A stretch of 64,000 nucleotides of DNA from Nitrospirota bacterium (GTDB taxonomy: Bacteria; Nitrospirota; Nitrospiria; Nitrospirales; Nitrospiraceae), in contig JAUXVD010000003.1 of NCBI GenBank assembly GCA_030684575.1, forward strand, positions 310,001 to 374,000, written 5' to 3'. A program made the position numbers and the translations under genes. Position 1 is the first letter of the stretch, and every line of letters starts with the position of its first letter. The notes under the pieces were generated by a model. That model did not search any database and had not been told where the DNA came from. It saw nothing but the letters and a program-made list of their open reading frames with translations. Of the stretch, positions 1 through 64,000 are shown piece after piece.

Positions 1-38
1 CCGGTCCGCAGGACGGTCCCTCAACAGCCGGAGGAATG

Positions 39-983
39 ATGAAGCAACAGGATCGATCTGTGAGTACGATTGTGCTGGCGACGGATTTTCTGAGACCGGC
101 CCAACGAGCCTTCGCGTATGCCATTGCGCTGGCGAAGGCGCTGCGCTGTCGCCTGGCGATCCTCCATGTCATCAAAGGGGTGGCGGATGCGCAATTGCCG
201 CACCCTCATGAAGGCTGCAATCTACAGTCGATGAAGACCGCGGCGCTCTTGGAATTAGGACGCCTCGTCCGTTTGGCACAGGACGCCGGAGTCCGAGCCG
301 AGCCGTTCCTGCGAGTGGGTCACCCGGCGACCTGTATTCGGGACAGGCTATTGGCCGAGCCTCTCTCGCTCATTGTCATGGGCACACATGGACGAACCGG
401 CTGGGACCGGCTGGAACTCGGGAGCACGGCAGAATCCGTGATCCGGGAGACGCCTTGCCCTGTGATGGCTGTTCGAGAACTGGTGGCCGGAGATGCAGTG
501 CGAGGGCCGACACATGTCCGGCTGAAGCGCATTCTTGTTGCCACGGACTTTTCCGTCTGTGCTCAAGCGGCTGTTCGCTACGCGGCGATGCTGGCCCGAC
601 AGCTTAAAAGCGAGCTGATGGTCCTCCATGTCGTCGAGGCCTTAGATCGGAGACCGGATTTCGGTCGCTCCGGTGCCAGGAATGCAGTCGAGATAAGTGT
701 GGGGCAGGCACGAAGCCAGCGTCGGTTAGACCGGGCCCTGTCCCTTCTGAAAACAGACGGCGTGAGGACTGAGGGGCGTTGCGTGACAGGCGTCCCGATC
801 GACATTATTTTAGCCATGGCTGGAGAATGGACTACCGATGCGATTGTTGTCGGGACGCAGGGGCGGCGCGGGCTGCGCCGACTGATGCTGGGTAGTTTGG
901 CTGAACAGGTGGTCAGACGCGCGGGCTGTCCGGTGCTCGTCGTGAATCCGTCGGCAGACATGTCCGGTTGTGAAAGGGATTGA
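39..983 (+). CDS. Tandem universal stress protein (two UspA domains)
   Basis: Cytoplasmic stress protein made of two UspA domains, roughly residues 8-150 and 158-308. Each keeps the ATP-binding pattern G-2x-G-9x-G(S/T): GTHG followed nine residues later by GST in the first, GTQG then GS in the second, so both copies should bind nucleotide. Two ATGs follow the GGAGG at 30-34; the second (39) has the better spacing, the first (36) is only one base away from it. A fragment of a further Usp gene lies just downstream. Function beyond nucleotide-dependent stress tolerance cannot be deduced. Confidence 0.9.
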   Translation: MKQQDRSVSTIVLATDFLRPAQRAFAYAIALAKALRCRLAILHVIKGVADAQLPHPHEGCNLQSMKTAALLELGRLVRLAQDAGVRAEPFLRVGHPATCIRDRLLAEPLSLIVMGTHGRTGWDRLELGSTAESVIRETPCPVMAVRELVAGDAVRGPTHVRLKRILVATDFSVCAQAAVRYAAMLARQLKSELMVLHVVEALDRRPDFGRSGARNAVEISVGQARSQRRLDRALSLLKTDGVRTEGRCVTGVPIDIILAMAGEWTTDAIVVGTQGRRGLRRLMLGSLAEQVVRRAGCPVLVVNPSADMSGCERD

Positions 984-1046
984 GTGGCGAAGTTTCGTGA
1001 GTCCACCCAGGTCATGATTTGCGTGACGAAGGAGCGCGGGGGGTAA

Positions 1047-1169
1047 TTGCTGGAGCAGATCAGTAAGGTCGTGACGCATCACGGCCTGCCGATCCATCCC
1101 GTGCTGAGTGCGAAGGTTGCACGGCATGCGCCGTGCTCGGTGCTCATGGTGAGACCAACTCGCCGCTGA
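1047..1169 (+). pseudogene. C-terminal remnant of a UspA gene
   Basis: A 40-codon stretch ending in ARHAPCSVLMVR, the typical last strand and helix of UspA proteins, followed by a TGA. The same frame is closed just upstream by a TAA (1044-1046) after VTKERGG. No start codon with a ribosome binding site is seen. It reads as the tail of a third Usp domain whose front part has been lost. Its end overlaps the ribosome binding region of the following antiporter gene. Confidence 0.6.
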
Positions 1170-1183
1170 AGGAGGAGGACAGG

Positions 1184-2212
1184 ATGGTTTGGTTTGAAGG
1201 GCTCGTGCCGTGGGCGATCTTTCTGTTGAGCGCGGCGGTGATCGTCTATGCCGGAGCAAAACTATCTCGCTATGGCGATCAGATCGCCACCCTCACCGGT
1301 CTGGGTGGGCTGTGGATTGGCGTCGTGCTGATGGCGGGAGCGACCTCGCTCCCGGAAATCTTCACCGACGTCAGCGCCGCATTGATGGACGCGCCGGATC
1401 TCGCCGCAGGCGATTTATTCGGCAGCAACATGGCCAATATGCTCATCCTGGGCATTATCGACCTCATGCATCGACAGAAACGTGTCTGGCAGCAGGCCGC
1501 GTTCGAGCATGCCTTGAGTGCCGGCTTAGCCATCTTTCTCACCGGGCTTGCCGCGTTTTTCGTCCTCTATGGATCGGACGTCAAACATGGCGGTGTTGCG
1601 CTCGGGAGCATGATCTTGCTGCTCTTCTACATCTTCGGCATGCGGCTGGTGTTCAGGCAGGAAAGCAGCAAGTGGCGGAAACAGGAACAGGAGAAAGTCG
1701 TGGAAGGGCAGAGAGCGGATGAGCGCACTCAACCGAACATGCGTGATGGCCTCAGGCAGGCTTCCTTTCGATTTGCCATGGCAGCGCTGGCGCTGCTCGT
1801 GGCGGCGCCGTTTCTAGCCGGTTCGGCCAGCGAGATCGCGAAGCAGTCCGGGGTGACGACGACCTTCATCGGCACCTCGCTCGTGGGCATTGCCACGTCT
1901 TTGCCGGAGCTGGTCACGGCGACGGCTGCGGTTCGGCTCGGGGCATTCGACCTTGCGGTGGGGAATTTGTTCGGGAGCAATGCCTTCAACATGGCGGCGT
2001 TCTTCTTCGTCGATGTGGCGTTTCAAGGCGGCCCCCTCTTCAATGTCGTCTCAGACGCCCACGCGATGACCGCTCTGTGGAGCATCCTCCTGATGAGCGC
2101 GGCCCTGATGGGTATCATCTATCGCGTCGAAGAGCGCTATCTGCTGATCGAACCGGATAGTTTCGCGATCATCCTGGGCTACTGCCTCGGCCTCTGGTTC
2201 CTGTTTCAATGA
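1184..2212 (+). CDS. Calcium/sodium antiporter family protein (CaCA)
   Basis: Inner-membrane cation exchanger of the Ca2+:cation antiporter superfamily, 342 residues, about ten membrane segments in two inverted halves. The two alpha-repeats are clear: GATSLPEIFTD followed by GDLFGSNMANM in the N half, and GIATSLPELVTA followed by GNLFGSNAFNM in the C half; their acidic residues (the Glu of SLPE) are the ion ligands in the family. A charged, Lys/Glu/Gln-rich cytoplasmic loop (about residues 165-195) joins the halves. The start at 1184 is chosen for the GGAGGAGG at 1170-1177; a longer upstream reading frame lacks any family sequence. The ion actually moved cannot be told from sequence. Confidence 0.9.
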   Translation: MVWFEGLVPWAIFLLSAAVIVYAGAKLSRYGDQIATLTGLGGLWIGVVLMAGATSLPEIFTDVSAALMDAPDLAAGDLFGSNMANMLILGIIDLMHRQKRVWQQAAFEHALSAGLAIFLTGLAAFFVLYGSDVKHGGVALGSMILLLFYIFGMRLVFRQESSKWRKQEQEKVVEGQRADERTQPNMRDGLRQASFRFAMAALALLVAAPFLAGSASEIAKQSGVTTTFIGTSLVGIATSLPELVTATAAVRLGAFDLAVGNLFGSNAFNMAAFFFVDVAFQGGPLFNVVSDAHAMTALWSILLMSAALMGIIYRVEERYLLIEPDSFAIILGYCLGLWFLFQ

Positions 2213-2302
2213 AGAAGACGGGGGTGATGCTCATGGCAGCCGTGACAAGACCGTGAGTCAGGTAGGACTCGGGATTTACGGCCTGACGGATGAGATGTTC
2301 AA

Positions 2303-3145
2303 TCAGCGAGGATGTTGAACGAGAGGGACATACATGGTTTCGAGTATGCCTTGCCCTGCTGGGGAGCGCGCAAAGTCAACGAATGCCCGTGCCAGTGCGG
2401 TTGCCTCTTTTCTCATCAGAAGGACGACGGGCCGTTTGAGGCGGTATTGTCCGGACTCCACGGTCGGTGTTCCCGGTTCGACACCGTCGATGAGGAGCGC
2501 GCGCACGGACATGCCGTAGGTGACGGCGTCCTGCGCCTCTTTTAGTGACAGATAGCCCACGGCATCCAGTTTTCCCGACACGCGACTCAAGACTTGTTGA
2601 TTTGATCTGATGTGCTCAGCGTTTTTGGGGGATCTGCCGACGATTCCGAGCGACTGTTCGAATCCATCGGTCATGTTTTGATCGTCCGGGCGGAGCACCA
2701 GATGAACAGGCCCCCCAGCCCTTTTGTCCAGATTTGACCAGTCTCTGACCGTACCGGAGAACAGGGAGGCGACCTGTTGTATCGTCACCTCCTTTATCGG
2801 ATTTGAGAAGTTGACGATCACGGCCAACCCATCCCAGGCAACCGTCGTCGCCACGAGATCTGGCTCCTCCTGGCCGACGACACCTATATCGACCTCGTTC
2901 GAAGTCACGAGGTCTCCAATGCGGAAGTTCCGGTTCCACTTGATATCCACCACTGTGCCGAGATGGGCCCTCTCGAAAGCTCGGGCCAGCTCCTCCATCA
3001 CCGGGCGTTCAGGCCCTCGGCCGGCCATGACCAGACTTCCCAGAAGTTCTTCTGCCAGAGCTGCCGAGGCGATGAGCGTAGAACTCAGGAGGATCGCCCA
3101 ACATACCAAGAACCATTGAGGCCTATGTCGTATGGGCCGAGCCAT
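2303..3145 (-). CDS. PstS-like phosphate/anion binding protein
   Basis: Secreted solute-binding protein of the PstS/PBP type II family, 280 residues. One hydrophobic signal segment (FLVCWAILLSSTLIASAALA) is followed by GSLVMAGRGPERPVMEELARAF, the usual opening strand-helix, then VDIGVVGQEEPD and a central IKEVTIQQVASLFSGTVRDWSNL, which matches the 'IFxGxxxxW' region of PstS-like proteins. The start at 3145 (MARPIRHRP) is preferred because the frame upstream of it is Asp/Ser-rich and lacks a signal. No PstCAB permease is nearby. It is the first of three PstS-like proteins in this window. Ligand is inferred, not shown. Convergent with the antiporter gene. Confidence 0.75.
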   Translation of the reverse strand: MARPIRHRPQWFLVCWAILLSSTLIASAALAEELLGSLVMAGRGPERPVMEELARAFERAHLGTVVDIKWNRNFRIGDLVTSNEVDIGVVGQEEPDLVATTVAWDGLAVIVNFSNPIKEVTIQQVASLFSGTVRDWSNLDKRAGGPVHLVLRPDDQNMTDGFEQSLGIVGRSPKNAEHIRSNQQVLSRVSGKLDAVGYLSLKEAQDAVTYGMSVRALLIDGVEPGTPTVESGQYRLKRPVVLLMRKEATALARAFVDFARSPAGQGILETMYVPLVQHPR

Positions 3146-3711
3146 CTCGTCCCGCGCTAGATCTGTCACGATGCCGCTCCCATTTTCATCTCCATGATCT
3201 TCTGGATCCCTGCTTTCTCTGTTGTCATGGTCGGAATTGAAGAGGGCTGAACATTGCGAGGTGGCGTCGCCACTATGTCGGTCGCCCATCGAGGCCGTGA
3301 TAGGCCTCGGTATCCCCATGGAGTTCAGGCCGCCGCTTTCCTGCGATTGGAATGTGTCTGGCTATGTCTTGGCCTGCTCGGGAAGCTCGACAGACAATAA
3401 TCTATTTTCACAGGTCGCTGTGACCTTGTCCAGATCCAGATAGTCAGGAAGCTCGATCAGCGAGACAGGGTGTCGTATGCGATCTCACGAATAGAATAGT
3501 CGGCCTCAGTGTTTCCCTCCTTCAGGACGGCGGATGGATGCCTGTGCTGAGCCAAGAGACTCCGGAAGCACCGCCTAGTAGATTTTCATGTTCGAACTAG
3601 CAGGAGCCCTAGTTGGGAGACTGCCAGTCATGGAGTAGGGTATTGAAGGGTTTCGGTCAAAGCACCACCGAATATCTATTCCCTTTTCAAATTTCAACAG
3701 GAGGTGACGCG
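3146..3711. other. Intergenic region between divergent genes
   Basis: About 570 bases with no convincing gene. It must hold the promoters of the PstS-like gene (minus) and of the small secreted protein (plus). A short inverted repeat CACAG-GTCG-CTGTG lies at 3409-3422. Unlike most promoters in this window I see no clear 11-bp TTAAC repeat here. Confidence 0.5.
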
Positions 3712-4038
3712 ATGAAACGATCTTTAGTTCTACAATCCGTACTCGCGAGTGTGCTGGGCGTAGTATTCGCTGCCTCATTCGCATTCGCCAATCCTGCCAC
3801 GCTGCCGACCCATCCTGGGTATCCCATGGGTAAGGCCGTGGATCCTGTGCGCGGGCAGTCCCTCGCGAACGATGCTGGCAGAGTCAATGCGGTCGGCGAC
3901 GAGGCCTTACTCGAATCGCAGGGCTTCGGTGACGATATCTACAAGCAGGACATGTCGAATAAGGCAATGAAGAAGCAGGCTAGGGAGAAGCCTGCCGCGA
4001 AAAAAGAAGTCTCCAAAACGGATTCCGACGCGAAGTAA
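3712..4038 (+). CDS. Small secreted Lys-rich protein
   Basis: A 108-residue protein of unknown function. Residues 1-26 form a classical Sec signal peptide (positive start, VLASVLGVVFAASFAFA, then cleavage before NPATLP). The mature part starts with a Pro/His-rich segment (PTHPGYPMGKAVDP) and ends in a strongly charged Lys/Ala/Asp-rich tail (KKQAREKPAAKKEVSK) with no cysteine. The start is set by AGGAGGTGA at 3699-3707, an excellent ribosome binding site; upstream codons in the same frame are not coding. Likely periplasmic. No family recognised. Confidence 0.7.
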   Translation: MKRSLVLQSVLASVLGVVFAASFAFANPATLPTHPGYPMGKAVDPVRGQSLANDAGRVNAVGDEALLESQGFGDDIYKQDMSNKAMKKQAREKPAAKKEVSKTDSDAK

Positions 4039-4664
4039 GGAGTCATCATAACGGCACAAAGGGCGACATTGGGGTTGTGGAGGGAAGACTCAGCCTGGCG
4101 CGGTCGCCTATACCGAGATGATGATGGTATGTGCGACCGTCGCTGAAACATGACCGGAATGGTCACACCGATCAGCGCCAAGAGAACACCGATGGCAATT
4201 CTTTTAGCGCGCGGTGGAGCTGTTAGGGGAGGTCACCCATTCCTCGCCGCGGATGTACCCCATTGCGATAAAGGATCCGGACCAGAGCTACGGGCCCGTG
4301 TAGGCTAAAGCCGCAAAGAAGGTTTCATTCAGGAATGAGTAGGCCAAAGATACCGAGATCGCATATTCACGGATCCATGCAATCTCCATCTCCAGGGGAT
4401 CTTACTCCATTCCAATCGCGCGTCATGCACTAGCCCTCCTTTTATGCAGGGTGGCGGCTGGCTTCGGAAGCGAAGCAACTCTGGAAGGCGTTTCTGCTGG
4501 TTCAAGCCGAGGCAAAACTCCCAAGCAAAGCAGAACTATATTGAACGCGCCGCAACAACCCGGATTGAAATGCGTCAAAAGCCACGCCAGATGCTTGCAA
4601 TAGTCTCGATCCGAGGATAGGATCCGGAAGTGTGCGTCTTCGGAATGGGGAGTAGGTCAACAAC
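4039..4664. other. Non-coding stretch
   Basis: About 620 bases after the small secreted protein gene. I see no reading frame with a ribosome binding site and no recognisable RNA. It leads into the inverted-repeat cluster that starts at 4665. Confidence 0.4.
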
Positions 4665-4850
4665 TTTACTTCCAAAGGGTAAATAGATTTACTTCCACGG
4701 ACATGTCCGTGGAAGTAAAAGTCTTTACATCACCTCCTACACAAGTCCCTGTAATTCCTACAGTCTGCTCCCGTCAATATAGTGCTATCTTGGATCAGAT
4801 CGCGAAGTAAATGTATTGACAGCGGCGCGGTCGGAAGTAAATCTGTTTAC
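4665..4850. repeat. Cluster of TTTACTTCC / GTAAA-N4-TTTAC repeats
   Basis: The nonamer TTTACTTCC occurs at 4665-4673 and 4688-4696 and its complement GGAAGTAAA at 4711-4719 and 4833-4841, with a near copy (CGAAGTAAA) at 4803-4811. Four 14-bp inverted repeats of the form GTAAA-N4-TTTAC sit at 4679-4692, 4715-4728, 4807-4820 (one mismatch) and 4837-4850. Such a set of dyads is what a dimeric DNA-binding protein or a recombinase would use. No gene for such a protein is directly adjacent on the left; two small minus-strand genes lie to the right. Confidence 0.7.
4688..4719. repeat. 32-bp perfect palindrome
   Basis: Sixteen bases (TTTACTTCCACGGACA) are followed with no loop by their exact reverse complement. 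The outer nine bases are the TTTACTTCC unit of the surrounding cluster. It could be an operator, a cruciform-forming recombination site or the junction of two transposon ends; sequence alone does not decide. Confidence 0.8.
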
Positions 4851-4910
4851 TCAGGCGCGGAATCAATACAGTGTTTAGAATTGAGGCCGATCGACTACAT
4901 GGCGTGCTGG

Positions 4911-5117
4911 CTACTGTTTGCTCCGGTGGTGGTTGGTGATCCCGTTGCCATGATGTGTATTCTGCTGCTTAAGAGGAATAATGGCAGTCGGCGGCGATGG
5001 GCGAAAGGTCTCAGGAAGTTTCCTGAAAATCCATCTGACGGTTCGCGCGGCCAGTATTCCCCCGACGGCGCAGCCTATCAGTCCGACCACAAGCAAGCTG
5101 GGCGAGAGGGAGGACAT
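4911..5117 (-). CDS. Small membrane protein, unknown function
   Basis: A 68-residue protein. Residues 6-27 (PSLLVVGLIGCAVGGILAAR) make one membrane helix, followed by a basic amphipathic stretch (TVRWIFRKLPETFRPSP) and a polar His/Gln-rich tail. The start is supported by an excellent GGAGGTG five bases before the ATG (5122-5128 on the plus strand). It follows the 89-residue gene on the same strand by 54 bases, so the two may be co-transcribed. Its 3' end is close to the palindrome cluster. No family recognised. Confidence 0.6.
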   Translation of the reverse strand: MSSLSPSLLVVGLIGCAVGGILAARTVRWIFRKLPETFRPSPPTAIIPLKQQNTHHGNGITNHHRSKQ

Positions 5118-5171
5118 CGGGCACCTCCAAGTGATCGGATCGCATGAGATCCGTGTCGTCAGGTCTGCAGG

Positions 5172-5441
5172 CTACTGGTTCCGGCGACCGAGCATGATTC
5201 GATATCGCTGCAGACGAAAATACAGTCGAGTCATCACGAGATCAAACTTTCGTCTCCAGTCATGCTCCGAAGGATCAGGCTCCGCATCGCGAGCCAAGAG
5301 TTCGTCGAAAATCAGGACTTGAAGCTGTTCAGGACATGTCACGAAGTCGTCCGTGAAAAACTTCGTCACGGCCTCAGGATCGGCCCCATCGACTCCAAAC
5401 CTGGCGGCGATCTCCTCATACACATGCATGGGCGTTGGCAT
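5172..5441 (-). CDS. Hypothetical protein, 89 residues
   Basis: Small soluble protein without signal or membrane segment. The composition is coding-like: an acidic N half (EEIAARFGVDGADPEAVTKFF) and a basic helical C half ending in RLYFRLQRYRIMLGRR. No strong ribosome binding site precedes either possible start (MPTP or MHVY), so the exact start is uncertain. Upstream of the small membrane protein gene on the same strand. Function unknown. Confidence 0.5.
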   Translation of the reverse strand: MPTPMHVYEEIAARFGVDGADPEAVTKFFTDDFVTCPEQLQVLIFDELLARDAEPDPSEHDWRRKFDLVMTRLYFRLQRYRIMLGRRNQ

Positions 5442-5470
5442 AGTGCGGTCTTCAGAGCCTGCAATCGAAA

Positions 5471-5680
5471 CTAGAGTGAGGTCGGAGCGTCTTCTCCTCG
5501 AAAGGCCTGTATCTCGATCATGATGGCCCGATTTTTCGCCAGGGCTGCATCATGCTGACACGGTAATCGCATCCCTCTCTCAAGCGTACCGCCAAACGCC
5601 TTCGCCAGGCGAATCGCCACATCCCACGACAGATCTGCATTTTCGTTCACCAGGCGATTATGTTGCTTCCGGCGGTTCAT
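5471..5680 (-). pseudogene. HigA-type antitoxin remnant
   Basis: About 69 codons matching the C-terminal half of the HigA/XRE antitoxin family: RLVNENADLSWDVAIRLAKAFGG corresponds to the recognition helix region that in intact HigA reads like 'LVNGK..ISPEMALRLAKAFGGSPE'. The first helices of the HTH are missing and the sequence after FGG deviates (LERGMRLPCQHD instead of a WLxLQxxYDL pattern). No HigB toxin is beside it. A broken toxin-antitoxin locus is the simplest reading. Confidence 0.55.
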
Positions 5681-5961
5681 CTTTGACAGTCCCTTAAGCC
5701 GTGCGCCGCTAGAATTCTCTTGGGGTCGAGTGTGACAGGGGCCTTGTGTTCGGGAGTCGTGGCACGGACAAGCGGTCAAATTCACATATCGCGCCCTGAT
5801 CCATCACGGGCTGTCTTTCCTTTCTCAGCTTATTCATCGAGAGATCCGCTTCTTCTCGTATCGGTCAATCGCCCGCTGCAAGTACTGCCCCGTTCGTTAC
5901 CAGACCACTCTCTCTGTCACGACAAATGGCATCAGCTTGTCACCCGTTGCCCCCTGCTCAA

Positions 5962-6141
5962 TTAATAGTCGAAACGCAACTGAGCCTCATCATCTGCCGG
6001 CCGTAGATTGTAGCGACGCATGAGCTCGTGGATCTCTGGGAGCATCTGCGCCTTCTCCTCTGGTGAGAGCGGCTTAGAGGAAAGGCGAATATTGATAATA
6101 GCTGGAGAGATGCTCGTGGCGCATAGCTCTTCCCTCGTCAT
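5962..6141 (-). CDS. 59-residue protein coupled to antitoxin-like gene
   Basis: A short gene whose ATG overlaps the stop of the upstream gene in the ATGA arrangement (6138-6141), which points to translational coupling. The protein is 59 residues, without signal peptide: an N part with ATSISPAIINIRLSS and a helical acidic C part, SPEEKAQMLPEIHELMRRYN, ending in QLRFDY. No known family comes to mind. With the RHH-type gene before it, it could be a small partner (toxin, antitoxin or adaptor). Confidence 0.55.
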   Translation of the reverse strand: MTREELCATSISPAIINIRLSSKPLSPEEKAQMLPEIHELMRRYNLRPADDEAQLRFDY

Positions 6142-6638
6142 CGTGACGATCCTTCGTGGCGTGGCACGGCATGTGTCCTTCGTTTGAGGAGAGTTTCGAC
6201 ACGCGTGAATCCCGACGCACCGGTCAAAAGGCTGAAGGGGGTGCGCTGACCCAGCGCCTTCTGTGGGCGTTGCAACCAGGCATAGGCCTTGTCGGCCGAC
6301 CCGAACGCGTCCAAGGCCAAGAGTCCGACGGCCGCCGTGTCTACTCGATCCAGCGCCGCCATCCGGCGTTCACTGGCCTTCACGCGCGCGAGGGTGCGAT
6401 CAATCTGGGCATTGGTCTTCTTGAGTTTCGCTTGCAGGGTCGTGAGATCAGGGAGACCCTTCGGGGCGTTGTCTTTCAGCACTGTGAGGAACGCGGCTTC
6501 GATCTGCTTGGAACCGGCCAGGTACTGTGTGATCGCCCGTTGGATTTCGCTGGCTATCGAGCCTTTCTCGGCACGAGTGATGTTCCGCTTCAACGCCAGA
6601 TGCTGTTTCGCTGTGATGGAGATGCGCAGTATCGGCAT
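6138..6638 (-). CDS. RHH / DUF2384-like antitoxin-type protein
   Basis: A 166-residue protein in three parts. Residues 1-42 (MPILRISITAKQH...EIQRAITQYLAG) look like a ribbon-helix-helix DNA-binding arm. Residues 50-95 form a Lys/Arg-rich coiled coil (LTTLQAKLKKTNAQIDRTLARVK). Residues 100-160 (VGLLALDAFGSADKAYAWL, then RPQKALGQRTPFSLL) match the toxin-binding DUF2384/MbcA-ParS domain, whose typical core is 'A..W...P..AL.G..P..LL'. GAGGAG stands seven bases before the start. No RES-domain toxin, the usual partner, is seen; instead an overlapping 59-codon gene follows. Function as antitoxin or autoregulator is inferred. Confidence 0.6.
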   Translation of the reverse strand: MPILRISITAKQHLALKRNITRAEKGSIASEIQRAITQYLAGSKQIEAAFLTVLKDNAPKGLPDLTTLQAKLKKTNAQIDRTLARVKASERRMAALDRVDTAAVGLLALDAFGSADKAYAWLQRPQKALGQRTPFSLLTGASGFTRVETLLKRRTHAVPRHEGSSR

Positions 6639-8073
6639 GTGGAGCTCCTCTCGCCATTACCGAGGACTGTTAACCCATGCGCACGTCTGGATGGGCAGAC
6701 CTCGTGCCTCTCTGTTGAACGACCATGTGTCACGAAATCGATCGCGACACTCATTCCTTGTCTAATCCCCTTCATCGGGTCCTCCCTCAGACAGATAACC
6801 TCTTCACGCGACGCTCGAGCCCCTCGGGCAGTCCTGTAGGTTGGGAACAGACTGGATCGAAGATCTTCTGCTGCTGAGTGAGCAGGGGGGTTGCATGGAT
6901 TCAAAGAACTGCTGCATCGCGTGGTCATCGGTCTGGTCGATGTGCCCATAGCTTGGCCGCTACGTCCGGGAATAGGTTATTCTTTCTGGTCATCAGTGGT
7001 GCGCCTTATATATACGTCTCATGCCGTTGCGGGCGGGCATCCTCTGTCACCATTCCAGCGATGGAATAACAGGATTTTCAACAACTCTGCCTACCAGGCG
7101 TGTTCCTTCGTGAAGAACATATAGTCGCCGTGTTCATCTTCTATCCACGCCTCCGATACTTGCGGCTCTAAATTATCCTATGCCCGCCTAAACAATCTAG
7201 GTGGGTCCGCCAGTATTTTTACTCCTTACTGTCAACCACGCGCTGTTCTCATTTTATGGACTGTGCGCTGCCTGATTGTTCTCTCTGTGTTGAACGACAG
7301 TCAGACGGAAAAGAAGATCACGGCGGGAATCTTGACAAACCCAGGAGTGCCCACATTTCTACATGAAGGCTCGTCGAAGGGTTCAGAGATAGTGGTGAGA
7401 ATGAACCTCAATACAAGACCGGCACGAGATGAAAATCGGTCTACCAGAGGCGCAGGAACCCAAGGCAATCTCTTACGTGACATTTACCGAGGCAAGGTTT
7501 CGTGACAAATCCTCGCGGAGGAAGCTTCAAAGAGGTTTTGTAAAACTCTCGATCACCTGGTGAAGCTGTTGGATGAGGAACCCATGGTCAAAGGTTGAGG
7601 TTCGGTGCGATGCCCAGTGGTATCCCCATAAACACCACTGAGTGATCGCCTGTTCACTCGTAGGGGCAAAAATGCTAACAATGCGTCCAGGGACAGGAAA
7701 CGGAATGAACCTGAATTCGACAATGTATTGAAATAGATGTGGCACCAATGGCCAGGATGGAACTATCGGCGTCAGTCTTTTTAGAACGTAACCTTTCTTT
7801 GTAGAGATCAGAAAAGGTTTGCAGTTTGCCCCTACGGTGAGCAGAGGCAATTAAATGGACAACCAGCTACTTCTAATTTATCGAGCTGAGGTGACCACAT
7901 CCTGGACAATAGACCACTTACTGCTTGCGATCCAAGCAAGGTCCGTCAGTTAGGCTATTTGTGGCCAAGATTTAGGTTTTGGCTCAGGTTGAATCGAGCC
8001 TGTTGAGTTTAACTTTATTGAAAATGATAGGGGTCGAGTCAGGAGTAGGTGAGATCGAGATGAAAGTCCCCTT
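6639..8073. other. Gene-poor 1.4-kb region
   Basis: No convincing gene. The AT content is higher than in the flanks and reading frames are short. One minus-strand frame (7527-7850, about 107 codons) has an ordered composition but no ribosome binding site or family match that I trust; it may be a decayed gene. With the HigA fragment and the palindrome cluster this marks a degraded accessory segment. Confidence 0.5.
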
Positions 8074-9558
8074 CTATCCTAAAGCATGTTCTCCCTGCTT
8101 CAACAGCCCTTCCCAGAGCCTCCGCATCTCTTTGCTCGCCTTTGCGCGACGCTCTCGCTGACGTTCGACCATGCGCCCGGCAACGAAAGCCGCCCTCACG
8201 CTGGCCGATTGCTTCAAGAAGGTTCTGACGTAGGCTTCGGCTTGAACGGCATCCTGATACATCCCTAAGACATCCTGGACGACTCGCGCTTTTTTGATGA
8301 AGCGGGTTGCCGGTTTACCGACGACCGGCTCCGCCAGTTCTGCTGCGTAGCGGGCCCGTTTAGTTTTGATTCTGATCTCGTGGATGATGGCATTGGTGGG
8401 TGACGCACCGACCAAGCGAAGCACCTTCCGCAGTTTCTTGAAGGTGCCTGCGGCGAGGTTGTGCAAGGTCAAGGCAGATTCAACGGCGGTTGGATTCACC
8501 GTCGCGTCCTGGAGTCGCCTGATGAGGTCGAGATATCGTGCGCTCTGTAACTCCCGCAGCAGGACGTCGTGGGCATGGTGTCTCTGGACTTCCAGGTGGG
8601 CGATGAAGGGCGCCAGCGGTCGGCGGTCTCGTGCATCGAGTGCCGTACTTTCTTTCTGAAAATAGGCGAGTTGGACATCGAGATCGCGAGCCGGTCCCAA
8701 CAGTTGGCCGAGCCAGCGCAGCTCATCATGCAACGAGTCTGCCCATGCCGGCAGGAGTAGGGGCCTGGCGGTGCGCAGGACAACGCGCAATTGTCTCGTA
8801 GCCACGCGCATTTGATGCAGGCTTTCAGGTTCCCTTCCGAGCCTGGCGCCTGGGTCATGCGCCAGCAGCCATCGGACATGACGTGCAAGAACCCACTTCA
8901 CATGATCGATCACTGGCGCATCCGGTGTCGGCAGTGGCTCAGGACTGGGTGCAGGCAGGGCGAGCGCGCGAAAGAGCTTGGGATGCCCGTCATGATCTCG
9001 GGCTCCCGCTCGACGGAGCTGTCGTTCGAGGTCAGACAGCACGTCGTTCTTCCCGTTCACCTGTTCAATTTCGAGTTCTCGAAAACGATCGAGCAGGCCT
9101 CCGTCCTTCACGACCGACACCTGGTCGATCGTGACCGCTGCGATATCGATCTTGTTTATGCGCACGCGGACGCCGGCGCGCCAGACCCGTAGTGTTGCGA
9201 CCGGCAACAGTTCTCGTTGCCCCAAATGGAGAACAAGCAGGTCGAGGAAGGTGGCAGGTGGAAGAGTCTGGCGATCGACCAGCTCGATTTCCTGTCGGCC
9301 TTTCATCAGAGGGAGTTTCAATTGCCATGCCTGTTTTCCTAGCGCGATGCGACGGCGGAGGGTGATTCCCGCATGGGCCAGGTCATATTGGGAAGTGTCG
9401 TAGTAGATCGAGGTCAGGAGGCGGCGAGGTAGCGGGGTACCGGGAAGAGGGGGGAGTCGAAATTGGTCATCGACGGTCAGTTTGATTTCGTGTTCAACAG
9501 TTGAAATGAAGGTGCGGGAGTGACGACGAACAGGTTGACGGCTATTGGATCGAGTCAT
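8074..9558 (-). CDS. CYTH-CHAD domain protein
   Basis: A 494-residue cytoplasmic protein. Residues 20-205 are a CYTH (triphosphate tunnel) domain with the signature EHEIKL (ExExK) near residue 24 and further basic/acidic strand residues such as the RRR of ITLRRRIA. Residues 215-490 are a CHAD domain, an alpha-helical His/Arg/Lys-rich fold known to bind polyphosphate; conserved patterns LHQMRVATRQLRVVLR and IHEIRIKTKRARYAAEL are present. AGGAGGAA lies seven bases before the chosen ATG (9558). CYTH domains hydrolyse triphosphates; with CHAD the likely substrate is tri- or polyphosphate, consistent with ppk elsewhere in this window. Confidence 0.9.
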   Translation of the reverse strand: MTRSNSRQPVRRHSRTFISTVEHEIKLTVDDQFRLPPLPGTPLPRRLLTSIYYDTSQYDLAHAGITLRRRIALGKQAWQLKLPLMKGRQEIELVDRQTLPPATFLDLLVLHLGQRELLPVATLRVWRAGVRVRINKIDIAAVTIDQVSVVKDGGLLDRFRELEIEQVNGKNDVLSDLERQLRRAGARDHDGHPKLFRALALPAPSPEPLPTPDAPVIDHVKWVLARHVRWLLAHDPGARLGREPESLHQMRVATRQLRVVLRTARPLLLPAWADSLHDELRWLGQLLGPARDLDVQLAYFQKESTALDARDRRPLAPFIAHLEVQRHHAHDVLLRELQSARYLDLIRRLQDATVNPTAVESALTLHNLAAGTFKKLRKVLRLVGASPTNAIIHEIRIKTKRARYAAELAEPVVGKPATRFIKKARVVQDVLGMYQDAVQAEAYVRTFLKQSASVRAAFVAGRMVERQRERRAKASKEMRRLWEGLLKQGEHALG

Positions 9559-9659
9559 CGATAGATTCCTCCTGCCGGGAGCGGCCAAGCCGAGAAATCA
9601 TACTCCGTCTTTCTCCAGATGTCGCGTGCAGGAACTGTGTGAGTCTCAGAGCCTTCGCA

Positions 9660-9678
9660 GCATGCCGGAACGGCATGC
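9660..9678 (-). terminator. Intergenic hairpin
   Basis: GCATGCCG-GAA-CGGCATGC, an 8-bp perfect stem with a 3-base loop, lies between the end of the barrel gene and the start of the CYTH-CHAD gene. There is no U tract, so it may be a weak terminator or an mRNA-processing hairpin. Confidence 0.35.
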
Positions 9679-9694
9679 CATGGTGAGCACGGGA

Positions 9695-10534
9695 TCAAAA
9701 GTGGTAGGCCACTCCGGCCACAAAGTTAAATGCGCTGTATTCGCCACTGAGGCCATAGTTAGGATCAAAGTTGGTGAGCGTGGCGCGGTTGTATTTTCCC
9801 TCCAGAAAGAGTCCCCATTCTTCCGTCGCCAGGACTTTCAATCCGACCATCGCATTCAGGCCTGGCACGATCTGTCGACCGGAAATCGGTCCCGAACTTG
9901 TGAAATAGAACGCGCCGGCTCCCACCCCCACGTAAGGTTGGAAGATTGTTCCCGGATAGCGAGCAACTACGTTGACTGCAACCGTGTAGAGGCGCATTGA
10001 CGCCTCAGGCAGAGACGTCGTGCCCGTGAAGGTTCGTTGCAATTGACAGTCGACCCCCAGCGTGCAGTTCGGGGGAGCGGCGGGAGGAGGAGGATTTCCG
10101 TTGGGGGAGAACGGTATGTAGGTAATGTCGTGGATCGTTTTGACTGTTTGGTTTCTTATCGTAGGTTGGGAGGTAAAGGCTTCAACCTCGACGCCAAGCC
10201 AGGGGGCACCTTCGTCGTTAAAGAAATAACCGGCTTTCCCTCCATACATCGGAGATTGCTTGAGGTTGGCGTCGGAGGTGCTGAGAGTTTGAGTGTAGGT
10301 GCCCAGTTTCGGGTTGCTGAGTCCTCCTTGGAAGTATGAGGTGTCGAGCCGCTCCCCTAATTGATCCATCTTGACGTTTGTCAAAGGCTGCGCGGCGCTG
10401 TAGCCACCGTATCCGCCGGCGTACCACTCGCTCTGAGCCGTGGGCGGCAGCATGCAGACAAGGAACCAGATGAATGCCAGACAGGCGCTTGTGTTTGCGA
10501 AAATGGACCTGCTGCGATTGCCCCATGAATACAT
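9695..10534 (-). CDS. Outer-membrane beta-barrel protein
   Basis: A 279-residue protein with a signal peptide (cleavage likely after TAQS, before EWYAGGYGGYS) and alternating strands typical of an eight-stranded OmpA/Opa-like barrel: WYAGGYGGYSAAQP at the start, GGKAGYFF, PYVGVGAGAFYF, LFLEGKYNRATL, and the terminal FNFVAGVAYHF with an aromatic last residue as the BAM signal. A Pro-rich loop (GNPPPPAAPPNCTLGVDCQ) holds two cysteines that may pair. GGAGG lies 7 bases before the ATG. A four-base-exact Pho-type promoter stands just upstream. Specific function unknown. Confidence 0.85.
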   Translation of the reverse strand: MYSWGNRSRSIFANTSACLAFIWFLVCMLPPTAQSEWYAGGYGGYSAAQPLTNVKMDQLGERLDTSYFQGGLSNPKLGTYTQTLSTSDANLKQSPMYGGKAGYFFNDEGAPWLGVEVEAFTSQPTIRNQTVKTIHDITYIPFSPNGNPPPPAAPPNCTLGVDCQLQRTFTGTTSLPEASMRLYTVAVNVVARYPGTIFQPYVGVGAGAFYFTSSGPISGRQIVPGLNAMVGLKVLATEEWGLFLEGKYNRATLTNFDPNYGLSGEYSAFNFVAGVAYHF

Positions 10535-10564
10535 CGAAATCCTCCCGTATTAAGACACGGGGGC

Positions 10565-10620
10565 ACAATAATCTGTAGGGCGTGACGACCCCATTACGGT
10601 CTGATTAAGTTCCCGTTAAC
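10565..10620 (-). promoter_or_regulatory. Pho-box-like promoter of the barrel gene
   Basis: Read on the minus strand: GTTAAC (10620-10615), CTTAAT (10609-10604) and CGTAAT (10598-10593), exactly 11 bp apart, then 22 bp, then TATTGT (10570-10565) as -10. The predicted start of transcription is about 25 bases before the ATG at 10534. Confidence 0.6.
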
Positions 10621-10695
10621 TTGGCCCGGACATGTCAGCATGGGAATACGTTCAGGTCTCATCGGCTGGATTCGAAGAGTGGAATGGAAGACCAG

Positions 10696-11565
10696 TCAGC
10701 GGATTTCGTAGAGGAGAGTTTGTCGTTGAGCATTGCGAACGAGATCCACGCGCACGGTCCGCTCTTGCCTGAGTTGTTGGAAGAGGGACAGCATCACGCT
10801 GGGGTCTCGGATGTCCACCCCGTTGATCCGTTGCAAGAGGTCGTTGGTCTGTAATCCGATCTTGTCGAAAAAACCTTGCGGGACTACGTTGTACAGCCGG
10901 AACCCATCGAGTTTGCCATCCGTCAGGTAGGGCACGGCTTGCGCTTGCGTGAGAAGACGCGTCGTGTCTTCAAGGGCGGCGGTCACTTCCCGGCGGTCGA
11001 GCACCTTGCGGTGAGGGCCAGCAGGAAGCCGGGCGGGTACAGGAGGTACGACCTGAGGGGCGCCGGCTCCAACCTGCTGTGCCAACGCGAGATTCAGCCA
11101 TTCTTCCTGTGTGCCTTCCCGGAACAACACGCGATTCTTCTCGATTCCAGCGAGCGTGCCGGCGTTTGGAACCTGGTTGCCCAATCGGTACAGACTTTGT
11201 CTCTTGGTCGCCAGGTCTTCCAGCACGGCCATCATGCCGCCCTCTCGGCCCATCACGGTTCCGAATAACGCCACCTTCTTTGCCGTTTCAAGCGGAGGAG
11301 CCTGCGGCGCAACGGTTTCGCTCGATGATGCATCCGTCGTTGGAGGAAGAAGAAACAGTTTGCTCTTGAGAATCGTGTCGACTAATTGCTGCGGCGGCTC
11401 GACCGGGGTAACCGTCTCTGTAACGACCGTCGATGCCACGCGATGTTCTAGCGGAACATCCAGTGTGTCTGCGACAAAGGCGTTGGTGGTATGTGCGACG
11501 ACAAGCACAATTGAAGAGAGATACGCGGCAACTGCGATACGCCTGTTTGTCGATGTCCATTTCAT
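10696..11565 (-). CDS. GspC-like type II secretion protein (PDZ)
   Basis: An inner-membrane protein of 289 residues. A short cytoplasmic start is followed by one membrane helix (about 10-28), a Pro-rich linker, a HR-like region (KVALFGTVMGREGGMMAVLED...YRLGNQV, close to the GspC 'LVGTV.G....A.I......Y.vGd.v' pattern) and a C-terminal PDZ-like part (FRLYNVVPQGFFDKIGLQTNDLLQRINGVDIRDP, residues 220-255). GspC links the inner-membrane platform to the outer-membrane secretin. No other gsp gene is in the window. Start 11565 (MKWTST) is chosen because it begins close to the membrane helix; 11589 is possible. Confidence 0.8.
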   Translation of the reverse strand: MKWTSTNRRIAVAAYLSSIVLVVAHTTNAFVADTLDVPLEHRVASTVVTETVTPVEPPQQLVDTILKSKLFLLPPTTDASSSETVAPQAPPLETAKKVALFGTVMGREGGMMAVLEDLATKRQSLYRLGNQVPNAGTLAGIEKNRVLFREGTQEEWLNLALAQQVGAGAPQVVPPVPARLPAGPHRKVLDRREVTAALEDTTRLLTQAQAVPYLTDGKLDGFRLYNVVPQGFFDKIGLQTNDLLQRINGVDIRDPSVMLSLFQQLRQERTVRVDLVRNAQRQTLLYEIR

Positions 11566-11657
11566 AATATGAGCGGCGCACACATTCACAGTCTGTGGCG
11601 CGCATCCTAGTCGGCGCGGAGCGCACGCACAAGGGGGTGAGAGACGGTTTGGGACAA

Positions 11658-11712
11658 ATTAACAACTCACCAACTTCTCGATAACAATTCCGTAACATCC
11701 CACTCGTACCGT
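11658..11712 (+). promoter_or_regulatory. Pho-box-like promoter of the TPS operon
   Basis: ATTAAC (11658), ACCAAC (11669), GATAAC (11680) and CGTAAC (11691), four units exactly 11 bp apart, then 10 bp, then TACCGT (11707-11712) as a possible -10. Located between the divergent gspC-like and tpsB genes. Confidence 0.6.
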
Positions 11713-11871
11713 TCTCTCCAGGACGCTGTGAGAAGGGGATTCCTGATACGTGCTGCAGGCCAGCGTAAGGCCGACCGTTCAGGATTAGGACCGGCGGTGA
11801 GTTCTGTCGAGGAGTAAGAGACTGGTCATGGAAGTTTTCACAGAGGGATCTCCCGAGAAAAGCGATGGCGT

Positions 11872-13728
11872 ATGAGCATGTTTTTCCGGGCAGTGGGGAT
11901 CGTCCTGTTCGGGACTGTGTGTCTTACGCTCGGGCATGAGGCCATCGCGCAAGACGGTCGCGGGAATACCAAAGGGAGAAGGATGCTCGCTCAATCACCA
12001 CGATCGGGCACCATTGCAGAGCCAGGCCCCCGGAATCCTGAGGCACAGGCAGCGAGAGATACTTTGACATCGCCCACAAGGGAGTCACGTGCCGTGGCGG
12101 AAGCTGAGTTGACTCCCACCGAGGATAAGCAGGCCGTCCGTTTCCCCATCGAGACCATTATCGTCGAAGGCAATACCCTTCTCGATCAGACCAAGATCGA
12201 GGCAGCGCTCCAGCCGTTCAAGGGGAAAGAGCAACAGATCTCCGATGTCGAGCGAGCCAGGGCGGAGTTGGAAAAGATCTATCATGCCGCAGGCTATCCC
12301 ACCGTTGTCGTCAACCTGCCCGAACAAACGATCGAAGGCGGAGTCGTACGGCTGCAGGTCCTCGAAGGGCGTCTGCTGGAGATCGCGGTGACGGGGAACG
12401 ACCATTACAGTTGGGGGAACATTCGAGGGAAATTGCCGTCGCTCACGCCGGGCGCATTACTCTACGAACCGACCTTTGTCAAAGAGTTGAGCGCCGTCAA
12501 CGGCAATCCAGATTTGAACGTGACGCCGGTCCTGAAACCGGGATCGGAACCGGGAACGGTCAACCTTGAACTCAAAGTGAGGGACCGCCTTCCCGTCCAT
12601 GGGAAACTCGAAGCGGACAACAAGGGATCGGTGTCCACGCCGCGCGATCGTCTGGTTGCGGAAATCCAGCATACCAACGTGTTCGGAGGGGACGAAATCC
12701 TGACGGTCAATACGGTGCAGACACCGACGGATTGGGGAGCGGTGCAGAACTACGGGATGAGTTTCGTCTATCCGGTAAGCTGGCCGAGCCATCTGCTGGC
12801 GGTCTACGCATCAAAATCCAAAAGCAGTTCGGTCCTGGCCGGAGCCGCCATTTCCGTGGGTGGCGCGGCCGACGTTGCGATTGCCGGTAACGCGACGGTG
12901 GCGGGTGTACGGTACATGTTCCCGATTTTCTCCGGAGGGACATACACCCATCAACTGTCGTTGGGGGTCGATTACAAACGACTGGAAAAAACGACCGCGT
13001 CCTTTACCGACGGCGGAACAGCCGTCGTATTGAGCCCGGTGCAATACACGCCGGCCTCATTGGGATATGCGGGCTTTTATCCCGATCGACTCGGCTTGAC
13101 GAAAGCGTCCGTAACCGCCAAGGGCTATGTCGCAGGTCTCATTCCCGGCGGGGACAGGAATGATTTTGGGGGAGATCCGAATGATCCTTTCGAGAAGCCG
13201 GGTAATCGCAGGGGATCCACGGGAACCTTCGCTGTGCTCCAGGGCGGCCTCGATCGGCTGCAACCGTTGCCCATGGACTTTGCGCTCACGTTGCATGCCG
13301 ACGGCCAGTGGGCCAGTCAGCCCCTGATCCCGGCTGAACAGTATTTCGCCGGAGGAATGGATACGGTGCGCGGGTATTTCACCAATGAAGCCATCGCCGA
13401 CCATGCGGTGCGGGGCCGCGCCGAACTCACGACCCCGGAGGTCCTGACCATTCCGGTCGACCGGATCTGGCAGCGCCGCCGCAGTTCCGATTATACGCTG
13501 AGGGTGCGGTTCGCCGCGTTCTACGATGCCGCGCAACTTTGGGTCGCACAAGCCCCTCCCGGACAGACGGCGCAATTCAGGCTCGAAGGCGTGGGCGGAG
13601 GCATTCGCGTCAAATTTCCCAAAGACATGGGCTTTCTCACCCTAGATCAAGGGTTTGCCCTGCGCGAAACGTTGCGTACCAAGCGGGGCGACACCTTTGT
13701 ACATTTCTCGGTCGGTCTCTCGTTTTAA
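11872..13728 (+). CDS. Two-partner secretion translocator, TpsB/ShlB family
   Basis: Outer-membrane transporter that exports the neighbouring TpsA protein. 618 residues: signal peptide (1-25, ends HEAIAQ), a low-complexity linker, POTRA_2 (about 90-165: IETIIVEGNTLLDQTKIEAAL...YPTVVVNLPEQTIEGGVVRLQVLEG as pattern), a second POTRA/ShlB region, and a 16-stranded barrel from about 240 that ends with HFSVGLSF. The conserved loop-6 motif is present as VRGYF (residues near 500). The start at 11872 is the first ATG in frame; 11878 is an alternative. The stop is 16 bases before tpsA. The barrel is of normal family size. Confidence 0.9.
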   Translation: MSMFFRAVGIVLFGTVCLTLGHEAIAQDGRGNTKGRRMLAQSPRSGTIAEPGPRNPEAQAARDTLTSPTRESRAVAEAELTPTEDKQAVRFPIETIIVEGNTLLDQTKIEAALQPFKGKEQQISDVERARAELEKIYHAAGYPTVVVNLPEQTIEGGVVRLQVLEGRLLEIAVTGNDHYSWGNIRGKLPSLTPGALLYEPTFVKELSAVNGNPDLNVTPVLKPGSEPGTVNLELKVRDRLPVHGKLEADNKGSVSTPRDRLVAEIQHTNVFGGDEILTVNTVQTPTDWGAVQNYGMSFVYPVSWPSHLLAVYASKSKSSSVLAGAAISVGGAADVAIAGNATVAGVRYMFPIFSGGTYTHQLSLGVDYKRLEKTTASFTDGGTAVVLSPVQYTPASLGYAGFYPDRLGLTKASVTAKGYVAGLIPGGDRNDFGGDPNDPFEKPGNRRGSTGTFAVLQGGLDRLQPLPMDFALTLHADGQWASQPLIPAEQYFAGGMDTVRGYFTNEAIADHAVRGRAELTTPEVLTIPVDRIWQRRRSSDYTLRVRFAAFYDAAQLWVAQAPPGQTAQFRLEGVGGGIRVKFPKDMGFLTLDQGFALRETLRTKRGDTFVHFSVGLSF

Positions 13729-13744
13729 CAGGAGCATAACCGAC

Positions 13745-16700
13745 ATGAAGCACCAACGATTCTTCGCGAGCCTCATCCTGTGCTTCTATCTGGTTCATCT
13801 GGCGATCCTCCCGACCGTGCTCGCCAATCCATCCGGCCTGAGCAGTTCGACGCCGGGTGTGTCGTTTTCCGGTGTCGGCACGTCGAACGTGACGATCACA
13901 TCGACTGCCCTCAGGTCGATCGTCAACGCGCAAGGGTTCAATATCGCGCCTACTGAAACGACTAGGGTCCTTCAATCGGCCAACGCGGCGATGCTGGTCA
14001 GGATCGGCGATTTGAATCCCACAAGCATCAACGGACATCTCAATGCAATCGGCCAGCTGATCCTCTTGAATCCCAACGGGATCATCTTCGGTCCGAACGC
14101 GCAGATCAATGTCGGCGCATTGATCGCGTCTTCTCTGAATCTCACCAATGCCAACTTTCTGGCCGGCCACTATCTCTTTGCAGGAACCGGCATCGAAGGG
14201 GCGGTCAGGAATATGGGAGCCTTACACGGCGCGGACGGTGTGTATTTGCTGGCGCCCAATGTCGAAAACAGCGGGGTGATGACGACGGCGGGAGGGAGCA
14301 TCGTATTGGCAGCCGGGAAGACGGCGTATCTGTCGAATCGTCCGGACGGTAACGGCTTTCTGGCTGAAGTCTCCGCGCCGTCCGGGGAAGCGTTGAATCT
14401 CGGGCAAATGATCGCTGATGGCGGGAACATTACGATGGCCGGCCGTGTCGTCAACCAAGGGGGCTTGGCGCAGGCGAACAGCGTGCGGGAACGCAACGGC
14501 AAGATTGAACTGTATGCGAGTGAGACGCTCACGCTCACATCCGGCAGTCGGACCATCGCCAAAGGCGGCAACGACGGTCGCTCCGACGGCGGGACGATTC
14601 TCGCGGTCGCGGATAGATTCACGGGATCGGCGACGTTCGAGCGAGGGGCGACTCTGGATGTCTCAGGCGGAAGCATGGGAGGTCACGCGGGGTTCGTCGA
14701 ATTAAGCGGGAGCCGGGTGGCGCTCGGTGGCAAGTTCATCGGCACAGCGAACCCTGGTTTCCGGAGCGGACGACTGCTCATCGATCCCACCATGGACCTC
14801 GACCTGACCGGATTTGCCGCAACGGACTTTGCCGATATCGCGATCGAAACCCCGCGGGATGCGTCTGGAAACTTCTTGCCGGATTGGGACCTGCGTGTGA
14901 CCGGATATTTTGATTTGAACGCGATCCAGCCGCCTGCCGGAGGGGGCACCATCCGATTCGAGGCGAGCCGGGACCTGATCTTTAACGATCTGCTTCTATG
15001 GAACAATCCGTTCGGTACGCCGACGAGGTGGAATATCGTTGGAGTGGCCGACCGCAACATCCTGTTTACCGGATTCACCGGCACGACCCTTCAGACGGCC
15101 TATGGAGGGGGCATCGATCTTCAGGCGAGAACCGGCAACGTAAATTTAATCGATCCCCAGACCGGGGTCCTGGCCACTGTTCGGGCCCAAGGCGGCGGAG
15201 GAATCTCGATCAGGAGTGGACTGGATCTCATTGCGAGCACGGGGTTCGACCCCAACGGCGGGCCGCTGGGTCTCTTTAACATTCGAGGCATCAACATCGA
15301 TGGTCCGGGCCGGCTCAATCTTGACGTAGGAGGAAATTTCATCGGCGGATTGGCGGATGGTGTGCCGACTGGACCAGGCTTCGTACTCTGGAACATGGAT
15401 CCAACGGTCACCCCGCAACATACGGTGACGGTGGCGGGAGCGGTCGGCGAGACGAACCTCACGTTGGGTCCCAACGGGTTACCCCTGACCCCGGCCGAAC
15501 TGCGGGCTCGAAATCTGCCGCTTGAAACCGAGTCATCGTCCCGCTACGCCGATTTCGCCCTGTCCGGCGGGGAACTGACCCTGTCGGCTGGAGGAAATGT
15601 GCATCTCAGCCGCGTCCGCGATGCGGGACTCGTCGGAGGAATGGATGCCCAGGGCAATCCTCTTGAGCCACAATTCGCAGCCGGTTTGGAAAACAACAGG
15701 GTCACGATCGTGTCGCGCGAAGGGAACATTCTGCTCAATACCAACCCTGTCGACGCCGGGCGTCAGACGACGCCTCTGGAAGTGTTGAGTGCCCTGTTGC
15801 CTGCGTCGTTCGAAGCCAGGGCCGAGAGAGGGACGATTCAGATCCGCTCCAATCTGAAATTCCTCCCCTCGCCCACGGGATCGGTGAGGTTTCAGGCGCA
15901 GCAGGATATTCAGGGCGTCCCGAAAGTGGGACGGGCCGACGACTCTAACTTTGTCTGGCTCTTCGTGGGCACGGCAGGGTTGCCGGGAGGGAGATGGGTC
16001 GCGGTCGACCAGCGGACGATCGCGGACCGTCCGGAGTATTGGCCCTTCTGGAATCGCAATCCGCCGCTGGAGTCGAATTTCATCAGCCACCCGAATATCT
16101 TCCCCGAGTACGCGCGAGTCGACGTCGATCTCAATCCTCCCACCGTAAAACTGTTGGAGGTGAACCCCGCCGATCTCATCGGCAACCCGGCGTTGACTCA
16201 GGTGGCGTCACTCGTGAGTGACAATCGCCCGATTGCGCTGAATAACGCGACGTCGTTAGGGCAAGTGAGTTTCATCGCCCAGCTGGGCAACATCAGCAAG
16301 CTGTTCCTGGATTTGGTGAGCCGTCCGTTCCGGAAGGAAATCACGATCGAGGCCGGCAATCGTATCGAACAGTTTGACGCCAGCATGTATCTTCCCGATC
16401 TTGGCAGCCAGACAAGGACAGTGCCGGAGCAGGTTCCGCTTTTTGTAGACCCGGTCACGAATCAGCTCCGGCCGATTACCGCATTCGATGTGGTCCTCAT
16501 TCGTGCGACCGACCCCGTTACTGGAGGTCAAATCATCCGGCCCTGGGATAGGGCTGAAGCGGTGGATCCCGCCAACCTGGTGAATGTCGTCGTGAGGGAT
16601 GCCACAGCGACGGTGTCGGTGCCGAATGTGGCGGCAACGATTAAGGCGCAGGACATCCTGTTGAATCAGAGCGCAAGCGGCAACGGTGGACTGCAATTCT

Positions 16701-18049
16701 CCGGGCCCGGGACGGCCAGCATTATTGCGAAAGGCACATTGGATCTGGCCGATGGGCGGGGCATTAATTTGATTCGGAGCGGCCAATCCGGTCAGGGGCT
16801 TCTGGACGTGGCCGTGGGCGGGAATCTCGAGATGGTGCAGTCGCGTATTTTAACCCAGAACGGCGCCGGTGTGTCCATCCATGGGTACGACGAGTCCAGG
16901 CCGTATGTGCTGGGTTACGATAATAGTGCCCTCTATCCATCGGAGTTTCCGGATTCCGTGCGGGCAGGTCTTAATCTTCCGGCGGTTGGAGGCCGGGTCA
17001 ATGTCGGCGAAAACAGCACCCGTTCACAGGGTGCTTCCGGGCAGCCCACCGGCATACAAGTCCAGCGAGGCGGTTCGGCCGGATACATCGCGCAGGAGCC
17101 GGTCGTCAATCAGGACGGCACCGTCACCGTCAATGTCGTGAGGGATCCGGCGGCTATTCTGATCCGAGCGACGGGTGACATCGATGTCAATCAATCGCGG
17201 ATCGCCACCTTTACCGGCGGCGACATCCGGCTGACCTCGTTGCGAGGCAACATCAATGCCGGCAGCGGAAGCAAGGATGAGCGGGTGCTGTTCACCATCG
17301 AAGAAGATGTATTGGATGCCCAGGGAAATCCCACGGGTAACAAAACGCGGACCCTCTACGAAGTGCCCGGCAGCGGAATATTTACCTTCCACCCGGACGA
17401 CCCGCAGCCACTGGTCTTTCCGGCCTTCAACGATCCGCAAATCAACGCCTTGCTGGCAGAGGCGGCTCGACAGAGAGTGTTCGGCCGGGATGTCACGCAA
17501 CTGGAGGCGGAGGCGAATCGATTGCGGGATGAGCGGGAGCCACTGTTCAATCAATCGGCTCTGAATCCCTTCATCGATCGGCTGAGGCTCGGGGATGTCA
17601 CGTTGATAGCCGAACGGGGGCGCATCATCATTCCTCCGGCTGGGATCCGCGGCCGCAACGTCACGCTGAAAGCTAGATTTATCGATTTTCAAGGCGGAGA
17701 GGTTGTCGGTCGAGTTCGGTTACCCGGGGCGCCGGTTTTCACCGGGACCCCGAGCATCCCGGTCCTGGCACCGCCCGGTGTGGCCCCTGCGCCCCCTCCG
17801 CTGTCCGGCGGCGGCACCGCCGCGGCGTCATCGGCGACCGCCGCAGCCAGCAGCACCTCGGCGAAAAACGCCGACCAGGTGCAGGAAAGCCTGAGCGAAT
17901 CGACGAGTGAGCAGTCAAGCGGCAACAAGGTGGCGTCGAAGAAAGACGATGAGAAAGACGGCAAGAGCCAACTGATGAAATCAGTCCGTGTCAAACGAGG
18001 CGTAGTCATTCAAGTCGATGTGAAACCGCAGGTCCAACCCGCAAGCTGA
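13745..18049 (+). CDS. Two-partner secretion exoprotein, TpsA (FHA N-domain)
   Basis: Large secreted or surface protein, 1434 residues. Signal peptide 1-29 (LILCFYLVHLAILPTVLA), then the TPS/haemagglutination-activity domain with the motif NPNGIIFG (near residue 120) and INVGALIASS, which starts beta-helix folding and binds TpsB. The body is rich in Asn/Gly repeats like a beta-helix adhesin. The last 100 residues are odd: a Pro stretch, then Ala/Ser-rich and Lys/Asp-rich segments (SKKDDEKDGKSQLMK) ending in a basic strand (VRVKRGVVIQVDVK). CAGGAG stands 11 bases before the start. Likely adhesin or matrix protein; alternative roles such as toxin delivery have no support here since no known toxin domain is visible. 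Confidence 0.9.
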   Translation: MKHQRFFASLILCFYLVHLAILPTVLANPSGLSSSTPGVSFSGVGTSNVTITSTALRSIVNAQGFNIAPTETTRVLQSANAAMLVRIGDLNPTSINGHLNAIGQLILLNPNGIIFGPNAQINVGALIASSLNLTNANFLAGHYLFAGTGIEGAVRNMGALHGADGVYLLAPNVENSGVMTTAGGSIVLAAGKTAYLSNRPDGNGFLAEVSAPSGEALNLGQMIADGGNITMAGRVVNQGGLAQANSVRERNGKIELYASETLTLTSGSRTIAKGGNDGRSDGGTILAVADRFTGSATFERGATLDVSGGSMGGHAGFVELSGSRVALGGKFIGTANPGFRSGRLLIDPTMDLDLTGFAATDFADIAIETPRDASGNFLPDWDLRVTGYFDLNAIQPPAGGGTIRFEASRDLIFNDLLLWNNPFGTPTRWNIVGVADRNILFTGFTGTTLQTAYGGGIDLQARTGNVNLIDPQTGVLATVRAQGGGGISIRSGLDLIASTGFDPNGGPLGLFNIRGINIDGPGRLNLDVGGNFIGGLADGVPTGPGFVLWNMDPTVTPQHTVTVAGAVGETNLTLGPNGLPLTPAELRARNLPLETESSSRYADFALSGGELTLSAGGNVHLSRVRDAGLVGGMDAQGNPLEPQFAAGLENNRVTIVSREGNILLNTNPVDAGRQTTPLEVLSALLPASFEARAERGTIQIRSNLKFLPSPTGSVRFQAQQDIQGVPKVGRADDSNFVWLFVGTAGLPGGRWVAVDQRTIADRPEYWPFWNRNPPLESNFISHPNIFPEYARVDVDLNPPTVKLLEVNPADLIGNPALTQVASLVSDNRPIALNNATSLGQVSFIAQLGNISKLFLDLVSRPFRKEITIEAGNRIEQFDASMYLPDLGSQTRTVPEQVPLFVDPVTNQLRPITAFDVVLIRATDPVTGGQIIRPWDRAEAVDPANLVNVVVRDATATVSVPNVAATIKAQDILLNQSASGNGGLQFSGPGTASIIAKGTLDLADGRGINLIRSGQSGQGLLDVAVGGNLEMVQSRILTQNGAGVSIHGYDESRPYVLGYDNSALYPSEFPDSVRAGLNLPAVGGRVNVGENSTRSQGASGQPTGIQVQRGGSAGYIAQEPVVNQDGTVTVNVVRDPAAILIRATGDIDVNQSRIATFTGGDIRLTSLRGNINAGSGSKDERVLFTIEEDVLDAQGNPTGNKTRTLYEVPGSGIFTFHPDDPQPLVFPAFNDPQINALLAEAARQRVFGRDVTQLEAEANRLRDEREPLFNQSALNPFIDRLRLGDVTLIAERGRIIIPPAGIRGRNVTLKARFIDFQGGEVVGRVRLPGAPVFTGTPSIPVLAPPGVAPAPPPLSGGGTAAASSATAAASSTSAKNADQVQESLSESTSEQSSGNKVASKKDDEKDGKSQLMKSVRVKRGVVIQVDVKPQVQPAS

Positions 18050-18065
18050 TAGAAGGAGATCGACA

Positions 18066-18845
18066 ATGGAAATGAGTTCAGGAGGCGTGGCGTTTGCGCT
18101 CAACCACGCGACGCTCGAAGGCAAGATTACCATCGGAGTGTTGCTGTTGTTTTCGCTCGTCAGCTGGACGGTGATCATTAACAAGTTCCGCCAGTTGGGC
18201 AAGGCCAAGAAGCGGAATGGCTTGTTTCTTGGCTATTACTCCAAGGCCAAAGGCCCGTTGGTGATATTCGGTAAAGGCCCGATCAAACAGTTGCAAGGCT
18301 CGCCGATGTACGAGGTCTATTTCGGAGGATGCGAGGAACTGAAGGTGCAGCAGGAAAAGTATGGGGTGCAACAGATCCCGCATCATGGCATGAGCGCGGT
18401 GCGGATCGCGCTCGAACGGGTCTTGGGTGAAGCGGCCGTCAGCCTCGAGTCGGGCATGATCGTGCTGGCGACGGCGATCAGCGGCGGGCCCTTTATCGGA
18501 TTGCTCGGGACGGTCTGGGGAGTCATGGACACCTTCGCCGGCATCGGCAAGGCCCAGTCGGCCACTCTTGCGACGATGGCTCCAGGCGTCGCCTCCGCGC
18601 TCATCGCGACGGTCGCGGGGCTCATGGTCGCGATCCCCTCCCTCTTTTGCTACAACTTCCTCGTGACGAAGACGAAAACGCTCACCATGGAACTCGATAA
18701 CTTCGCGGCCCATCTCGAAACCGTCTTCATGACGGACTATCTTCAAGAAAAGAAAGGCGCAGCCGCGGCGGACGAGATCGAAGACTATCGCCCTGGCGGT
18801 CACCGCCAAGAAGCCGAACCCTCAGCTGCGGCGACCGGGCACTAA
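18066..18845 (+). CDS. exbB: MotA/TolQ/ExbB proton channel family protein
   Basis: Inner-membrane subunit of a proton-motive-force motor, 259 residues. Three membrane segments: about 20-40 (GKITIGVLLLFSLVSWTVII), 138-160 and 170-195. The family core is clear: GTVWGVMDTFAGIG and ATMAPGVASALIATVAGLMVAIPS, matching 'GTVxGMxxxF...PGIxEALxTTxxGLxxAIP'. AGAAGGAG stands six bases before the ATG and only 16 bases separate it from tpsA. With ExbD and TonB downstream it forms an energy module. The co-transcription with a TPS pair is unusual. Confidence 0.9.
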   Translation: MEMSSGGVAFALNHATLEGKITIGVLLLFSLVSWTVIINKFRQLGKAKKRNGLFLGYYSKAKGPLVIFGKGPIKQLQGSPMYEVYFGGCEELKVQQEKYGVQQIPHHGMSAVRIALERVLGEAAVSLESGMIVLATAISGGPFIGLLGTVWGVMDTFAGIGKAQSATLATMAPGVASALIATVAGLMVAIPSLFCYNFLVTKTKTLTMELDNFAAHLETVFMTDYLQEKKGAAAADEIEDYRPGGHRQEAEPSAAATGH

Positions 18846-18868
18846 AGTTGGAGAAGTGCTGAGACGAG

Positions 18869-18926
18869 AGTGCTGAGTGCTGAGTTGGCCGGGCGACTCA
18901 AGGTTGAGCACTCAGGACTCAGCACT
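18869..18926. repeat. Imperfect inverted repeat between exbB and exbD
   Basis: AGTGCTGAGTGCTGAGT (18869-18885) pairs with ACTCAGGACTCAGCACT (18910-18926) at 16 of 17 positions across a 24-base loop. Each arm holds two AGTGCTGAGT-like units. In the mRNA it would form a strong hairpin and may set the ExbB:ExbD ratio; it could also be a REP-like element. Confidence 0.7.
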
Positions 18927-18949
18927 CAGAACTTGATTCAGGGAGCAAA

Positions 18950-19366
18950 ATGAGACGATTTTCACGAAAGAGTCACGGTGCGGTTGCGGATATCAACATG
19001 ACCCCCTTGCTCGACCTCGCCTGGGTGTTGCTTGTGATCTTCATCATCACGACGACGGCGGCGGTGCAGGGGATCGAACTCAAGCTGCCGGAGTCCACGC
19101 CGCACGAGACAGAAATGGAAACCACCACGCCGACGATTTCCGTGAAGAAGAACGGCGATATCTATATGGATGAAGAGCGCGTCAAGATCAACGAACTGGA
19201 ACAACTGATTCGCGATTTGAAAGCCGCCAAGGGAGGCAAGTTGCCACTTGTACTGCGTGGGGACTCCGGCGTCGAATATAAGTATGTGGTCGCGGTGTTG
19301 GACATTTTGCAACGGATTCCGGTCGAGGATCTGGCGATTGCGACGAAACCAACGAATGAACCTTAG
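18950..19366 (+). CDS. exbD: ExbD/TolR-type biopolymer transport protein
   Basis: A 138-residue inner-membrane protein: short basic N terminus, one membrane helix (about 18-40: LLDLAWVLLVIFIITTTAAV) and a periplasmic domain. The proton-carrying Asp is present in INMTPLLDLAWVLLVIFII, the family motif 'NxxPLxDvxxxLLiiFmv'. The C part (ISVKKNGDIYMDEERVKINELEQLI ... LRGDSGVEYKYVVAVLDIL as pattern) is typical. AGGGAG stands a few bases before the ATG. Partner of the exbB product. The gap to exbB holds an inverted repeat. Confidence 0.9.
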   Translation: MRRFSRKSHGAVADINMTPLLDLAWVLLVIFIITTTAAVQGIELKLPESTPHETEMETTTPTISVKKNGDIYMDEERVKINELEQLIRDLKAAKGGKLPLVLRGDSGVEYKYVVAVLDILQRIPVEDLAIATKPTNEP

Positions 19367-19368
19367 CC

Positions 19369-19486
19369 GGAGGCTGAAAAAGCCCGCCAGCTTCGTTCTC
19401 GCATCGTTCAGACCTTCAACGTACCGCAAGGGTACACCTCAGGTCTTCACTCGCCGCGGCCTTGCTGACGAACTTTTTGAGCCTCC
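19369..19486. repeat. 118-bp element with inverted ends
   Basis: Begins GGAGGCTGAAAAAG (19369-19382) and ends CTTTTTGAGCCTCC (19473-19486); the ends are inverted repeats with one mismatch. The inside has further dyads (ACGTACCGCAAGGGTAC). It sits directly after the exbD stop. The form suggests a small non-autonomous element or a bacterial interspersed repeat. Copy number elsewhere cannot be told from this window; I see no second full copy here. Confidence 0.55.
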
Positions 19487-19560
19487 CGCAAGTGGTTCGT
19501 GACGTGCAGTGAACAGACATGATACCGATCACATCAGTCCAGTCTCGCTTTTCGCGCATG

Positions 19561-19579
19561 CCGCGCGTTTCCCGCGCGG
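19561..19579. terminator. GC hairpin before tonB
   Basis: CCGCGCG-TTTCC-CGCGCGG, a 7-bp perfect stem. It stands 45 bases upstream of the TonB gene and lacks a U tract, so an attenuating or RNA-stabilising hairpin is as likely as a terminator. Confidence 0.35.
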
Positions 19580-19624
19580 AGCAACGCCTCACGTTTCACC
19601 TTTAACGTTTCACGAATTGAAGAG

Positions 19625-20260
19625 ATGGCAGGCTACAAAGGTTTTGAGAAAAAGAAGAGCAAGCTTGGCACGACGCTCCTGATCGTGGGCATTGTGCACC
19701 TGGGCATAGCGGGTGGTTTGTATTGGGTGTCTCAAACCCAATGGGGACAGGACCTCATCAAGGTCTATAAGCTGAATGCGTTCAAGAAAGAGGAACCGCC
19801 CCCGCCACCTGAGAAAGAACCAGAGCCGGAGCCTGAACCGGAATCACCCAAGCCGGAACCGAAACCGCAAGAGGCGCCGCCTCCTCCGCCACCGATTGCT
19901 GAAGCGCCGCCTCCCCCCAAGGCGTCGGATGCGCCAGGTCCGCCGCCGGTCAGCTCCGATCCCTTCGCCATCGGCAAGGGCCGGGGACGGTTCGCCGGCT
20001 ATACGGATATTCTGACGGCCTCCATTCAATCGAAGTATCAGCAACCGCCGTCGCTCCAGGACGATCTGGAATATGCGGTGATGTGTGAACTCGTCATCGA
20101 TGAGCAGGGCCGTGTGTTGCAATATCGCCTGATGAACTCTTCCGGAAGTTTACTCTTCGATCAATCAGCCCTCGATGCCCTTGCGAAAATGGTGGAAGTC
20201 CGGCCTCCCCCTCCCGGCATGGACCGCACCATTGTCGTCAAGTTCTTTCCGCCCACGTGA
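19625..20260 (+). CDS. tonB: TonB-family energy transducer
   Basis: 211 residues. N-terminal membrane anchor (about 14-35: TTLLIVGIVHLGIAGGLYWVS), then a long Pro/Glu/Lys periplasmic spacer (about 55-105, PPPPPEKEPEPEPEP-like) and a C-terminal TonB-type domain (about 120-211) with AVMCELVIDEQGRVLQYRLMNSSGS and a final VRPPPPGMDRTIVVKFFPP, the usual 'P.P.......f.i' ending. It should take energy from ExbBD across the periplasm to an outer-membrane partner. No TonB-dependent receptor is in the window; the nearest outer-membrane partner in the same operon is TpsB. Confidence 0.9.
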   Translation: MAGYKGFEKKKSKLGTTLLIVGIVHLGIAGGLYWVSQTQWGQDLIKVYKLNAFKKEEPPPPPEKEPEPEPEPESPKPEPKPQEAPPPPPPIAEAPPPPKASDAPGPPPVSSDPFAIGKGRGRFAGYTDILTASIQSKYQQPPSLQDDLEYAVMCELVIDEQGRVLQYRLMNSSGSLLFDQSALDALAKMVEVRPPPPGMDRTIVVKFFPPT

Positions 20261-20407
20261 GGCGACGGGTACGAGACGGTGGTGTGAGCGAGCCGGGCGG
20301 CATCAGCACAGAAAGCAGACTCGCTGGAATCGCAGGTCACGCCTCTCTCGCACGTCACATCGGCCTTGCAATCCTTGCCTCTCACCTTCGTAGTCCGCGC
20401 CCGTTTC

Positions 20408-20473
20408 TTAACCGGTAATTTACTCCCTTCAGACCCTCTTCTGACCCGTCCGTAATACTACGTCGATATAACG
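20408..20473 (+). promoter_or_regulatory. Pho-box-like promoter 1 of the PEP-CTERM operon
   Basis: Five units at exact 11-bp steps: CTTAAC (20408), ATTTAC (20419), TCAGAC (20430), TCTGAC (20441) and CGTAAT (20452). A 10-bp spacer follows and then TATAAC (20468-20473), a near-consensus -10. This is the same geometry as classical PhoB promoters. It lies 277 bases before the ATG at 20750. Confidence 0.65.
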
Positions 20474-20568
20474 GAGCCGAGTGAAACACAGGGTGCCGAG
20501 CAGGCCCGTGTTTTCGGCTTCAGCAAGCAGAAAGCGATCTTTGTGGCCGAATGAGGAGAGCCGGAAAT

Positions 20569-20623
20569 GTTAACGGGCCTCGAATAAAGCCCTGATCCCT
20601 CCGTAACACAGTAACGAGATAAG
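20569..20623 (+). promoter_or_regulatory. Pho-box-like promoter 2 of the PEP-CTERM operon
   Basis: A second array in tandem: GTTAAC (20569), TCGAAT (20580), CCTGAT (20591) and CGTAAC (20602), 11 bp apart, the outer units being the strong ones. After 10 bp comes GATAAG (20618-20623) as a weak -10. The leader to the ATG would be about 120 bases. Confidence 0.45.
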
Positions 20624-20749
20624 AGAACGTGCAGCCCTGCGTTCCTTTCTCGAAACGAATGAAAGGAGGTGGGCGGACTCAGGAGGGCACAGACGGTCAG
20701 CGAAGAGAAGCAGAGCGCGGTCATCATCACCATCAAGGAGGAAGTCGAT

Positions 20750-21472
20750 ATGAGAGTTACACCATTCAAACGGACCGTCATGGCGACGGCTCTGGCGGTC
20801 GCAACAGCAGTGGCTGGCATCGCGGGTCAAGCACAGGCCTTCTCGTTCGGCGAGAACGATCTGGTGCTTGCGATTTATGGGAATAACACCGAAGCGCTGA
20901 TCAACTTGGGGAATGCCAATACAGTTCTTGCGCCTGGCGGAGCCGGTATCACGAGTCTTGATCTGTCGGTGGCGCTGGGAACTGCGGGAATCGGCACGAA
21001 TCCTGTGAGATATACGCTCTTTGGTCACGATAGCACTCTGGGGTCATTGTATGCGGCGACCTCCTTCTCCAGCGGTTCGATTAATCCTAATCTGTTGGCG
21101 CTGACGTTTCAGTTTGAAGCATCGATCGGCATGCAGGGGCTCGGCGGATTTACGGGCGATACGATCGCGAGAGCTGACTCAAGATCCTTCACCTCGAACC
21201 TTAACCAGAACGGGGGCGGCAACTTTGGAGGTACCTGGCCTGTGGCTATGCAAGGCAGCTTGGATCAAATCCTCAATTTAATGCAGGGTGACGTGAATAC
21301 CAATACCTTTACCCAAGTAGGCCGTGTGCTGTTGACGGCCAATGGGCTCTTGACCGTCGGCAATCCAGGTCCCTCAGCGGTCCCGCTGCCTGCCGGTGTG
21401 GTGCTGTTCGGCACAGGGTTGGTTGCGCTCGTCGGAATCGCTCGGCGATCCTTCAGCCTCAAAGCGGCGTAG
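20750..21472 (+). CDS. PEP-CTERM (VPLP) sorted exported protein
   Basis: A 240-residue exported protein. Signal peptide 1-27 (TALAVATAVAGIAGQAQA before FSFGEN). The mature part is Asn/Gly/Ser-rich with no known domain. The C terminus is a PEP-CTERM sorting signal: VPLPAGVVLFGTGLVALVG followed by ARR, i.e. VPxP, a membrane helix and a basic end, which exosortase A is expected to cleave. The start is set by AAGGAGGAAG at 20735-20744; the upstream frame is not signal-like. First gene of an operon with a PstS-like protein, a second PEP-CTERM gene and possibly the HD-GYP regulator. Confidence 0.85.
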   Translation: MRVTPFKRTVMATALAVATAVAGIAGQAQAFSFGENDLVLAIYGNNTEALINLGNANTVLAPGGAGITSLDLSVALGTAGIGTNPVRYTLFGHDSTLGSLYAATSFSSGSINPNLLALTFQFEASIGMQGLGGFTGDTIARADSRSFTSNLNQNGGGNFGGTWPVAMQGSLDQILNLMQGDVNTNTFTQVGRVLLTANGLLTVGNPGPSAVPLPAGVVLFGTGLVALVGIARRSFSLKAA

Positions 21473-21521
21473 TGTTTGAAAACCATTTTCGCGTATTACC
21501 TTTTAAGAAGGAGACTCTAGC

Positions 21522-22808
21522 ATGAGATCCAGTACCCCATATCTCTCGATTCTCGCCAGCGCATTGGCGCTGGCCGAACTGGCTGGGACGGCCCAAGCCC
21601 AAACCGTACTTAATATTGGCGGATCGTCAGCCGGACGAAACTTTGCGACCGATGTCCCGCTTAATATCTGTGACGTAGGAGTAGTCGGTTCTCCGAGCAC
21701 GTATCCCAACCGCTATTCCAGCGCGGATGGAAATAAGATTACCTGGGTGTGCAATCGAGGTAGTCTGCCAGTCATCATGCACTACTCGGCCACCGGCTCG
21801 AGCGACGGGGTCAACAAGTTGCTTCAACCTGCCAGTAACCCCGCTTCAAACATGCTATTTCTTGATCACACATTGACGACCGGCTGTACCGGTCCGGTAG
21901 CCACTTTCAGGCCATCGGATAACAGGCCTTACAACAACAATACAGGATGCAACAACGCCAATACGATCAGCCTGCCAGCTCACATGGGCGCATCCGATGT
22001 GCAGGGCGCATCTTTTCACCAAGTTGGTCCGGTTGGAACTACCATTACACCTTTGGATGACAGCACGCTGAATAGTGTCCAGGCGGCGATCGTTCCGTTT
22101 ACTCTCTTTGCGGGAAAAGGTGTTGTGAAGGATGTTGCCGGTGCGCCGGGTGGACCGATCACCGGACTTTCAAGAATGGAGATCGAAGCGGTCTTCAATC
22201 GAGCGGTGACAGACTGGAAACGACTCGGATTTGGCACGATCACGGATGTGGCTCCTGGTACCTTGGAAGCGACTTCGCCGATCGTCCTGTGCTTGCGGAA
22301 CGCTGGTTCAGGAACCAAAGCAACATTCGATGAAACGGTCATGATCAACGCGAATGAAACGTCCGTGCAGAACGCCAGCGTAGTATTCAGCTCGAGCAGT
22401 TCGGGTGTGCTGTCCTGCCTTTCGACCAATCGCCGGTCCATCGGCTATATGGACGCAGATGCGGTGGTGAACTTCAACGTGGGTGGAGCACAAGCAGGAA
22501 ACGCGTACACAATTCGCATCGATGGCGGTCTCGCCAACGATCCGTCTCTCACCGATCCGAAGCGCGATCTCAAGTGCGGCAAGTATCCGTATTGGGCAGG
22601 CTGGCGGTTGAACCGCCGGACGACTTCCGAGGGTGCGGCCATCGATGCCTTGGCCCAGGCCTATATCGATAACGCTGGTCTCGCGGTCACGATCGGGCAA
22701 ATTCCGACAGGTGCGTACTGGGCGTCTGATGAAGAGATGGCCGTGTTCAAGAATGCAGATCGCGGTCCGATCGCCTGGAAGGCCGGCAATCATCCTGAGT
22801 GCCGCTAG
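21522..22808 (+). CDS. PstS-like substrate-binding protein (PEP-CTERM operon)
   Basis: Exported protein of 428 residues. Signal peptide about 1-26 (ALALAELAGTAQAQ). The mature start, VLNIGGSSAGRNFATDVPL, and the central FTLFAGKGVVKDVAG...LSRMEIEAVFNRAVTDWKRLG follow the PstS/PBP2 pattern, where an 'IFxGxxxxW' element precedes the ligand loop; LRNAGSGTKATFDETVM matches the phosphate-contacting 'R..GSGT...F' loop. Family members bind phosphate with the SGT residues, so SGTK here is good support. AAGGAG stands ten bases before the ATG. Lies 49 bases after a PEP-CTERM gene. No permease genes are present, so a scavenging or sensing role is possible. Confidence 0.8.
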   Translation: MRSSTPYLSILASALALAELAGTAQAQTVLNIGGSSAGRNFATDVPLNICDVGVVGSPSTYPNRYSSADGNKITWVCNRGSLPVIMHYSATGSSDGVNKLLQPASNPASNMLFLDHTLTTGCTGPVATFRPSDNRPYNNNTGCNNANTISLPAHMGASDVQGASFHQVGPVGTTITPLDDSTLNSVQAAIVPFTLFAGKGVVKDVAGAPGGPITGLSRMEIEAVFNRAVTDWKRLGFGTITDVAPGTLEATSPIVLCLRNAGSGTKATFDETVMINANETSVQNASVVFSSSSSGVLSCLSTNRRSIGYMDADAVVNFNVGGAQAGNAYTIRIDGGLANDPSLTDPKRDLKCGKYPYWAGWRLNRRTTSEGAAIDALAQAYIDNAGLAVTIGQIPTGAYWASDEEMAVFKNADRGPIAWKAGNHPECR

Positions 22809-22830
22809 TCGACTACAATACATAGCAGCC

Positions 22831-22864
22831 GTGTCGTCCAATCGGGCAACCGCTTGGACGACAC
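22831..22864 (+). terminator. Intra-operon hairpin
   Basis: GTGTCGTCCAA (22831-22841) pairs perfectly with TTGGACGACAC (22854-22864) over a 12-base loop. There is no U tract before the next gene (22880), so partial termination or mRNA stabilisation after the PstS-like gene is likely. Confidence 0.5.
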
Positions 22865-22879
22865 CGGGAGAACTAATCA

Positions 22880-23518
22880 ATGAAGCTCAAGCCTAACAGC
22901 ACAGTCAAGGGGAGCGTGATGGCTCTCCTGATGGCGTTGCTGCTCTGGTTCTTGCCGACGCCAGCCCAGGCTGCGGTCGTGACGCAGCTGGACATCACCG
23001 GTGGCTCAATCAGTCTGAACTTCGGTTCCTTGGGAAACATTGCCGGCAGTTTTATCGCCAACGGGCAGTTGCTGATGGACCAGTTTCAGCCCCCACCGAA
23101 TATCTTCGATCCGATTACAATCTCTCACCTCACATTTTCAATCTTTTCGAGCAACGGGGGCGCCCTCAATCTTCCGGCTCCGACCGGTCAGACGTCGGGG
23201 GCCACCCTGACGGCGGATCTCCAATCGCTCTTCGCAGGGGTCACCAGCACTGGCTGGGGATGGGTCAACACGAACCCATTGATGGCGTCGTTGAACATCG
23301 GCGGCGATGCGGCCGGCTCGTTCAACGAACTGACGAATGCCTTCGACATTTCCTGGACCCGCTCGTTCTCGGGCGTGCCGTTTCTGACCTCCGGGACCTT
23401 CACCTTGCAGGGAACGGCGCAGGTAGCGGCCGTCCCGCTGCCGGGTGCACTGCTCCTGTTCGGCAGTGGACTCCTCGGCCTCGCCGGGGCCATGCGAAAA
23501 GGGTTGCGTTTCGTCTAG
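22880..23518 (+). CDS. PEP-CTERM (VPLP) sorted exported protein
   Basis: 212 residues. Signal peptide 1-32 (MALLMALLLWFLPTPAQA before AVVTQLD). The mature domain opens with QLDITGGSISLNFG and contains NIGGDAAGSFNELTNAFDISWTRSF and FTLQGTAQ; the paralogue at 25292 shows the same blocks (QLELTGG, NIGGVAQGIFN, SLSWTHVF, FFLQGKA). The C terminus is VPLPGALLLFGSGLLGLAG followed by MRKG, an exosortase signal. GGGAG stands nine bases before the ATG. Function of the shared domain is unknown. Confidence 0.85.
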   Translation: MKLKPNSTVKGSVMALLMALLLWFLPTPAQAAVVTQLDITGGSISLNFGSLGNIAGSFIANGQLLMDQFQPPPNIFDPITISHLTFSIFSSNGGALNLPAPTGQTSGATLTADLQSLFAGVTSTGWGWVNTNPLMASLNIGGDAAGSFNELTNAFDISWTRSFSGVPFLTSGTFTLQGTAQVAAVPLPGALLLFGSGLLGLAGAMRKGLRFV

Positions 23519-23625
23519 TCCGTTCAAAGGCCTGATCGGCCTATCCGCCAGTCGAGCAGCAGCGACCCTGCGGCTTGGTTGGCGGATACTTTTGTGCGGG
23601 GAATTCTCAGCGGGAGAGGACAGCG

Positions 23626-24777
23626 ATGATCAGACCTGAACTGTTCGGTCCGACGAATAAAAAGCCCACCGTGCTCGTCATTGATGACGAAGCGGGACCG
23701 CGTGATGCCTTGAACGTAATTCTCCGCCCGTATTACAACATTCGAGCGGTTGAGTCAGCCAGGGCGGCGATCGAGGTACTGAACTCCCAGCCCGTCGACC
23801 TCATTACGCTCGATCAGAGACTTCCGGATCGACGGGGCCTGGATCTCCTCTTGGACATCAAACATCACCACGCCGACGTGGAGGTCATCATCATCACCGG
23901 GTACGGGAGCGTCACGTCGGCCATGGAAGGAATCCGACATGGCGCGGCGGGCTACCTGCTCAAACCCTTCAATGTCACGGAATTGCTGCTGCTCGTGAAA
24001 CAGACCCTTGAAAAGAAACAGCGGCTCGATTTTCTGAGAGAATTCACCAGGGCAACCCCCGGCCTCTGGGGATCGGAACTCGAAAGTGCCTTCGCATGGC
24101 AGGAATTGCTCGCCAGGCACCGGTCGATCGGAATCGCGACGTTGGACCATCCCTCCAGCACTGAATCTATTCCAGGCCTTCTCCCGCTGTTTACCGATCT
24201 GCTTGAGGCCAAGGACCGCCAGCTGCTCAACCATTGCAGCCGAGTCAGTTGCTACGCCACGCTCCTGGCCAATCGCATCCACCTCACACCCGCAGAGCAG
24301 AAATCACTGGCGCTGGGGGCTTTCCTCCATGACATCGGCAAGATCGGGCCTGAGACCTATTACGCTGCCGACGATGAAATCCTGAGCACCGGGAAATCGG
24401 GCAGTCATTGGCGCCATCCTGATCGAGGGGCCAAACTGGTGTTACCGCTGGGCCTTCCGGCGGAGGTGGGACAGATAATTGCCTATCACCATGAACGGTG
24501 GGATGGCTCGGGCTATCCCTATGGACTGCAGGAAGAAGGCATTCCTCAGTTGGCCAGGATCGTCGCTCTGGCCGAGTCATTCGACCATCTTACGGCGGAA
24601 CTTCCCGGACGGAAGCTCTTTTCGATAGACGATGCCTGCCAGTACCTGCTCTCGCATGCCGGCACCCACTTCGACCCGCAGTTGACCGAACTCTTTGTTC
24701 GCGTTATCCAGGAATGTAAGGGACTCCTTCCTGCTCTGGGGGTTGCGACCGTCTCGATCGGTCGATCCGACTCCTAG
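23626..24777 (+). CDS. Response regulator with HD-GYP domain
   Basis: Two-component output protein, 383 residues. The receiver (about 14-130) has the acidic pair in VIDDEAG, acceptor Asp in LITLDQRLPD, Thr in IIITGYGS and Lys in LLKPFN, so it looks fully phosphorylatable. The C part (about 190-370) is an HD-GYP phosphodiesterase: HDIGKIG and HHERWDGSGYPYGL carry the HD and GYP signatures, so it should degrade cyclic di-GMP. GGGAGAGG stands six bases before the chosen ATG. It follows the PEP-CTERM gene on the same strand by about 100 bases; it may link c-di-GMP to matrix production. No cognate kinase is in the window. Confidence 0.9.
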   Translation: MIRPELFGPTNKKPTVLVIDDEAGPRDALNVILRPYYNIRAVESARAAIEVLNSQPVDLITLDQRLPDRRGLDLLLDIKHHHADVEVIIITGYGSVTSAMEGIRHGAAGYLLKPFNVTELLLLVKQTLEKKQRLDFLREFTRATPGLWGSELESAFAWQELLARHRSIGIATLDHPSSTESIPGLLPLFTDLLEAKDRQLLNHCSRVSCYATLLANRIHLTPAEQKSLALGAFLHDIGKIGPETYYAADDEILSTGKSGSHWRHPDRGAKLVLPLGLPAEVGQIIAYHHERWDGSGYPYGLQEEGIPQLARIVALAESFDHLTAELPGRKLFSIDDACQYLLSHAGTHFDPQLTELFVRVIQECKGLLPALGVATVSIGRSDS

Positions 24778-25291
24778 CCATTGCTGTTCACAACGGTTTC
24801 TCCTGAAACATGAAGACGGTGCTGCGATAAGCATGGGGCGGCCCAGCTGGCTCGCCGACACGGGGTATGGACGCGCATAGAGCAGGGCTCTGCGTGCGAC
24901 CTGACTGTATCGAACAGGTGACTGAACGGACGTTCTGTTTCCCCAAGATGCCGCTCCTGGAGAAAAGAGCCAGGTGCGACTGCTCCTCCGACTTTGTATT
25001 CCCAACAGGGTTCCGGCCTTCCGTACTTCGTCGGCATTCCCGGCCACAATATTTCAATGGGTGATGCAGAATGATGCCGCCTGGCATGTGAATGTTCTCT
25101 AACTGTTCAATTCAGACCAGTAGTTTGCCGATCTTCGAGCTGGACTTAAAGGTTGAGCTAATATTCTTGATGCGTAATTAATCTAAACCAAACAATGAGT
25201 TTACACCGATGTTCTCTCAGGCTCGTACCATCGTGAGGCGGGCAGAGGTTTTATTAATAATCAGAGAGACGTGTTAACAAGGAGGATTGTT
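24778..25291. other. Intergenic region
   Basis: About 510 bases without a gene. The 3' half (25080-25270) is AT-rich and probably holds the promoter of the following PEP-CTERM gene. I see scattered TAAT/TTAA motifs here but no clean 11-bp repeat. Confidence 0.45.
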
Positions 25292-25942
25292 ATGGCACCT
25301 ATTCCTGTTCTACTCGCATTCGGACTGACTGCGATGTTGGCGATATTCGGATCCGCCGGTCCTGTACAGGCCATGGTCGTCCCTCAATTGGAACTCACCG
25401 GGGGGGGCACGAGCTACGATGGACGATTCTATCGGGTAGTAGACCGGCTACTGGATCGAGACGGCACCATCGCGAGGGGGCAGTATCAATCCATGCAGGA
25501 AATCGTCTCGCCGATTTCGACGAGACAGAGGACCTTCTCGCTCTTTACCTCCGGTCTGCAGGGTGCGACGGCGCCCTCGGCCATCATCAATGGTTCATCA
25601 ATCACTCTGGACCTCTCGTCCTTGTTTTTCGGTGTCAGCCGAGGCGATTCGTTTCGGGCCTGGAATATCGGTGGTGTTGCCCAGGGAATCTTCAATCCGG
25701 ATACGTCCGAGTTCAGTCTTTCATGGACTCATGTCTTTGTCCCTGAGTGGGGCAGGGAAAAGCATGGATGGTCGCACGACGATCGAACCGCCAGATTCTT
25801 CCTGCAGGGAAAGGCTATCGGACTCGCGCCGACACCAGTGCCGCTTCCGGCCAGTCTCCTGCTCTTCGCCGGCGGTTTCGCAATGATGGGTGGGTTGCTC
25901 TGGCGGAAACGGCCCTCTCTGGCAACCGTTGTAACGATCTAA
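25292..25942 (+). CDS. PEP-CTERM (VPLP) sorted exported protein, paralogue
   Basis: 216 residues. Signal peptide about 1-28 (ending GPVQA, before MVVPQLE). The mature part shares QLELTGG, a NIGGVAQGIF block and LSWTHVF with the protein at 22880. Between them it is richer in Arg. The C terminus is VPLPASLLLFAGGFAMMGG followed by WRKR, a PEP-CTERM type signal. The start is fixed by AAGGAGGA at 25279-25286. A GC hairpin follows the stop, and the exopolysaccharide genes begin after it. It stands alone as a transcription unit. Confidence 0.85.
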   Translation: MAPIPVLLAFGLTAMLAIFGSAGPVQAMVVPQLELTGGGTSYDGRFYRVVDRLLDRDGTIARGQYQSMQEIVSPISTRQRTFSLFTSGLQGATAPSAIINGSSITLDLSSLFFGVSRGDSFRAWNIGGVAQGIFNPDTSEFSLSWTHVFVPEWGREKHGWSHDDRTARFFLQGKAIGLAPTPVPLPASLLLFAGGFAMMGGLLWRKRPSLATVVTI

Positions 25943-25954
25943 CGGGAACGGCTT

Positions 25955-25982
25955 CTGCGGGGATGGGCGTCCGTCCTCGCAG
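25955..25982 (+). terminator. Probable terminator
   Basis: CTGCGGGGA (25955-25963) and TCCTCGCAG (25974-25982) pair with one mismatch over a 10-base loop, 12 bases after the stop of the PEP-CTERM gene. There is only a weak T-rich stretch about 20 bases further on. Confidence 0.4.
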
Positions 25983-26074
25983 CACCCATTCTGGTCATAT
26001 CTTCTTCCCCCTGCCTGAAGTACAGGACCAGGAGCCTTCAGGGAATAAGGGCTTCCATCTTTCCTGATCCACCT

Positions 26075-26141
26075 TTTAACGATTTGTTAACACAAACTTG
26101 AGACTTGCGTGGCCGTTCCCTCGCACACCCAGCAGTAGACT
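26075..26141 (+). promoter_or_regulatory. Exopolysaccharide promoter module 1
   Basis: TTTAAC (26075), GTTAAC (26086) and CTTGAG (26097), 11 bp apart, then a conserved CTTGCG/TGGCC block and TAGACT (26136-26141), 44 bp after the second unit. A sigma-54-like GG-N10-GC is also present (26111-26124). The same layout stands at 34394 and 36859. Confidence 0.55.
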
Positions 26142-26247
26142 ATTGCTCTCGAAATAGCGCGGTTGACAGCGGTGTCATGCTCTCATTGACTCCTGCATGT
26201 TTTCGTAGCTGCGACACTCGCGTCTGAGGAAAGGCTGCTGTACTAGC

Positions 26248-27474
26248 ATGAAGATCAGCTGTCTAGAATCGATTATCACACCCTACAGCATCCCTCGGTT
26301 CAAGGCTTTTCAGTCCATCAGACGAGCCGATGCCGTGCAGGTCATGGCTCTGGGCGCCACTGAGAGAATCCGCGAGTGGAAAGTCCGCAAAGCTGGCCTG
26401 GGGTTCGATTATGCCGAAGCATTTCCTGGAGAGACAGTAGAAAACATCGAGCCCTGGGCTTTAACCGCACGTGTTACTCGTTGGCTCGATGACTCGGATC
26501 CTCAAGCGGTGGTGATCGCAGGCTATTACCATGCCGCCATGCGGGCTGCTGCTCGATGGGCCAGACGCCATAAACGCGTCAGTATCTTCTTGGGGGATTC
26601 TCACTGGGAAGATCGGCCTCGAACGGCAATCAAAGAATCCATTAAAGGCTGGTGGGTTCGCCGGCATTACGATGCGGCATTTGCGGCCGGAGAGCAGACT
26701 GCTTCCTACCTAGTGCGGTTGGGTGTTCCTCGTGAATGGATCTGGACCGGCTATGACGTAGTGGACAACCAGGCTTTTGCGGATGGGGCAGCGGCTGCGC
26801 GCTCGCAGGGTGATTCGCTTCGGAGAAAGCTCAACCTCCCGGAACGCTATTTCTTGTTTGTCGGACGGTTTGCGCCGGAAAAGAACGTTCTCCGCTTGCT
26901 TGAAGCCTATGCCAGGTATCGGCAGACAGCAGGGTTGCAGGCTTGGGGCCTGGTGCTGGTCGGCGGTGGACTTCAGGAGCCGATGTTGCGCGAGAGGGCT
27001 CAAGAGCTGCGCGACGTGGTATTCGCCGGCTACCAACAGGCAGATGCAGTCTCAGCCTACTACGGGCTTGCCTCCTGTCTGGTCCTTCCGAGCGTGAGCG
27101 AAACATGGGGGCTGGTGGTCAATGAAGCGATGGCGGCGGGATTGCCGGTGCTCGTGTCACATCGCTGCGGATGTGTGCCGGAACTCGTGCGGGCCGGGGT
27201 GAACGGGTACGTCTGTGATCCGTTCGACATCGACGGTATGGCGCGACTCTTGGGAGTGCTGTCGTCTGACAGCGTCGATGCAGGCAAGATGGGCGAAGCA
27301 TCCAGGAAGATTGTAGCCCTCTATACCCCGGAGACTTGGGCCCAGAGCCTCGGTGACTGTATTGAGCGAACGTTGGCCTGGAAGCAGGAACAGGTGAAGG
27401 TGCGGGCGTACGGGTGGTTGAGTCCAGGATTTCGGCTCCAGAAGCAGGGTGTCGAACCACAAATCCTGAAATGA
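26248..27474 (+). CDS. Glycosyltransferase family 4
   Basis: A 408-residue cytoplasmic GT-B glycosyltransferase. The N half accepts the lipid-linked glycan; the C half (about 195-390) is the nucleotide-sugar domain with FLFVGRFAPEKNVLRLLEAY and PSVSETWGLVVNEAMAAG, which holds the E-x7-E catalytic pair. First gene of the exopolysaccharide locus, directly behind promoter module 1. No good ribosome binding site is seen; AGGAAAGG stands about 12 bases upstream. The donor sugar cannot be predicted. Confidence 0.85.
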   Translation: MKISCLESIITPYSIPRFKAFQSIRRADAVQVMALGATERIREWKVRKAGLGFDYAEAFPGETVENIEPWALTARVTRWLDDSDPQAVVIAGYYHAAMRAAARWARRHKRVSIFLGDSHWEDRPRTAIKESIKGWWVRRHYDAAFAAGEQTASYLVRLGVPREWIWTGYDVVDNQAFADGAAAARSQGDSLRRKLNLPERYFLFVGRFAPEKNVLRLLEAYARYRQTAGLQAWGLVLVGGGLQEPMLRERAQELRDVVFAGYQQADAVSAYYGLASCLVLPSVSETWGLVVNEAMAAGLPVLVSHRCGCVPELVRAGVNGYVCDPFDIDGMARLLGVLSSDSVDAGKMGEASRKIVALYTPETWAQSLGDCIERTLAWKQEQVKVRAYGWLSPGFRLQKQGVEPQILK

Positions 27475-27535
27475 TGTTCGATGCCATGACCTCTGTTGGA
27501 GGTTGTTGGCTTGTTCGCAAACAGTGGTGGTGCCC

Positions 27536-28921
27536 ATGTCGATATCGCAAAAAACGTTAATCTCGCCAGGCCGAGCTGATCAGGACCTGGGCGTGTTGCC
27601 GTTGAGGACAATGCAGCGGGCGTTTGCCGATGTGCTGGGCCCTCTTCGTCAGGCCTCAGGATATTCTCTGCTGACGGGTATCGGTCTTGTGCTCGGCTTT
27701 GTGCGGGAACTCACCGTGGCATCCACGTTCGGTTTGAGTCCACAACTGGATGTCTTTGTTGCGGTCATGAGCCTTCAGTTGTTTTTTGGGGCACAGATCG
27801 GAAACGCACTGGAGTCAGCGTTCATCTCTCGTGTGGCGAGAGGGGGTGGAGCCGCCGCCGTCAGCCGAGCCGTGCAACCAGCACTGTGCGGTCTTCTGCT
27901 CGTGAATCTAGGCGTCGTGCTCTTTCTATTGGGAAGCGCCGGGCTCTTGCTGAGCGCTTTTTTCCCACACTTCGATGCGGCGCAAGAGGCGCTCGGCGTC
28001 CGAACATTGCATTTTCTTACGGCGCCGATCGTGTTTGCGAGTACAGCAGGTCTATTGCGCGGCGCTCTCTCGGTGCTGGGGTCCTTTGCTCCAGGATTTG
28101 CGGCAGGGTCGATTATCTCGCTCTGTTCCATTGTATCCATCACGCTCTGTTCCGAGAGGCTCGGGGTCGATGCGCTGACGCTGGGCGTGGCTGCGGGAAA
28201 CTTGCTCGTCATGCTTCTGTTTACGAGTCGGCTCGTCCGGATGACTTGGTCCGTTCCCTCGGAATCCAGACCTCCTGCTCGTGAAGGATGGTTCCTGCTC
28301 TGGGGAGCCGCGGGGACCATTCTGGTCGGTGAGCTCATCTATGCGGCCGTCTCGGTCACTGAGCGAAGCCTCGCGTCCTGGCTCCCGCCTGGTTCCATCG
28401 CCGGGTTCTTCTACGCCAGCACGATTGTGTCCGTGCCGCTCTCCCTGCTCGTCATGCCGCTCACGACGATGGCGTTTCCTCGCATGGTGGAAGCCTTTGG
28501 CCAAGACAAATCAATCGGGTTCGCCATGCTGTGGAAACAAGGGCTCTTGCTACTCGCGGTCAGCGTCACAGCCGTGGCTGTCGTGTCCGTTTTTGCGGAG
28601 TCGATCGTCGAGCTGATATTTGTGCGCGGAAAGTTCTCACTTGAGCATGCCCGCTTCACCGCCTCGATCCTTTCGATCACCGTATGGGCGCTTCCCTTCA
28701 TGAGCCTGGGCCGGATTTTCCGCAATTCCTGTTTTGCGCTATCGGATTATCGCACGCCTCTGGTGGGGCTCACCATGCAGTGGATGCTGCTGGCCGTGCT
28801 GGGGGCGACGCTGGTGCCACGCGTCGGGGTACAAGGGCTGGCAATTGCCATCGTGGCGGGTGAGGCGGCGACTACCGTGACGATGGGGAGTCGACTCGCG
28901 ATGGCATTGAGGTCTGCATGA
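27536..28921 (+). CDS. MurJ/MviN-type lipid flippase
   Basis: 461 residues, about 14 membrane segments throughout. N-terminal GLVLGFVRELTVASTFGLSPQLDVFVAV matches the MurJ/MviN 'R..li...fG.....DAF..A' opening. It should flip lipid-linked repeat units of the exopolysaccharide to the periplasmic face; true peptidoglycan MurJ is less likely in this context. The ATG at 27536 has a weak GTGGTGG before it; a TTG at 27503 is less likely. Its stop overlaps the next start (ATGA at 28918). Confidence 0.8.
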   Translation: MSISQKTLISPGRADQDLGVLPLRTMQRAFADVLGPLRQASGYSLLTGIGLVLGFVRELTVASTFGLSPQLDVFVAVMSLQLFFGAQIGNALESAFISRVARGGGAAAVSRAVQPALCGLLLVNLGVVLFLLGSAGLLLSAFFPHFDAAQEALGVRTLHFLTAPIVFASTAGLLRGALSVLGSFAPGFAAGSIISLCSIVSITLCSERLGVDALTLGVAAGNLLVMLLFTSRLVRMTWSVPSESRPPAREGWFLLWGAAGTILVGELIYAAVSVTERSLASWLPPGSIAGFFYASTIVSVPLSLLVMPLTTMAFPRMVEAFGQDKSIGFAMLWKQGLLLLAVSVTAVAVVSVFAESIVELIFVRGKFSLEHARFTASILSITVWALPFMSLGRIFRNSCFALSDYRTPLVGLTMQWMLLAVLGATLVPRVGVQGLAIAIVAGEAATTVTMGSRLAMALRSA

Positions 28922-30207
28922 GCCTTCAGCTTGAAGAGGATTTCGACGAAACATCCACCCCTCCGCGTGGAACCCAAGTAGGCCTGGTTCTGGGGCTCTG
29001 GTTAAGCGGGGTCTTTGCCGCGTCCCTTGGAGGTCGGATAGAAGCGGGCCATGAGGGGACGACACCCATGGTGTTGCTCGCCACAGCGGTGATGTGGCCG
29101 CTGCTGTACTTTGCGATAGGCCGCTGTAACTTTGTTCCGTACGCGATGTCGCCTGCGGCGACCGGTGGATTGATCCTGTTCGGGATCGCATCGGCATTAT
29201 CCAGTGTGATGAGTCCGGTTGCTCTCATCTCGACAGGATACGTGGTCATCACGTTGACCGGAATCTGGCTGGCGCTGCAATTCAACTCCAATCTCAACGG
29301 CGACCAATACGAGCGGGGTTTAAAGGTGTTTGCCGTGCTGACGACCGGCTTACTCGTTGGATTCGCCTGGTACGACTATGTGCCGGGAACGCGTCTCGGG
29401 AACGGTAAAAATGTGCTGAACCCGAATACGATCGGACTGGTATCCGTGTCGGTATTCCTCGCGGCGATGTCGATCAGGACCTGGGTGTTTCGTCTGACGG
29501 TGATGGGCTCGATTGCCTGGATCATCATTCTGACAAGTTCGCGTGCAGCGGCTGTCGCCGCGGTGGTGGGGCTGGCCATGATCGTCTGGCTGCGTTTGCG
29601 TGCCAGACGGCAACCGGTGCTGCTGTTATTTGCTATTGGCCTCCTGCTGGCAGTCGGAGTCATGCTGGCCTACGGCGACGTGATGTATCGAATGTTGGAT
29701 CAGCTCTATGGGCTCAGTACTTCCGATCGTGGCTTCGGTTCAGGGGCGACTGGGCGTATGGAAGCCTGGAAGGGTACATGGGAACTATTTGTGCATAATC
29801 CCATACTCGGGGTGGGATTCCGAGCCCATGAATTTCTGCTGAAAACCGATTCATCGTCACACAACGGCTATCTCGCAACGTTGGCGGAAGTCGGGTTACT
29901 TGGGTTTCTCGGAGTTCTACTCCTGCTCACGCGAGGCTTGCACCTCCTCTGGACCGGCTCTAGAGAACCAGGGCCAGGGTTCAGCCAAAGCATTCTGTTC
30001 GGACTCTGCGCCGGGTATCTCCTGCTTGCGCTCTTCGAACGGTATTTGATCAATGTTGGTAACCCGACCTCACTCTTGTTTCTCGTGAGCATCATGAGGC
30101 CGAGGGCGATGGAGGAGACTGAGATCGAGCCGGAAGAGCAGCGACTCGATCCAGTGGATGAGTTGACTGCTGAGGAACTAGAGGAAGGAGTCTGCGGGCA
30201 TGGCTGA
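28918..30207 (+). CDS. O-antigen ligase/polymerase (Wzy_C family)
   Basis: Inner-membrane protein of 429 residues with 10-12 helices. The large periplasmic loop contains RMEAWKGTWELFVHNPILGVG and SSHNGYLATLAEVGLLGFLG, the Wzy_C signature with the catalytic-type Arg and His. It should polymerise or ligate flipped repeat units. An acidic C-terminal tail (EETEIEPEEQRLDPVDEL) is cytoplasmic. Start overlaps the flippase stop by ATGA. Confidence 0.85.
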   Translation: MSLQLEEDFDETSTPPRGTQVGLVLGLWLSGVFAASLGGRIEAGHEGTTPMVLLATAVMWPLLYFAIGRCNFVPYAMSPAATGGLILFGIASALSSVMSPVALISTGYVVITLTGIWLALQFNSNLNGDQYERGLKVFAVLTTGLLVGFAWYDYVPGTRLGNGKNVLNPNTIGLVSVSVFLAAMSIRTWVFRLTVMGSIAWIIILTSSRAAAVAAVVGLAMIVWLRLRARRQPVLLLFAIGLLLAVGVMLAYGDVMYRMLDQLYGLSTSDRGFGSGATGRMEAWKGTWELFVHNPILGVGFRAHEFLLKTDSSSHNGYLATLAEVGLLGFLGVLLLLTRGLHLLWTGSREPGPGFSQSILFGLCAGYLLLALFERYLINVGNPTSLLFLVSIMRPRAMEETEIEPEEQRLDPVDELTAEELEEGVCGHG

Positions 30208-30343
30208 TCTCACGTCCGTGATAACCGACGAAACGCGGGAAAGTGCAATACGTGGGAGGGCTGATGCTGTCCTGTTATCCAGAGACGGTGGGTATGAAAT
30301 GGCCAGCTCCCACGGTCAAGCGGTTGATGGTATCCATGCTTAG
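30200..30343 (+). CDS. Possible 47-residue protein overlapping the ligase gene
   Basis: An ATG inside the end of the ligase gene with GGAAGGAG nine bases before it opens a 47-codon frame (MADLTSVITDETRESAIRG at its start). It has no signal or membrane segment. It may be a real coupled small gene or the front of a gene lost by mutation. Low certainty. Confidence 0.3.
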   Translation: MADLTSVITDETRESAIRGRADAVLLSRDGGYEMASSHGQAVDGIHA

Positions 30344-30463
30344 CTCGTGGCGATCGAGTGCATGTGGTCCCAGTGGACTGGTGGCACGTCAAAAAATCAA
30401 CTCTCACTCACTGTTGGTTGCATTTAGCTTGATGTCGAACAACTTAGATAGCGAGAGCAGGCA

Positions 30464-31627
30464 ATGAAACTCGGGATACTTACAGCCTCGTTGTCGCACG
30501 ATGGGGGAGGGGTCTACGAAGCCGTCCGGAGAAGCGCGCAGGAACTACATCGAGGGCTTCTGCCGAATCTCGAAGTGCTTGGGCTGGAGGATGAACGGTT
30601 GCTCGAGGATTTGCCCACCTGGGAACCGATCTGCGTCACCCCCTGTTCTGTGCGGGGGCTTCGATCATTCGGTTATGCGCCAGACATGGCAAACAAGCTC
30701 CGTGAGGCGCAGATCGACTTGCTGCATGTTCATGGGTTGTGGATGTATCCATCGCTTGTATCGCTTCGATGGGCTCAGAAATGGAAGAAACCGTATGTCA
30801 TTACAACACACGGCATGTTGGACTCCTGGGCCGTTCGCCGCAGCCGTTGGAGAAAATATATTGCTGCCAAGCTATATGAACGTCATCATTTGAACCAGGC
30901 GAGTTGCTTGCACGCACTCTGCGGCTCAGAGCTGCGGTCTATCCGCACGTATGGCCTTCAGAATCCCGTCTGCGTTCTTCCGTTCGGAGTTGATATTCCT
31001 GAGCCGTCTTCCATTGTAAAAGACGGTGGTAAGCAGGAGAGAACCATTCTCTTCCTCGGACGTCTACACCCCAAGAAAAATCTCGTACGATTACTAGCGG
31101 CCTGGCGGAAGGTACAGCAAGCCAAGTCTGGCCGAAAATCAGGGTGGGTCCTCACAATTGCCGGATGGGATCAAGGCGGTCATGAAAGAAACCTCAGAGT
31201 ATTAAGTGGCGAGCTTGGTCTTGAGGCAACAGTTCGTTTTGTTGGTCCAAAGTTTGGTGCCGACAAGGCCGCGCTTTTATCTACGGCAGATGCTTTTATC
31301 CTTCCTTCCGTAAGCGAGGGCTTGCCGATCAGTGTTCTGGAAGCTTGGTCCTATGGGCTGCCTGTCCTCATGACGCCGGAATGCAACATACCTGACGGGT
31401 TTCAGGTGAAAGCAGCCATATCCATAAAAGCGGATGTTGAAAGTATCGCTCAGGGTCTAACCGAATTGCTGACGATGAGCGAGGATGAACGTATTTGTAT
31501 GGGCATTCGTGGACGACAGCTCGTTCAGAAGAGCTTCTCTTGGACCGCCTATACGTCCCAGATGCATGCGGTTTATCTCTGGCTTCTAGGAGGTGGTGAC
31601 AAACCCGATTGTGTGGACGAAGCATGA
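30464..31627 (+). CDS. Glycosyltransferase family 4
   Basis: A 387-residue GT-B enzyme. N-terminal LTASLSHDGGGVYEAVRR is the usual glycine-rich loop; LLHVHGLWMYPSL is a common acceptor-side element. The C domain has ILFLGRLHPKKNLVRLLAAW and PSVSEGLPISVLEAWSYG with the E-x7-E pair. It lies 120 bases beyond the small frame at 30200; a short AGAGCAGG precedes the ATG. The region around it is somewhat richer in A+T than its neighbours, which may hint at separate origin. Confidence 0.85.
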   Translation: MKLGILTASLSHDGGGVYEAVRRSAQELHRGLLPNLEVLGLEDERLLEDLPTWEPICVTPCSVRGLRSFGYAPDMANKLREAQIDLLHVHGLWMYPSLVSLRWAQKWKKPYVITTHGMLDSWAVRRSRWRKYIAAKLYERHHLNQASCLHALCGSELRSIRTYGLQNPVCVLPFGVDIPEPSSIVKDGGKQERTILFLGRLHPKKNLVRLLAAWRKVQQAKSGRKSGWVLTIAGWDQGGHERNLRVLSGELGLEATVRFVGPKFGADKAALLSTADAFILPSVSEGLPISVLEAWSYGLPVLMTPECNIPDGFQVKAAISIKADVESIAQGLTELLTMSEDERICMGIRGRQLVQKSFSWTAYTSQMHAVYLWLLGGGDKPDCVDEA

Positions 31628-31720
31628 ATACCTGCTGGGCAGGGATAGTAGTGATTCTGGAAGGGCCAGCTGTCTGCATGTGAAATTGTAAGAGCCAAGC
31701 AATGAAGGAGGTGTAGTAAA

Positions 31721-31870
31721 TGGCCAATCCATTAGAGTTAAGTTCAGACCTCAGCGCAGGGGAAACCAGTGCAGGCGTGACAGTGACGGGCGCAGCCGTA
31801 ACAGTCGGACACCGTGTCGAAGTGTCTGCGCCTTACACCTTCAGGGCATCACCTGCACCGGATATGTGAG
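31721..31870 (+). CDS. Possible small protein, 49 residues
   Basis: A 49-codon frame with a very good AAGGAGGTG at 31704-31712 before the ATG. The protein is Ala/Thr/Val-rich (SAGVTVTGAAVTVGHRVEV) without a membrane helix and ends in ASPAPDM. It may be a real peptide or the N-terminal rest of a repeat-rich protein. The 180 bases after it have no gene. Confidence 0.35.
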
Positions 31871-32051
31871 CGTTGCCGATACGGTGCGAGTCCGATTGTA
31901 AAACGACACGGGCGGAGCGATCAACTTAACAAGCAGTACCTAGCATGTTGTCGTGCGACGAGACTAGTTCACAAAGACAGGAACCATTCTATGGGTTGCG
32001 CTGGGCTAAACAAAAACATGACAAGCTGGTACGTGTGGAGCCTACGGCACG

Positions 32052-32672
32052 ATGATCGATGCTGCTGAGGCCACAGTAATGAATAGGAAATTCCCGGCAA
32101 GAGACGATTCGACCTTCGGAACGATGGCGCATTCTGATTGCCCCTCTCCGCATTCCTATCTCAATCGGGTTGGCAGAGTTGCGTGGGGAATGGTTTGGTT
32201 GCTGTTATTTCGTCCCAGCCCTCGACCGTTTCATGCCTGGCGACGGTGGCTACTGCGATTGTTCGGCGCGAAGGTGGAGCAAGGGGCGCATCCCTATCCC
32301 TCAGCCAGAATCTGGGCCCCCTGGAACTTGACCATGAGGGAGGGTAGCTGTCTTGGTGACCATGTGGATTGTTATGACGTCAATCAGGTGATCCTTGAAC
32401 CCTACGCAACGGTCAGTCAATACGCGTTCCTCTGTACAGCCAGTCACGACTATACGTTGAGTGACATGCCGGTCATCTCGTCCCCGATCAGGATCGGGCG
32501 TCGGGTATGGGTGGCTGCGGACGCGTTCGTCGGGCCCGGTGTGACGATCGGCGAGGGGGCCGTGGTCGGCGCCCGTGCGAGCGTCTTTCGAAACGTCGAT
32601 CCCTGGACAGTCGTAGGCGGGAACCCCGCCCGCATCATCAAAAAATATGAATTGCAGCAGGAAGAGTCATGA
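32052..32672 (+). CDS. WcaF-like acyl/acetyltransferase (hexapeptide)
   Basis: A 206-residue enzyme with a left-handed beta-helix from about residue 75: IGRRVWVAADAFVGPGVTIGEGAVVGARASVF shows the [IV]-G-x4 repeats, and VVGGNPARIIKK is the usual end. The N part, with FRPSPRPFHAWRRWLLRLFG, matches the WcaF-like family that acetylates exopolysaccharide sugars. GGAG stands eleven bases before the chosen ATG; internal starts at MNRK or MAHS are possible. Overlaps the following methyltransferase by ATGA. Confidence 0.8.
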   Translation: MIDAAEATVMNRKFPARDDSTFGTMAHSDCPSPHSYLNRVGRVAWGMVWLLLFRPSPRPFHAWRRWLLRLFGAKVEQGAHPYPSARIWAPWNLTMREGSCLGDHVDCYDVNQVILEPYATVSQYAFLCTASHDYTLSDMPVISSPIRIGRRVWVAADAFVGPGVTIGEGAVVGARASVFRNVDPWTVVGGNPARIIKKYELQQEES

Positions 32673-33307
32673 CGGAAACAGCGGTCGATATCTCCGGCTA
32701 CACCTACGAAGACCCGGAACTGAACGCGTCGCATGATTATCTCGTGCCGGCGCTCTTGGACGATCTTGCGGCGCTGCGGCTTCCCAGGGATCACACACCT
32801 GTATTCGAGCTGGGGTGCGGAAATGGATCAGTCGCGGACGTGTTGACGCGACAGGGCTATCAAATCACCGGTGTCGATGCGTCCGCCCAAGGCATCGAGC
32901 AGGCCAAGCGGCGCTATCCCCATTTGAATCTACAACTCGGATCGGCCTACGACTCTCTGGCCGATACCTATGGAAGGTTCCCGGTGGTGGTGAGCTTGGA
33001 GGTCGTCGAACATCTCTACGCCCCGCGGGTGTTTGCGCGCACGCTGTTCGATCTTGTGGAACCGGCTGGAACCGTAATCGTCTCGACGCCGTATCATGGT
33101 TACTGGAAGAACCTCGCCATGGCATTGACCGGCAAGCTAGACCATCACTTCACCGCATTGTGGGATCATGGGCACATTAAGTTCTGGTCAATAGGGACGA
33201 TAAGTATATTACTCCAGGAAGCCGGATTTCATTCCATCACGTTTCGTCGGGTAGGGCGTGTGCCCGCGCTGGCTAAATCCATGATCGCGATCGCGAAAAA
33301 GTCATAA
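32669..33307 (+). CDS. SAM-dependent methyltransferase
   Basis: A 212-residue class I methyltransferase. Motif I is FELGCGNGSVADVL (near residue 47-60), followed by ITGVDASAQGIEQAKRRYP with the acidic ribose-binding Asp. The later block VVSLEVVEHLYAPRVFA is the 'D.....EV.EH' motif. It may methylate a sugar of the exopolysaccharide. Overlaps the acetyltransferase by ATGA. Confidence 0.85.
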   Translation: MTETAVDISGYTYEDPELNASHDYLVPALLDDLAALRLPRDHTPVFELGCGNGSVADVLTRQGYQITGVDASAQGIEQAKRRYPHLNLQLGSAYDSLADTYGRFPVVVSLEVVEHLYAPRVFARTLFDLVEPAGTVIVSTPYHGYWKNLAMALTGKLDHHFTALWDHGHIKFWSIGTISILLQEAGFHSITFRRVGRVPALAKSMIAIAKKS

Positions 33308-33309
33308 CT

Positions 33310-34140
33310 ATGAGCGTGTCGATTCTCATCCTGACATTGAATGAGGAAGCCAATCTGCCGGAATGCCTTCAATCCATAAAATGGTCCGACGACATTGTGG
33401 TGCTGGATTCCTTCAGCAATGATCGCACGGTCAAGATTGCCGAGGGCATGGGCGCGCGTGTGGTGCAGCGACGCTTCGACAATTGGTCTGCCCATCAGAA
33501 CTGGGCGCTCGCAGAGATCCAGTTCAAACATCCCTGGGTCTTTTATCTCGATGCCGACGAACGGATGACGGAAGAGCTGAAGGAGGAGCTGGTTTCTATA
33601 GCGGCAGATTCGAATCGGGTCGACGTCGCCTACTACTGTGGCCGCCGGAATATGTTCATGGGACGCTGGATCAGGCATGCCATGCCGCCCGGGATGATCA
33701 TGCGGATGTTCCAGCCTCGCCACGTGCGATTTGAACGGTTGGTGAACCCGATTCCCGCCATCGACGGCTCGCATGGCTACTTGCGGGGCATGCTGGTCCA
33801 CTACAACTTCAGTAAAGGTTTGACCGAGTGGTTCGACAAGCACAACAAGTATTCTCTGCTCGAAGCGATGGAGGGGCACAAGATCCGGCATGGCGCCACC
33901 GGACCTCCTCCGTCACTCTTGTCTCGAGATCCGGCTGCAAGACGGATTGCGCTCAAATACCTGTCTTTCCGCCTTCCCTTCCGTCCCGGCTTGAAATTTA
34001 TCTATATGTATATCTGGAATCGCGGATTTCTTGATGGTCGCCCTGGTTTCATCTACTGCGTTCTTCAAGCCATTTACGAGTATATGATCGTGGTTAAAAT
34101 GATTGAATTACAGCGTAAGAAAGTAGGTTGTTCCGTCTAA
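33310..34140 (+). CDS. Glycosyltransferase family 2 (WaaE/KdtX-like)
   Basis: A 276-residue GT-A enzyme. Starts directly with SILILTLNEEANLPECLQSI, the GT2 nucleotide-binding opening; DDIVVLDSFSNDRT and FYLDADERM hold the metal/nucleotide Asp residues. Related to LPS-core beta-glucosyltransferases of the WaaE type. The C end carries hydrophobic, aromatic stretches (FIYMYIWNRGF) that may lie on the membrane. Starts two bases after the methyltransferase stop. Confidence 0.85.
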   Translation: MSVSILILTLNEEANLPECLQSIKWSDDIVVLDSFSNDRTVKIAEGMGARVVQRRFDNWSAHQNWALAEIQFKHPWVFYLDADERMTEELKEELVSIAADSNRVDVAYYCGRRNMFMGRWIRHAMPPGMIMRMFQPRHVRFERLVNPIPAIDGSHGYLRGMLVHYNFSKGLTEWFDKHNKYSLLEAMEGHKIRHGATGPPPSLLSRDPAARRIALKYLSFRLPFRPGLKFIYMYIWNRGFLDGRPGFIYCVLQAIYEYMIVVKMIELQRKKVGCSV

Positions 34141-34393
34141 CCATCCGGTGAACGAAAAGTTCCTTCCCTCCATCTGCCCGTTCATTGCAGGAGGCCAAAA
34201 GGCTGGCGTACGTTCGCCATTGGCCATCCTGCAAAATCCATTGCGTCAGCACGGGAACCCCCATTTCCCATTTTCTCTGGCCCCAACACTACCTGTGCAA
34301 CGTCCTGTGAGCACAAGACGATTCCGGAAGCGTTTTCGCCGACTGGGACTTGGGCGTCATGGCGTCGCGACCGCAATCATACTTCAACGCTCA
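34141..34393. other. Intergenic region before promoter module 2
   Basis: About 250 bases with no gene. It leads into the promoter module at 34394-34459. Confidence 0.4.
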
Positions 34394-34459
34394 TTTAACG
34401 TTGGCTTAATACAAACTTGAGCTTGGCGATGCCATCGCGTGACCTGCCAGCAGTAAACT
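34394..34459 (+). promoter_or_regulatory. Exopolysaccharide promoter module 2
   Basis: TTTAAC (34394), CTTAAT (34405) and CTTGAG (34416) at 11-bp steps, then CTTGGCGATGCCATCGC (34422-34438), then TAAACT (34454-34459), 43 bp after the second unit. The GG-N10-GC spacing of a sigma-54 promoter is exact (34425-34438). Nearly identical to the module at 36859. Confidence 0.6.
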
Positions 34460-34564
34460 CCAAAGCCTGAAGGATCTCTAGATTTGATGCACGCGCGACT
34501 CGCCTGAGTCGGTCGACCTGAACCTAGAAGCGGTGTATGGACGAAGAGGCAACGGGAGAAGAAC

Positions 34565-35836
34565 ATGAAAACTATCTTCATCAATCGTTATTTTTCCCCC
34601 GACCACTCCGCGACGAGTCAGCTCCTCAGCGATCTGGCCTTCGACCTTGCCTCCCGGGGTCAGGACATTCACGTGATTACCGGCGGGCAACTCTATACCG
34701 ACCCCCAGGCCTCGCTTCTCTCCGAGGAAGTGATCAGCGGGGTGAAGGTCCACCGGGTGCGCACATCGCGGTTCGGCCGCGCCCGTCTGTGGGGACGGAT
34801 GCTCGACTATCTGACCTTTTACCTCGGCGCGACCTGGCGGTTGCTCCGTTCGATCAAGCCGGGCGATGTGGTGGTGGCCAAAACCGATCCCCCGATGATG
34901 TCGGTCTGTGCCGGGTGGGCGGCAACCATGAAGAAGGGCATTCTGGTCAATTGGGTTCAGGACCTGTTTCCTGAAGTGGCCACCTCGCTGGATGTCTACG
35001 GAGTGCGCTTTGCCGCACCGATGCTGAAACGATTGCGCAACAGGTCGCTCCAGCAGGGTCGGTCGAACGTCGTGCTAGGGACAATCATGGCCCAACGTCT
35101 GCGGGATGAAGGGGTCCCGTCCGATCAGATCACGGTGATCGAGAACTGGGCAGACGGCGACCTCATTCAGCCGGTTCCCAAGGAAGCCAATCCGCTGCTG
35201 CGCGAATGGGGATTGAAAGGGAAGTTCGTCTTGGGTTATTCCGGCAATATGGGACATGTCCACGAGTTCAAGACCATGATCGATGCGGCGGAGCGATTGA
35301 AAGAGGAGACCGACATCGCCTTCGTATTTATCGGCGCCGGCATCGCGCGTCCATGGCTCGAAGCGGAAGTCGCGGAGAGGGGCCTGCCGAACGTGCAGTT
35401 CCGCCCCTACCAGCCGGCCGATCGTTTGCGCTGGAGCCTGAGTGTGCCGGATGTCCATTTCATTTCGTTGAGACCGACGCTGGAAGGAATGATTGTGCCG
35501 AGCAAGTTCTATGGCATTGCCGCCGCTGGACGGCCGGTGATTCATGTCGGCGATCCCGATGGAGAGATCGCCCGTATCCTGGAGCGCGAACAATGCGGGT
35601 GGAGTTTCTGTATCGGTGAAGTCGGTCCCATCGTGGATTGCATTCGAGAGCTGTCGTATAGCCGTAACAAGGTGACCGAGGCTGGCCAGCGCGCGCGCCG
35701 CGCGTTCGATCGGCAGTATGCCCGTATTCATGCGCTGCAGACCTGGCGGACGCTTCTGGAATCCGTGTCCGTTCCCGTTTCCCGCTTCGAGCCAAAAGCC
35801 GAACCGGCATTGCTGGTCGTGGCTGGAAAAGAATAA
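34565..35836 (+). CDS. Glycosyltransferase family 4 (WcaI-like)
   Basis: A 423-residue GT-B enzyme. N-terminal INRYFSPDHSATSQLLSDLA and VHRVRTSRFG are typical of WcaI/WbuB-type transferases. The C domain has FVLGYSGNMGHVHEF and, in place of a plain E-x7-E, LEGMIVPSKFYGIAAAGRP, the WcaI variant. GGGAGAAG stands four bases before the ATG. Its stop TAA shares one base with the next ATG, so the two genes are coupled. Confidence 0.85.
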   Translation: MKTIFINRYFSPDHSATSQLLSDLAFDLASRGQDIHVITGGQLYTDPQASLLSEEVISGVKVHRVRTSRFGRARLWGRMLDYLTFYLGATWRLLRSIKPGDVVVAKTDPPMMSVCAGWAATMKKGILVNWVQDLFPEVATSLDVYGVRFAAPMLKRLRNRSLQQGRSNVVLGTIMAQRLRDEGVPSDQITVIENWADGDLIQPVPKEANPLLREWGLKGKFVLGYSGNMGHVHEFKTMIDAAERLKEETDIAFVFIGAGIARPWLEAEVAERGLPNVQFRPYQPADRLRWSLSVPDVHFISLRPTLEGMIVPSKFYGIAAAGRPVIHVGDPDGEIARILEREQCGWSFCIGEVGPIVDCIRELSYSRNKVTEAGQRARRAFDRQYARIHALQTWRTLLESVSVPVSRFEPKAEPALLVVAGKE

Positions 35837-36747
35837 TGCGTCGGCAGAAGATCACGCTGCTTGTGCTGATCTTGCTCGGTGTGGCCGCTGCTTTGATCTT
35901 GCTGTCTCGCACTCCCTCTCCGATTGAACAGACGGCTGTGGCCGCGGTCCCGCGTCCGTTCGTCGTGTTCGACGCCACGCTCTTTAAGAATAAGCCCTCA
36001 CTCGCGGCCTACCACGTCAGGCCCCTCACAATTCTGTATGAGTCGCGCCTATTTGTCGCGAACCAGCCACCGACCGCCGTGCCTTCCGAAGTCATTGTGC
36101 GGTCTCTCGCGTATGAGCTGCGTGCGTCGACGGACCCGGTAGTCCTTGACATCGAGCGATGGCCGCTCACAGGAGATGGTGTGGCGGTGGCATCGACTGT
36201 GGCCAAGTATCTCTCCGTGCTCTCGTGGGTCAAGGGCGAGGCACCCGCCGTTCGATTCGGACTCTATGGCGCAGTCCCGATACCGGACTATTGGCGTGCA
36301 TCCAGTGGTCCGATCAGTCCTCAATTCCTGGCCTGGCGCAAGGACAATGATCGACTGGCTCAGATCGTCGATCACGTCGATGCGCTGTATCCATCGATCT
36401 ACACATTCTATCCAGACCGCCAGGTCTGGGTTGCCTATGCCAAGGCACAAATCGCGGAGGCCCGCCGTCTTGCAAAAGGCAAGCCTGTCTATGGTTTTCT
36501 TTGGCCGCTGTATCATAATCAAGGCAATGAGTCACTCGGTCCACGGCCGATCGAACCGGACTATTGGGACCTGCAATTGACCACGATGGCGCAACATGCG
36601 GATGGCGTCGTGATCTGGGGAGGGTCGGGAGATCACGGACCGGAACCATGGAATGAAGAGGCCCCCTGGTGGCAGGTGACAAAACGGTTCATGCAGCGAC
36701 TCGACCCCTCTTCTCTCACTCCTCCTACCGACGTCAGGGCCCAATAG
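35836..36747 (+). CDS. Exported putative glycosidase-like protein
   Basis: A 303-residue protein with an N-terminal signal anchor (about 6-24, TLLVLILLGVAAALILLS). The rest reads like a TIM-barrel: VVLDIERWPLTG, LYGAVPIPDYW, LYPSIYTFYP, VYGFLWPLYHNQGN and DGVVIWGGSGDHG follow the order of strands seen in hyaluronidase-like (GH56-type) hydrolases, where an acidic 'D.E.W' motif is catalytic. I rate this as a distant likeness only. It could trim or modify the exopolysaccharide. Coupled to the preceding glycosyltransferase. Confidence 0.55.
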   Translation: MRRQKITLLVLILLGVAAALILLSRTPSPIEQTAVAAVPRPFVVFDATLFKNKPSLAAYHVRPLTILYESRLFVANQPPTAVPSEVIVRSLAYELRASTDPVVLDIERWPLTGDGVAVASTVAKYLSVLSWVKGEAPAVRFGLYGAVPIPDYWRASSGPISPQFLAWRKDNDRLAQIVDHVDALYPSIYTFYPDRQVWVAYAKAQIAEARRLAKGKPVYGFLWPLYHNQGNESLGPRPIEPDYWDLQLTTMAQHADGVVIWGGSGDHGPEPWNEEAPWWQVTKRFMQRLDPSSLTPPTDVRAQ

Positions 36748-36858
36748 TATGGTGAAGCGGTTTATTTCATAGCACTATTTCGGCCTGGCCTCGATCAATC
36801 TTCGTCGCCGCATACGATCCAGAGCCCTCCGATTCACCCCTGTATCCCCCGGACCTGT

Positions 36859-36924
36859 TTTAACATTTTGTTAACACAAACTTGATATTGGCGATGCCAT
36901 CGCTCTACCGGTGAACGATAGACT
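36859..36924 (+). promoter_or_regulatory. Exopolysaccharide promoter module 3 (exosortase operon)
   Basis: TTTAAC (36859), GTTAAC (36870) and CTTGAT (36881) at 11-bp steps, then TTGGCGATGCCATCGC (36888-36903) with GG-N10-GC, then TAGACT (36919-36924), 43 bp after the second unit. The gene start is at 37002. Confidence 0.6.
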
Positions 36925-37001
36925 GGGTCTCCTACACATCGCCTAGTTCCTATGTTATGTGAGGGGTCGTCCGGTGGACGAGCCCTATTGAGAGGACCCG
37001 G

Positions 37002-38645
37002 ATGAAGAGTCACCCCACAACGTTCGAAGCCCCGCTGCCTTCTGTTTCCGTGATGTCTCAGACTCGACTGCTGGTGGGCATGAGCGCTTGGGTCTTCTGG
37101 GGCGTGCTGGCCGTTGTGCTGGCAGCTCTGGGCTATCTCTACGCAGACAGCCTGGGCGTGCTGGCGCAGTCCTGGTTGGAAGATGACAATTACAGTCATG
37201 GGCCGTTCATTCCGCTGATCTCGCTGTACCTGATTTGGCTTCGACGGAATCAGTTGCATATTGTCGAGCGACGTGGCGCCTGGTGGGGGCTCCCGATAAC
37301 CGCAGTAGGACTCATTGTGTATGTCGTCGGCGAGTTTGCCTCCATGCATGCGGTGGTCCAGCTCTCGTTATGGGTTGTGATCGTGGGGTTGCTGACGTGC
37401 GTTATCGGACTGTCCGGGATCCGCCTGCTGGCCTTTCCCTTGCTGTACCTTCTCGCCGCCATTCCGATGCCGGAGTTTCTGCAGGGGGAACTGTCCAATC
37501 GTCTCCAGTTGTGGTCTTCGGCCTTGGGGATCGGATGTCTCCAATTCATCGGAGTCATGGCCTACCGGGAAGGCAACGTAATCGATCTGGGGCCGATACA
37601 ACTGCAAGTCGTCGAGGCCTGCAGCGGACTCCGGTATCTGTTCCCCCTCACGGCCCTCACCTTGCTCGTGGCCTATCTCTATCGAGAATCCCTCTGGAAG
37701 CGGGTGCTGCTTGTGCTGTCCAGTATTCCCATCTCGATACTCCTCAACGGTTTCCGGATCGGCACCATCGGCCTGTTAGTCGAGACCTATGGCAAGAGTG
37801 CGGCAGACGGCTTCAGCCATTTCTTTGAGGGTTGGATCTTCTTCGTGGCAAGTTTAGGCCTGCTCTGTGCCGAGATGTGGCTCTTGTCCCGCGTTGGGTC
37901 GACCTCACCAAGGCGTCCATTTAGCGAATTGATCGGCCCTCCCTCAGTGAAGGCGGGTGGATCGGAGAGGACACATGCAGACGCATCGGCTGATCGCGTG
38001 TCTCCCGCTCCTCTGCTGGCGGGAGGCGTCTTGCTCATAGTGGCGGTCTTGGCTGCTCCATCAGTCGCCCCGCACGAGTTTCCTGCTCCTGCGCGGCAGT
38101 CGTTGCTCGACTTTCCCTTGCAGCTCGGTGAATGGGCCGGCGTTTCTTCTGTCATGGAGCGACAGTACCTCGACGCCTTGCAATTGGACGATTACGTGCT
38201 TGCGGACTACAGCGCGGGGGAGAAGGTTCCAGTCAACCTGTACGTGGCCTATTATCGCTCGCCGAAAAAAGGCCGCTCGTCGCATTCCCCCCGGCAGTGT
38301 ATTCCCGGCGGGGGCTGGGAGATTACCTCCTTCGAGCCGTTGAGGCTGGACCAGCGGTTAGACATGGCCAAGGCGTTGGAGGTCAATCGTCTGGTGATTC
38401 AGAAGGGCGGCCAGAAACAGATTGTGTACTACTGGTTCAAACAACGTGATCGCTGGTTCACCAGCGAGTATGGCGTGAAATTTTATCTTTTTTGGGATTC
38501 CTTGACCCGCCACAGGGCAGACGGCGCGCTCGTGCGTCTCGTGTCCGGCGTCAATGCCGGCGAGACGGAGGCCAGAGTCGATGCGCGTCTACAGACCATG
38601 GCCGGTCTCGTGACACCGCTGTTAGACCGTTATGTTCCAGATTAA
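37002..38645 (+). CDS. xrtA: Exosortase A fused to EpsI domain
   Basis: Membrane protease/transpeptidase-like enzyme thought to cleave PEP-CTERM signals, 547 residues. Residues 30-295 form eight or so helices with the catalytic set: Cys207 in EACSGLRYLFPL, Arg252 in LNGFRIGTIG and His273 in GFSHFFEGW. Residues about 330-547 are an EpsI domain (periplasmic, LGEWAG then YLDALQLDDYVLADY and a 'SHSPRQCIPGGGWE' element), here fused as in many XrtA systems. GAGAGGA stands before the ATG. First gene of a tight operon that runs to 48578. Confidence 0.92.
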   Translation: MKSHPTTFEAPLPSVSVMSQTRLLVGMSAWVFWGVLAVVLAALGYLYADSLGVLAQSWLEDDNYSHGPFIPLISLYLIWLRRNQLHIVERRGAWWGLPITAVGLIVYVVGEFASMHAVVQLSLWVVIVGLLTCVIGLSGIRLLAFPLLYLLAAIPMPEFLQGELSNRLQLWSSALGIGCLQFIGVMAYREGNVIDLGPIQLQVVEACSGLRYLFPLTALTLLVAYLYRESLWKRVLLVLSSIPISILLNGFRIGTIGLLVETYGKSAADGFSHFFEGWIFFVASLGLLCAEMWLLSRVGSTSPRRPFSELIGPPSVKAGGSERTHADASADRVSPAPLLAGGVLLIVAVLAAPSVAPHEFPAPARQSLLDFPLQLGEWAGVSSVMERQYLDALQLDDYVLADYSAGEKVPVNLYVAYYRSPKKGRSSHSPRQCIPGGGWEITSFEPLRLDQRLDMAKALEVNRLVIQKGGQKQIVYYWFKQRDRWFTSEYGVKFYLFWDSLTRHRADGALVRLVSGVNAGETEARVDARLQTMAGLVTPLLDRYVPD

Positions 38646-38648
38646 GGA

Positions 38649-40286
38649 ATGACGGATATGGGCACGGCGATATTTTTCAGCTTCATGGGATCGTTGATCA
38701 TCTGTATGGCATTGATTCCGGCGTTGACGGCGTCAGCCTGGCGGCTCCAGTTCGTCGATATTCCCCGCGAACGGCATGCCCATGACGCGCCGATCGCGAA
38801 AGTCGGAGGTATCGCGTTTGCGGTCGCGACCTTTGCTGCAGTTTTGTTGTGGTCGCCCAAGGAACAGTTGATTTTGATCAGTCTGCTTGGCGGCGCGGTC
38901 ATTCTTCTTTTCGGCATGTGGGATGACCGGATCGGTCTCAACCATCGCATGAAGTTTTGCGGGCAAATGCTGGCTGCAGCGATTGTCGTCGGGTTGGCGG
39001 GTGTTCGTCTGACAACAGTACCCTTCATGGATGAGACCCTGCTTCCCTTCTGGTTAGCCGTTCCACTCACTGTTCTGGTGATCGTGGGAGTGACGAATGC
39101 CGTCAACCTGGCGGACGGACTCGATGGTTTGGCCGGCGGGTTGTCCTTGCTCAGCTTTGCGGGCATTGCCTACCTCGCGTACCAGGCGAACGAGCCGCTG
39201 CTGGTGCTGTTGATGGTATCGGTCCTGGGAGGGCTGTTGGGATTTCTCCGCTTCAACACCTATCCGGCCAAGATCTTCATGGGCGATGCCGGGAGCCAGT
39301 TTCTGGGCCACTATCTGGCTGTGGCCGCTATTTTGCTGACCGATTCCGGCAGGACGCTCTACAGCCCCTTGCTGGCGCTGTTTATTTGGGGCGTGCCCCT
39401 GCTGGATACGATCGGGGTGATGGGGCAACGTTTGTTGGAAGGCCGGTCCCCGTTCATCGGCGATCGCAACCACATCCATCACAAGTTGCTGGCCAGAGGG
39501 TTGACCCATGGACAAGCCGTCACGGTGATCTACCTCGCTCATGGCGCGATGGTGAGTTGCGCCTATTTATTACGGTGGCAGTCGGATGCCGTCCTATTGG
39601 GTATCTACCTCTTCTGTGCCGCGGCGATTCTCTCCATGTTCGTTCGATCGCGCCAGCCGACGACGTTGGCGATCAAGCCCACAAAAACGAACGGCTCCAC
39701 ACAAGCAACGGACCAACGATCGCAGGTCCGAATTGGAGTATGGGCACTTGCGGCGATTCAAGTGGCAGTGCCTCTCTATCTCATCGCATCGGTGGCGATG
39801 CCGAGGGAGATTCCCTGGGACGCCGGGATGATCGCTGCGGGATTGCTGGTAGCCCTGTTAGGTTCAATGGCGGCAGGCCGCGGAACGCCATGGGCCGTGC
39901 GGATGGGTTTGTATGTCGGGAGCACCTGCCTGATGTATTACAGCGAAATCTCCCCGCGCCTTTCCGGCCCCGAGATGATGACGCCCGTCAATATCGGGTT
40001 CGTGATCTTAGCGGGACTCGTCGTGTTGACCATTCGATTTGCCGGGGAGGACCGGTTTCAAACGACGCCGTTGGACTACTTGATTGTTTTATTGGCCGTC
40101 GTGATGCCGTTCTTGCCGGACATGACTGCGGGCGAAGTGCCGGTCAGTCTTCTTGCGGCAAAACTGATTGTGTTGTTCTTTTCATTTGAGCTGCTGCTCC
40201 ATATCTATGCTTCAGCGGCCACCCGCTTGGGTTGGGTTTCTGCCTGGATGTTGGGCGGGTTGGTGTTACGAGCCTGGTGGTTATGA
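38649..40286 (+). CDS. WecA/MraY-type sugar-phosphate transferase with extra domain
   Basis: Initiates the repeat unit by moving a sugar-1-phosphate to undecaprenyl phosphate. Residues about 1-345 are the classic ten-helix enzyme: NAVNLADGLDGLAGG (Asp pair), FMGDAGSQFLG (catalytic Asp) and GDRNHIHHKL (HIHH motif). At 545 residues it is about 190 longer than usual; residues 360-545 add five or six further helices without a family I recognise. AAGGA sits directly at the first ATG, so 38658 could be the real start. Second gene of the exosortase operon. Confidence 0.88.
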   Translation: MTDMGTAIFFSFMGSLIICMALIPALTASAWRLQFVDIPRERHAHDAPIAKVGGIAFAVATFAAVLLWSPKEQLILISLLGGAVILLFGMWDDRIGLNHRMKFCGQMLAAAIVVGLAGVRLTTVPFMDETLLPFWLAVPLTVLVIVGVTNAVNLADGLDGLAGGLSLLSFAGIAYLAYQANEPLLVLLMVSVLGGLLGFLRFNTYPAKIFMGDAGSQFLGHYLAVAAILLTDSGRTLYSPLLALFIWGVPLLDTIGVMGQRLLEGRSPFIGDRNHIHHKLLARGLTHGQAVTVIYLAHGAMVSCAYLLRWQSDAVLLGIYLFCAAAILSMFVRSRQPTTLAIKPTKTNGSTQATDQRSQVRIGVWALAAIQVAVPLYLIASVAMPREIPWDAGMIAAGLLVALLGSMAAGRGTPWAVRMGLYVGSTCLMYYSEISPRLSGPEMMTPVNIGFVILAGLVVLTIRFAGEDRFQTTPLDYLIVLLAVVMPFLPDMTAGEVPVSLLAAKLIVLFFSFELLLHIYASAATRLGWVSAWMLGGLVLRAWWL

Positions 40287-40314
40287 TCGGATCGTGGAAG
40301 GGGAGGCAGATGTC

Positions 40315-42702
40315 ATGAAACAGGGGATAGCTCTCGTACTGGTCGTTCTGATGATGAGCGGGACTCTCGGCTGCGGGGGTCCCGAAGAGCACAAAACCAA
40401 ATATCGCTTACGCGCGCAAGAATATTTTGAGCAGGGCAATTTCCCCAAAGCCCGCGTGGCGATTCGAAACGTCCTGAAGATCGATCCCAAAGACGTCGAA
40501 GCCTATTTCCTCTATGCACAAGTGGAGGAAAAGGAGCGCAATTGGCGCAACGCCCTGGCAGGGTATCAACAGGTCGTGGAATTGAGTCCGGAGCATAATC
40601 GCGCATTGATTAAACTGGCCAAATTTTATCTGGAGGCGCGCGCCCTTGAGCAGGTGACCCAAATCACGGACCGGATTCTGGCGAAGGCGCCAAACCATGT
40701 TCCTGCGCAGGCGTTGCAAATCGCTGTGACGGCGGTCACCGGCAAGCTCGATGAGGCCATCGGTCGAGCCGAGCAGTTGATCGCAGCGGCGCCGGCCGAC
40801 ACCGATGCCGTGCTGCTCATTGCTTCGCTCTATACCGCCAATCAACGAGGGGAGGAGGCGGTGCCGCTGCTTAGGCGATCCCTGGAGACTCAGCCAGGCA
40901 ATCTCGAACTGCTCGATGCTCTGTCCTCGACTTTGATCAAGCAGGGCCATATGGACGAAGCGGCGGCGACGCTGCAGCAGATTACTGAGCTGGAGCCGAC
41001 GGTTCTGAATCACCGGTGGCGACAGGCAGCGGTTTACGATCAACAACAGCGATACGACAAAGCCGAAGCCGTGCTCAAGGAAACGGTGCAACTCGACCCT
41101 GAGGATGAAACACGCCGATTGGCGCTTGTCGAATATGTGGCCAAGCGCCGTGGAGTCGAGCAGGCGGAATTGTCTCTGCTTGAGGCGCGCAAGGCATTGC
41201 CGCGTGCCGGCAAACTCTGGTTTGCCCTTGCGAATCTCTATGAATCGACTCAACGGACGGATAAAGCCCGCGAGACCTATCAGGCGATTCAGAAAGAGTA
41301 TCAAAAGAAACCCGAAGGGCTTGAGGCGCAGGTCAAACTCGCCGGGCTCGATTGGGCAGCGGGTAAGACGGACGAGGCGGAGCGGCAGCTTCAAGACGTG
41401 TTGAAGGAAAATGCCCGATCGACGGATGCCTTGCTCTTGCGGGGAAAGATCGCTTTGCAGCGCGGGAACGGTAAGGACGCCACACAGGATTTCCGGTCCG
41501 TACTGAAGGACCAGCCTGAGTCGGCTGACGGGCATCTGTTGCTTGCGCGAGCCTACTTGATGACGGGTGAAACGACGCTCGCCCGCGAGAGTTTGGGTGG
41601 AGCGCTCAGCTTGAAGCCGGCGTTGATGGAAGCCCAGCTGATGCTGGCGGGACTGGATGCGTCCGTTGGACATACCAAAGAAGCACGAGAACGCTTGGAG
41701 CCGCTCGTCGCTCGCAATCCCGGTAACGTCACCCTGTTAGGCATGATGTTTCAGTTGCAGACACAGGAGAAGGATTGGGGACAGAGTCAGGAGACGTTGA
41801 CGAAACTGAGAACAGCCGGTGCGGACCAGACAGCCGCTGATTTAGCGGAGGGGCATGTCGCCTTGGCCCAACAGCAATGGGACAAGGCGGAAGCCGCCTA
41901 TTCCCGAGCCGCCGAGCAACGGCCACTCGCACCGGAACCGCTCCTGGCCCTGGTGCAGCTTGGGATCAAGCGTGGACAGGTTGCTCAGGTGCAATCTCGA
42001 CTTGAAGCATTGATAGCGGCCCATCCCGATCATCCCTTCGCGGATGGATTTTTTGGCGAGCTGTTGCTGACGAGGGGAGATACCGCTGCGGCCATCGCGC
42101 ATTTTGAGGCTGCGGCGCGTCTGAATCCGAAATGGAGTACCCCTTGGGTTCACCTGGCCCGCTATCACTACGCGGGAAAACGCCTGACGGAGGGGGACGA
42201 GTTCCTGCGCAAAGGGCTTCAAGAGAGCCCGGACAATGAACAGATGCGCTTGCTGTTGGCGGTGAGTCTCGATGCGCAGCGCCGGTTCGACGAGGCCATT
42301 GCCCATTACGAGACGGTGTTAAAGACGAGTCCGAAGTCGATGCTGGCGGCGAACAATCTCGCAGCGACATTGATCGATCACAAAAGCGATTCGAAAAGTC
42401 TTGAGCGAGCTCTGACGCTGAGCCGGGCCTTTGAGTCGCAGACGCCGAATCCCTATCTGCTCGATACCTTGGGGTGGGCACATTATAAGCTGGACCATGG
42501 GAACGATGCGGTGCGCTTGCTGAAGCAAGCCACGGCCTTGGCACCGGACCATCCGGTGCTGAACTACCATCTTGGCGCGGCACTATCGAAGTCTGGACAT
42601 CCTGGCGATGCGCTCGTGTATTTGAAAAAGGCGGTGGCGGCAGGAACCCCGTTTGAGGGATTGGACGCAGCCAAAGCATTGCTGGCGGAGGTGGCGGGAT
42701 GA
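40315..42702 (+). CDS. prsT: PEP-CTERM system TPR-repeat lipoprotein (PrsT)
   Basis: A 795-residue lipoprotein: signal 1-19 with lipobox LGC, then at least 15 tetratricopeptide repeats (for example YRLRAQEYFEQGNFPKARVA, VEEKERNWRNALAGYQQV). This fits the PEP-CTERM-associated TPR lipoprotein always found beside XrtA. It is likely a periplasmic scaffold for polymer export. The start is set by GGAAGGGGAGG at 40297-40307; upstream codons in frame belong to the previous gene. The stop overlaps the next ATG. Confidence 0.9.
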   Translation: MKQGIALVLVVLMMSGTLGCGGPEEHKTKYRLRAQEYFEQGNFPKARVAIRNVLKIDPKDVEAYFLYAQVEEKERNWRNALAGYQQVVELSPEHNRALIKLAKFYLEARALEQVTQITDRILAKAPNHVPAQALQIAVTAVTGKLDEAIGRAEQLIAAAPADTDAVLLIASLYTANQRGEEAVPLLRRSLETQPGNLELLDALSSTLIKQGHMDEAAATLQQITELEPTVLNHRWRQAAVYDQQQRYDKAEAVLKETVQLDPEDETRRLALVEYVAKRRGVEQAELSLLEARKALPRAGKLWFALANLYESTQRTDKARETYQAIQKEYQKKPEGLEAQVKLAGLDWAAGKTDEAERQLQDVLKENARSTDALLLRGKIALQRGNGKDATQDFRSVLKDQPESADGHLLLARAYLMTGETTLARESLGGALSLKPALMEAQLMLAGLDASVGHTKEARERLEPLVARNPGNVTLLGMMFQLQTQEKDWGQSQETLTKLRTAGADQTAADLAEGHVALAQQQWDKAEAAYSRAAEQRPLAPEPLLALVQLGIKRGQVAQVQSRLEALIAAHPDHPFADGFFGELLLTRGDTAAAIAHFEAAARLNPKWSTPWVHLARYHYAGKRLTEGDEFLRKGLQESPDNEQMRLLLAVSLDAQRRFDEAIAHYETVLKTSPKSMLAANNLAATLIDHKSDSKSLERALTLSRAFESQTPNPYLLDTLGWAHYKLDHGNDAVRLLKQATALAPDHPVLNYHLGAALSKSGHPGDALVYLKKAVAAGTPFEGLDAAKALLAEVAG

Positions 42703-43301
42703 GAGCGTTTCTCCAAAATATGTTGGCGCAGGGGTTTGTCAGTGGGGCGATCGTCATAGGAGGACTCTGTCTGTTCGGAAACAACCAGGTCTTCGCGGCA
42801 GAGACGGCGGTCGCCGAACCCAGCTACCTGCTCGGCCCGGAAGACGTGCTGAAGGTCGCGGTGTGGAAGGATGAACAGCTCACGCAGGAAACGGTGGTGC
42901 GCCCCGACGGGATGATCACCTTCCCGCTCATTGGAGACGTGTCCGCAACGGGCCGTACAGCAGAGGATGTGCGCCTAGAAATTGCGAAACGGCTGAGCAA
43001 GTTTCTCCCGAATCCCAATGTCACGGTCTCTGTGCTCAAAGTGCTGAGTAACCGCATCTATGTGCTCGGGCGAGTGAACAAGCCCGGAGAGTATCTGGTC
43101 GGCCACTACACCGATGTGTTGCAAGCGTTGAGTATGGCAGGAGGCCTCACGCCCTATGCATCTGAGAACGACATCAAGATCATGCGGCGTGGCGGAGCCA
43201 ATCAGCAGGTCTTTCATTTCAGATATGGAGATATGCAGAAGGAGAAAGACCTGAGGCAGAATATTTTGTTGCAGCGTGGCGACGTGGTGATGGTGCCGTG
43301 A
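42699..43301 (+). CDS. Polysaccharide export protein (Wza-like)
   Basis: A 200-residue periplasmic export protein: signal peptide 1-32, then the Poly_export domain (about 40-115: YLLGPEDVLKVAVWKDEQL, RPDGMITFPLIGDV) and an SLBB domain (NRIYVLGRVNKPGEYLVG). It is shorter than Wza and lacks the C-terminal helix that crosses the outer membrane and a lipobox, so it needs a separate outer-membrane partner; the next gene is a barrel. Starts by ATGA overlap with prsT. Confidence 0.9.
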   Translation: MRAFLQNMLAQGFVSGAIVIGGLCLFGNNQVFAAETAVAEPSYLLGPEDVLKVAVWKDEQLTQETVVRPDGMITFPLIGDVSATGRTAEDVRLEIAKRLSKFLPNPNVTVSVLKVLSNRIYVLGRVNKPGEYLVGHYTDVLQALSMAGGLTPYASENDIKIMRRGGANQQVFHFRYGDMQKEKDLRQNILLQRGDVVMVP

Positions 43302-43305
43302 CCGA

Positions 43306-44538
43306 ATGGAACCACCGAATGTCGGATTCAATCGTTCGTCCCTGGGAACCCGACTGCGGGTACGCCTGTTCGCGTGCCTGTGTGTTGCGATGCTGACGGC
43401 AGCCGGTGTGCAAGGCGAAGCAGGCGCAGCAGAGTGGTCGGCGGAGCCGTCGTTGAGTGTGAAAGGCGAGTACAACAGTAATTTATTGTTGTTCAACGGC
43501 AACAATGAAGTGTGGGGCCACTGGGTCAGTCCCGCCTTGAAATTCAAGGGCTCCACCGAATCCTTGGAGGTGGAAGGGAACGTGAAGAGCGACTTCGTTC
43601 AATACTACGGTCAAGAGGACAGAGGCCTGACGAATCTATATTTTCCGTTACGGTCGTCCTATCGCTCGGATCGCCATACAGTAGGATTCGAGGGAGGTTT
43701 CACCAGGGACAACACGTTGATGACTGAATTGAAACAGACCGGACTCGTCTTGGGTTTCACCCAACGAAGTCTGTGGACGGCCATGCCCAGTTGGAAGGTT
43801 GGCATCACCGAGCGGCTGTCCTGGCAAAGCAGTTATCAATTCATGGATGCGCAGTACGAAAACGGACGTCGTTTAGGCCTCGTGGATTATCAAGTTCACG
43901 GGGGGACGACGGGGCCGACCTATAACCTCGGTCTGTTGGATCAAGTCCAACTCACCGGCGAATACACGTTGGTTCGCACGCCCTTCATCAAACAAGACTC
44001 GACGTATTACGGCCTGCAAGGCGGATGGACCCATGATTTCGGCCACGAGGTCACCGGCTCTCTATCTGGAGGCATCCGGTTCGTACGCTCGACGCAGGAG
44101 ATCCCGGGAGGAGCCGTGACCGATCGTGAAACCGTGTGGGTCTATAAGGGGACTCTCCGAAAACAGTTTGAGCGCACGACGATGCAAATGGACGTTAGCC
44201 GCGAGATCAATCCCAGCGGGTTCGGCCGATTGCTGCAGAGCGATCACGTGGGCGGATCGCTGTCGCACAACGTGACCGAAACCCTGAGCGCTTCATTGAA
44301 CGGAGGCCTGTATTTTGTGTCCGGGGTCGAGACCAATGCCTCGAGCGGCTCCGTGTCTCAGTCGAGGTTTTCCTCTATCAGCCCGAGCCTGTCGTGGAAG
44401 TTCAGCCCCTGGTGGACGCTGGATCTCTCGTACACCTATGCCGAGCGTGCCGTCGGCAGTCTCAACCAATGGAATTTTGCCAATTCCACATTCGTCATGG
44501 TGACGTACGGAGGGCAGAAATGGTCGGTGTCCCAATGA
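43306..44538 (+). CDS. Outer-membrane barrel of the PEP-CTERM system
   Basis: 410 residues: signal peptide 1-42, then a barrel of alternating strands (for example SLSVKGEYNSNLLLF, SDRHTVGFEGGF, WTLDLSYTYAERA) with end VMVTYGGQKWSVSQ. It matches the uncharacterised PEP-CTERM-associated barrel family seen between the export and chain-length genes. A likely export pore or matrix anchor. The start follows the previous stop by five bases. Its stop overlaps the next ATG. Confidence 0.8.
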   Translation: MEPPNVGFNRSSLGTRLRVRLFACLCVAMLTAAGVQGEAGAAEWSAEPSLSVKGEYNSNLLLFNGNNEVWGHWVSPALKFKGSTESLEVEGNVKSDFVQYYGQEDRGLTNLYFPLRSSYRSDRHTVGFEGGFTRDNTLMTELKQTGLVLGFTQRSLWTAMPSWKVGITERLSWQSSYQFMDAQYENGRRLGLVDYQVHGGTTGPTYNLGLLDQVQLTGEYTLVRTPFIKQDSTYYGLQGGWTHDFGHEVTGSLSGGIRFVRSTQEIPGGAVTDRETVWVYKGTLRKQFERTTMQMDVSREINPSGFGRLLQSDHVGGSLSHNVTETLSASLNGGLYFVSGVETNASSGSVSQSRFSSISPSLSWKFSPWWTLDLSYTYAERAVGSLNQWNFANSTFVMVTYGGQKWSVSQ

Positions 44539-46310
44539 ACAGCGGACGTGCGCCACAGACTCCACGAGCCGTGGCGGCTCCCACAAAAGATCTCTACGAC
44601 TATCTGGCCCTGCTGCGACGTCGCAAGACCTTGATCCTCATGGTCGCCGCAGCGCTCTTGGCGGCCAGCGCCGCGCTGGCGTTTCTGCTGCCGGCGGTGT
44701 ATCGGTCGACCGCGACGATTCTCATTGAAGAGCAGGAAATCCCGCCCGATCTCGTCCGGTCGGCCATCGCGACCTACGCCGATCAGCGCATCGAGACGAT
44801 CAAGCAGCAAGTCTTGAGCCGTTCGACCTTGTGGCACATCGTCGAGCAATACGGCCTCTACAAGGATCTTCGGAAGCGAAACCCGACGGAAGAAGTTCTC
44901 GCTCGCTTCGTGAAGGATATCCAGATCGACGTGATGAACGTGAAGGTGATCGATAAGCGCACACAGAATCCTACCCAGGCGACGATTGCTTTTACACTGT
45001 TGTACGATGGCGAGAGCCCTGAGCTGGCACAGAAAGTGGCGAATGAGCTGACCAGCTTATTCCTGGGGGAAAATCTCAAGACCCGCGAGCGGCATGCGCA
45101 GGAAACCACCGCGTTCTTGAAACGCGAAGCCGAGAGTCTCTCGCATCATATCCAGGATCTGGAAGGCAAGCTGGCGGAGGTGAAGCAGCGAGCCGCCGGG
45201 GCGCTTCCCGAACTGGTGCAACTGAATATGCAGCTCCTGAGTTCGACCCAACGGGAAGTGATCGAGTCCGACCGGGATATCAGAAGTTTGAAAGAACGGA
45301 AAACCTACCTGGAAGGAGAGTTGGCCTCGCTGAAGCCGCATACACCCCTCATTAATGCGAGTGGCGACCGGATGCTGGACACGAGCGAGCGCTTGAAAGC
45401 GCTGAGAGCGCAATATGCCAGCGCCTCGGCCTACCTCGAACCAGAGCATCCCGACCTCATCAAGATGAAACAGGAGCTGTCGTCGCTTGAGAAAGAGCCT
45501 GGCGCGACGGACGGGCGTGAGGAGCTGTCGAAGCGTCTGACGGCGGAGCAGGCGTCGCTCGCGGCACTGCGCGAGCGGATGGAAGCTTCGCACCCCGATG
45601 TGGTGAAAACGCAGAATGTCGTCGCCTCACTCGAACGAGAGCTGCAGGCCGTCTTAGCCATGCCGCCCAAGCCACTCACCGTGAAGCCGGAGAATCCAGC
45701 CTATATCAATATTCAGTCGCAGTTGGCATCGACGACGGCGTCACTGCAATCTCTGGAAAAAGCACGGGTAGATCTGAAACGGCGATTGGAGGAGTATGCC
45801 AAGCGAGTGGAGACGACACCGACGATCGAGCCCGAATATCTCGATCTACTGCGTGATCGTGAAAACTCCGTGCGCAAATACCAGGAGATCACTTCTCGCT
45901 TAATGGAAGCGCAGGTCTCAGGTGAATTGGAAGTGCAGCGGAAGGGCGAGAGATTCTCATTGATCAATCCGCCAGAGCTGCCGGAAAAACCGGACCGGCC
46001 CAACCGTCTGGCGATTCTGCTGCTGGGTGCGTTTCTCGCCATCGCCGGAGGAGTGGGAACCGGTGTCGTTGCGGACAATGTGGATCGCACGATCTATACG
46101 TCCGACCAGCTTGGCCGCGCGATGGGGATGGCTCCGTTGGGCGTGATTCCCTATCTGCCGTCGGAGGACGAAGTCGTGCAGCTCGGACGCCGTCGAGCAG
46201 TTGTCGGCCTTGCCGGACTTGGTGTGGTGGTGGTTGGCGCAGTCGTCCTCCATCTGACATGGATGCCTCTGGATGTGTTGTGGTACACGATCATGAGAAA
46301 ACTCGGCTGA
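44535..46310 (+). CDS. Chain-length determinant (GumC/EpsF-like)
   Basis: A 591-residue inner-membrane protein of the PCP-2a family. A Wzz domain starts near residue 18 (DYLALLRRRKTLILMVAAALL, membrane helix 1), then YRSTATILIEEQEIPPDL. Residues 190-480 are long coiled coils (LEGKLAEVKQRAAGALPEL, LRAQYASASAYLEPEHPDL). A second helix with a Pro-rich approach (PPELPEKPDRPNR) lies near 525; a third hydrophobic stretch closes the protein. It sets polymer length together with the kinase downstream. Starts by ATGA overlap at 44535. Confidence 0.9.
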   Translation: MNSGRAPQTPRAVAAPTKDLYDYLALLRRRKTLILMVAAALLAASAALAFLLPAVYRSTATILIEEQEIPPDLVRSAIATYADQRIETIKQQVLSRSTLWHIVEQYGLYKDLRKRNPTEEVLARFVKDIQIDVMNVKVIDKRTQNPTQATIAFTLLYDGESPELAQKVANELTSLFLGENLKTRERHAQETTAFLKREAESLSHHIQDLEGKLAEVKQRAAGALPELVQLNMQLLSSTQREVIESDRDIRSLKERKTYLEGELASLKPHTPLINASGDRMLDTSERLKALRAQYASASAYLEPEHPDLIKMKQELSSLEKEPGATDGREELSKRLTAEQASLAALRERMEASHPDVVKTQNVVASLERELQAVLAMPPKPLTVKPENPAYINIQSQLASTTASLQSLEKARVDLKRRLEEYAKRVETTPTIEPEYLDLLRDRENSVRKYQEITSRLMEAQVSGELEVQRKGERFSLINPPELPEKPDRPNRLAILLLGAFLAIAGGVGTGVVADNVDRTIYTSDQLGRAMGMAPLGVIPYLPSEDEVVQLGRRRAVVGLAGLGVVVVGAVVLHLTWMPLDVLWYTIMRKLG

Positions 46311-46333
46311 GCGAGAGAGAAGGGGAGCGTCCG

Positions 46334-47170
46334 ATGGAGTATTTGCAACAGGGGTTGGAACGGTTCAAACAAGAGCACGGATCGGAGGTGCCGCCTCAGA
46401 GGCGGCAAGCCGGCGCGCCTCGACCGGTGCCCCCGCCCATCGTCTATACTTCGACGAAAACCGTTGAACTCACTGATGAGACGATGCGGACCCAGCGCTT
46501 GATCTCCGGGTTCGAAGGGGGCGGCTTTGTCGACGCGTTTAAAATGCTTCGAACTCAGGTCGTGAAACAATGCCGTCAGAACGGGTGGAATGTATTGGGA
46601 GTGACGAGTCCTATTCCACACGAAGGGAAAACGCTTACCGCCGTCAATCTGTCACTGGCCTTGGCGATGGATTTAGCTCATACGGTTTTGCTCGTCGATG
46701 CCGACATGCATCGGCCAGCCGTTCACCAGGCATTTGGGATGGAGAGTTGTCCCGGCTTGACCGAGCATCTCTTCGATGAGGTGCCGCTCGAACAATTGTT
46801 GATTCACCCAGGGATCGGCCGATTTGTGTTCCTCCCCGGTGGACGCGTGATCGCGAATTCCGCAGAGGCCCTTGCCTCGCCCAAGATGGCGGTCTTGGTG
46901 GAGGAACTGAAGCACCGGTATCCCGCAAGGCTTCTGGTGTTCGACTTGCCGCCTCTGTTGTCGCGTGCCGATGTCCTGGGGTTTGTTCCACACATCGATG
47001 CGCTGCTCCTGGTCGTCGAAGAGGGCCGGACAGCCTCGACAGATGTGAAGCGGGCCATGGGGCTGCTCAAGGGAAGCGTGCCGGTTCTTGGCGGCATCTT
47101 GAATAAATCCTGTCGAGGGGCACTCACGCAGCGTCGGGCAAACGAGCTTCTCATGACCAGTTCAAGGTAA
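46334..47170 (+). CDS. CpsD/CapB-type tyrosine-protein kinase
   Basis: Cytoplasmic BY-kinase-like ATPase, 278 residues, partner of the chain-length protein. Walker A is SPIPHEGKTLTAVNLS (His where most have Gly), Walker A' is LLVDADMHRP and the Walker B-like strand is LLVFDLPPLL. The C terminus (TQRRANELLMTSSR) lacks the tyrosine cluster of autophosphorylating kinases. AGAAGGGGAG stands seven bases before the chosen ATG; upstream codons in frame overlap the previous gene. Confidence 0.88.
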   Translation: MEYLQQGLERFKQEHGSEVPPQRRQAGAPRPVPPPIVYTSTKTVELTDETMRTQRLISGFEGGGFVDAFKMLRTQVVKQCRQNGWNVLGVTSPIPHEGKTLTAVNLSLALAMDLAHTVLLVDADMHRPAVHQAFGMESCPGLTEHLFDEVPLEQLLIHPGIGRFVFLPGGRVIANSAEALASPKMAVLVEELKHRYPARLLVFDLPPLLSRADVLGFVPHIDALLLVVEEGRTASTDVKRAMGLLKGSVPVLGGILNKSCRGALTQRRANELLMTSSR

Positions 47171-47177
47171 CGGACAG

Positions 47178-48578
47178 ATGTACGAAGCCTATTATCGATT
47201 GCAGCTCAAACCGTTCACGCTGCTGCCGGACCCCGGGTTTCTCTTCCTGGGAGCTAAGCACAAGATGGCGCTGAGCCTGCTGGAATATGGGCTGGTCAAC
47301 GGTTCTGCCTTTATCGTGATCACCGGTCATCCGGGCACAGGAAAAACCACGCTCCTGAACCGCTTGTTGGAACAATCGCGCCATCAATGGACGATCGGCC
47401 TCTTGGCGAATACGCATGAGGGGCTGGGAGGGCTCATGCCGTGGATTACGGCGTCCTTCGGCCTGGACACCAAGGGCAAGAGCGAAGTGGAGCTCTATCA
47501 TGAGTTCGGAAAGTTTCTGGAAGGGGAGCAGGCTGCCGGACGACGCGTGCTTCTGGTCCTCGACGAGGCGCAGAACGTCGGGTCGGTGATGCTGGAAGAA
47601 CTGCGTTTGCTCTCGAATCTGAACGATGGGCGGCGGCGTTCGTTGCAGATTCTGCTGTCGGGACAACCCGCGCTTCGAGATCTCCTGGAGGGGCCTGGGA
47701 TGGAACAGTTCGCCCAGCGCATCGCCGTGGAATATGCGCTCGAGCCGCTGGCCGAGGAGGAAGTCATCGCGTATATTGCCCATCGAGTTCACGTAGCCGG
47801 TGGACGGAGACCGTTGTTTTCCAGACTTGCCTGTCTGAAAGTCTTTGCGTTGACCGGCGGGGTTCCACGGCTCATCAATCAGCTCTGTGATCATGCCTTA
47901 GTGTATGGGTATGCCGCACAGGCCGAGACGATCACAGCACAGGTCATTCTCGATGCCGCGCGTGTTCGTGACAAGAACGGGTTTTTGCCGTTTCGGGCAG
48001 ATCCCGATGCAATCGAGCCGAACCAGAGCGAGCTCGAGGCGGAAGCGGAGGAAATGGCCGCACAGACTTCAGCGCGGTCTGAGCCGAATGCGCCCCCGTC
48101 GATCACAATCCCGGCATCCTCGCCTGATCCCGCAGTTCTCTACGGAAAGGCCCTTTCATTAAAACAGGCGGGAGAGTTTTCTCAGGCCCTCACACTCTTG
48201 GACCGGCTGACTGACGATGGAGTATGGGGCATCAAAGCGCTCGGACAGAAGGGACTCTGCTTGAAGGCGATCGGTCGATACGAGGATGCGTTGACCGCTT
48301 TTCGCACGGCGCTTGACCGTCCGTCTGGATCGACGCAGGACCTGGTCTCGCTCCGGTACCTCTTTGCTCGGACGTTGGAATCCATGGGCCGGTCCCAAGA
48401 GGCCGTCGAATGCTATCGCACGATCAGCCGTGAGAGCCGGCAGTATCGCGATGTAGCCGTGCGGCTCGACCAGTTGGCCCCCTCTACTCCGTTCGATGAC
48501 GATGCGATGGTTTCCCCACCAACATGGTTACAGTCGTTGGTCAGGAGCTGTAGCCAACTCCTTCGCAGCACCAGCTGA
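47178..48578 (+). CDS. XrtA-system ATPase (GspA/ExeA-like) with TPR tail
   Basis: 466 residues. An AAA+ domain (1-265) with MYEAYYRLQLKPFTLLPDP opening, Walker A GHPGTGKTTL and Walker B VLLVLDEAQN, as in the PEP-CTERM-associated ATPase family. A Glu/Ala-rich linker is followed by two or three TPR-like repeats (ALSLKQAGEFSQALTLLD, LKAIGRYEDALTAF, LESMGRSQEAVECY; about 320-430). Last gene of the exosortase operon, seven bases after the kinase. Confidence 0.9.
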   Translation: MYEAYYRLQLKPFTLLPDPGFLFLGAKHKMALSLLEYGLVNGSAFIVITGHPGTGKTTLLNRLLEQSRHQWTIGLLANTHEGLGGLMPWITASFGLDTKGKSEVELYHEFGKFLEGEQAAGRRVLLVLDEAQNVGSVMLEELRLLSNLNDGRRRSLQILLSGQPALRDLLEGPGMEQFAQRIAVEYALEPLAEEEVIAYIAHRVHVAGGRRPLFSRLACLKVFALTGGVPRLINQLCDHALVYGYAAQAETITAQVILDAARVRDKNGFLPFRADPDAIEPNQSELEAEAEEMAAQTSARSEPNAPPSITIPASSPDPAVLYGKALSLKQAGEFSQALTLLDRLTDDGVWGIKALGQKGLCLKAIGRYEDALTAFRTALDRPSGSTQDLVSLRYLFARTLESMGRSQEAVECYRTISRESRQYRDVAVRLDQLAPSTPFDDDAMVSPPTWLQSLVRSCSQLLRSTS

Positions 48579-48668
48579 CCGACCCCCTCGAAGCAATGAC
48601 AGGTCTGAGTCAGGGCTCGTCATCGACCCCTGTGCACGATAGTGTGCCCGCCCTCCTCTTCTGCGGGA

Positions 48669-48736
48669 GTTAACCATTACCGGACTCTGTCGTAACCTGT
48701 TTGTAATCCACCGACCCTATCCTGCCCTCGTATGCT
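48669..48736 (+). promoter_or_regulatory. Pho-box-like promoter of the porin gene
   Basis: GTTAAC (48669), a weak CCGGAC (48680), CGTAAC (48691) and TGTAAT (48702), 11-bp steps, then 23 bp and TATGCT (48731-48736). The ATG is at 48770. Confidence 0.65.
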
Positions 48737-48769
48737 TGTGCTTGTACATCTCTGAGCGGCGGAGGGCGA

Positions 48770-50203
48770 ATGAAACGTGGATGGCGTCGGGCGGTCTGTC
48801 TCTCGGGAGGCCTTGTCTTTTCGGTCCTGTGCTGGTGGTCCGACGGTCACGCAGGCAAGCTGGAGGATCTCTTGTTGGAAAACAAGCAGATCACGATCGA
48901 TCAATGGATCAAGCTGAAGGCGGAAGAGGAAAAACTCCAGGTCAAGGAATTCGAAGAAAGTCGCGGTGTTGGCGACGTCCCGGTTCGCGAGCGTTGGTAC
49001 GAGAAGATCAGCATTCGTGGCTATGCGCAGCTCCGGTATAACTATACGATCAATAACGATCTGTTGCGGAGCAACCAGGCCGATCGTTCGATCTCTGGTT
49101 ACAACGAATTATTTCTTCGGCGCGGCCGGGTAATCGTGAGCGGGCAGCCGCATGAGCGGGTATTCATCTATGTCCAGCCGGAATTCGCGAGCCTGGTGGG
49201 CGGGACGGAACAGGCCGTCGCGCTCAGAGATATTTACTCCGACCTCTTTCTGAGCGAAAAGAAAGAATGGCGCATCCGGGCCGGCCTGTCGAAGGTTCCC
49301 TTTGGCTTCGAAAACATCCAGTCGAGTCAGAACCGGCTCGCGCTCGATCGAAACGATGCGCTGAACAGCGGGGTCCCGAATGAGCGGGACCTCGGGCTGT
49401 TTCTCTATTACGCACCGACGGCGGTACGCGAGCGGTTTCGAAGACTTGTGGACAGCGGACTGAAAGGATCCGGCGACTACGGAATGCTGGGCCTCGGCAT
49501 CTACAACGGGCAGGGTGTGAATACGAGAGAACGCAATAAAGACAAACACACCGTCTTCCACTTTACCTACCCCTACGAGTTTCCAGACGGACAGATCGTC
49601 CAAGTCGGCATGGATGCCTACCGGGGCCAGTTCAATGTGCAGACCACTCCTGTTGTTCCGACAAATGTCAATGCGGCTCAGGGCCAGGCATTTTCACCAA
49701 GGGTGACGAATAGCGGAAACTATCTGGACGAACGGGTCGCCTGGCACGTCGTCCTGTTTCCACAGCCCTTCGGCTTTCAGGCGGAGTATATGATCGGCCG
49801 TGGGCCAGAGTTGAACCAGGCCAGGACCGAGGTGGTGCTCGGGACCGTGCGGGGCGGCTATATACAGGCGTACTATAACTATCAATGCGATTTCTATTGC
49901 CAGAACATCATTCCATTTCTTCGGGTGCAGGAGTACTTCGGAGGAAGAAAGGCCGAACTGAATTCTCCCAGGAATTCCGTGCGCGAATGGGAAGTGGGTC
50001 TCGAGTACCAGTTTAACCGTGCATTGGAATTGACTGTGAGTTATGCCTGGGCCCAGCGGACGTCAGATCAGGCCAACTTTGTACCCGCCGGCTCTCCGTC
50101 CGGCGCTTGTGCGGTGGCGGGCTCGCAACTCGGATGCGTTCAGTCTCCCTATCAACTGCAGAGCGGGAATCTTTTGCGCTTCCAGCTGCAGTGGAGCTTC
50201 TAA
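48770..50203 (+). CDS. Phosphate-selective porin (OprO/OprP family)
   Basis: A 477-residue outer-membrane porin. Signal peptide 1-28 (ends SDGHAG). Residues 30-65 form a polar helical coil, as in other OprP-like proteins. The barrel starts at SIRGYAQLRYNYT; LFLRRGRVIVSGQPHERVFIYVQPEF and LFLSEKKEWRIRAGLSKVPFGFENIQSSQNR are strong Porin_O_P signatures; the last strand LLRFQLQWSF ends with Phe. The OprP pocket uses Arg and Lys ladders, which fits the many Arg residues here. GGAGGGCG precedes the ATG. It should admit phosphate or polyphosphate, in keeping with the Pho-type promoter. Confidence 0.88.
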   Translation: MKRGWRRAVCLSGGLVFSVLCWWSDGHAGKLEDLLLENKQITIDQWIKLKAEEEKLQVKEFEESRGVGDVPVRERWYEKISIRGYAQLRYNYTINNDLLRSNQADRSISGYNELFLRRGRVIVSGQPHERVFIYVQPEFASLVGGTEQAVALRDIYSDLFLSEKKEWRIRAGLSKVPFGFENIQSSQNRLALDRNDALNSGVPNERDLGLFLYYAPTAVRERFRRLVDSGLKGSGDYGMLGLGIYNGQGVNTRERNKDKHTVFHFTYPYEFPDGQIVQVGMDAYRGQFNVQTTPVVPTNVNAAQGQAFSPRVTNSGNYLDERVAWHVVLFPQPFGFQAEYMIGRGPELNQARTEVVLGTVRGGYIQAYYNYQCDFYCQNIIPFLRVQEYFGGRKAELNSPRNSVREWEVGLEYQFNRALELTVSYAWAQRTSDQANFVPAGSPSGACAVAGSQLGCVQSPYQLQSGNLLRFQLQWSF

Positions 50204-50246
50204 GCGGAAGCTCCTGGTCGTCATGGGGACAGACACGTGTATGGGT

Positions 50247-50267
50247 AGAGAGTGGTTCTTACTCTCT
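50247..50267. terminator. Hairpin between convergent genes
   Basis: AGAGAGT (50247-50253) pairs with ACTCTCT (50261-50267) over GGTTCTT, between the ends of the porin gene (plus) and the lipoprotein gene (minus). Followed by TTGTGAT; a modest terminator. Confidence 0.4.
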
Positions 50268-50309
50268 TGTGATCTCTGACTTGGGGCAGTCCGATACCAG
50301 GTGGTTTGG

Positions 50310-51035
50310 TCATTCGAGAGGTGAGGGGACGGCGGGGCCTGGCGACGGATACGATGCAGGCCTGCGCGGTGACAGCGCGCGATACAGTACAATCAACTCG
50401 CGATTGTCCCGATGGAACAATCTTGTAAGTCCGGTGACCGCCGTTTCCCGCCTGGCAGAAGGAGGGTCAAAGTCCAATCGTCCTCGTTGAGGTGCGAGCG
50501 ATCGCATGGGGGTCAACCGATCGTCGGTCGTATCGGCCACGCCGATGTCAGCACTGTAGTGTGTGGGTGAGCGGTAGTTCGCCAGGACGATGTGCAGTTC
50601 ATCTCCCTGGACGAAGAGTCCTCCGGAGGTTACTTCCCGGCTGGTGCCGGACAGGTACTTGGATTGATAGAAGGTGACGATTTCTTCCGCCGTCGCTTTG
50701 CCCAGTGCGATCGCCAGTACTGGTGCAAAGAACTGGACTTCGTGCTCCGTGAAGGCGGGATGGCGAGGGGGTAGGCTGGTATCGTCGTAGATCGGCAGTT
50801 TTGCCCAGGGCTCTTCGACGATGATCCCGCTCAGCACGGCTGCCAACTGTTCAGGAGTCAAGGACAGGGGGTGGGTATGTCCGTTCCCCTCGTTTACAGA
50901 ATGGTCGATTTCCAGTCGGACGAACGCTGTCGGTGTTTCGAGGATCGTGATTGTCGTAAATTCGGTTGGAGCGCATCCGGAAAGGAGCGGCAGGCTCAAG
51001 GCAAGAAAGGTACAAGAAATAAGTCGAATGGTCAT
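50310..51035 (-). CDS. Lipoprotein of unknown function
   Basis: A 241-residue lipoprotein with signal 1-19 and lipobox LSGC (Cys21 region). The mature part begins APTEFTTITILETPTAFVRL and has a central LSLTPEQLAAVLSGIIVEE helix block and LYRALSPRRPASYPSPGP at the end. No family recognised. It follows the PstS-like gene on the same strand by about 150 bases with a hairpin between, so the two may share a promoter at reduced expression. Confidence 0.7.
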   Translation of the reverse strand: MTIRLISCTFLALSLPLLSGCAPTEFTTITILETPTAFVRLEIDHSVNEGNGHTHPLSLTPEQLAAVLSGIIVEEPWAKLPIYDDTSLPPRHPAFTEHEVQFFAPVLAIALGKATAEEIVTFYQSKYLSGTSREVTSGGLFVQGDELHIVLANYRSPTHYSADIGVADTTDDRLTPMRSLAPQRGRLDFDPPSARRETAVTGLTRLFHRDNRELIVLYRALSPRRPASYPSPGPAVPSPLE

Positions 51036-51139
51036 AGGGGGTAGTTTCTATTTTCCGACTATAGCAGGATGGTTACAAGGGCCACCAGCCCAGTAAGGCA
51101 TAACGGTGAGCGATGAATGATGAACCGAAACACGATGGT

Positions 51140-51180
51140 CACTTCAGCCACACACCGCGGCGGCTAGTTCGGCTGAAGTG
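51140..51180 (-). terminator. Hairpin after the PstS-like gene
   Basis: CACTTCAGCC (51140-51149) and GGCTGAAGTG (51171-51180) form a 10-bp perfect stem with a 21-base loop, directly after the pstS-like stop on the minus strand. No U tract; partial terminator or mRNA stabiliser. Confidence 0.45.
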
Positions 51181-51182
51181 GG

Positions 51183-52232
51183 CTAGTCGCGAAGTTTGAT
51201 CGGCTGTTCCCCGGCGGCGGTTCGGACTGGTGTCGACCACATCGCGATTAAACGAGTGAGTTCCATCGTCTGGAGAGCATAGTAGCCCTCGTCCACCACG
51301 ATCTGCTGGCCTTGCTGACTGAGCGCGAATTTCACGTACTCCGCGAGTGAGCCTGGCAGTGCGACTTTCGGAGCCCGGTTGACGTAGAGGTACAGCTGGC
51401 GTCTCAGAGGGTAGGATCCATCCATCGCCGTTTCAAATGTGGGCGCCACATACCTCCCGCCCTGGACCGTCGCCAGGGGAACCGGACGGAGTCCTGAGGT
51501 TCGGTAGCCGATGCCGCTGAATCCGATGCCATATCGATCCTTCATCAATTCAACCACGACGGATGCCGAGCCGGCGCCTACCGTCATGGTCTTCTTGAAA
51601 TCCGCCCCGTTTAAGACGTGCTCTCTGAAGAATGTTGCAGTGCCGGAATTACCATTCCGTCCGTAGATGTGGATAGGCGCCTCCACCCACCCCTCTTCCA
51701 ACAACATGGCGTCGCCCCACGAATTGACAGGATATCTCAGTCCGCGTCGTCGTTCTATGGAGAAGATGGCATCAACTTGTGCGAGGGTCAATCCTTCGAT
51801 CGGGTTGTCTTTGTGCACGAAGACTGCCAACGCATCGACGGCGACGGGTACCTCTGTGGGTTCGTATCCGAATTCACGCTTGAACTCGACGATCTCTTGA
51901 ACGGTCATACGGCGCGATATGGCGGCGACCTGCGCTTTCCCTTCCATGAGCTGAGCCAGGCCTGTCTCGGAGCCCGCACTGGAGACTTTGATCGTCAATC
52001 CAGGATACAGCTGCCGCAGATCATTCGCCCAGGATTCCGTCAGGGGCTTCATGGAATCGGAGCCTGCGATGGCAATCGTTCCGCTAAAACTCCCGACAGG
52101 CTGGTAGGGGAGGATATTCGAATCGAGGCCAGGCTTTATCTGAGCCTGTGCAGGACAGGCCATGGCCAGGATGACGGAGAAAGGGAGAATGGTTCGCGAG
52201 AGCATGGCCTGAAAGTATTTCAATAGTTGCAT
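51183..52232 (-). CDS. pstS: PstS-like phosphate-binding protein
   Basis: A 349-residue exported protein. Signal peptide 1-29 (ending CPAQAQ). The mature part has FSGTIAIAGSDSMKPLTESWA, with the SDSM loop that contacts phosphate, VSSAGSETGLAQLMEG, IAAISRRMT-like element (VAAISRRMTVQEI), and IYGRNGNSGTATFFREHVL, the 'R.SGT...F' ligand loop. The family binds phosphate with these residues. The start at 52232 is chosen for GGAAGG and the signal peptide; the longer frame to 52328 would begin between the promoter elements. A Pho-box-like repeat lies 100 bases upstream. Confidence 0.85.
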   Translation of the reverse strand: MQLLKYFQAMLSRTILPFSVILAMACPAQAQIKPGLDSNILPYQPVGSFSGTIAIAGSDSMKPLTESWANDLRQLYPGLTIKVSSAGSETGLAQLMEGKAQVAAISRRMTVQEIVEFKREFGYEPTEVPVAVDALAVFVHKDNPIEGLTLAQVDAIFSIERRRGLRYPVNSWGDAMLLEEGWVEAPIHIYGRNGNSGTATFFREHVLNGADFKKTMTVGAGSASVVVELMKDRYGIGFSGIGYRTSGLRPVPLATVQGGRYVAPTFETAMDGSYPLRRQLYLYVNRAPKVALPGSLAEYVKFALSQQGQQIVVDEGYYALQTMELTRLIAMWSTPVRTAAGEQPIKLRD

Positions 52233-52296
52233 GAGCCTTCCATAGGGTTGATCCAGCAAATACGAGAAGCGAGTCTTCTCTTCACTGAATGGATTG

Positions 52297-52351
52297 AATG
52301 TAATGGCCGAAGATTTCTTGAACATCAATAGATTGTTAACTCGGCGTTAAC
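52297..52351 (-). promoter_or_regulatory. Pho-box-like promoter of the PstS-like gene
   Basis: Two perfect GTTAAC hexamers 11 bp apart (52346-52351 and 52335-52340). On the minus strand a TACATT (52302-52297) follows 32 bp later as -10. GTTAAC is palindromic, so the box can be read in both directions; the regulator promoter is just beside it. Confidence 0.65.
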
Positions 52352-52394
52352 TCCGGAAAATCGCAATGGCGCAAGAATTGCCATACGTCCAGAA

Positions 52395-52450
52395 ATTTAC
52401 CGACAGTTAACACCACCCTAACGACCATTTTCCCTTGTCCGATCTATAGT
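52395..52450 (+). promoter_or_regulatory. Pho-box-like promoter of the PhoB-like regulator
   Basis: ATTTAC (52395), GTTAAC (52406) and CCTAAC (52417), 11 bp apart, then 22 bp and a good -10, TATAGT (52445-52450). Transcription would start at about 52456-52458, only a few bases before the ATG at 52460. Confidence 0.65.
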
Positions 52451-52459
52451 CACCTCGTA

Positions 52460-53167
52460 ATGTTGGCTACCCCACCATCTATGACCGTCGCGCGGAATAC
52501 GATTCTGATCTTCATGGAGGCTGAGCCATTCGCTCGGTCGATCAAGAAGGCCTTCGACGCGAGCGGATATCAGAGTACGATCGTGACGACCGAGTCTGCT
52601 GCCTATGCGGCAGCCAGGACATCCCTGCCCTCGCTGATCATCATCGATCGTCTCCAGAGGACCCTTACCAATTTGCGCCAACTCCAGACTCTCGTTGCCG
52701 TACCTATTGTCGCGGTGCAAGAGGGGACAGCCCCTTGTACAGACGACGATTGTATCCAAGATTACGACCACGGCATCGATCTCGTCATCTGCAGCCAAAG
52801 TCCTCGTGAACTCGTCGCGCGTGTGCGGGCCATCTTGCGGAGGCGGGAGCCGCGGCATGAATCAAATTCCTACTACAGTGCGGGCGCCGTTCGCATGGAT
52901 CTGGATCGTCACGAAGTAACTGTTACCGGCCGATTGGTCGAACTCACCCCGAAAGAGTTTCAGATCCTCCACCAGTTTCTTGAATCGCCCAGCCGGGCCT
53001 TCTCCCGTCAAGAAATGCTCAATCGGGTTTGGGGCGATGGATTTGCCCTGGAGGAACATGCTCTCGACGTCCACATCCATTCCCTCCGACAAAAGATCGA
53101 AGTGGATCCTGCCTGCCCCAAAATCATCGTCACCGTGCGTGGTATCGGCTACAAGCTGCGGGCCTGA
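52460..53167 (+). CDS. PhoB/OmpR-type regulator with degenerate receiver
   Basis: A 235-residue DNA-binding response regulator. The winged helix (about 140-235) is canonical: LVELTPKEFQILHQFLESP, SRQEMLNRVWG, ALDVHIHSLRQKIE and VRGIGYKL. The receiver (10-125) is not: the acidic pair of PhoB is replaced (FMEAEP), the acceptor Asp is kept in LIIIDR, but the Thr (Gln in IVAVQE) and the Lys of the 'TKPF' loop (ICSQSPREL) are missing. No histidine kinase is next to it. Probably recognises the 11-bp TTAAC repeats of this window, including those before its own gene. No ribosome binding site precedes the ATG and the -10 is nine bases away, so the mRNA may be almost leaderless; 52481 (MTVARN) is an alternative start. 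Confidence 0.85.
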   Translation: MLATPPSMTVARNTILIFMEAEPFARSIKKAFDASGYQSTIVTTESAAYAAARTSLPSLIIIDRLQRTLTNLRQLQTLVAVPIVAVQEGTAPCTDDDCIQDYDHGIDLVICSQSPRELVARVRAILRRREPRHESNSYYSAGAVRMDLDRHEVTVTGRLVELTPKEFQILHQFLESPSRAFSRQEMLNRVWGDGFALEEHALDVHIHSLRQKIEVDPACPKIIVTVRGIGYKLRA

Positions 53168-53287
53168 TCTGGTCCATCTGGTCTAGCCCGTCTATCTGGT
53201 TGTGTGTTGAACGACACCAACCGGATAAACTAAATCCACCAGAGAGACCCAATAAACCAATTAGACAAGCCTAGACAAAAGAGCTCC

Positions 53288-53318
53288 CGTCTCTGCCGCA
53301 TTCCGTGCGGCAGAGACG
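53288..53318. terminator. Strong bidirectional hairpin terminator
   Basis: CGTCTCTGCCGCA (53288-53300) pairs perfectly with TGCGGCAGAGACG (53306-53318) over TTCCG. In the minus direction a CTTTTG run follows, so it best serves the CBS gene; it also separates the convergent regulator gene. Confidence 0.75.
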
Positions 53319-53352
53319 AGGACTGGAGAACGTCGCAGAGGAGGGGCAAAAC

Positions 53353-53736
53353 CTAGAATTCGTCGATGGAGACCGGTCGGAGTAAATCGCGAACGGAGAG
53401 GATTCCCACCACCGATCCATCCTTGGTCACACCGAGGTGCCGCGTCTGGTGTCTATTCATCAGGTCTGCCGCTTCGGTGAGAGGGCAGCGCTCTTCGATC
53501 CCGACAATCGGGCTGCTCATGATGTCTTCGACGGGAATAAAGTAGGGGCCGCGGTCAGAGCCGACGACCTTTCTGACGATGTCCGATTCGGTGACAATGC
53601 CGATGACGCGGCCTTCATGAGAGATCAGCACGCTGCCAACATTGCAGGCCTTCATCAGCTTGGCCGCCTCGATCACCGAGGTGCCCGTATCGACGGTCAC
53701 GAGATCTTTCTTCATCAATTGTCCGACTGTGATCAT
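53353..53736 (-). CDS. Tandem CBS-domain protein
   Basis: A 127-residue soluble protein made of one Bateman module: CBS1 (about 5-60: VGQLMKKDLVTVDTGTSVIEAAKLM, then GSVLISHEGRVIGIVTESDI) and CBS2 (70-125: VEDIMSSPIVGIEERCPLTEAADLM, HLGVTKDGSVVGILSVRDL). Such stand-alone proteins bind adenine nucleotides and sense energy state. GGAGGA stands four bases before the ATG at 53736; the frame could start 12 bases earlier. Confidence 0.9.
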   Translation of the reverse strand: MITVGQLMKKDLVTVDTGTSVIEAAKLMKACNVGSVLISHEGRVIGIVTESDIVRKVVGSDRGPYFIPVEDIMSSPIVGIEERCPLTEAADLMNRHQTRHLGVTKDGSVVGILSVRDLLRPVSIDEF

Positions 53737-54267
53737 CTGTTCCTCCATTCAATGTAATTGTATTTTATTAAGATGATACTACCTGGTCTGCATAGCGCCC
53801 CAGTTAGAGGTGTATTACCGGTGCGTAAATTTCAGTCCTGCCATGGAAACCAGGCACTGTGCCTGCCGTGCTGGCGATCGCTCTGTTCCTTTCAGCCATC
53901 TTGAGACTGGTTGGGTCTATTATTGCAGCGCGAGGCTCGACGACACCTGCAACTATTCTTCATGTTGGAATTGAGCTTCCATGGACAGCTTCATGTCATT
54001 GAGCAGGAAGAGCCAACTTATAAGCTGTGGACGCAGATTGCCAAGACCTACCTAGTCCTGGAAGACGATCTGCCGACGGATCAGGAGAAGCGATCGTAGG
54101 CGTATCAGGAGGGGCGAAGGCAGTGCAACGCACACTAACACTTGGGAGCACAAGTTCAAGCCAGAAGCGGAACGGTTGTTGCGGAGTATCCTCAAGAGTG
54201 GACCTTCGGTGCCGTAATTCAGGCCAGCCATCCCCCCTCCTCTAGGCAGGCGGCAACGTGCGACCGA
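53737..54267. other. Intergenic region, possible decayed gene
   Basis: About 530 bases. A frame near 53911-54099 has coding-like composition (LHVIEQEEPTYKLWTQIAKTYLVL) but no start signal and no family I recognise. It may be a remnant. The right end is the 3' flank of ppk. Confidence 0.4.
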
Positions 54268-56355
54268 TCAGAGCCCATCCTGGTTCCAGGTTCCAGCCTG
54301 TTCGAGCATACGCTGTTGTGTGTCCAGCGGGGGCTCACCAAGCTGGGGAAGCACTCGTTCATACATGCCTTTCTCGTCCATTCGGCGCAGCTGTGCCGTG
54401 TCGCGCAGATGGGCGAATAGAATATCATCGCGAATGGCCCGGCGAAGGTGCGGGGCATTGACGGGGAACAGCACTTCTACCCGACCGTCCAGGTTTCTCG
54501 GCATCAGGTCGGCGCTGCCTAGCCATAACTCCTCCTCATGGCCCGCTCGAAAGAAGAAGATGCGGCTGTGTTCGAGAAAGCGGCCGACGATCGAGGTGAC
54601 GGTAATCCGTTCGCTCACGCCGCTGACTCCTGGCCGCAGGCTGCAGACACCCCGCACTTGCAAATCGACCGTCACTCCGGCTTGCGAGGCACGGTAGAGT
54701 GCCTGAATACAGGCCGGATCTGTGAGAGCATTGAGCTTGAAGGCGATATAGCCCGTTCCGCTGTCGCGATGGAAGGCGATCACCCGCTCGATTCGATCGA
54801 GTATCCTGGTACGCATTTCCTCCGGGGCAACAAGGAGACAGCGGTAATGGCTCTGTCCGGCATAGCCGGTTAACGAATTGAAGAGCATCGCCACATCGGA
54901 GGAGATCGCAGGGTTGCTGGTGAAGAGCGCCATGTCTGTATAGACCCTGGCCGTGGCGGGATTGTAGTTTCCCGTACTCAGGTGGACGTAGCGGGCAAGT
55001 CGGTCTCCTTCGCGCCGCACGACCAGACACATCTTGGCGTGCGTCTTGAGTCCGACGAGCCCATACACTACGTGGACTCCGGCCCGTTCGAGCTCCTTGG
55101 CCCAGAGAATGTTGTGCTCTTCGTCGAACCGCGCCTTGAGTTCGACCAGCGTGGCGACTTCCTTGCCGTTGGCCCGCGCCTCCATGAGGGCTTCGACCAC
55201 GGGAGAATCGGGACCGACGCGATACAACGTTTGCTTGATGGCCAAGACCTCGGGATCTCTCGCGGCTGCGCGCAGGAAATCCACGACCGGCAGGAAGCTG
55301 TCGTAGGGATGATAGAGCAGGATATCGCGTTGACGTATCGCCGAGAACATGTCGGATTGGGTTAGGATCGGGGAGATCTTCTGCGGCATCGGCGGATCTT
55401 TTAGATCGGGCCGGTCGAGCTTAGTCAGCTCGATCAGATCGGATAGGCCGAGCGGGCCGGAGACAGCGTTGAGCTGGTTGGCCGAGAGACGGAGGTTCTG
55501 TGCGAGGATTTCGCGGATTCGCTCCGGCATCTGGGCGCTGACTTCCAGCCGTACGGCCGATCCGAAGTGGCGTTGCCGCAGGCTTTCTTGAATCGCCAGT
55601 AGGAGATCGGCGGCTTCGTCGATTTCAAGGTCAGGATCTGCGTCGCGAGTAACGCGGAATGGATAGGCCTCCGCCACCTCGCACCCGGGAAATAAGAGAT
55701 CCAGGTTCGCGGCGATGACCTCTTCGATCCACACGAAGGTGCAGGGGACTTGGTTGGTGCCTTCTTGGTTGAAACACTGTTCGTACGGCATCCGGAGGAG
55801 GCGTGGAAACAGGCGCGGTACCTTCAGGCGTGCAAACCGCTCCCCGTGATCTACCTGTGTCACGACGATTGCGAGGTTCATACACAAATTGGAGATGTGG
55901 GGAAACGGATGAGCGGCGTCGAAAGCCAGCGGGGTGAGTGTCGGGAGGATCGTTTCTTGAAAATACTCGCGTAGGCGCCGCGCGTCGGAGGCCGGAATCT
56001 CCGCATAGGACAGCACCTGAATTCCGGCTTCTCGCAGGGCTAGCTGAAGGTCCTGCTCCCAACAATCCATCTGTTGTGCCAGCAGCGTCGCGAGGGCTTC
56101 TTGAATGGCCCGAACCTGCTCCTCTGGCGTGTGGCCGTCCGGCGGAGCCTCGACCGAGCCGGTTTGCATTTGCCAATACAAGCCAGACATGCGGATCATA
56201 AAGAACTCATCCAGGTTACTGCTAAAAATGGACAGGAACTTGAGCCGTTCGAGGAGGGGATGGCGGCAATCCAACGCTTCGCCGAGTACCCGTTCGTCGA
56301 AGCGAACCCAGCTCAGTTCGCGGTTGATATACAGGGAGGGATCTGTCAAATCCAT
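54268..56355 (-). CDS. ppk1: Polyphosphate kinase 1
   Basis: Makes long-chain polyphosphate from ATP, membrane-associated, 695 residues, normal family length. The start LYINRELSWVRFDERVL is the family N domain. Further on: LLYHPYDSF, RVGPDSPVVEALMEA, ELKARFDEEHNI and GLKTHAKMCLVVRRE; YVHLSTGNYNP carries a conserved His and RNLDGRVEVLFPV a second block of the PLD-like catalytic core. GGAGAGG stands about nine bases before the chosen ATG. A Pho-type repeat lies 105 bases upstream. Fits the CYTH-CHAD protein and the phosphate genes here. Confidence 0.95.
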   Translation of the reverse strand: MDLTDPSLYINRELSWVRFDERVLGEALDCRHPLLERLKFLSIFSSNLDEFFMIRMSGLYWQMQTGSVEAPPDGHTPEEQVRAIQEALATLLAQQMDCWEQDLQLALREAGIQVLSYAEIPASDARRLREYFQETILPTLTPLAFDAAHPFPHISNLCMNLAIVVTQVDHGERFARLKVPRLFPRLLRMPYEQCFNQEGTNQVPCTFVWIEEVIAANLDLLFPGCEVAEAYPFRVTRDADPDLEIDEAADLLLAIQESLRQRHFGSAVRLEVSAQMPERIREILAQNLRLSANQLNAVSGPLGLSDLIELTKLDRPDLKDPPMPQKISPILTQSDMFSAIRQRDILLYHPYDSFLPVVDFLRAAARDPEVLAIKQTLYRVGPDSPVVEALMEARANGKEVATLVELKARFDEEHNILWAKELERAGVHVVYGLVGLKTHAKMCLVVRREGDRLARYVHLSTGNYNPATARVYTDMALFTSNPAISSDVAMLFNSLTGYAGQSHYRCLLVAPEEMRTRILDRIERVIAFHRDSGTGYIAFKLNALTDPACIQALYRASQAGVTVDLQVRGVCSLRPGVSGVSERITVTSIVGRFLEHSRIFFFRAGHEEELWLGSADLMPRNLDGRVEVLFPVNAPHLRRAIRDDILFAHLRDTAQLRRMDEKGMYERVLPQLGEPPLDTQQRMLEQAGTWNQDGL

Positions 56356-56421
56356 TGCTCGTCGACCTCTCCTCACGAGGACTCGCATGGCAGTTTGCCG
56401 TCCAGTGGCCAGCTGGCCACT

Positions 56422-56477
56422 AGCATAGTCAGGTCTCGTCCATAGGCTCAAGGGCCTGAGGTTAACTTCGTGTAAAC
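56422..56477 (-). promoter_or_regulatory. Pho-box-like promoter of ppk
   Basis: On the minus strand GTTTAC (56477-56472) and GTTAAC (56466-56461), 11 bp apart, then 33 bp and TATGCT (56427-56422) as -10. Predicted leader of about 60 bases. Confidence 0.5.
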
Positions 56478-56514
56478 TTACCTACCAAGAATCAGGCCAC
56501 TCCCCACGACATCC

Positions 56515-56560
56515 GTTAACAGAATCCTAACTGGTATCGTATCGCCTTCCTCAGTATCTT
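56515..56560 (+). promoter_or_regulatory. Pho-box-like promoter of the frameshifted PEP-CTERM gene
   Basis: GTTAAC (56515) and CCTAAC (56526), 11 bp apart, then 23 bp and TATCTT (56555-56560). The ATG is at 56605 with GGGAGGTGG before it. Confidence 0.5.
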
Positions 56561-56604
56561 CACCCCACTGAGGTGTGCTTATTTCATGATGGGAGGTGGT
56601 GGTT

Positions 56605-57367
56605 ATGAAGTGGACGACTTGTGCCTGGACCTTCGCAGTCTGTCTGTGGGCCATCCTAACTCATGCCGCCGTTCTCGATCCCTGGCCTTCACGCGCTGGG
56701 GACGCTGAACGCGTCTGATGCCATCTCCACCAACACCGACACGTTGCAACTTACGGGTGGAACGTCCTACACCGGCGTGCTTGATCCGGTTTCCGGTGCA
56801 AGCAACTTCGCGTTCGATGACATTACCGGCACGAGCCTGTCGATCTTCGCAACCCGCACCTTGGGCTTGCTCTCAAGAGGAAATATCGCATTCACCGGAA
56901 CGATCGACCTGCTCGGAAGTGGCGGATTGGACATGGTGGGGTCAGATTCCATGACACTGGCTAACGTAAATGCGCTGGGCGATGGACAGACTGTGTCGCT
57001 TACGGCCAATCAGATCAATCTTGGCGGAACAGTGAATTCCGGCAGCCGGGCTCTTAGCGTCAGCGCAGTGGAACCGATTAACCTGTCCGGAGACATCGGG
57101 AGCGGAGTCATTAGCCTGTCAGGCAGGGAAGGTTTGGTCCTTTCAACAGGAGCAGGAGCGACTAAGGGAACGGTAGTCTTGGGCTCGGGGCTGGTCACTC
57201 TGACCGGCGGGAGCACCTCGGGGCAGATCGTCATTTCCTCCACCACGGGCCAGATTGTGGGCTCTCCGGGTGTGACCGTCGTTGCCCCAGTTCCGGTACC
57301 TGCGGCATCTCTCTTATTCGCCACCGGGATTGCGGTGCTTGGGGTCGTGAAGCGGCAAAGAAGTTAG
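56605..57367 (+). CDS. PEP-CTERM (VPVP) protein, frameshifted in signal peptide
   Basis: The expected start (ATG 56605, behind GGGAGGTGG) encodes a signal peptide, KWTTCAWTFAVCLWAILTHA, then runs out of frame. The rest is open in another frame from about 56660: FSIPGLHALGTLNASD, a Ser/Gly/Thr-rich body of repeated short strands, and a VPVPAASLLFATGIAVLG helix ending KRQRS. Removing one base in GCCGCCG (56655-56662) would join the frames to give THAAFSIPG, a natural cleavage site. So it is a young pseudogene, a phase-variable gene or a sequencing error. Without the fix, translation could only begin at 56663, without a signal. Confidence 0.7.
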
Positions 57368-57491
57368 TCTCAAGGCTCTCATCTCAGCCATACGTGAAGG
57401 TAGTACCTGCTAGTTCCTGACATGCACGTATGACGCGCCCCATTCAATGCAGGCTTGCACTCCAATACTTCGTTGTGTACGGACGCGTTGT

Positions 57492-57516
57492 CATTTGGTG
57501 CAGTGCATTCCAAATG
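57492..57516 (+). terminator. Probable terminator of the PEP-CTERM gene
   Basis: CATTTGG (57492-57498) and CCAAATG (57510-57516) form a 7-bp stem over 11 bases, followed by AGAATGTTTTGTTTT, a T-rich tract. Confidence 0.5.
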
Positions 57517-57562
57517 AGAATGTTTTGTTTTCATAGAAGGGTCAGAAGTAGAGGGGCAGGGG

Positions 57563-58129
57563 TTAGAATAAATCGAACTGAATGGGGCTGGCTGGTGGGC
57601 TTTCTCCGGCGGCATTGTAGGCCGTCACTGTAAGATCGTATCGCTCACCGATCGGCAGGTCTATTGTAAGCCGGGGCTCGGAGCCTGCATCGATTGTCTG
57701 CCGGACCGAGGTGGACAGGGCGGTGATGTACGCTCTGTATCCAGCCGCATTGCCAGATGAGGAAGGGCTCCACATGAACGTTACGGTTCTTGTCGGGGAC
57801 CTGTTTCCCAATCCAAACGGTTGAGCTGCAGGTCCATTCACCGGCGTATCGCGCTGAGATCCTCCTCCGATTGTTTCATTAGAAGCTGGAGCCTTATCTG
57901 CTGGAACTGGCACATTCACCGGATCGACCGTATCCCCAGATGTCGAAGGCGTGAGCGGGCTGTCGTTTTCCCCGATCGGTTGTTGTGGCGTCTGTGATAC
58001 GGAAGGATGTGAAAGGATCGTCCCTTGTGAGCCCGTGGCAGGATCTTGAAAGTCGCCACAGGAGGCTAGCAGCAGACATGAGCAGCTGATCCAGAGCAAT
58101 GTCGATATCGATGAGCGTCGGTGCATCAA
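57563..58129 (-). CDS. Lipoprotein with fibronectin type III-like domain
   Basis: A 188-residue lipoprotein: signal with lipobox LLASC (Cys near 24), a Ser/Thr/Pro-rich linker (SQTPQQPIGENDSPLTPSTSG) and a C-terminal domain of about 90 residues with FMWSPSSSGNAAGYRAYI and YDLTVTAYNAAGESPPA, the usual fibronectin type III strands. Lies convergent to the PEP-CTERM gene. Likely surface or periplasmic, perhaps polymer-binding. Confidence 0.75.
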   Translation of the reverse strand: MMHRRSSISTLLWISCSCLLLASCGDFQDPATGSQGTILSHPSVSQTPQQPIGENDSPLTPSTSGDTVDPVNVPVPADKAPASNETIGGGSQRDTPVNGPAAQPFGLGNRSPTRTVTFMWSPSSSGNAAGYRAYITALSTSVRQTIDAGSEPRLTIDLPIGERYDLTVTAYNAAGESPPASPIQFDLF

Positions 58130-58223
58130 TCGTACTGAAAGACTGGAGGATGGTGCGGAAAGGTCATACGCATCGTGTATCGGCAGAATAGACGACCAAC
58201 GATTACAGGTTTCTCGGAGTTCC

Positions 58224-58279
58224 TGTAACCGAACTGTTAAATATCCTGTACTGGTCCAGGCAACGACAACGGCGATAGG
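58224..58279 (+). promoter_or_regulatory. Possible Pho-box-like repeat
   Basis: CTGTAAC (58223-58229) and CTGTTAA (58234-58240) are 11 bp apart and a CCTGTAC follows near 58245; the CTGT register matches PhoB boxes better than the others here. GATAGG (58274-58279) could be the -10. It may serve the lipoprotein gene (minus) or the small membrane peptide (plus). Confidence 0.35.
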
Positions 58280-58473
58280 CCTGCCTTCGGTATCGATCGT
58301 TTACACGACCTTGAGCCCGCTGAAATCCATTGGTGACACCGTATGGATAGTCTCAGAGAATCAGACCGTGAGGTGTGCTGAATCCTGTTCCGGATTCCAC
58401 CGGCTATGCCATAAACCGACAGCAGACAATGTCAGGGCGAACGGGCGTTGAATAAAAGGGGAGGTAAGTCCAC

Positions 58474-58608
58474 ATGTTTACCGAAGTGCGGGGAGCCTTC
58501 TTCTTGTTCGTCTCTCTCGTCTTTTTCCTGATGATTGTCAGCCTGCTTGGGTTGGGAGCCGTGATGAGACCAGTCCGGTGGAGTGAGCGACAGAAGCCAG
58601 CAAGTTGA
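58474..58608 (+). CDS. 44-residue membrane peptide
   Basis: A single-helix peptide: short start MFTEVRG, then AFFLFVSLVFFLMIVSLLG (about 8-30) and a basic tail RPVRWSERQK. GGGGAGG stands nine bases before the ATG. Such peptides often modulate a membrane enzyme. Below the size usually annotated; unrecognised. Confidence 0.5.
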   Translation: MFTEVRGAFFLFVSLVFFLMIVSLLGLGAVMRPVRWSERQKPAS

Positions 58609-58806
58609 GCGTGCTCGCGACAACGTGTGCCCTCAGTTCTCTGTGTCGAGCCGCCTCGTCCTCCTTCCCCAACGGTACGTGCGTCTCTCGCAAGTCATTG
58701 ACGCCCCAGGCCATTCGGATCGCGAAATACAATCGTAACAGTGGTTTGCCATACTTTCTGAAGAATCAATGAGACGGAATGTGAGCGAGCGGAGAAGGAG
58801 GTGCCC

Positions 58807-59277
58807 GTGAAAGACAACATTGTGATGATGGCCGAGCAGAAGACGATTGCTATCGTGGCGCATGACAATAAGAAGCAGGATCTGCTGGCCTGGGCCACGT
58901 TCAATCGTGAGGCGCTCGCGGGCCATCACCTCATTGCGACCGGGACGACCGGAAAACTGCTCGCGACGGAACTGGGCCTGCCGGTGATTCGGCTCCAAAG
59001 CGGACCGTTGGGAGGGGATCAGCAGATCGGAGCCAAGATCAGTGAAGGCGAGATCGACGTCTTGATCTTTTTCTGGGACCCGCTGGAACCGCACCCGCAT
59101 GACCCTGACGTGAAAGCGCTGTTGCGGATTGCCGTGGTGTGGAATATTCCCATCGCCTGCAACCGGGCGTCGGCGGACTTTCTGATCTCATCTTCTCTCA
59201 TGCCGCAAGAATATCAGCGCCTCGTCCCGGACTATGACGGTCATCGCAATCGGCCTGTCCATCTGGATGCGGCGTAG
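58807..59277 (+). CDS. mgsA: Methylglyoxal synthase
   Basis: Converts dihydroxyacetone phosphate to methylglyoxal and free phosphate; cytoplasmic, 156 residues. All signature blocks are present: [34 protein letters not shown] with the catalytic Asp, and [24 protein letters not shown] start at 58807 is chosen since AAGGAGG ends five bases before it; GTG at 58801 overlaps the ribosome binding site. The enzyme is inhibited by phosphate in well-studied bacteria and frees phosphate from sugar phosphates, which suits its place among phosphate-starvation genes. Confidence 0.93.
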
Positions 59278-59298
59278 CCTAACAACAGAATGTTCAGT

Positions 59299-59359
59299 AT
59301 TTACCGCATGCTAGCCGTGAATTTACCTCCCTGTAACGTGGGTCGGCGAAGCTTATAGC
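59299..59359 (+). promoter_or_regulatory. Pho-box-like promoter of the membrane protein gene
   Basis: ATTTAC (59299), a weak GCTAGC (59310), ATTTAC (59321) and TGTAAC (59332), 11-bp steps; then 16 bp and TATAGC (59354-59359). The ATG is at 59435. Confidence 0.5.
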
Positions 59360-59434
59360 AGGCGCCACGAACGACAAGAGTCATTGGCGACACCGGTCGG
59401 CTGGTTGCCCGGTTTTCTCAATTGAAAGGACGGC

Positions 59435-60385
59435 ATGTACAAAGGAAAGTTGTCGACGTTGCAGGAATTTATGAGCGAGGTCAGCGCCCTGGCGTTTCAT
59501 GCTGTGATTGTGGCGCTTAGCGCTGGGATTGCCTGGTCGCTGCCGAGCATTGCCCGGCAATTTCTTATATTCTGGTCGCGTGTCGAACAGGAGAAAGTTC
59601 TGCTGCTGACCATTGAGGTGGGCGTGGCGCTGGTGCTCATCGTGATTTCCAATTACCTGTGGCGCGCGCATCAAGACCGCCGGCAGGCCGTGATGGCAAG
59701 GGGCGCGGGACTGGTCTCATTTTTTCCGTTGCACGATCCTGGGGCTGGCAAAACCATCCGTGACCTGAAACAGCAGCAAAGCTTGGGTCGCACAGTCCTC
59801 GCTATCGGGGTGACCGGCCATGGCACGGTCGTGGGCGATAAGGCTGAGATGCACGTCTTGTTGGAAACCTGTCTCGAAGCGAAATTGATTCTCTTGAATC
59901 CCTTCTCGGAAGAAGCGGCCCGGCGAGCCCAATCGCTCTCGCATCCGGACATTTCTCCGAATCGATTCCGGCAGGAACTGCAAGAGACGATTGCCCTGAT
60001 CAAGCGCTTTCGCGCCAGCGGAAAGGTCATCCGGTTGAAGCTCTACTCCGACCGACCGCATCTGAGAATGGTCATCCTCGGCGACTATCTCTGGCTCCAG
60101 CATTACCACACGGGGCTCGATGTCCGCTGGATGCCCGAATATGTCTTTCAGCACAACCTCGACCATCACGGGCTCTATACGCTCTTTTATCAGTACTTCA
60201 CGAAACGATGGGAGAACCAGGAGATTCCCGAATACGATTTTCAGACGGACGAATTGGTCTATCGGGCGAGAAACGGCAGCGAGTTACGCAGAGAATCGTT
60301 CGGGCTCGGAGATTCAGCCGACTTGATGGCCACGGCAGCGGCGTTGGCTGAGCCAAGTCTGGCGGTAGCTCAAGCCGGAATCTAA
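59435..60385 (+). CDS. Membrane-anchored protein of unknown function
   Basis: 316 residues. Two membrane helices near the N terminus (about 18-45 and 58-78), then a cytoplasmic domain of about 235 residues. The latter has an ordered alpha/beta character (TVLAIGVTGHGTVVGDKAEM, VIRLKLYSDRPHLRMVILGDYLWLQ, LDVRWMPEYVFQ) that recalls phospholipase-D-like folds, but the HKD motif itself is absent. AAGGACGG precedes the ATG. Stands alone behind a Pho-type repeat. Role unknown. Confidence 0.6.
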   Translation: MYKGKLSTLQEFMSEVSALAFHAVIVALSAGIAWSLPSIARQFLIFWSRVEQEKVLLLTIEVGVALVLIVISNYLWRAHQDRRQAVMARGAGLVSFFPLHDPGAGKTIRDLKQQQSLGRTVLAIGVTGHGTVVGDKAEMHVLLETCLEAKLILLNPFSEEAARRAQSLSHPDISPNRFRQELQETIALIKRFRASGKVIRLKLYSDRPHLRMVILGDYLWLQHYHTGLDVRWMPEYVFQHNLDHHGLYTLFYQYFTKRWENQEIPEYDFQTDELVYRARNGSELRRESFGLGDSADLMATAAALAEPSLAVAQAGI

Positions 60386-60512
60386 TGCGCGGGCTATGAA
60401 TTCGCGCCTGGCATCGGTGAGACGTGAATCGCCACATGTGAGGGGTTGCTGAATCGATCCCTCGGCAGTCCTACGCTACGGTCCATGTTTCACCGTTCAC
60501 GTCTTATCTTCG

Positions 60513-60995
60513 TCAGTGCCCGCCCATCGGGAAGAACGACACGGCGATCGAGATGGTGATCAGCACGATGATGATCCACTCGAGCACTTCCATGCGGCGG
60601 GTGGTCGCCCGGTCCGACATCTTCCCGTAGATGCTTTCCAACGCCTCCAGCTTGCGCAGAATGCTCGCATCCCAGGCTTCCAAGTGGAACCGTTGGGGCG
60701 CGAGGCGGTAGACGCGAGCCAGGTACTGGTCGCCTAAGAGCTTCAAGGTATTCGTCACCCGCTCGAAGAGGAGCGCGCCATCGACTTGCAGTTGCGCGAT
60801 ATGCGTGGTGTCCTTGTCGTGCGAACCGGGGGGGGGAGCAGGCGAGGCTTTCGCGCGAGCGCGGCGTACCCTTCGTTCAGCGCTGTGTGATTGAGATCGT
60901 GGGTGAAGGTGCAGACATTGGAGGTTCTTGTGCAGACGAAGTTCGTCGCATTCCGATGGGATATACTTGTGGTTCTCCCGGTATGGATCGAACAA
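60513..60995 (-). pseudogene. C-terminal remnant of RMD1/YagE (DUF155) protein
   Basis: Residues in the last 90 codons match the end of DUF155 proteins: LKLLGDQYLARVYRLAPQRFHL, SILRKLEALESIYGKMSDRAT and the membrane helix VLEWIIIVLITISIAVSFFP. The first part of the frame (60830-60995) is not family-like and the domain's N-terminal two thirds are missing. A run of nine G near 60829-60837 marks the likely break. A degraded gene. Confidence 0.6.
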
Positions 60996-61120
60996 CTACC
61001 GCCATCGACACTGTTCCTGAAATCTGCTCTGCTCTGGTGTGTTCCGCGCTTGCCTCTTTCCTCGGCTCACCCCATCCCATAGTGCTTGACACGATGCCAT
61101 CGTGTGCAACTGCATGATTT
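60996..61120. other. Intergenic region
   Basis: No gene seen. It leads into the Pho-type array that starts at 61121. Confidence 0.4.
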
Positions 61121-61186
61121 CTTAACATTACCGTTACGAGTTCTTTAGAACAAACTGATCGAGACGTAACGGTTTGCGGTGATACT
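61121..61186 (+). promoter_or_regulatory. Pho-box-like promoter of the PhoX-like gene
   Basis: Five units at 11-bp steps: CTTAAC (61121), CGTTAC (61132), CTTTAG (61143), ACTGAT (61154) and CGTAAC (61165), then 10 bp and GATACT (61181-61186). Same geometry as the array at 20408. Confidence 0.65.
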
Positions 61187-61353
61187 GCTTACCGTGGGAT
61201 TGCCGAGAGCTGGGAGGCAAGAAGGAGACTGCAGCTTCTTGATGCTGTGCGGTTCCCGGCAGAAAAAGGGCATCAGGACAGTATGTGATCCTGCATGTCT
61301 CTCAGTCTGCGACCGTCCGTAGCCGTTCATACATTTAATAGGAGGAGGGCGGA

Positions 61354-63003
61354 ATGGCACAGTCGTTCGGGCAGAGTAGGCTCAGTCCATCACGAGTGGC
61401 AACAATCACAACCGCACGCTCGCTGCAGCTGGTTTGGTCCGGCGCGGTGAGGAAATGTGGGAAGGAGTCGATGATGGCAAAACTCAGAAAGCGAATGATG
61501 AAATGGGGGCTGTCGGCGGCCCAGGTCGGCCTGGCTGCGATCATCATGGTAGGGCCAGGGATATCGGCGCAAGCGAGCGAGTTCGATGGGTTTGACGGAT
61601 TGGACTTCGGGACCCTTGTCCAGCGCGGCCTCGAACATTCTTCTTCTGTCTGGTTCGGAGTCGGGAGACCACTAAAAGATTCCGCGGCTCCGACAACTGG
61701 TGATTATCGGACACCGACTCAAAAGGCCTCTGACCAAGTGCTTCTCGCCGAGGGTCTGAAAGCCGAGTATGTGACTCGAACTGCCGCCAACAATGCGGAT
61801 ATGTTTGCGTTCTGGCCCTCCGACGAGAGTCCGACTCACCTCATATTTTGCATCGAAGGTGGTCGACAGGATCTCGGCACGTTTCTGCCAGGCGGTTTGA
61901 TCAAGAAGTTCAATCCTGCTGTGCAACGTATCAAGCTGTCGGATGGTTCGGTGGAGACGATCCTCCGCGGTACGATTTCCTGTGACGGCATTCGCCGGAC
62001 TCCGTGGCAGACGATTCTGGCGACCGAAGAAGCCAGCGACGGCGGAGCCTATGAGATTATCAACCCGATGAATGTGACGAACCATACCATCACCGATCGT
62101 ACACTGGGTTCCATCGTCGATGAGAACGGATTACCCTCCACCTCGATTGTGAAGCGAATGGCATTACCGAAAATGGCATGGGAAGGGCTCGGCATCACGC
62201 CAGAAGGCGTTGTCTATGCCGGAGATGAATTGCGGCCTGGCACCCCTGCCAATGCCGACGGCGGCGCGATGTTCAAGTTCATTCCGGCCATCCCCAGGAC
62301 GGCCAGCGGCCCCATCGGAACACTTTCCGAGTCCCCGCTGACTGCCGGTAACGTCTTCGCACTTCAGATTTCCTGCCAAACCACGACACAGCAATTCGGT
62401 CAAGGGTGCGAAATCGGCAACGGTGCCTGGATTAGCGTCAGCGCGGCAAATGCCAGGACCGATGCCAATACAGCTGGTGCAACTGGGTACTATCGTCCGG
62501 AAGATTTGGAGCGCGATCCCGACTTTGCCGGTCCCGGTACTCGATTTTGTTGGACCGATACCGGCCTCGAAGAGGGCGGCAACTATGGCGAAGTCATGTG
62601 CGCCGTTGACTCCGCGCCCCTCGTGGCCGATCCGGCACAGCGGACAGTGGTCGTGAACCGGTTTGTCGAAGGCAATCCCGATATGAACCAGCCGGACAAT
62701 TTTGCGTTTCAACCGAAGACAGGCAATCACTATGTGATCGAGGATCACCCGAACGGGGACATCTTTGCCTGCCTGCCGGATGGCTCGGACCGAGACATCA
62801 AGACGGACGGTTGCGTGAAGATTCTGTCGGTGAAAGACACCTCTGCCGAGCCGACCGGCTTCAAGTTTTCAGGTGACGGTAGAACGGCGTACCTGTCGAT
62901 TCAGCACAGCAACGACGGCTTGATGACGAAGTTCGACGATTATGCGACGGACGACATTATCAAGATCACCGGGTTTAAGATTCCGTTCCGGTTTCAACAC
63001 TGA
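61354..63003 (+). CDS. PhoX-like phosphatase (DUF839 family)
   Basis: Exported beta-propeller enzyme of the PhoX/DUF839 family, 549 residues. Family blocks: TILATEEASDGGAYEI, WEGLGITPEGVVYAGDEL, GGAMFKFIP, DNFAFQPKTGNHYVIEDH and EPTGFKFSGDGRTAYLSIQH. PhoX proteins are Ca2+/Fe3+ phosphatases released in phosphate starvation. AGGAGGAGG stands five bases before the ATG at 61354; a second good start, 61474 (AAGGAG), begins right before a Sec-type signal (GLAAIIMVGPGISAQA). The longer start adds about 40 residues without a twin-arginine motif, unlike usual Tat-exported PhoX. Confidence 0.8.
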   Translation: MAQSFGQSRLSPSRVATITTARSLQLVWSGAVRKCGKESMMAKLRKRMMKWGLSAAQVGLAAIIMVGPGISAQASEFDGFDGLDFGTLVQRGLEHSSSVWFGVGRPLKDSAAPTTGDYRTPTQKASDQVLLAEGLKAEYVTRTAANNADMFAFWPSDESPTHLIFCIEGGRQDLGTFLPGGLIKKFNPAVQRIKLSDGSVETILRGTISCDGIRRTPWQTILATEEASDGGAYEIINPMNVTNHTITDRTLGSIVDENGLPSTSIVKRMALPKMAWEGLGITPEGVVYAGDELRPGTPANADGGAMFKFIPAIPRTASGPIGTLSESPLTAGNVFALQISCQTTTQQFGQGCEIGNGAWISVSAANARTDANTAGATGYYRPEDLERDPDFAGPGTRFCWTDTGLEEGGNYGEVMCAVDSAPLVADPAQRTVVVNRFVEGNPDMNQPDNFAFQPKTGNHYVIEDHPNGDIFACLPDGSDRDIKTDGCVKILSVKDTSAEPTGFKFSGDGRTAYLSIQHSNDGLMTKFDDYATDDIIKITGFKIPFRFQH

Positions 63004-63032
63004 GACGCGGTCATCCACGCGTCTTCTATTTA
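63003..63032 (+). terminator. Probable terminator of the PhoX-like gene
   Basis: AGACGCG (63003-63009) and CGCGTCT (63018-63024) form a 7-bp stem, followed by TCTATTTA. Confidence 0.5.
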
Positions 63033-63040
63033 GCCAACTA

Positions 63041-63073
63041 GACGTGCGCGCCGGAGCAATGGGCGCGCACGTC
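63041..63073. terminator. Strong GC hairpin
   Basis: GACGTGCGCGCC (63041-63052) pairs perfectly with GGCGCGCACGTC (63062-63073) over 9 bases. No U tract. It stands 11 bases before the next ATG, so it could hide its ribosome binding site or back up the previous terminator. Confidence 0.5.
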
Positions 63074-63084
63074 GGACCTACACT

Positions 63085-63426
63085 ATGCACCTCTCTCCCG
63101 ATCGATCTTTGGTCACACCCCTTTCCGACCCGGATCTCGCGCTGCGTCGTGAAGTCTTGGTGACGGGACTGTTCAAGTATGTGGCGGAGATTCAAGCGCT
63201 GGAGGACGGCTATGCATTCAAGTTTCGCCGCTCGGGATTGCTCAACAGGCGAATTGCGGATTACCTGCTATTCGAAGGCTTGCATGCGCCCCAACTGACG
63301 TTCGCATTGATTGAGGAATCGAACGAAGGCACGTTGTGGTTGCAGGTGCGAGGATCGGTGAGCGAGAAGGCGAAGGTCACAATGGGTTATGTGCCGAACC
63401 ACCCACTTATGCCATCTCTGGCCTAG
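63085..63426 (+). CDS. Hypothetical protein, 113 residues
   Basis: A soluble small protein. The middle (FKFRRSGLLNRRIADYLLFEGLH) is basic and ordered, followed by strands PQLTFALIEESNEGTLWLQVRG. No signal peptide, cysteine or known motif. A hairpin lies directly before the start and there is no evident ribosome binding site. Function unknown. Confidence 0.6.
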   Translation: MHLSPDRSLVTPLSDPDLALRREVLVTGLFKYVAEIQALEDGYAFKFRRSGLLNRRIADYLLFEGLHAPQLTFALIEESNEGTLWLQVRGSVSEKAKVTMGYVPNHPLMPSLA

Positions 63427-63473
63427 GTTCTGGTCCCATGGCTTTACCAATCCCTGGCTCGATGAGGTCGAGC

Positions 63474-63689
63474 CTAGGCGAGGGCCGGTTTACTCTTTTT
63501 CCACCGGTCGCTTCCGTAGATGGGCGTGCGGGCTCGGCTTGGGTGGGGAGGACGGCGGCGTTGGCGATTGAGGACGATCACGCGGTCGATGACATCCCCG
63601 CAGTGGAGGCAACGAAAAGCCGGAATCCTGGTTCCTCCCTCGCAGATGATCTCAGGCACTCTCAATCCGGCACAACGGGTACAGGGCAT
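63474..63689 (-). CDS. Small zinc-ribbon-like protein
   Basis: 71 residues with two CxxC knuckles: CTRC at residues 3-6 and CLHC at about 27-30, separated by GLRVPEIICEGGTRIPAFR, then GDVIDRVIVLNRQRRR. This is the pattern of a widespread small zinc-ribbon family of unknown role. A basic tail follows. It starts 14 bases after the stop of the gene upstream on the same strand, so both are probably one operon. Confidence 0.65.
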   Translation of the reverse strand: MPCTRCAGLRVPEIICEGGTRIPAFRCLHCGDVIDRVIVLNRQRRRPPHPSRARTPIYGSDRWKKSKPALA

Positions 63690-63703
63690 AGATCACTCTT
63701 TGG

Positions 63704-64000
63704 TTAGACGGTCGTGAGTAGCGGCGACTCCTCTTGGGAATCACATGGTTCTGAATTGAGGGCTGTGCGGACGGGCGCGCTCTGAACCTGGTCGCGAATC
63801 GCAAGTACGACCTTGCAGGCCGGTCCAAACTGAAAATCTGTGAGCAGCAGATCAAGCCGGCCGGCTGTCTTCTCCAGATTGAAGTAGTGACAGAATTCTG
63901 AAAAGACGGTGCCCCGCATGCGCGGTTGTGCGGCATCGATCTCCCAGGTCCGCATGGAGAGCACGATCGGTTCGTTGAGCGCTTCGATTCGAGAGAGGAG
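63704..64000 (-). CDS. C-terminal part of a hypothetical protein (runs off window)
   Basis: The frame is open to the right edge, so only the last 98 codons are seen: LLSRIEALNEPIVLSMRTWE, then MRGTVFSEFCHYFNLEKTAG and LDLLLTDFQFGPACKVVLAI. It could also begin at a GTG (63964) or ATG (63955) inside the window. No family recognised. Confidence 0.5.
   Translation of the reverse strand, partial: LLSRIEALNEPIVLSMRTWEIDAAQPRMRGTVFSEFCHYFNLEKTAGRLDLLLTDFQFGPACKVVLAIRDQVQSAPVRTALNSEPCDSQEESPLLTTV

Follow-up and report, generated by a model that had tools for sequence, protein, structure and literature searches.

Gene content of the locus

The features found around the regulator gene in the window (the whole 64-kb stretch of DNA that was analysed) are listed in Table 1. 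The open reading frame of the regulator starts with the ATG at 52460, and its stop codon ends at 53167.

Table 1. Features of the regulator locus, with positions counted in the window
Feature	Positions	Strand	Basis or remark
Porin_O_P gene, phosphate-selective porin type	48770..50203	+	6.3e-28; synteny 36/52 loci
Conserved lipoprotein-like gene adjoining pstS	50310..51035	-	Synteny 37/52 loci; no Pfam match
pstS-type phosphate-binding protein, divergent, likely start ATG 52232	51183..52328	-	PBP_like_2 1.4e-37; TIGR02136 6.4e-60
Pho-type box 1, GTTAACTCGGCGTTAAC, exact	52335..52351		pstS/regulator divergent promoter region
Pho-type box 2, GTTAACACCACCCTAAC, 1 mismatch	52406..52422	+	Shared pstS/regulator promoter region
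TATAGT, possible -10 element of the regulator promoter, 3' of box 2	52445..52450	+	Read from the sequence
Regulator CDS, OmpR/PhoB-type pseudo-receiver, 235 aa	52460..53167	+	70 distinct relatives
Predicted pseudo-receiver domain, residues 12-130	52493..52849	+	AF2 pLDDT 86, pTM 0.82; Foldseek; VIA-align
D63 codon, acceptor Asp position	52646..52648	+	D 62, E 7, G 1 (n=70)
Q87 codon, conserved Thr position	52718..52720	+	Q in 42/70
C93 codon, beta4-alpha4 loop	52736..52738	+	Cys 56/70
C98 codon, helix alpha4 N-terminal turn	52751..52753	+	Cys 49/70
C111 codon, conserved switch Lys position	52790..52792	+	Cys 54/70, never Lys
Winged-helix DNA-binding domain, residues 138-235	52871..53164	+	Trans_reg_C 1.5e-25; strongest purifying selection
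Small CBS-domain protein	53353..53748	-	2.7e-26; synteny 36/52 loci
Polyphosphate kinase ppk	54268..56451	-	Four PP_kinase domains
Pho-type box 5' of ppk, GTTAACTTCGTGTAAAC, 1 mismatch	56461..56477		Box search
Second Pho-type box 5' of ppk, GTTAACAGAATCCTAAC, 1 mismatch	56515..56531	+	Box search

Synteny was counted within 4.5 kb around the regulator in the 52 relatives with enough flanking sequence. A pstS relative was present in 45 of these loci, in agreement with the sequence-only reading of this DNA, which had placed the gene beside pstS. That reading had also found no adjacent kinase gene, and a PhoR-like kinase was found within 4.5 kb in none of the 52 well-covered loci, so that the PhoR partner by which a PhoB is recognized was missing from this distance. 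A complete PhoB-PhoR pair, the search for which had been proposed as a check, was present elsewhere in the genome (L084), beside a PiT-type transporter gene and a PhoU-like gene. The pst operon of the genome was likewise located elsewhere (L323:4808-9530), where a porin gene, a second pstS and lipoprotein genes are also present, and the phosphate module of the window looks like a duplicate set relative to this main operon. A further canonical PhoB-type gene was found 13 kb downstream of the regulator.

Two other observations were made in this region. Four consecutive genes that resemble a Tn7-like element (TnsA-, TnsB-, TnsC- and TniQ-like; L051:7230-12251) were identified by eye on contig C3 of genome G000, about 6 kb past the window end and close to the canonical PhoB-type gene (C3:376269), on its 5' side. 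In the PEP-CTERM-like gene at 56585-57367, the apparent signal-peptide start (ATG near 56605) was out of frame with the body of the gene (ORF 56663-57367), a possible frameshift.

Domain composition, receiver residues and predicted fold

The C-terminal half of the regulator matched PF00486 (Trans_reg_C, E 1.5e-25) in the profile search, as expected of an OmpR/PhoB-type protein and of the canonical winged helix described earlier. The receiver half gave no match to PF00072 (Response_reg) and was not among the 122 Response_reg matches obtained in the genome. The profiles that best matched the whole protein were those of PhoB type, with scores far below their cut-offs (TIGR02154, 135.8 vs 296.2 bits); the best canonical copy in the genome (247.4 bits) also missed the TIGR02154 cut-off, which is thus strict for this lineage.

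The regulator was compared by alignment with RegX3 and with four canonical regulators from its own genome. The canonical motif VEDE was replaced by FMEAE, LLDLML by IIDRLQ, MLTA by AVQEG and TKPF by ICSQ. D63 aligned with the acceptor position, and Q87 and C111 stood at the positions of the conserved Thr and the switch Lys, respectively, so the earlier claims of a retained acceptor Asp and of replaced Thr and Lys were borne out. The claim that the acidic pair was replaced also held, with one qualification: Met19 occupies the first position, but E20 is still acidic at the second in this protein, a position that is acidic in only 3/70 proteins of the family. A gap shift restoring Thr and Lys, named in advance as the result that would overturn this description, was ruled out, since residues 64-130 hold no Lys. 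Among the residues of a canonical phosphorylated receiver (DD pair, Asp, Thr and Lys), only the Asp was therefore found. As a receiver homologue without key phosphotransfer residues, the protein falls under the published definition of a pseudo-receiver (PMC12632262); it is not an aspartate-less receiver, Asp63 being present in it and in 62/70 relatives.

The full-length model (pLDDT 78.7) matched OmpR/PhoB regulators, and the receiver alone, predicted from 56 sequences, reached a pLDDT of 86 and a pTM of 0.82. This receiver model gave TM values of about 0.8 to the receivers of PhoB, KdpE and YycF by Foldseek and Z values of about 17-18 by VIA-align, including Z 17.6 to activated PhoB (1zes_A, 1.9 A over 114 residues). 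The N-terminal receiver fold is thus predicted to be kept despite the lost residues; structure prediction and alignment against PhoB-type regulators had been proposed beforehand as a check. Among the closest Foldseek rows was the E. coli PhoB receiver D10A/D53E (2jb9), "constitutively active" according to its PDB title, and the family members with Glu63 resemble this mutant. Response_reg was detected by Pfam in 18 of 56 family members. PDE8A_N matches (26/56 members, best 7.7e-6) were read as a shared receiver-like fold and rejected as a sign of kinship.

Distribution of the family and selection

Strong relatives of the regulator (70 distinct proteins) were found in 68 of the 175 genomes of Nitrospiraceae, the family to which the window belongs, and relatives of comparable score were confined to this family in a sample of 395 genomes of the phylum. 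Named carriers were Nitrospira moscoviensis, with two copies, and Ca. N. defluvii. Among the matches listed from 84,980 species genomes, the next ones were regulators of Bacillota and others, with at most 37% identity over most of the protein. Besides the main family, L101 and other hits at about 160-190 bits made up a second, more distant group of regulators with degenerate receivers; in genome G231, a member of this group was located about 3.5 kb from a main family member and retained Cys at the Lys position.

The loss of receiver residues was shared throughout the family. Lys at the switch position or a full acidic pair was seen in 0/70 relatives, position 19 was never acidic, and the Thr position was occupied by Thr or Ser in 4/70. 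The Y-T coupling residues, which form one normal allosteric pathway of receivers (PMC12632262), were also gone, with Leu at K-3 in 49/70 and Gln at the Thr position in 42/70. The acceptor position was followed directly by Arg in 67 of the 70.

Values of dN/dS over 16 pairs were 0.08-0.34 for the receiver and about 0.01-0.15 for the DNA-binding domain; these values are low in both domains, which argues that neither half is decaying and that both are constrained. A decaying or dead gene that has lost its receiver function is therefore barely credible, and the pseudogene reading was ruled out by dN/dS. One relative (G007:C46:104891-105578) was split across two overlapping frames, by an assembly frameshift or a broken gene, and would speak for such decay, but the purifying selection in both domains and the synteny and boxes conserved family-wide stand against it.

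Another account is that the regulator is a weak but genuine response regulator, D63 being phosphorylated inefficiently by PhoR or small phosphodonors. The genome has a PhoR, the Asp is retained in 62/70 proteins, which is a counterpoint to phosphorylation independence, and some pseudo-receivers that retain the Asp may still be phosphorylated inefficiently; phosphorylation is not necessarily lost when DD, T or K is substituted (PMC12632262). However, acidic pair, Thr and Lys were lost together in nearly all members, position 63 was Glu in seven relatives and Gly in one, the Y-T coupling residues were lost and no PhoR-like kinase was near any of the 52 loci, so that this account appears quite improbable. 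The earlier suggestion that the protein may act independently of normal phosphorylation, through its level, its dimer state or a ligand, is supported by the selected, family-wide residue loss, the lack of a nearby PhoR-like kinase and the separate PhoB-PhoR pair.

Pho-type boxes

The boxes follow the pattern of a GTTAAC-N5-GTTAAC repeat. The genome has a single exact repeat, which lies between pstS and the regulator gene, and the one-mismatch sites included box 2 and the two sites 5' of ppk; 7 of the 12 box sites in the genome were located inside the window. In the upstream regions of the relatives, a box with at most one mismatch was found in 32/70, against 0.1 expected. The two boxes first noticed here are accordingly far beyond chance, but the regulator does not lie between them as had been stated, both being upstream of it.

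An exact box was present in 41/68 genomes with the regulator gene and in 14/107 without it, a count that is confounded by phylogeny. In the regulator-less genomes the exact box is found 5' of pstS, ppk, CBS or porin genes; the idea that the boxes are private to the regulator was therefore dropped, and since the box marks phosphate genes in relatives without the regulator, it is probably the shared Pho box of the lineage and may be read by canonical PhoB. GTTAAC-N5-GTTAAC is thus proposed, from its conservation, as the probable Nitrospiraceae Pho box. It presumably resembles the TTAACA repeats of B. subtilis PhoP. An earlier description of such a Pho box in Nitrospira was not found in the literature searched.

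The recognition helix of the regulator is conserved in the family but unlike that of the canonical regulators (ALDVHIHSLRQK vs TVDVHIRRLKQK). This bears on the possibility that the regulator acts as a competitor or decoy, which would occupy Pho boxes or heterodimerise with canonical PhoB and so dampen the Pho response, an output other than that of the main reading proposed below but compatible with it. Phosphate genes are served by one box type whether or not the genome carries the regulator, a canonical PhoB-type regulator lies near a family member in several genomes, and the conservation of the helix also fits; nevertheless, an interaction with PhoB is purely hypothetical and shared sites are not assured when the recognition helices differ, which makes a decoy role unlikely.

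Two near-identical intergenic elements (TTTAACNNTTTGTTAACACAAACTTGA) were observed at 26075-26091 and 36859-36875, in a polysaccharide/exosortase gene cluster. They are related to the Pho-type box, have a longer shared tail and are possibly the site of another regulator.

Conserved cysteines and the dimer interface

Conserved Cys was found solely at positions 93 (56/70), 98 (49/70) and 111 (54/70) (next commonest position, 6). In the predicted secondary structure, C93 falls in the loop between beta4 and alpha4, C98 belongs to the opening turn of alpha4, and C111 stands where beta5 ends. All three were present in 41/70 relatives and none in 7/70; the co-occurrence in 41/70 was reached by 0/5000 column shuffles, which ignore phylogeny. 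When the changes were placed on a tree, the concordant and discordant independent pairs were 4 to 0 for positions 98/111 and 4 to 0.2 for 93/98 (p 0.125, below significance with so few pairs), so that co-loss on independent branches is only suggestive of a joint change of the triad positions. For a link between the state of D63 and the Cys, no more than 2 changes were available. Cys at 129 was present in 6/70, and a single conserved linker Cys of the RitR type is thus not a feature of the family. Some members are without one to three of the Cys, and the triad is therefore not essential in every member.

C98 is at the position that we take to be Ile88 (ArcA numbering) of the alpha4-beta5-alpha5 dimer interface of the OmpR family. 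Among the interface residues, D107, A120 and R128 were each conserved in 70/70 and R121 was Arg in 43; the hydrophobic patch was altered, with C98 and with Asp or Glu at 101.

The interface also bears on whether the regulator is constitutively active and controlled by its level, its degenerate receiver forming an active-like dimer, its output tracking transcription from the Pho box (PhoB feed-forward or autoregulation) and its Cys being structural. The Pho-type boxes 5' of its own gene, the closeness of the receiver model to the PhoB D10A/D53E structure, the seven relatives with Glu63, the absence of the D10 acid from nearly all members and the invariant Asp107, Ala120 and Arg128 are consistent with this. 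However, a structural role poorly explains why exactly three Cys, that at the Lys position included, were selected across 70 proteins, and the hydrophobic interface patch is altered; such control by level is possible, though not likely.

Proposed mechanism

The proposal builds on what was computed, namely residue loss, Cys conservation, the predicted fold, synteny, box conservation and selection. The regulator is read as a Nitrospiraceae-specific OmpR/PhoB pseudo-receiver factor in a Pho module, independent of phosphorylation, with thiol state as its input and with PhoB-PhoR feeding its expression, a reading to which a probability of roughly 0.55 is given. The protein would not be switched by Asp phosphorylation; probably another signal is sensed, for which redox state or a metal may be considered, or the amount of the protein governs its activity. 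It would be expressed from, and probably act on, the Pho-type boxes beside the pstS/porin/CBS/ppk module, a DNA target and a direction of regulation that we infer. The separate, normal PhoB-PhoR system would supply the phosphate signal through expression of the regulator, in a feed-forward or modulating loop. With the phospho-pocket apparently replaced by a conserved Asp/Glu and the triad C93, C98 and C111, the most likely direct input would be the thiol state, through a reversible disulfide or a bound metal, and gating of this kind would alter the alpha4-beta5-alpha5 dimer face that carries C98. Otherwise the regulator would have no input beyond its own level.

A more specific version, in which C93, C98 and C111, possibly joined by Asp/Glu63 as a fourth ligand, would form a site for a metal or an Fe-S cluster or a thiol switch, is doubtful. 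The regulator would then be a one-component redox or metal sensor through which the electron-transfer state of nitrite oxidisers is tied to polyphosphate and the acquisition of phosphate. If the dead pocket was indeed remodelled into a site for a cofactor or for redox chemistry, a two-component regulator would have been turned into a one-component one. No known Fe-S receiver was found in the literature search.

Comparison with known regulators

Like PhoB of E. coli and other canonical OmpR/PhoB regulators, the protein has their domain order, winged helix, (beta-alpha)5 receiver fold and phosphate-gene setting, in which the box is a tandem direct repeat with an 11-bp period. Unlike PhoB, it is without the acidic pair, Thr, Lys and a nearby PhoR gene, its recognition helix is changed and its TIGR02154 score is low, as given above.

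RitR of Streptococcus pneumoniae (an orphan of OmpR/PhoB type) and the atypical HP1021-type orphans combine a degenerate receiver with cysteine-redox control, by one linker Cys in RitR and one Cys at DD+19 in the HP1021 type (PMC12632262; PMC5965902); the regulator differs in having three Cys, located in what was the phospho-pocket, in helix alpha4 and in the loop between beta4 and alpha4, and in keeping the acceptor Asp. The oligomeric state of the cyanobacterial response regulators RpaA and RpaB (OmpR type) and Rre1 is responsive to thiol redox, but their one to three Cys are elsewhere and their phosphorylation machinery is kept (PMC9321951). HP1043, ChxR and CosR are likewise phosphorylation-independent OmpR-type orphans with a degenerate receiver and a working winged helix, but their regulons are unrelated and their sequences no closer than the superfamily. 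To our knowledge, none of these three has a Cys triad like that of the regulator.

A 2025 review says of bacterial pseudo-receivers that their activating mechanisms 'remain a mystery', and a Cys at the Lys position is used by none of the mechanisms given there (PMC12632262). The protein is a real and conserved pseudo-receiver regulator, probably of phosphate genes, that looks independent of phosphorylation, with a Cys site that may be novel. It also speaks for a second level at which the Pho response is controlled in Nitrospira, which are important nitrite oxidisers. Beyond what was first noted for this gene, the analysis adds the Cys triad, the phylogenetic spread and the boxes as probably a general Nitrospiraceae Pho box. 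A defined, lineage-wide family is thereby described in which a conserved Cys has taken the place of the switch Lys and two further Cys are nearby in the sequence, and its natural members without one, two or all three Cys are built-in controls. One N. moscoviensis copy carries the triad and the other C93 alone (L131 and L229; DCYV at 63/93/98/111 in the latter). A triad-less subclade (L133, L134 and L234-L239) has Thr, Met or similar at 98 and Asp or Glu at 111, and in this subclade another regulator, canonical where it was fully read (L134), is located about 1.6 kb away beside pstS.
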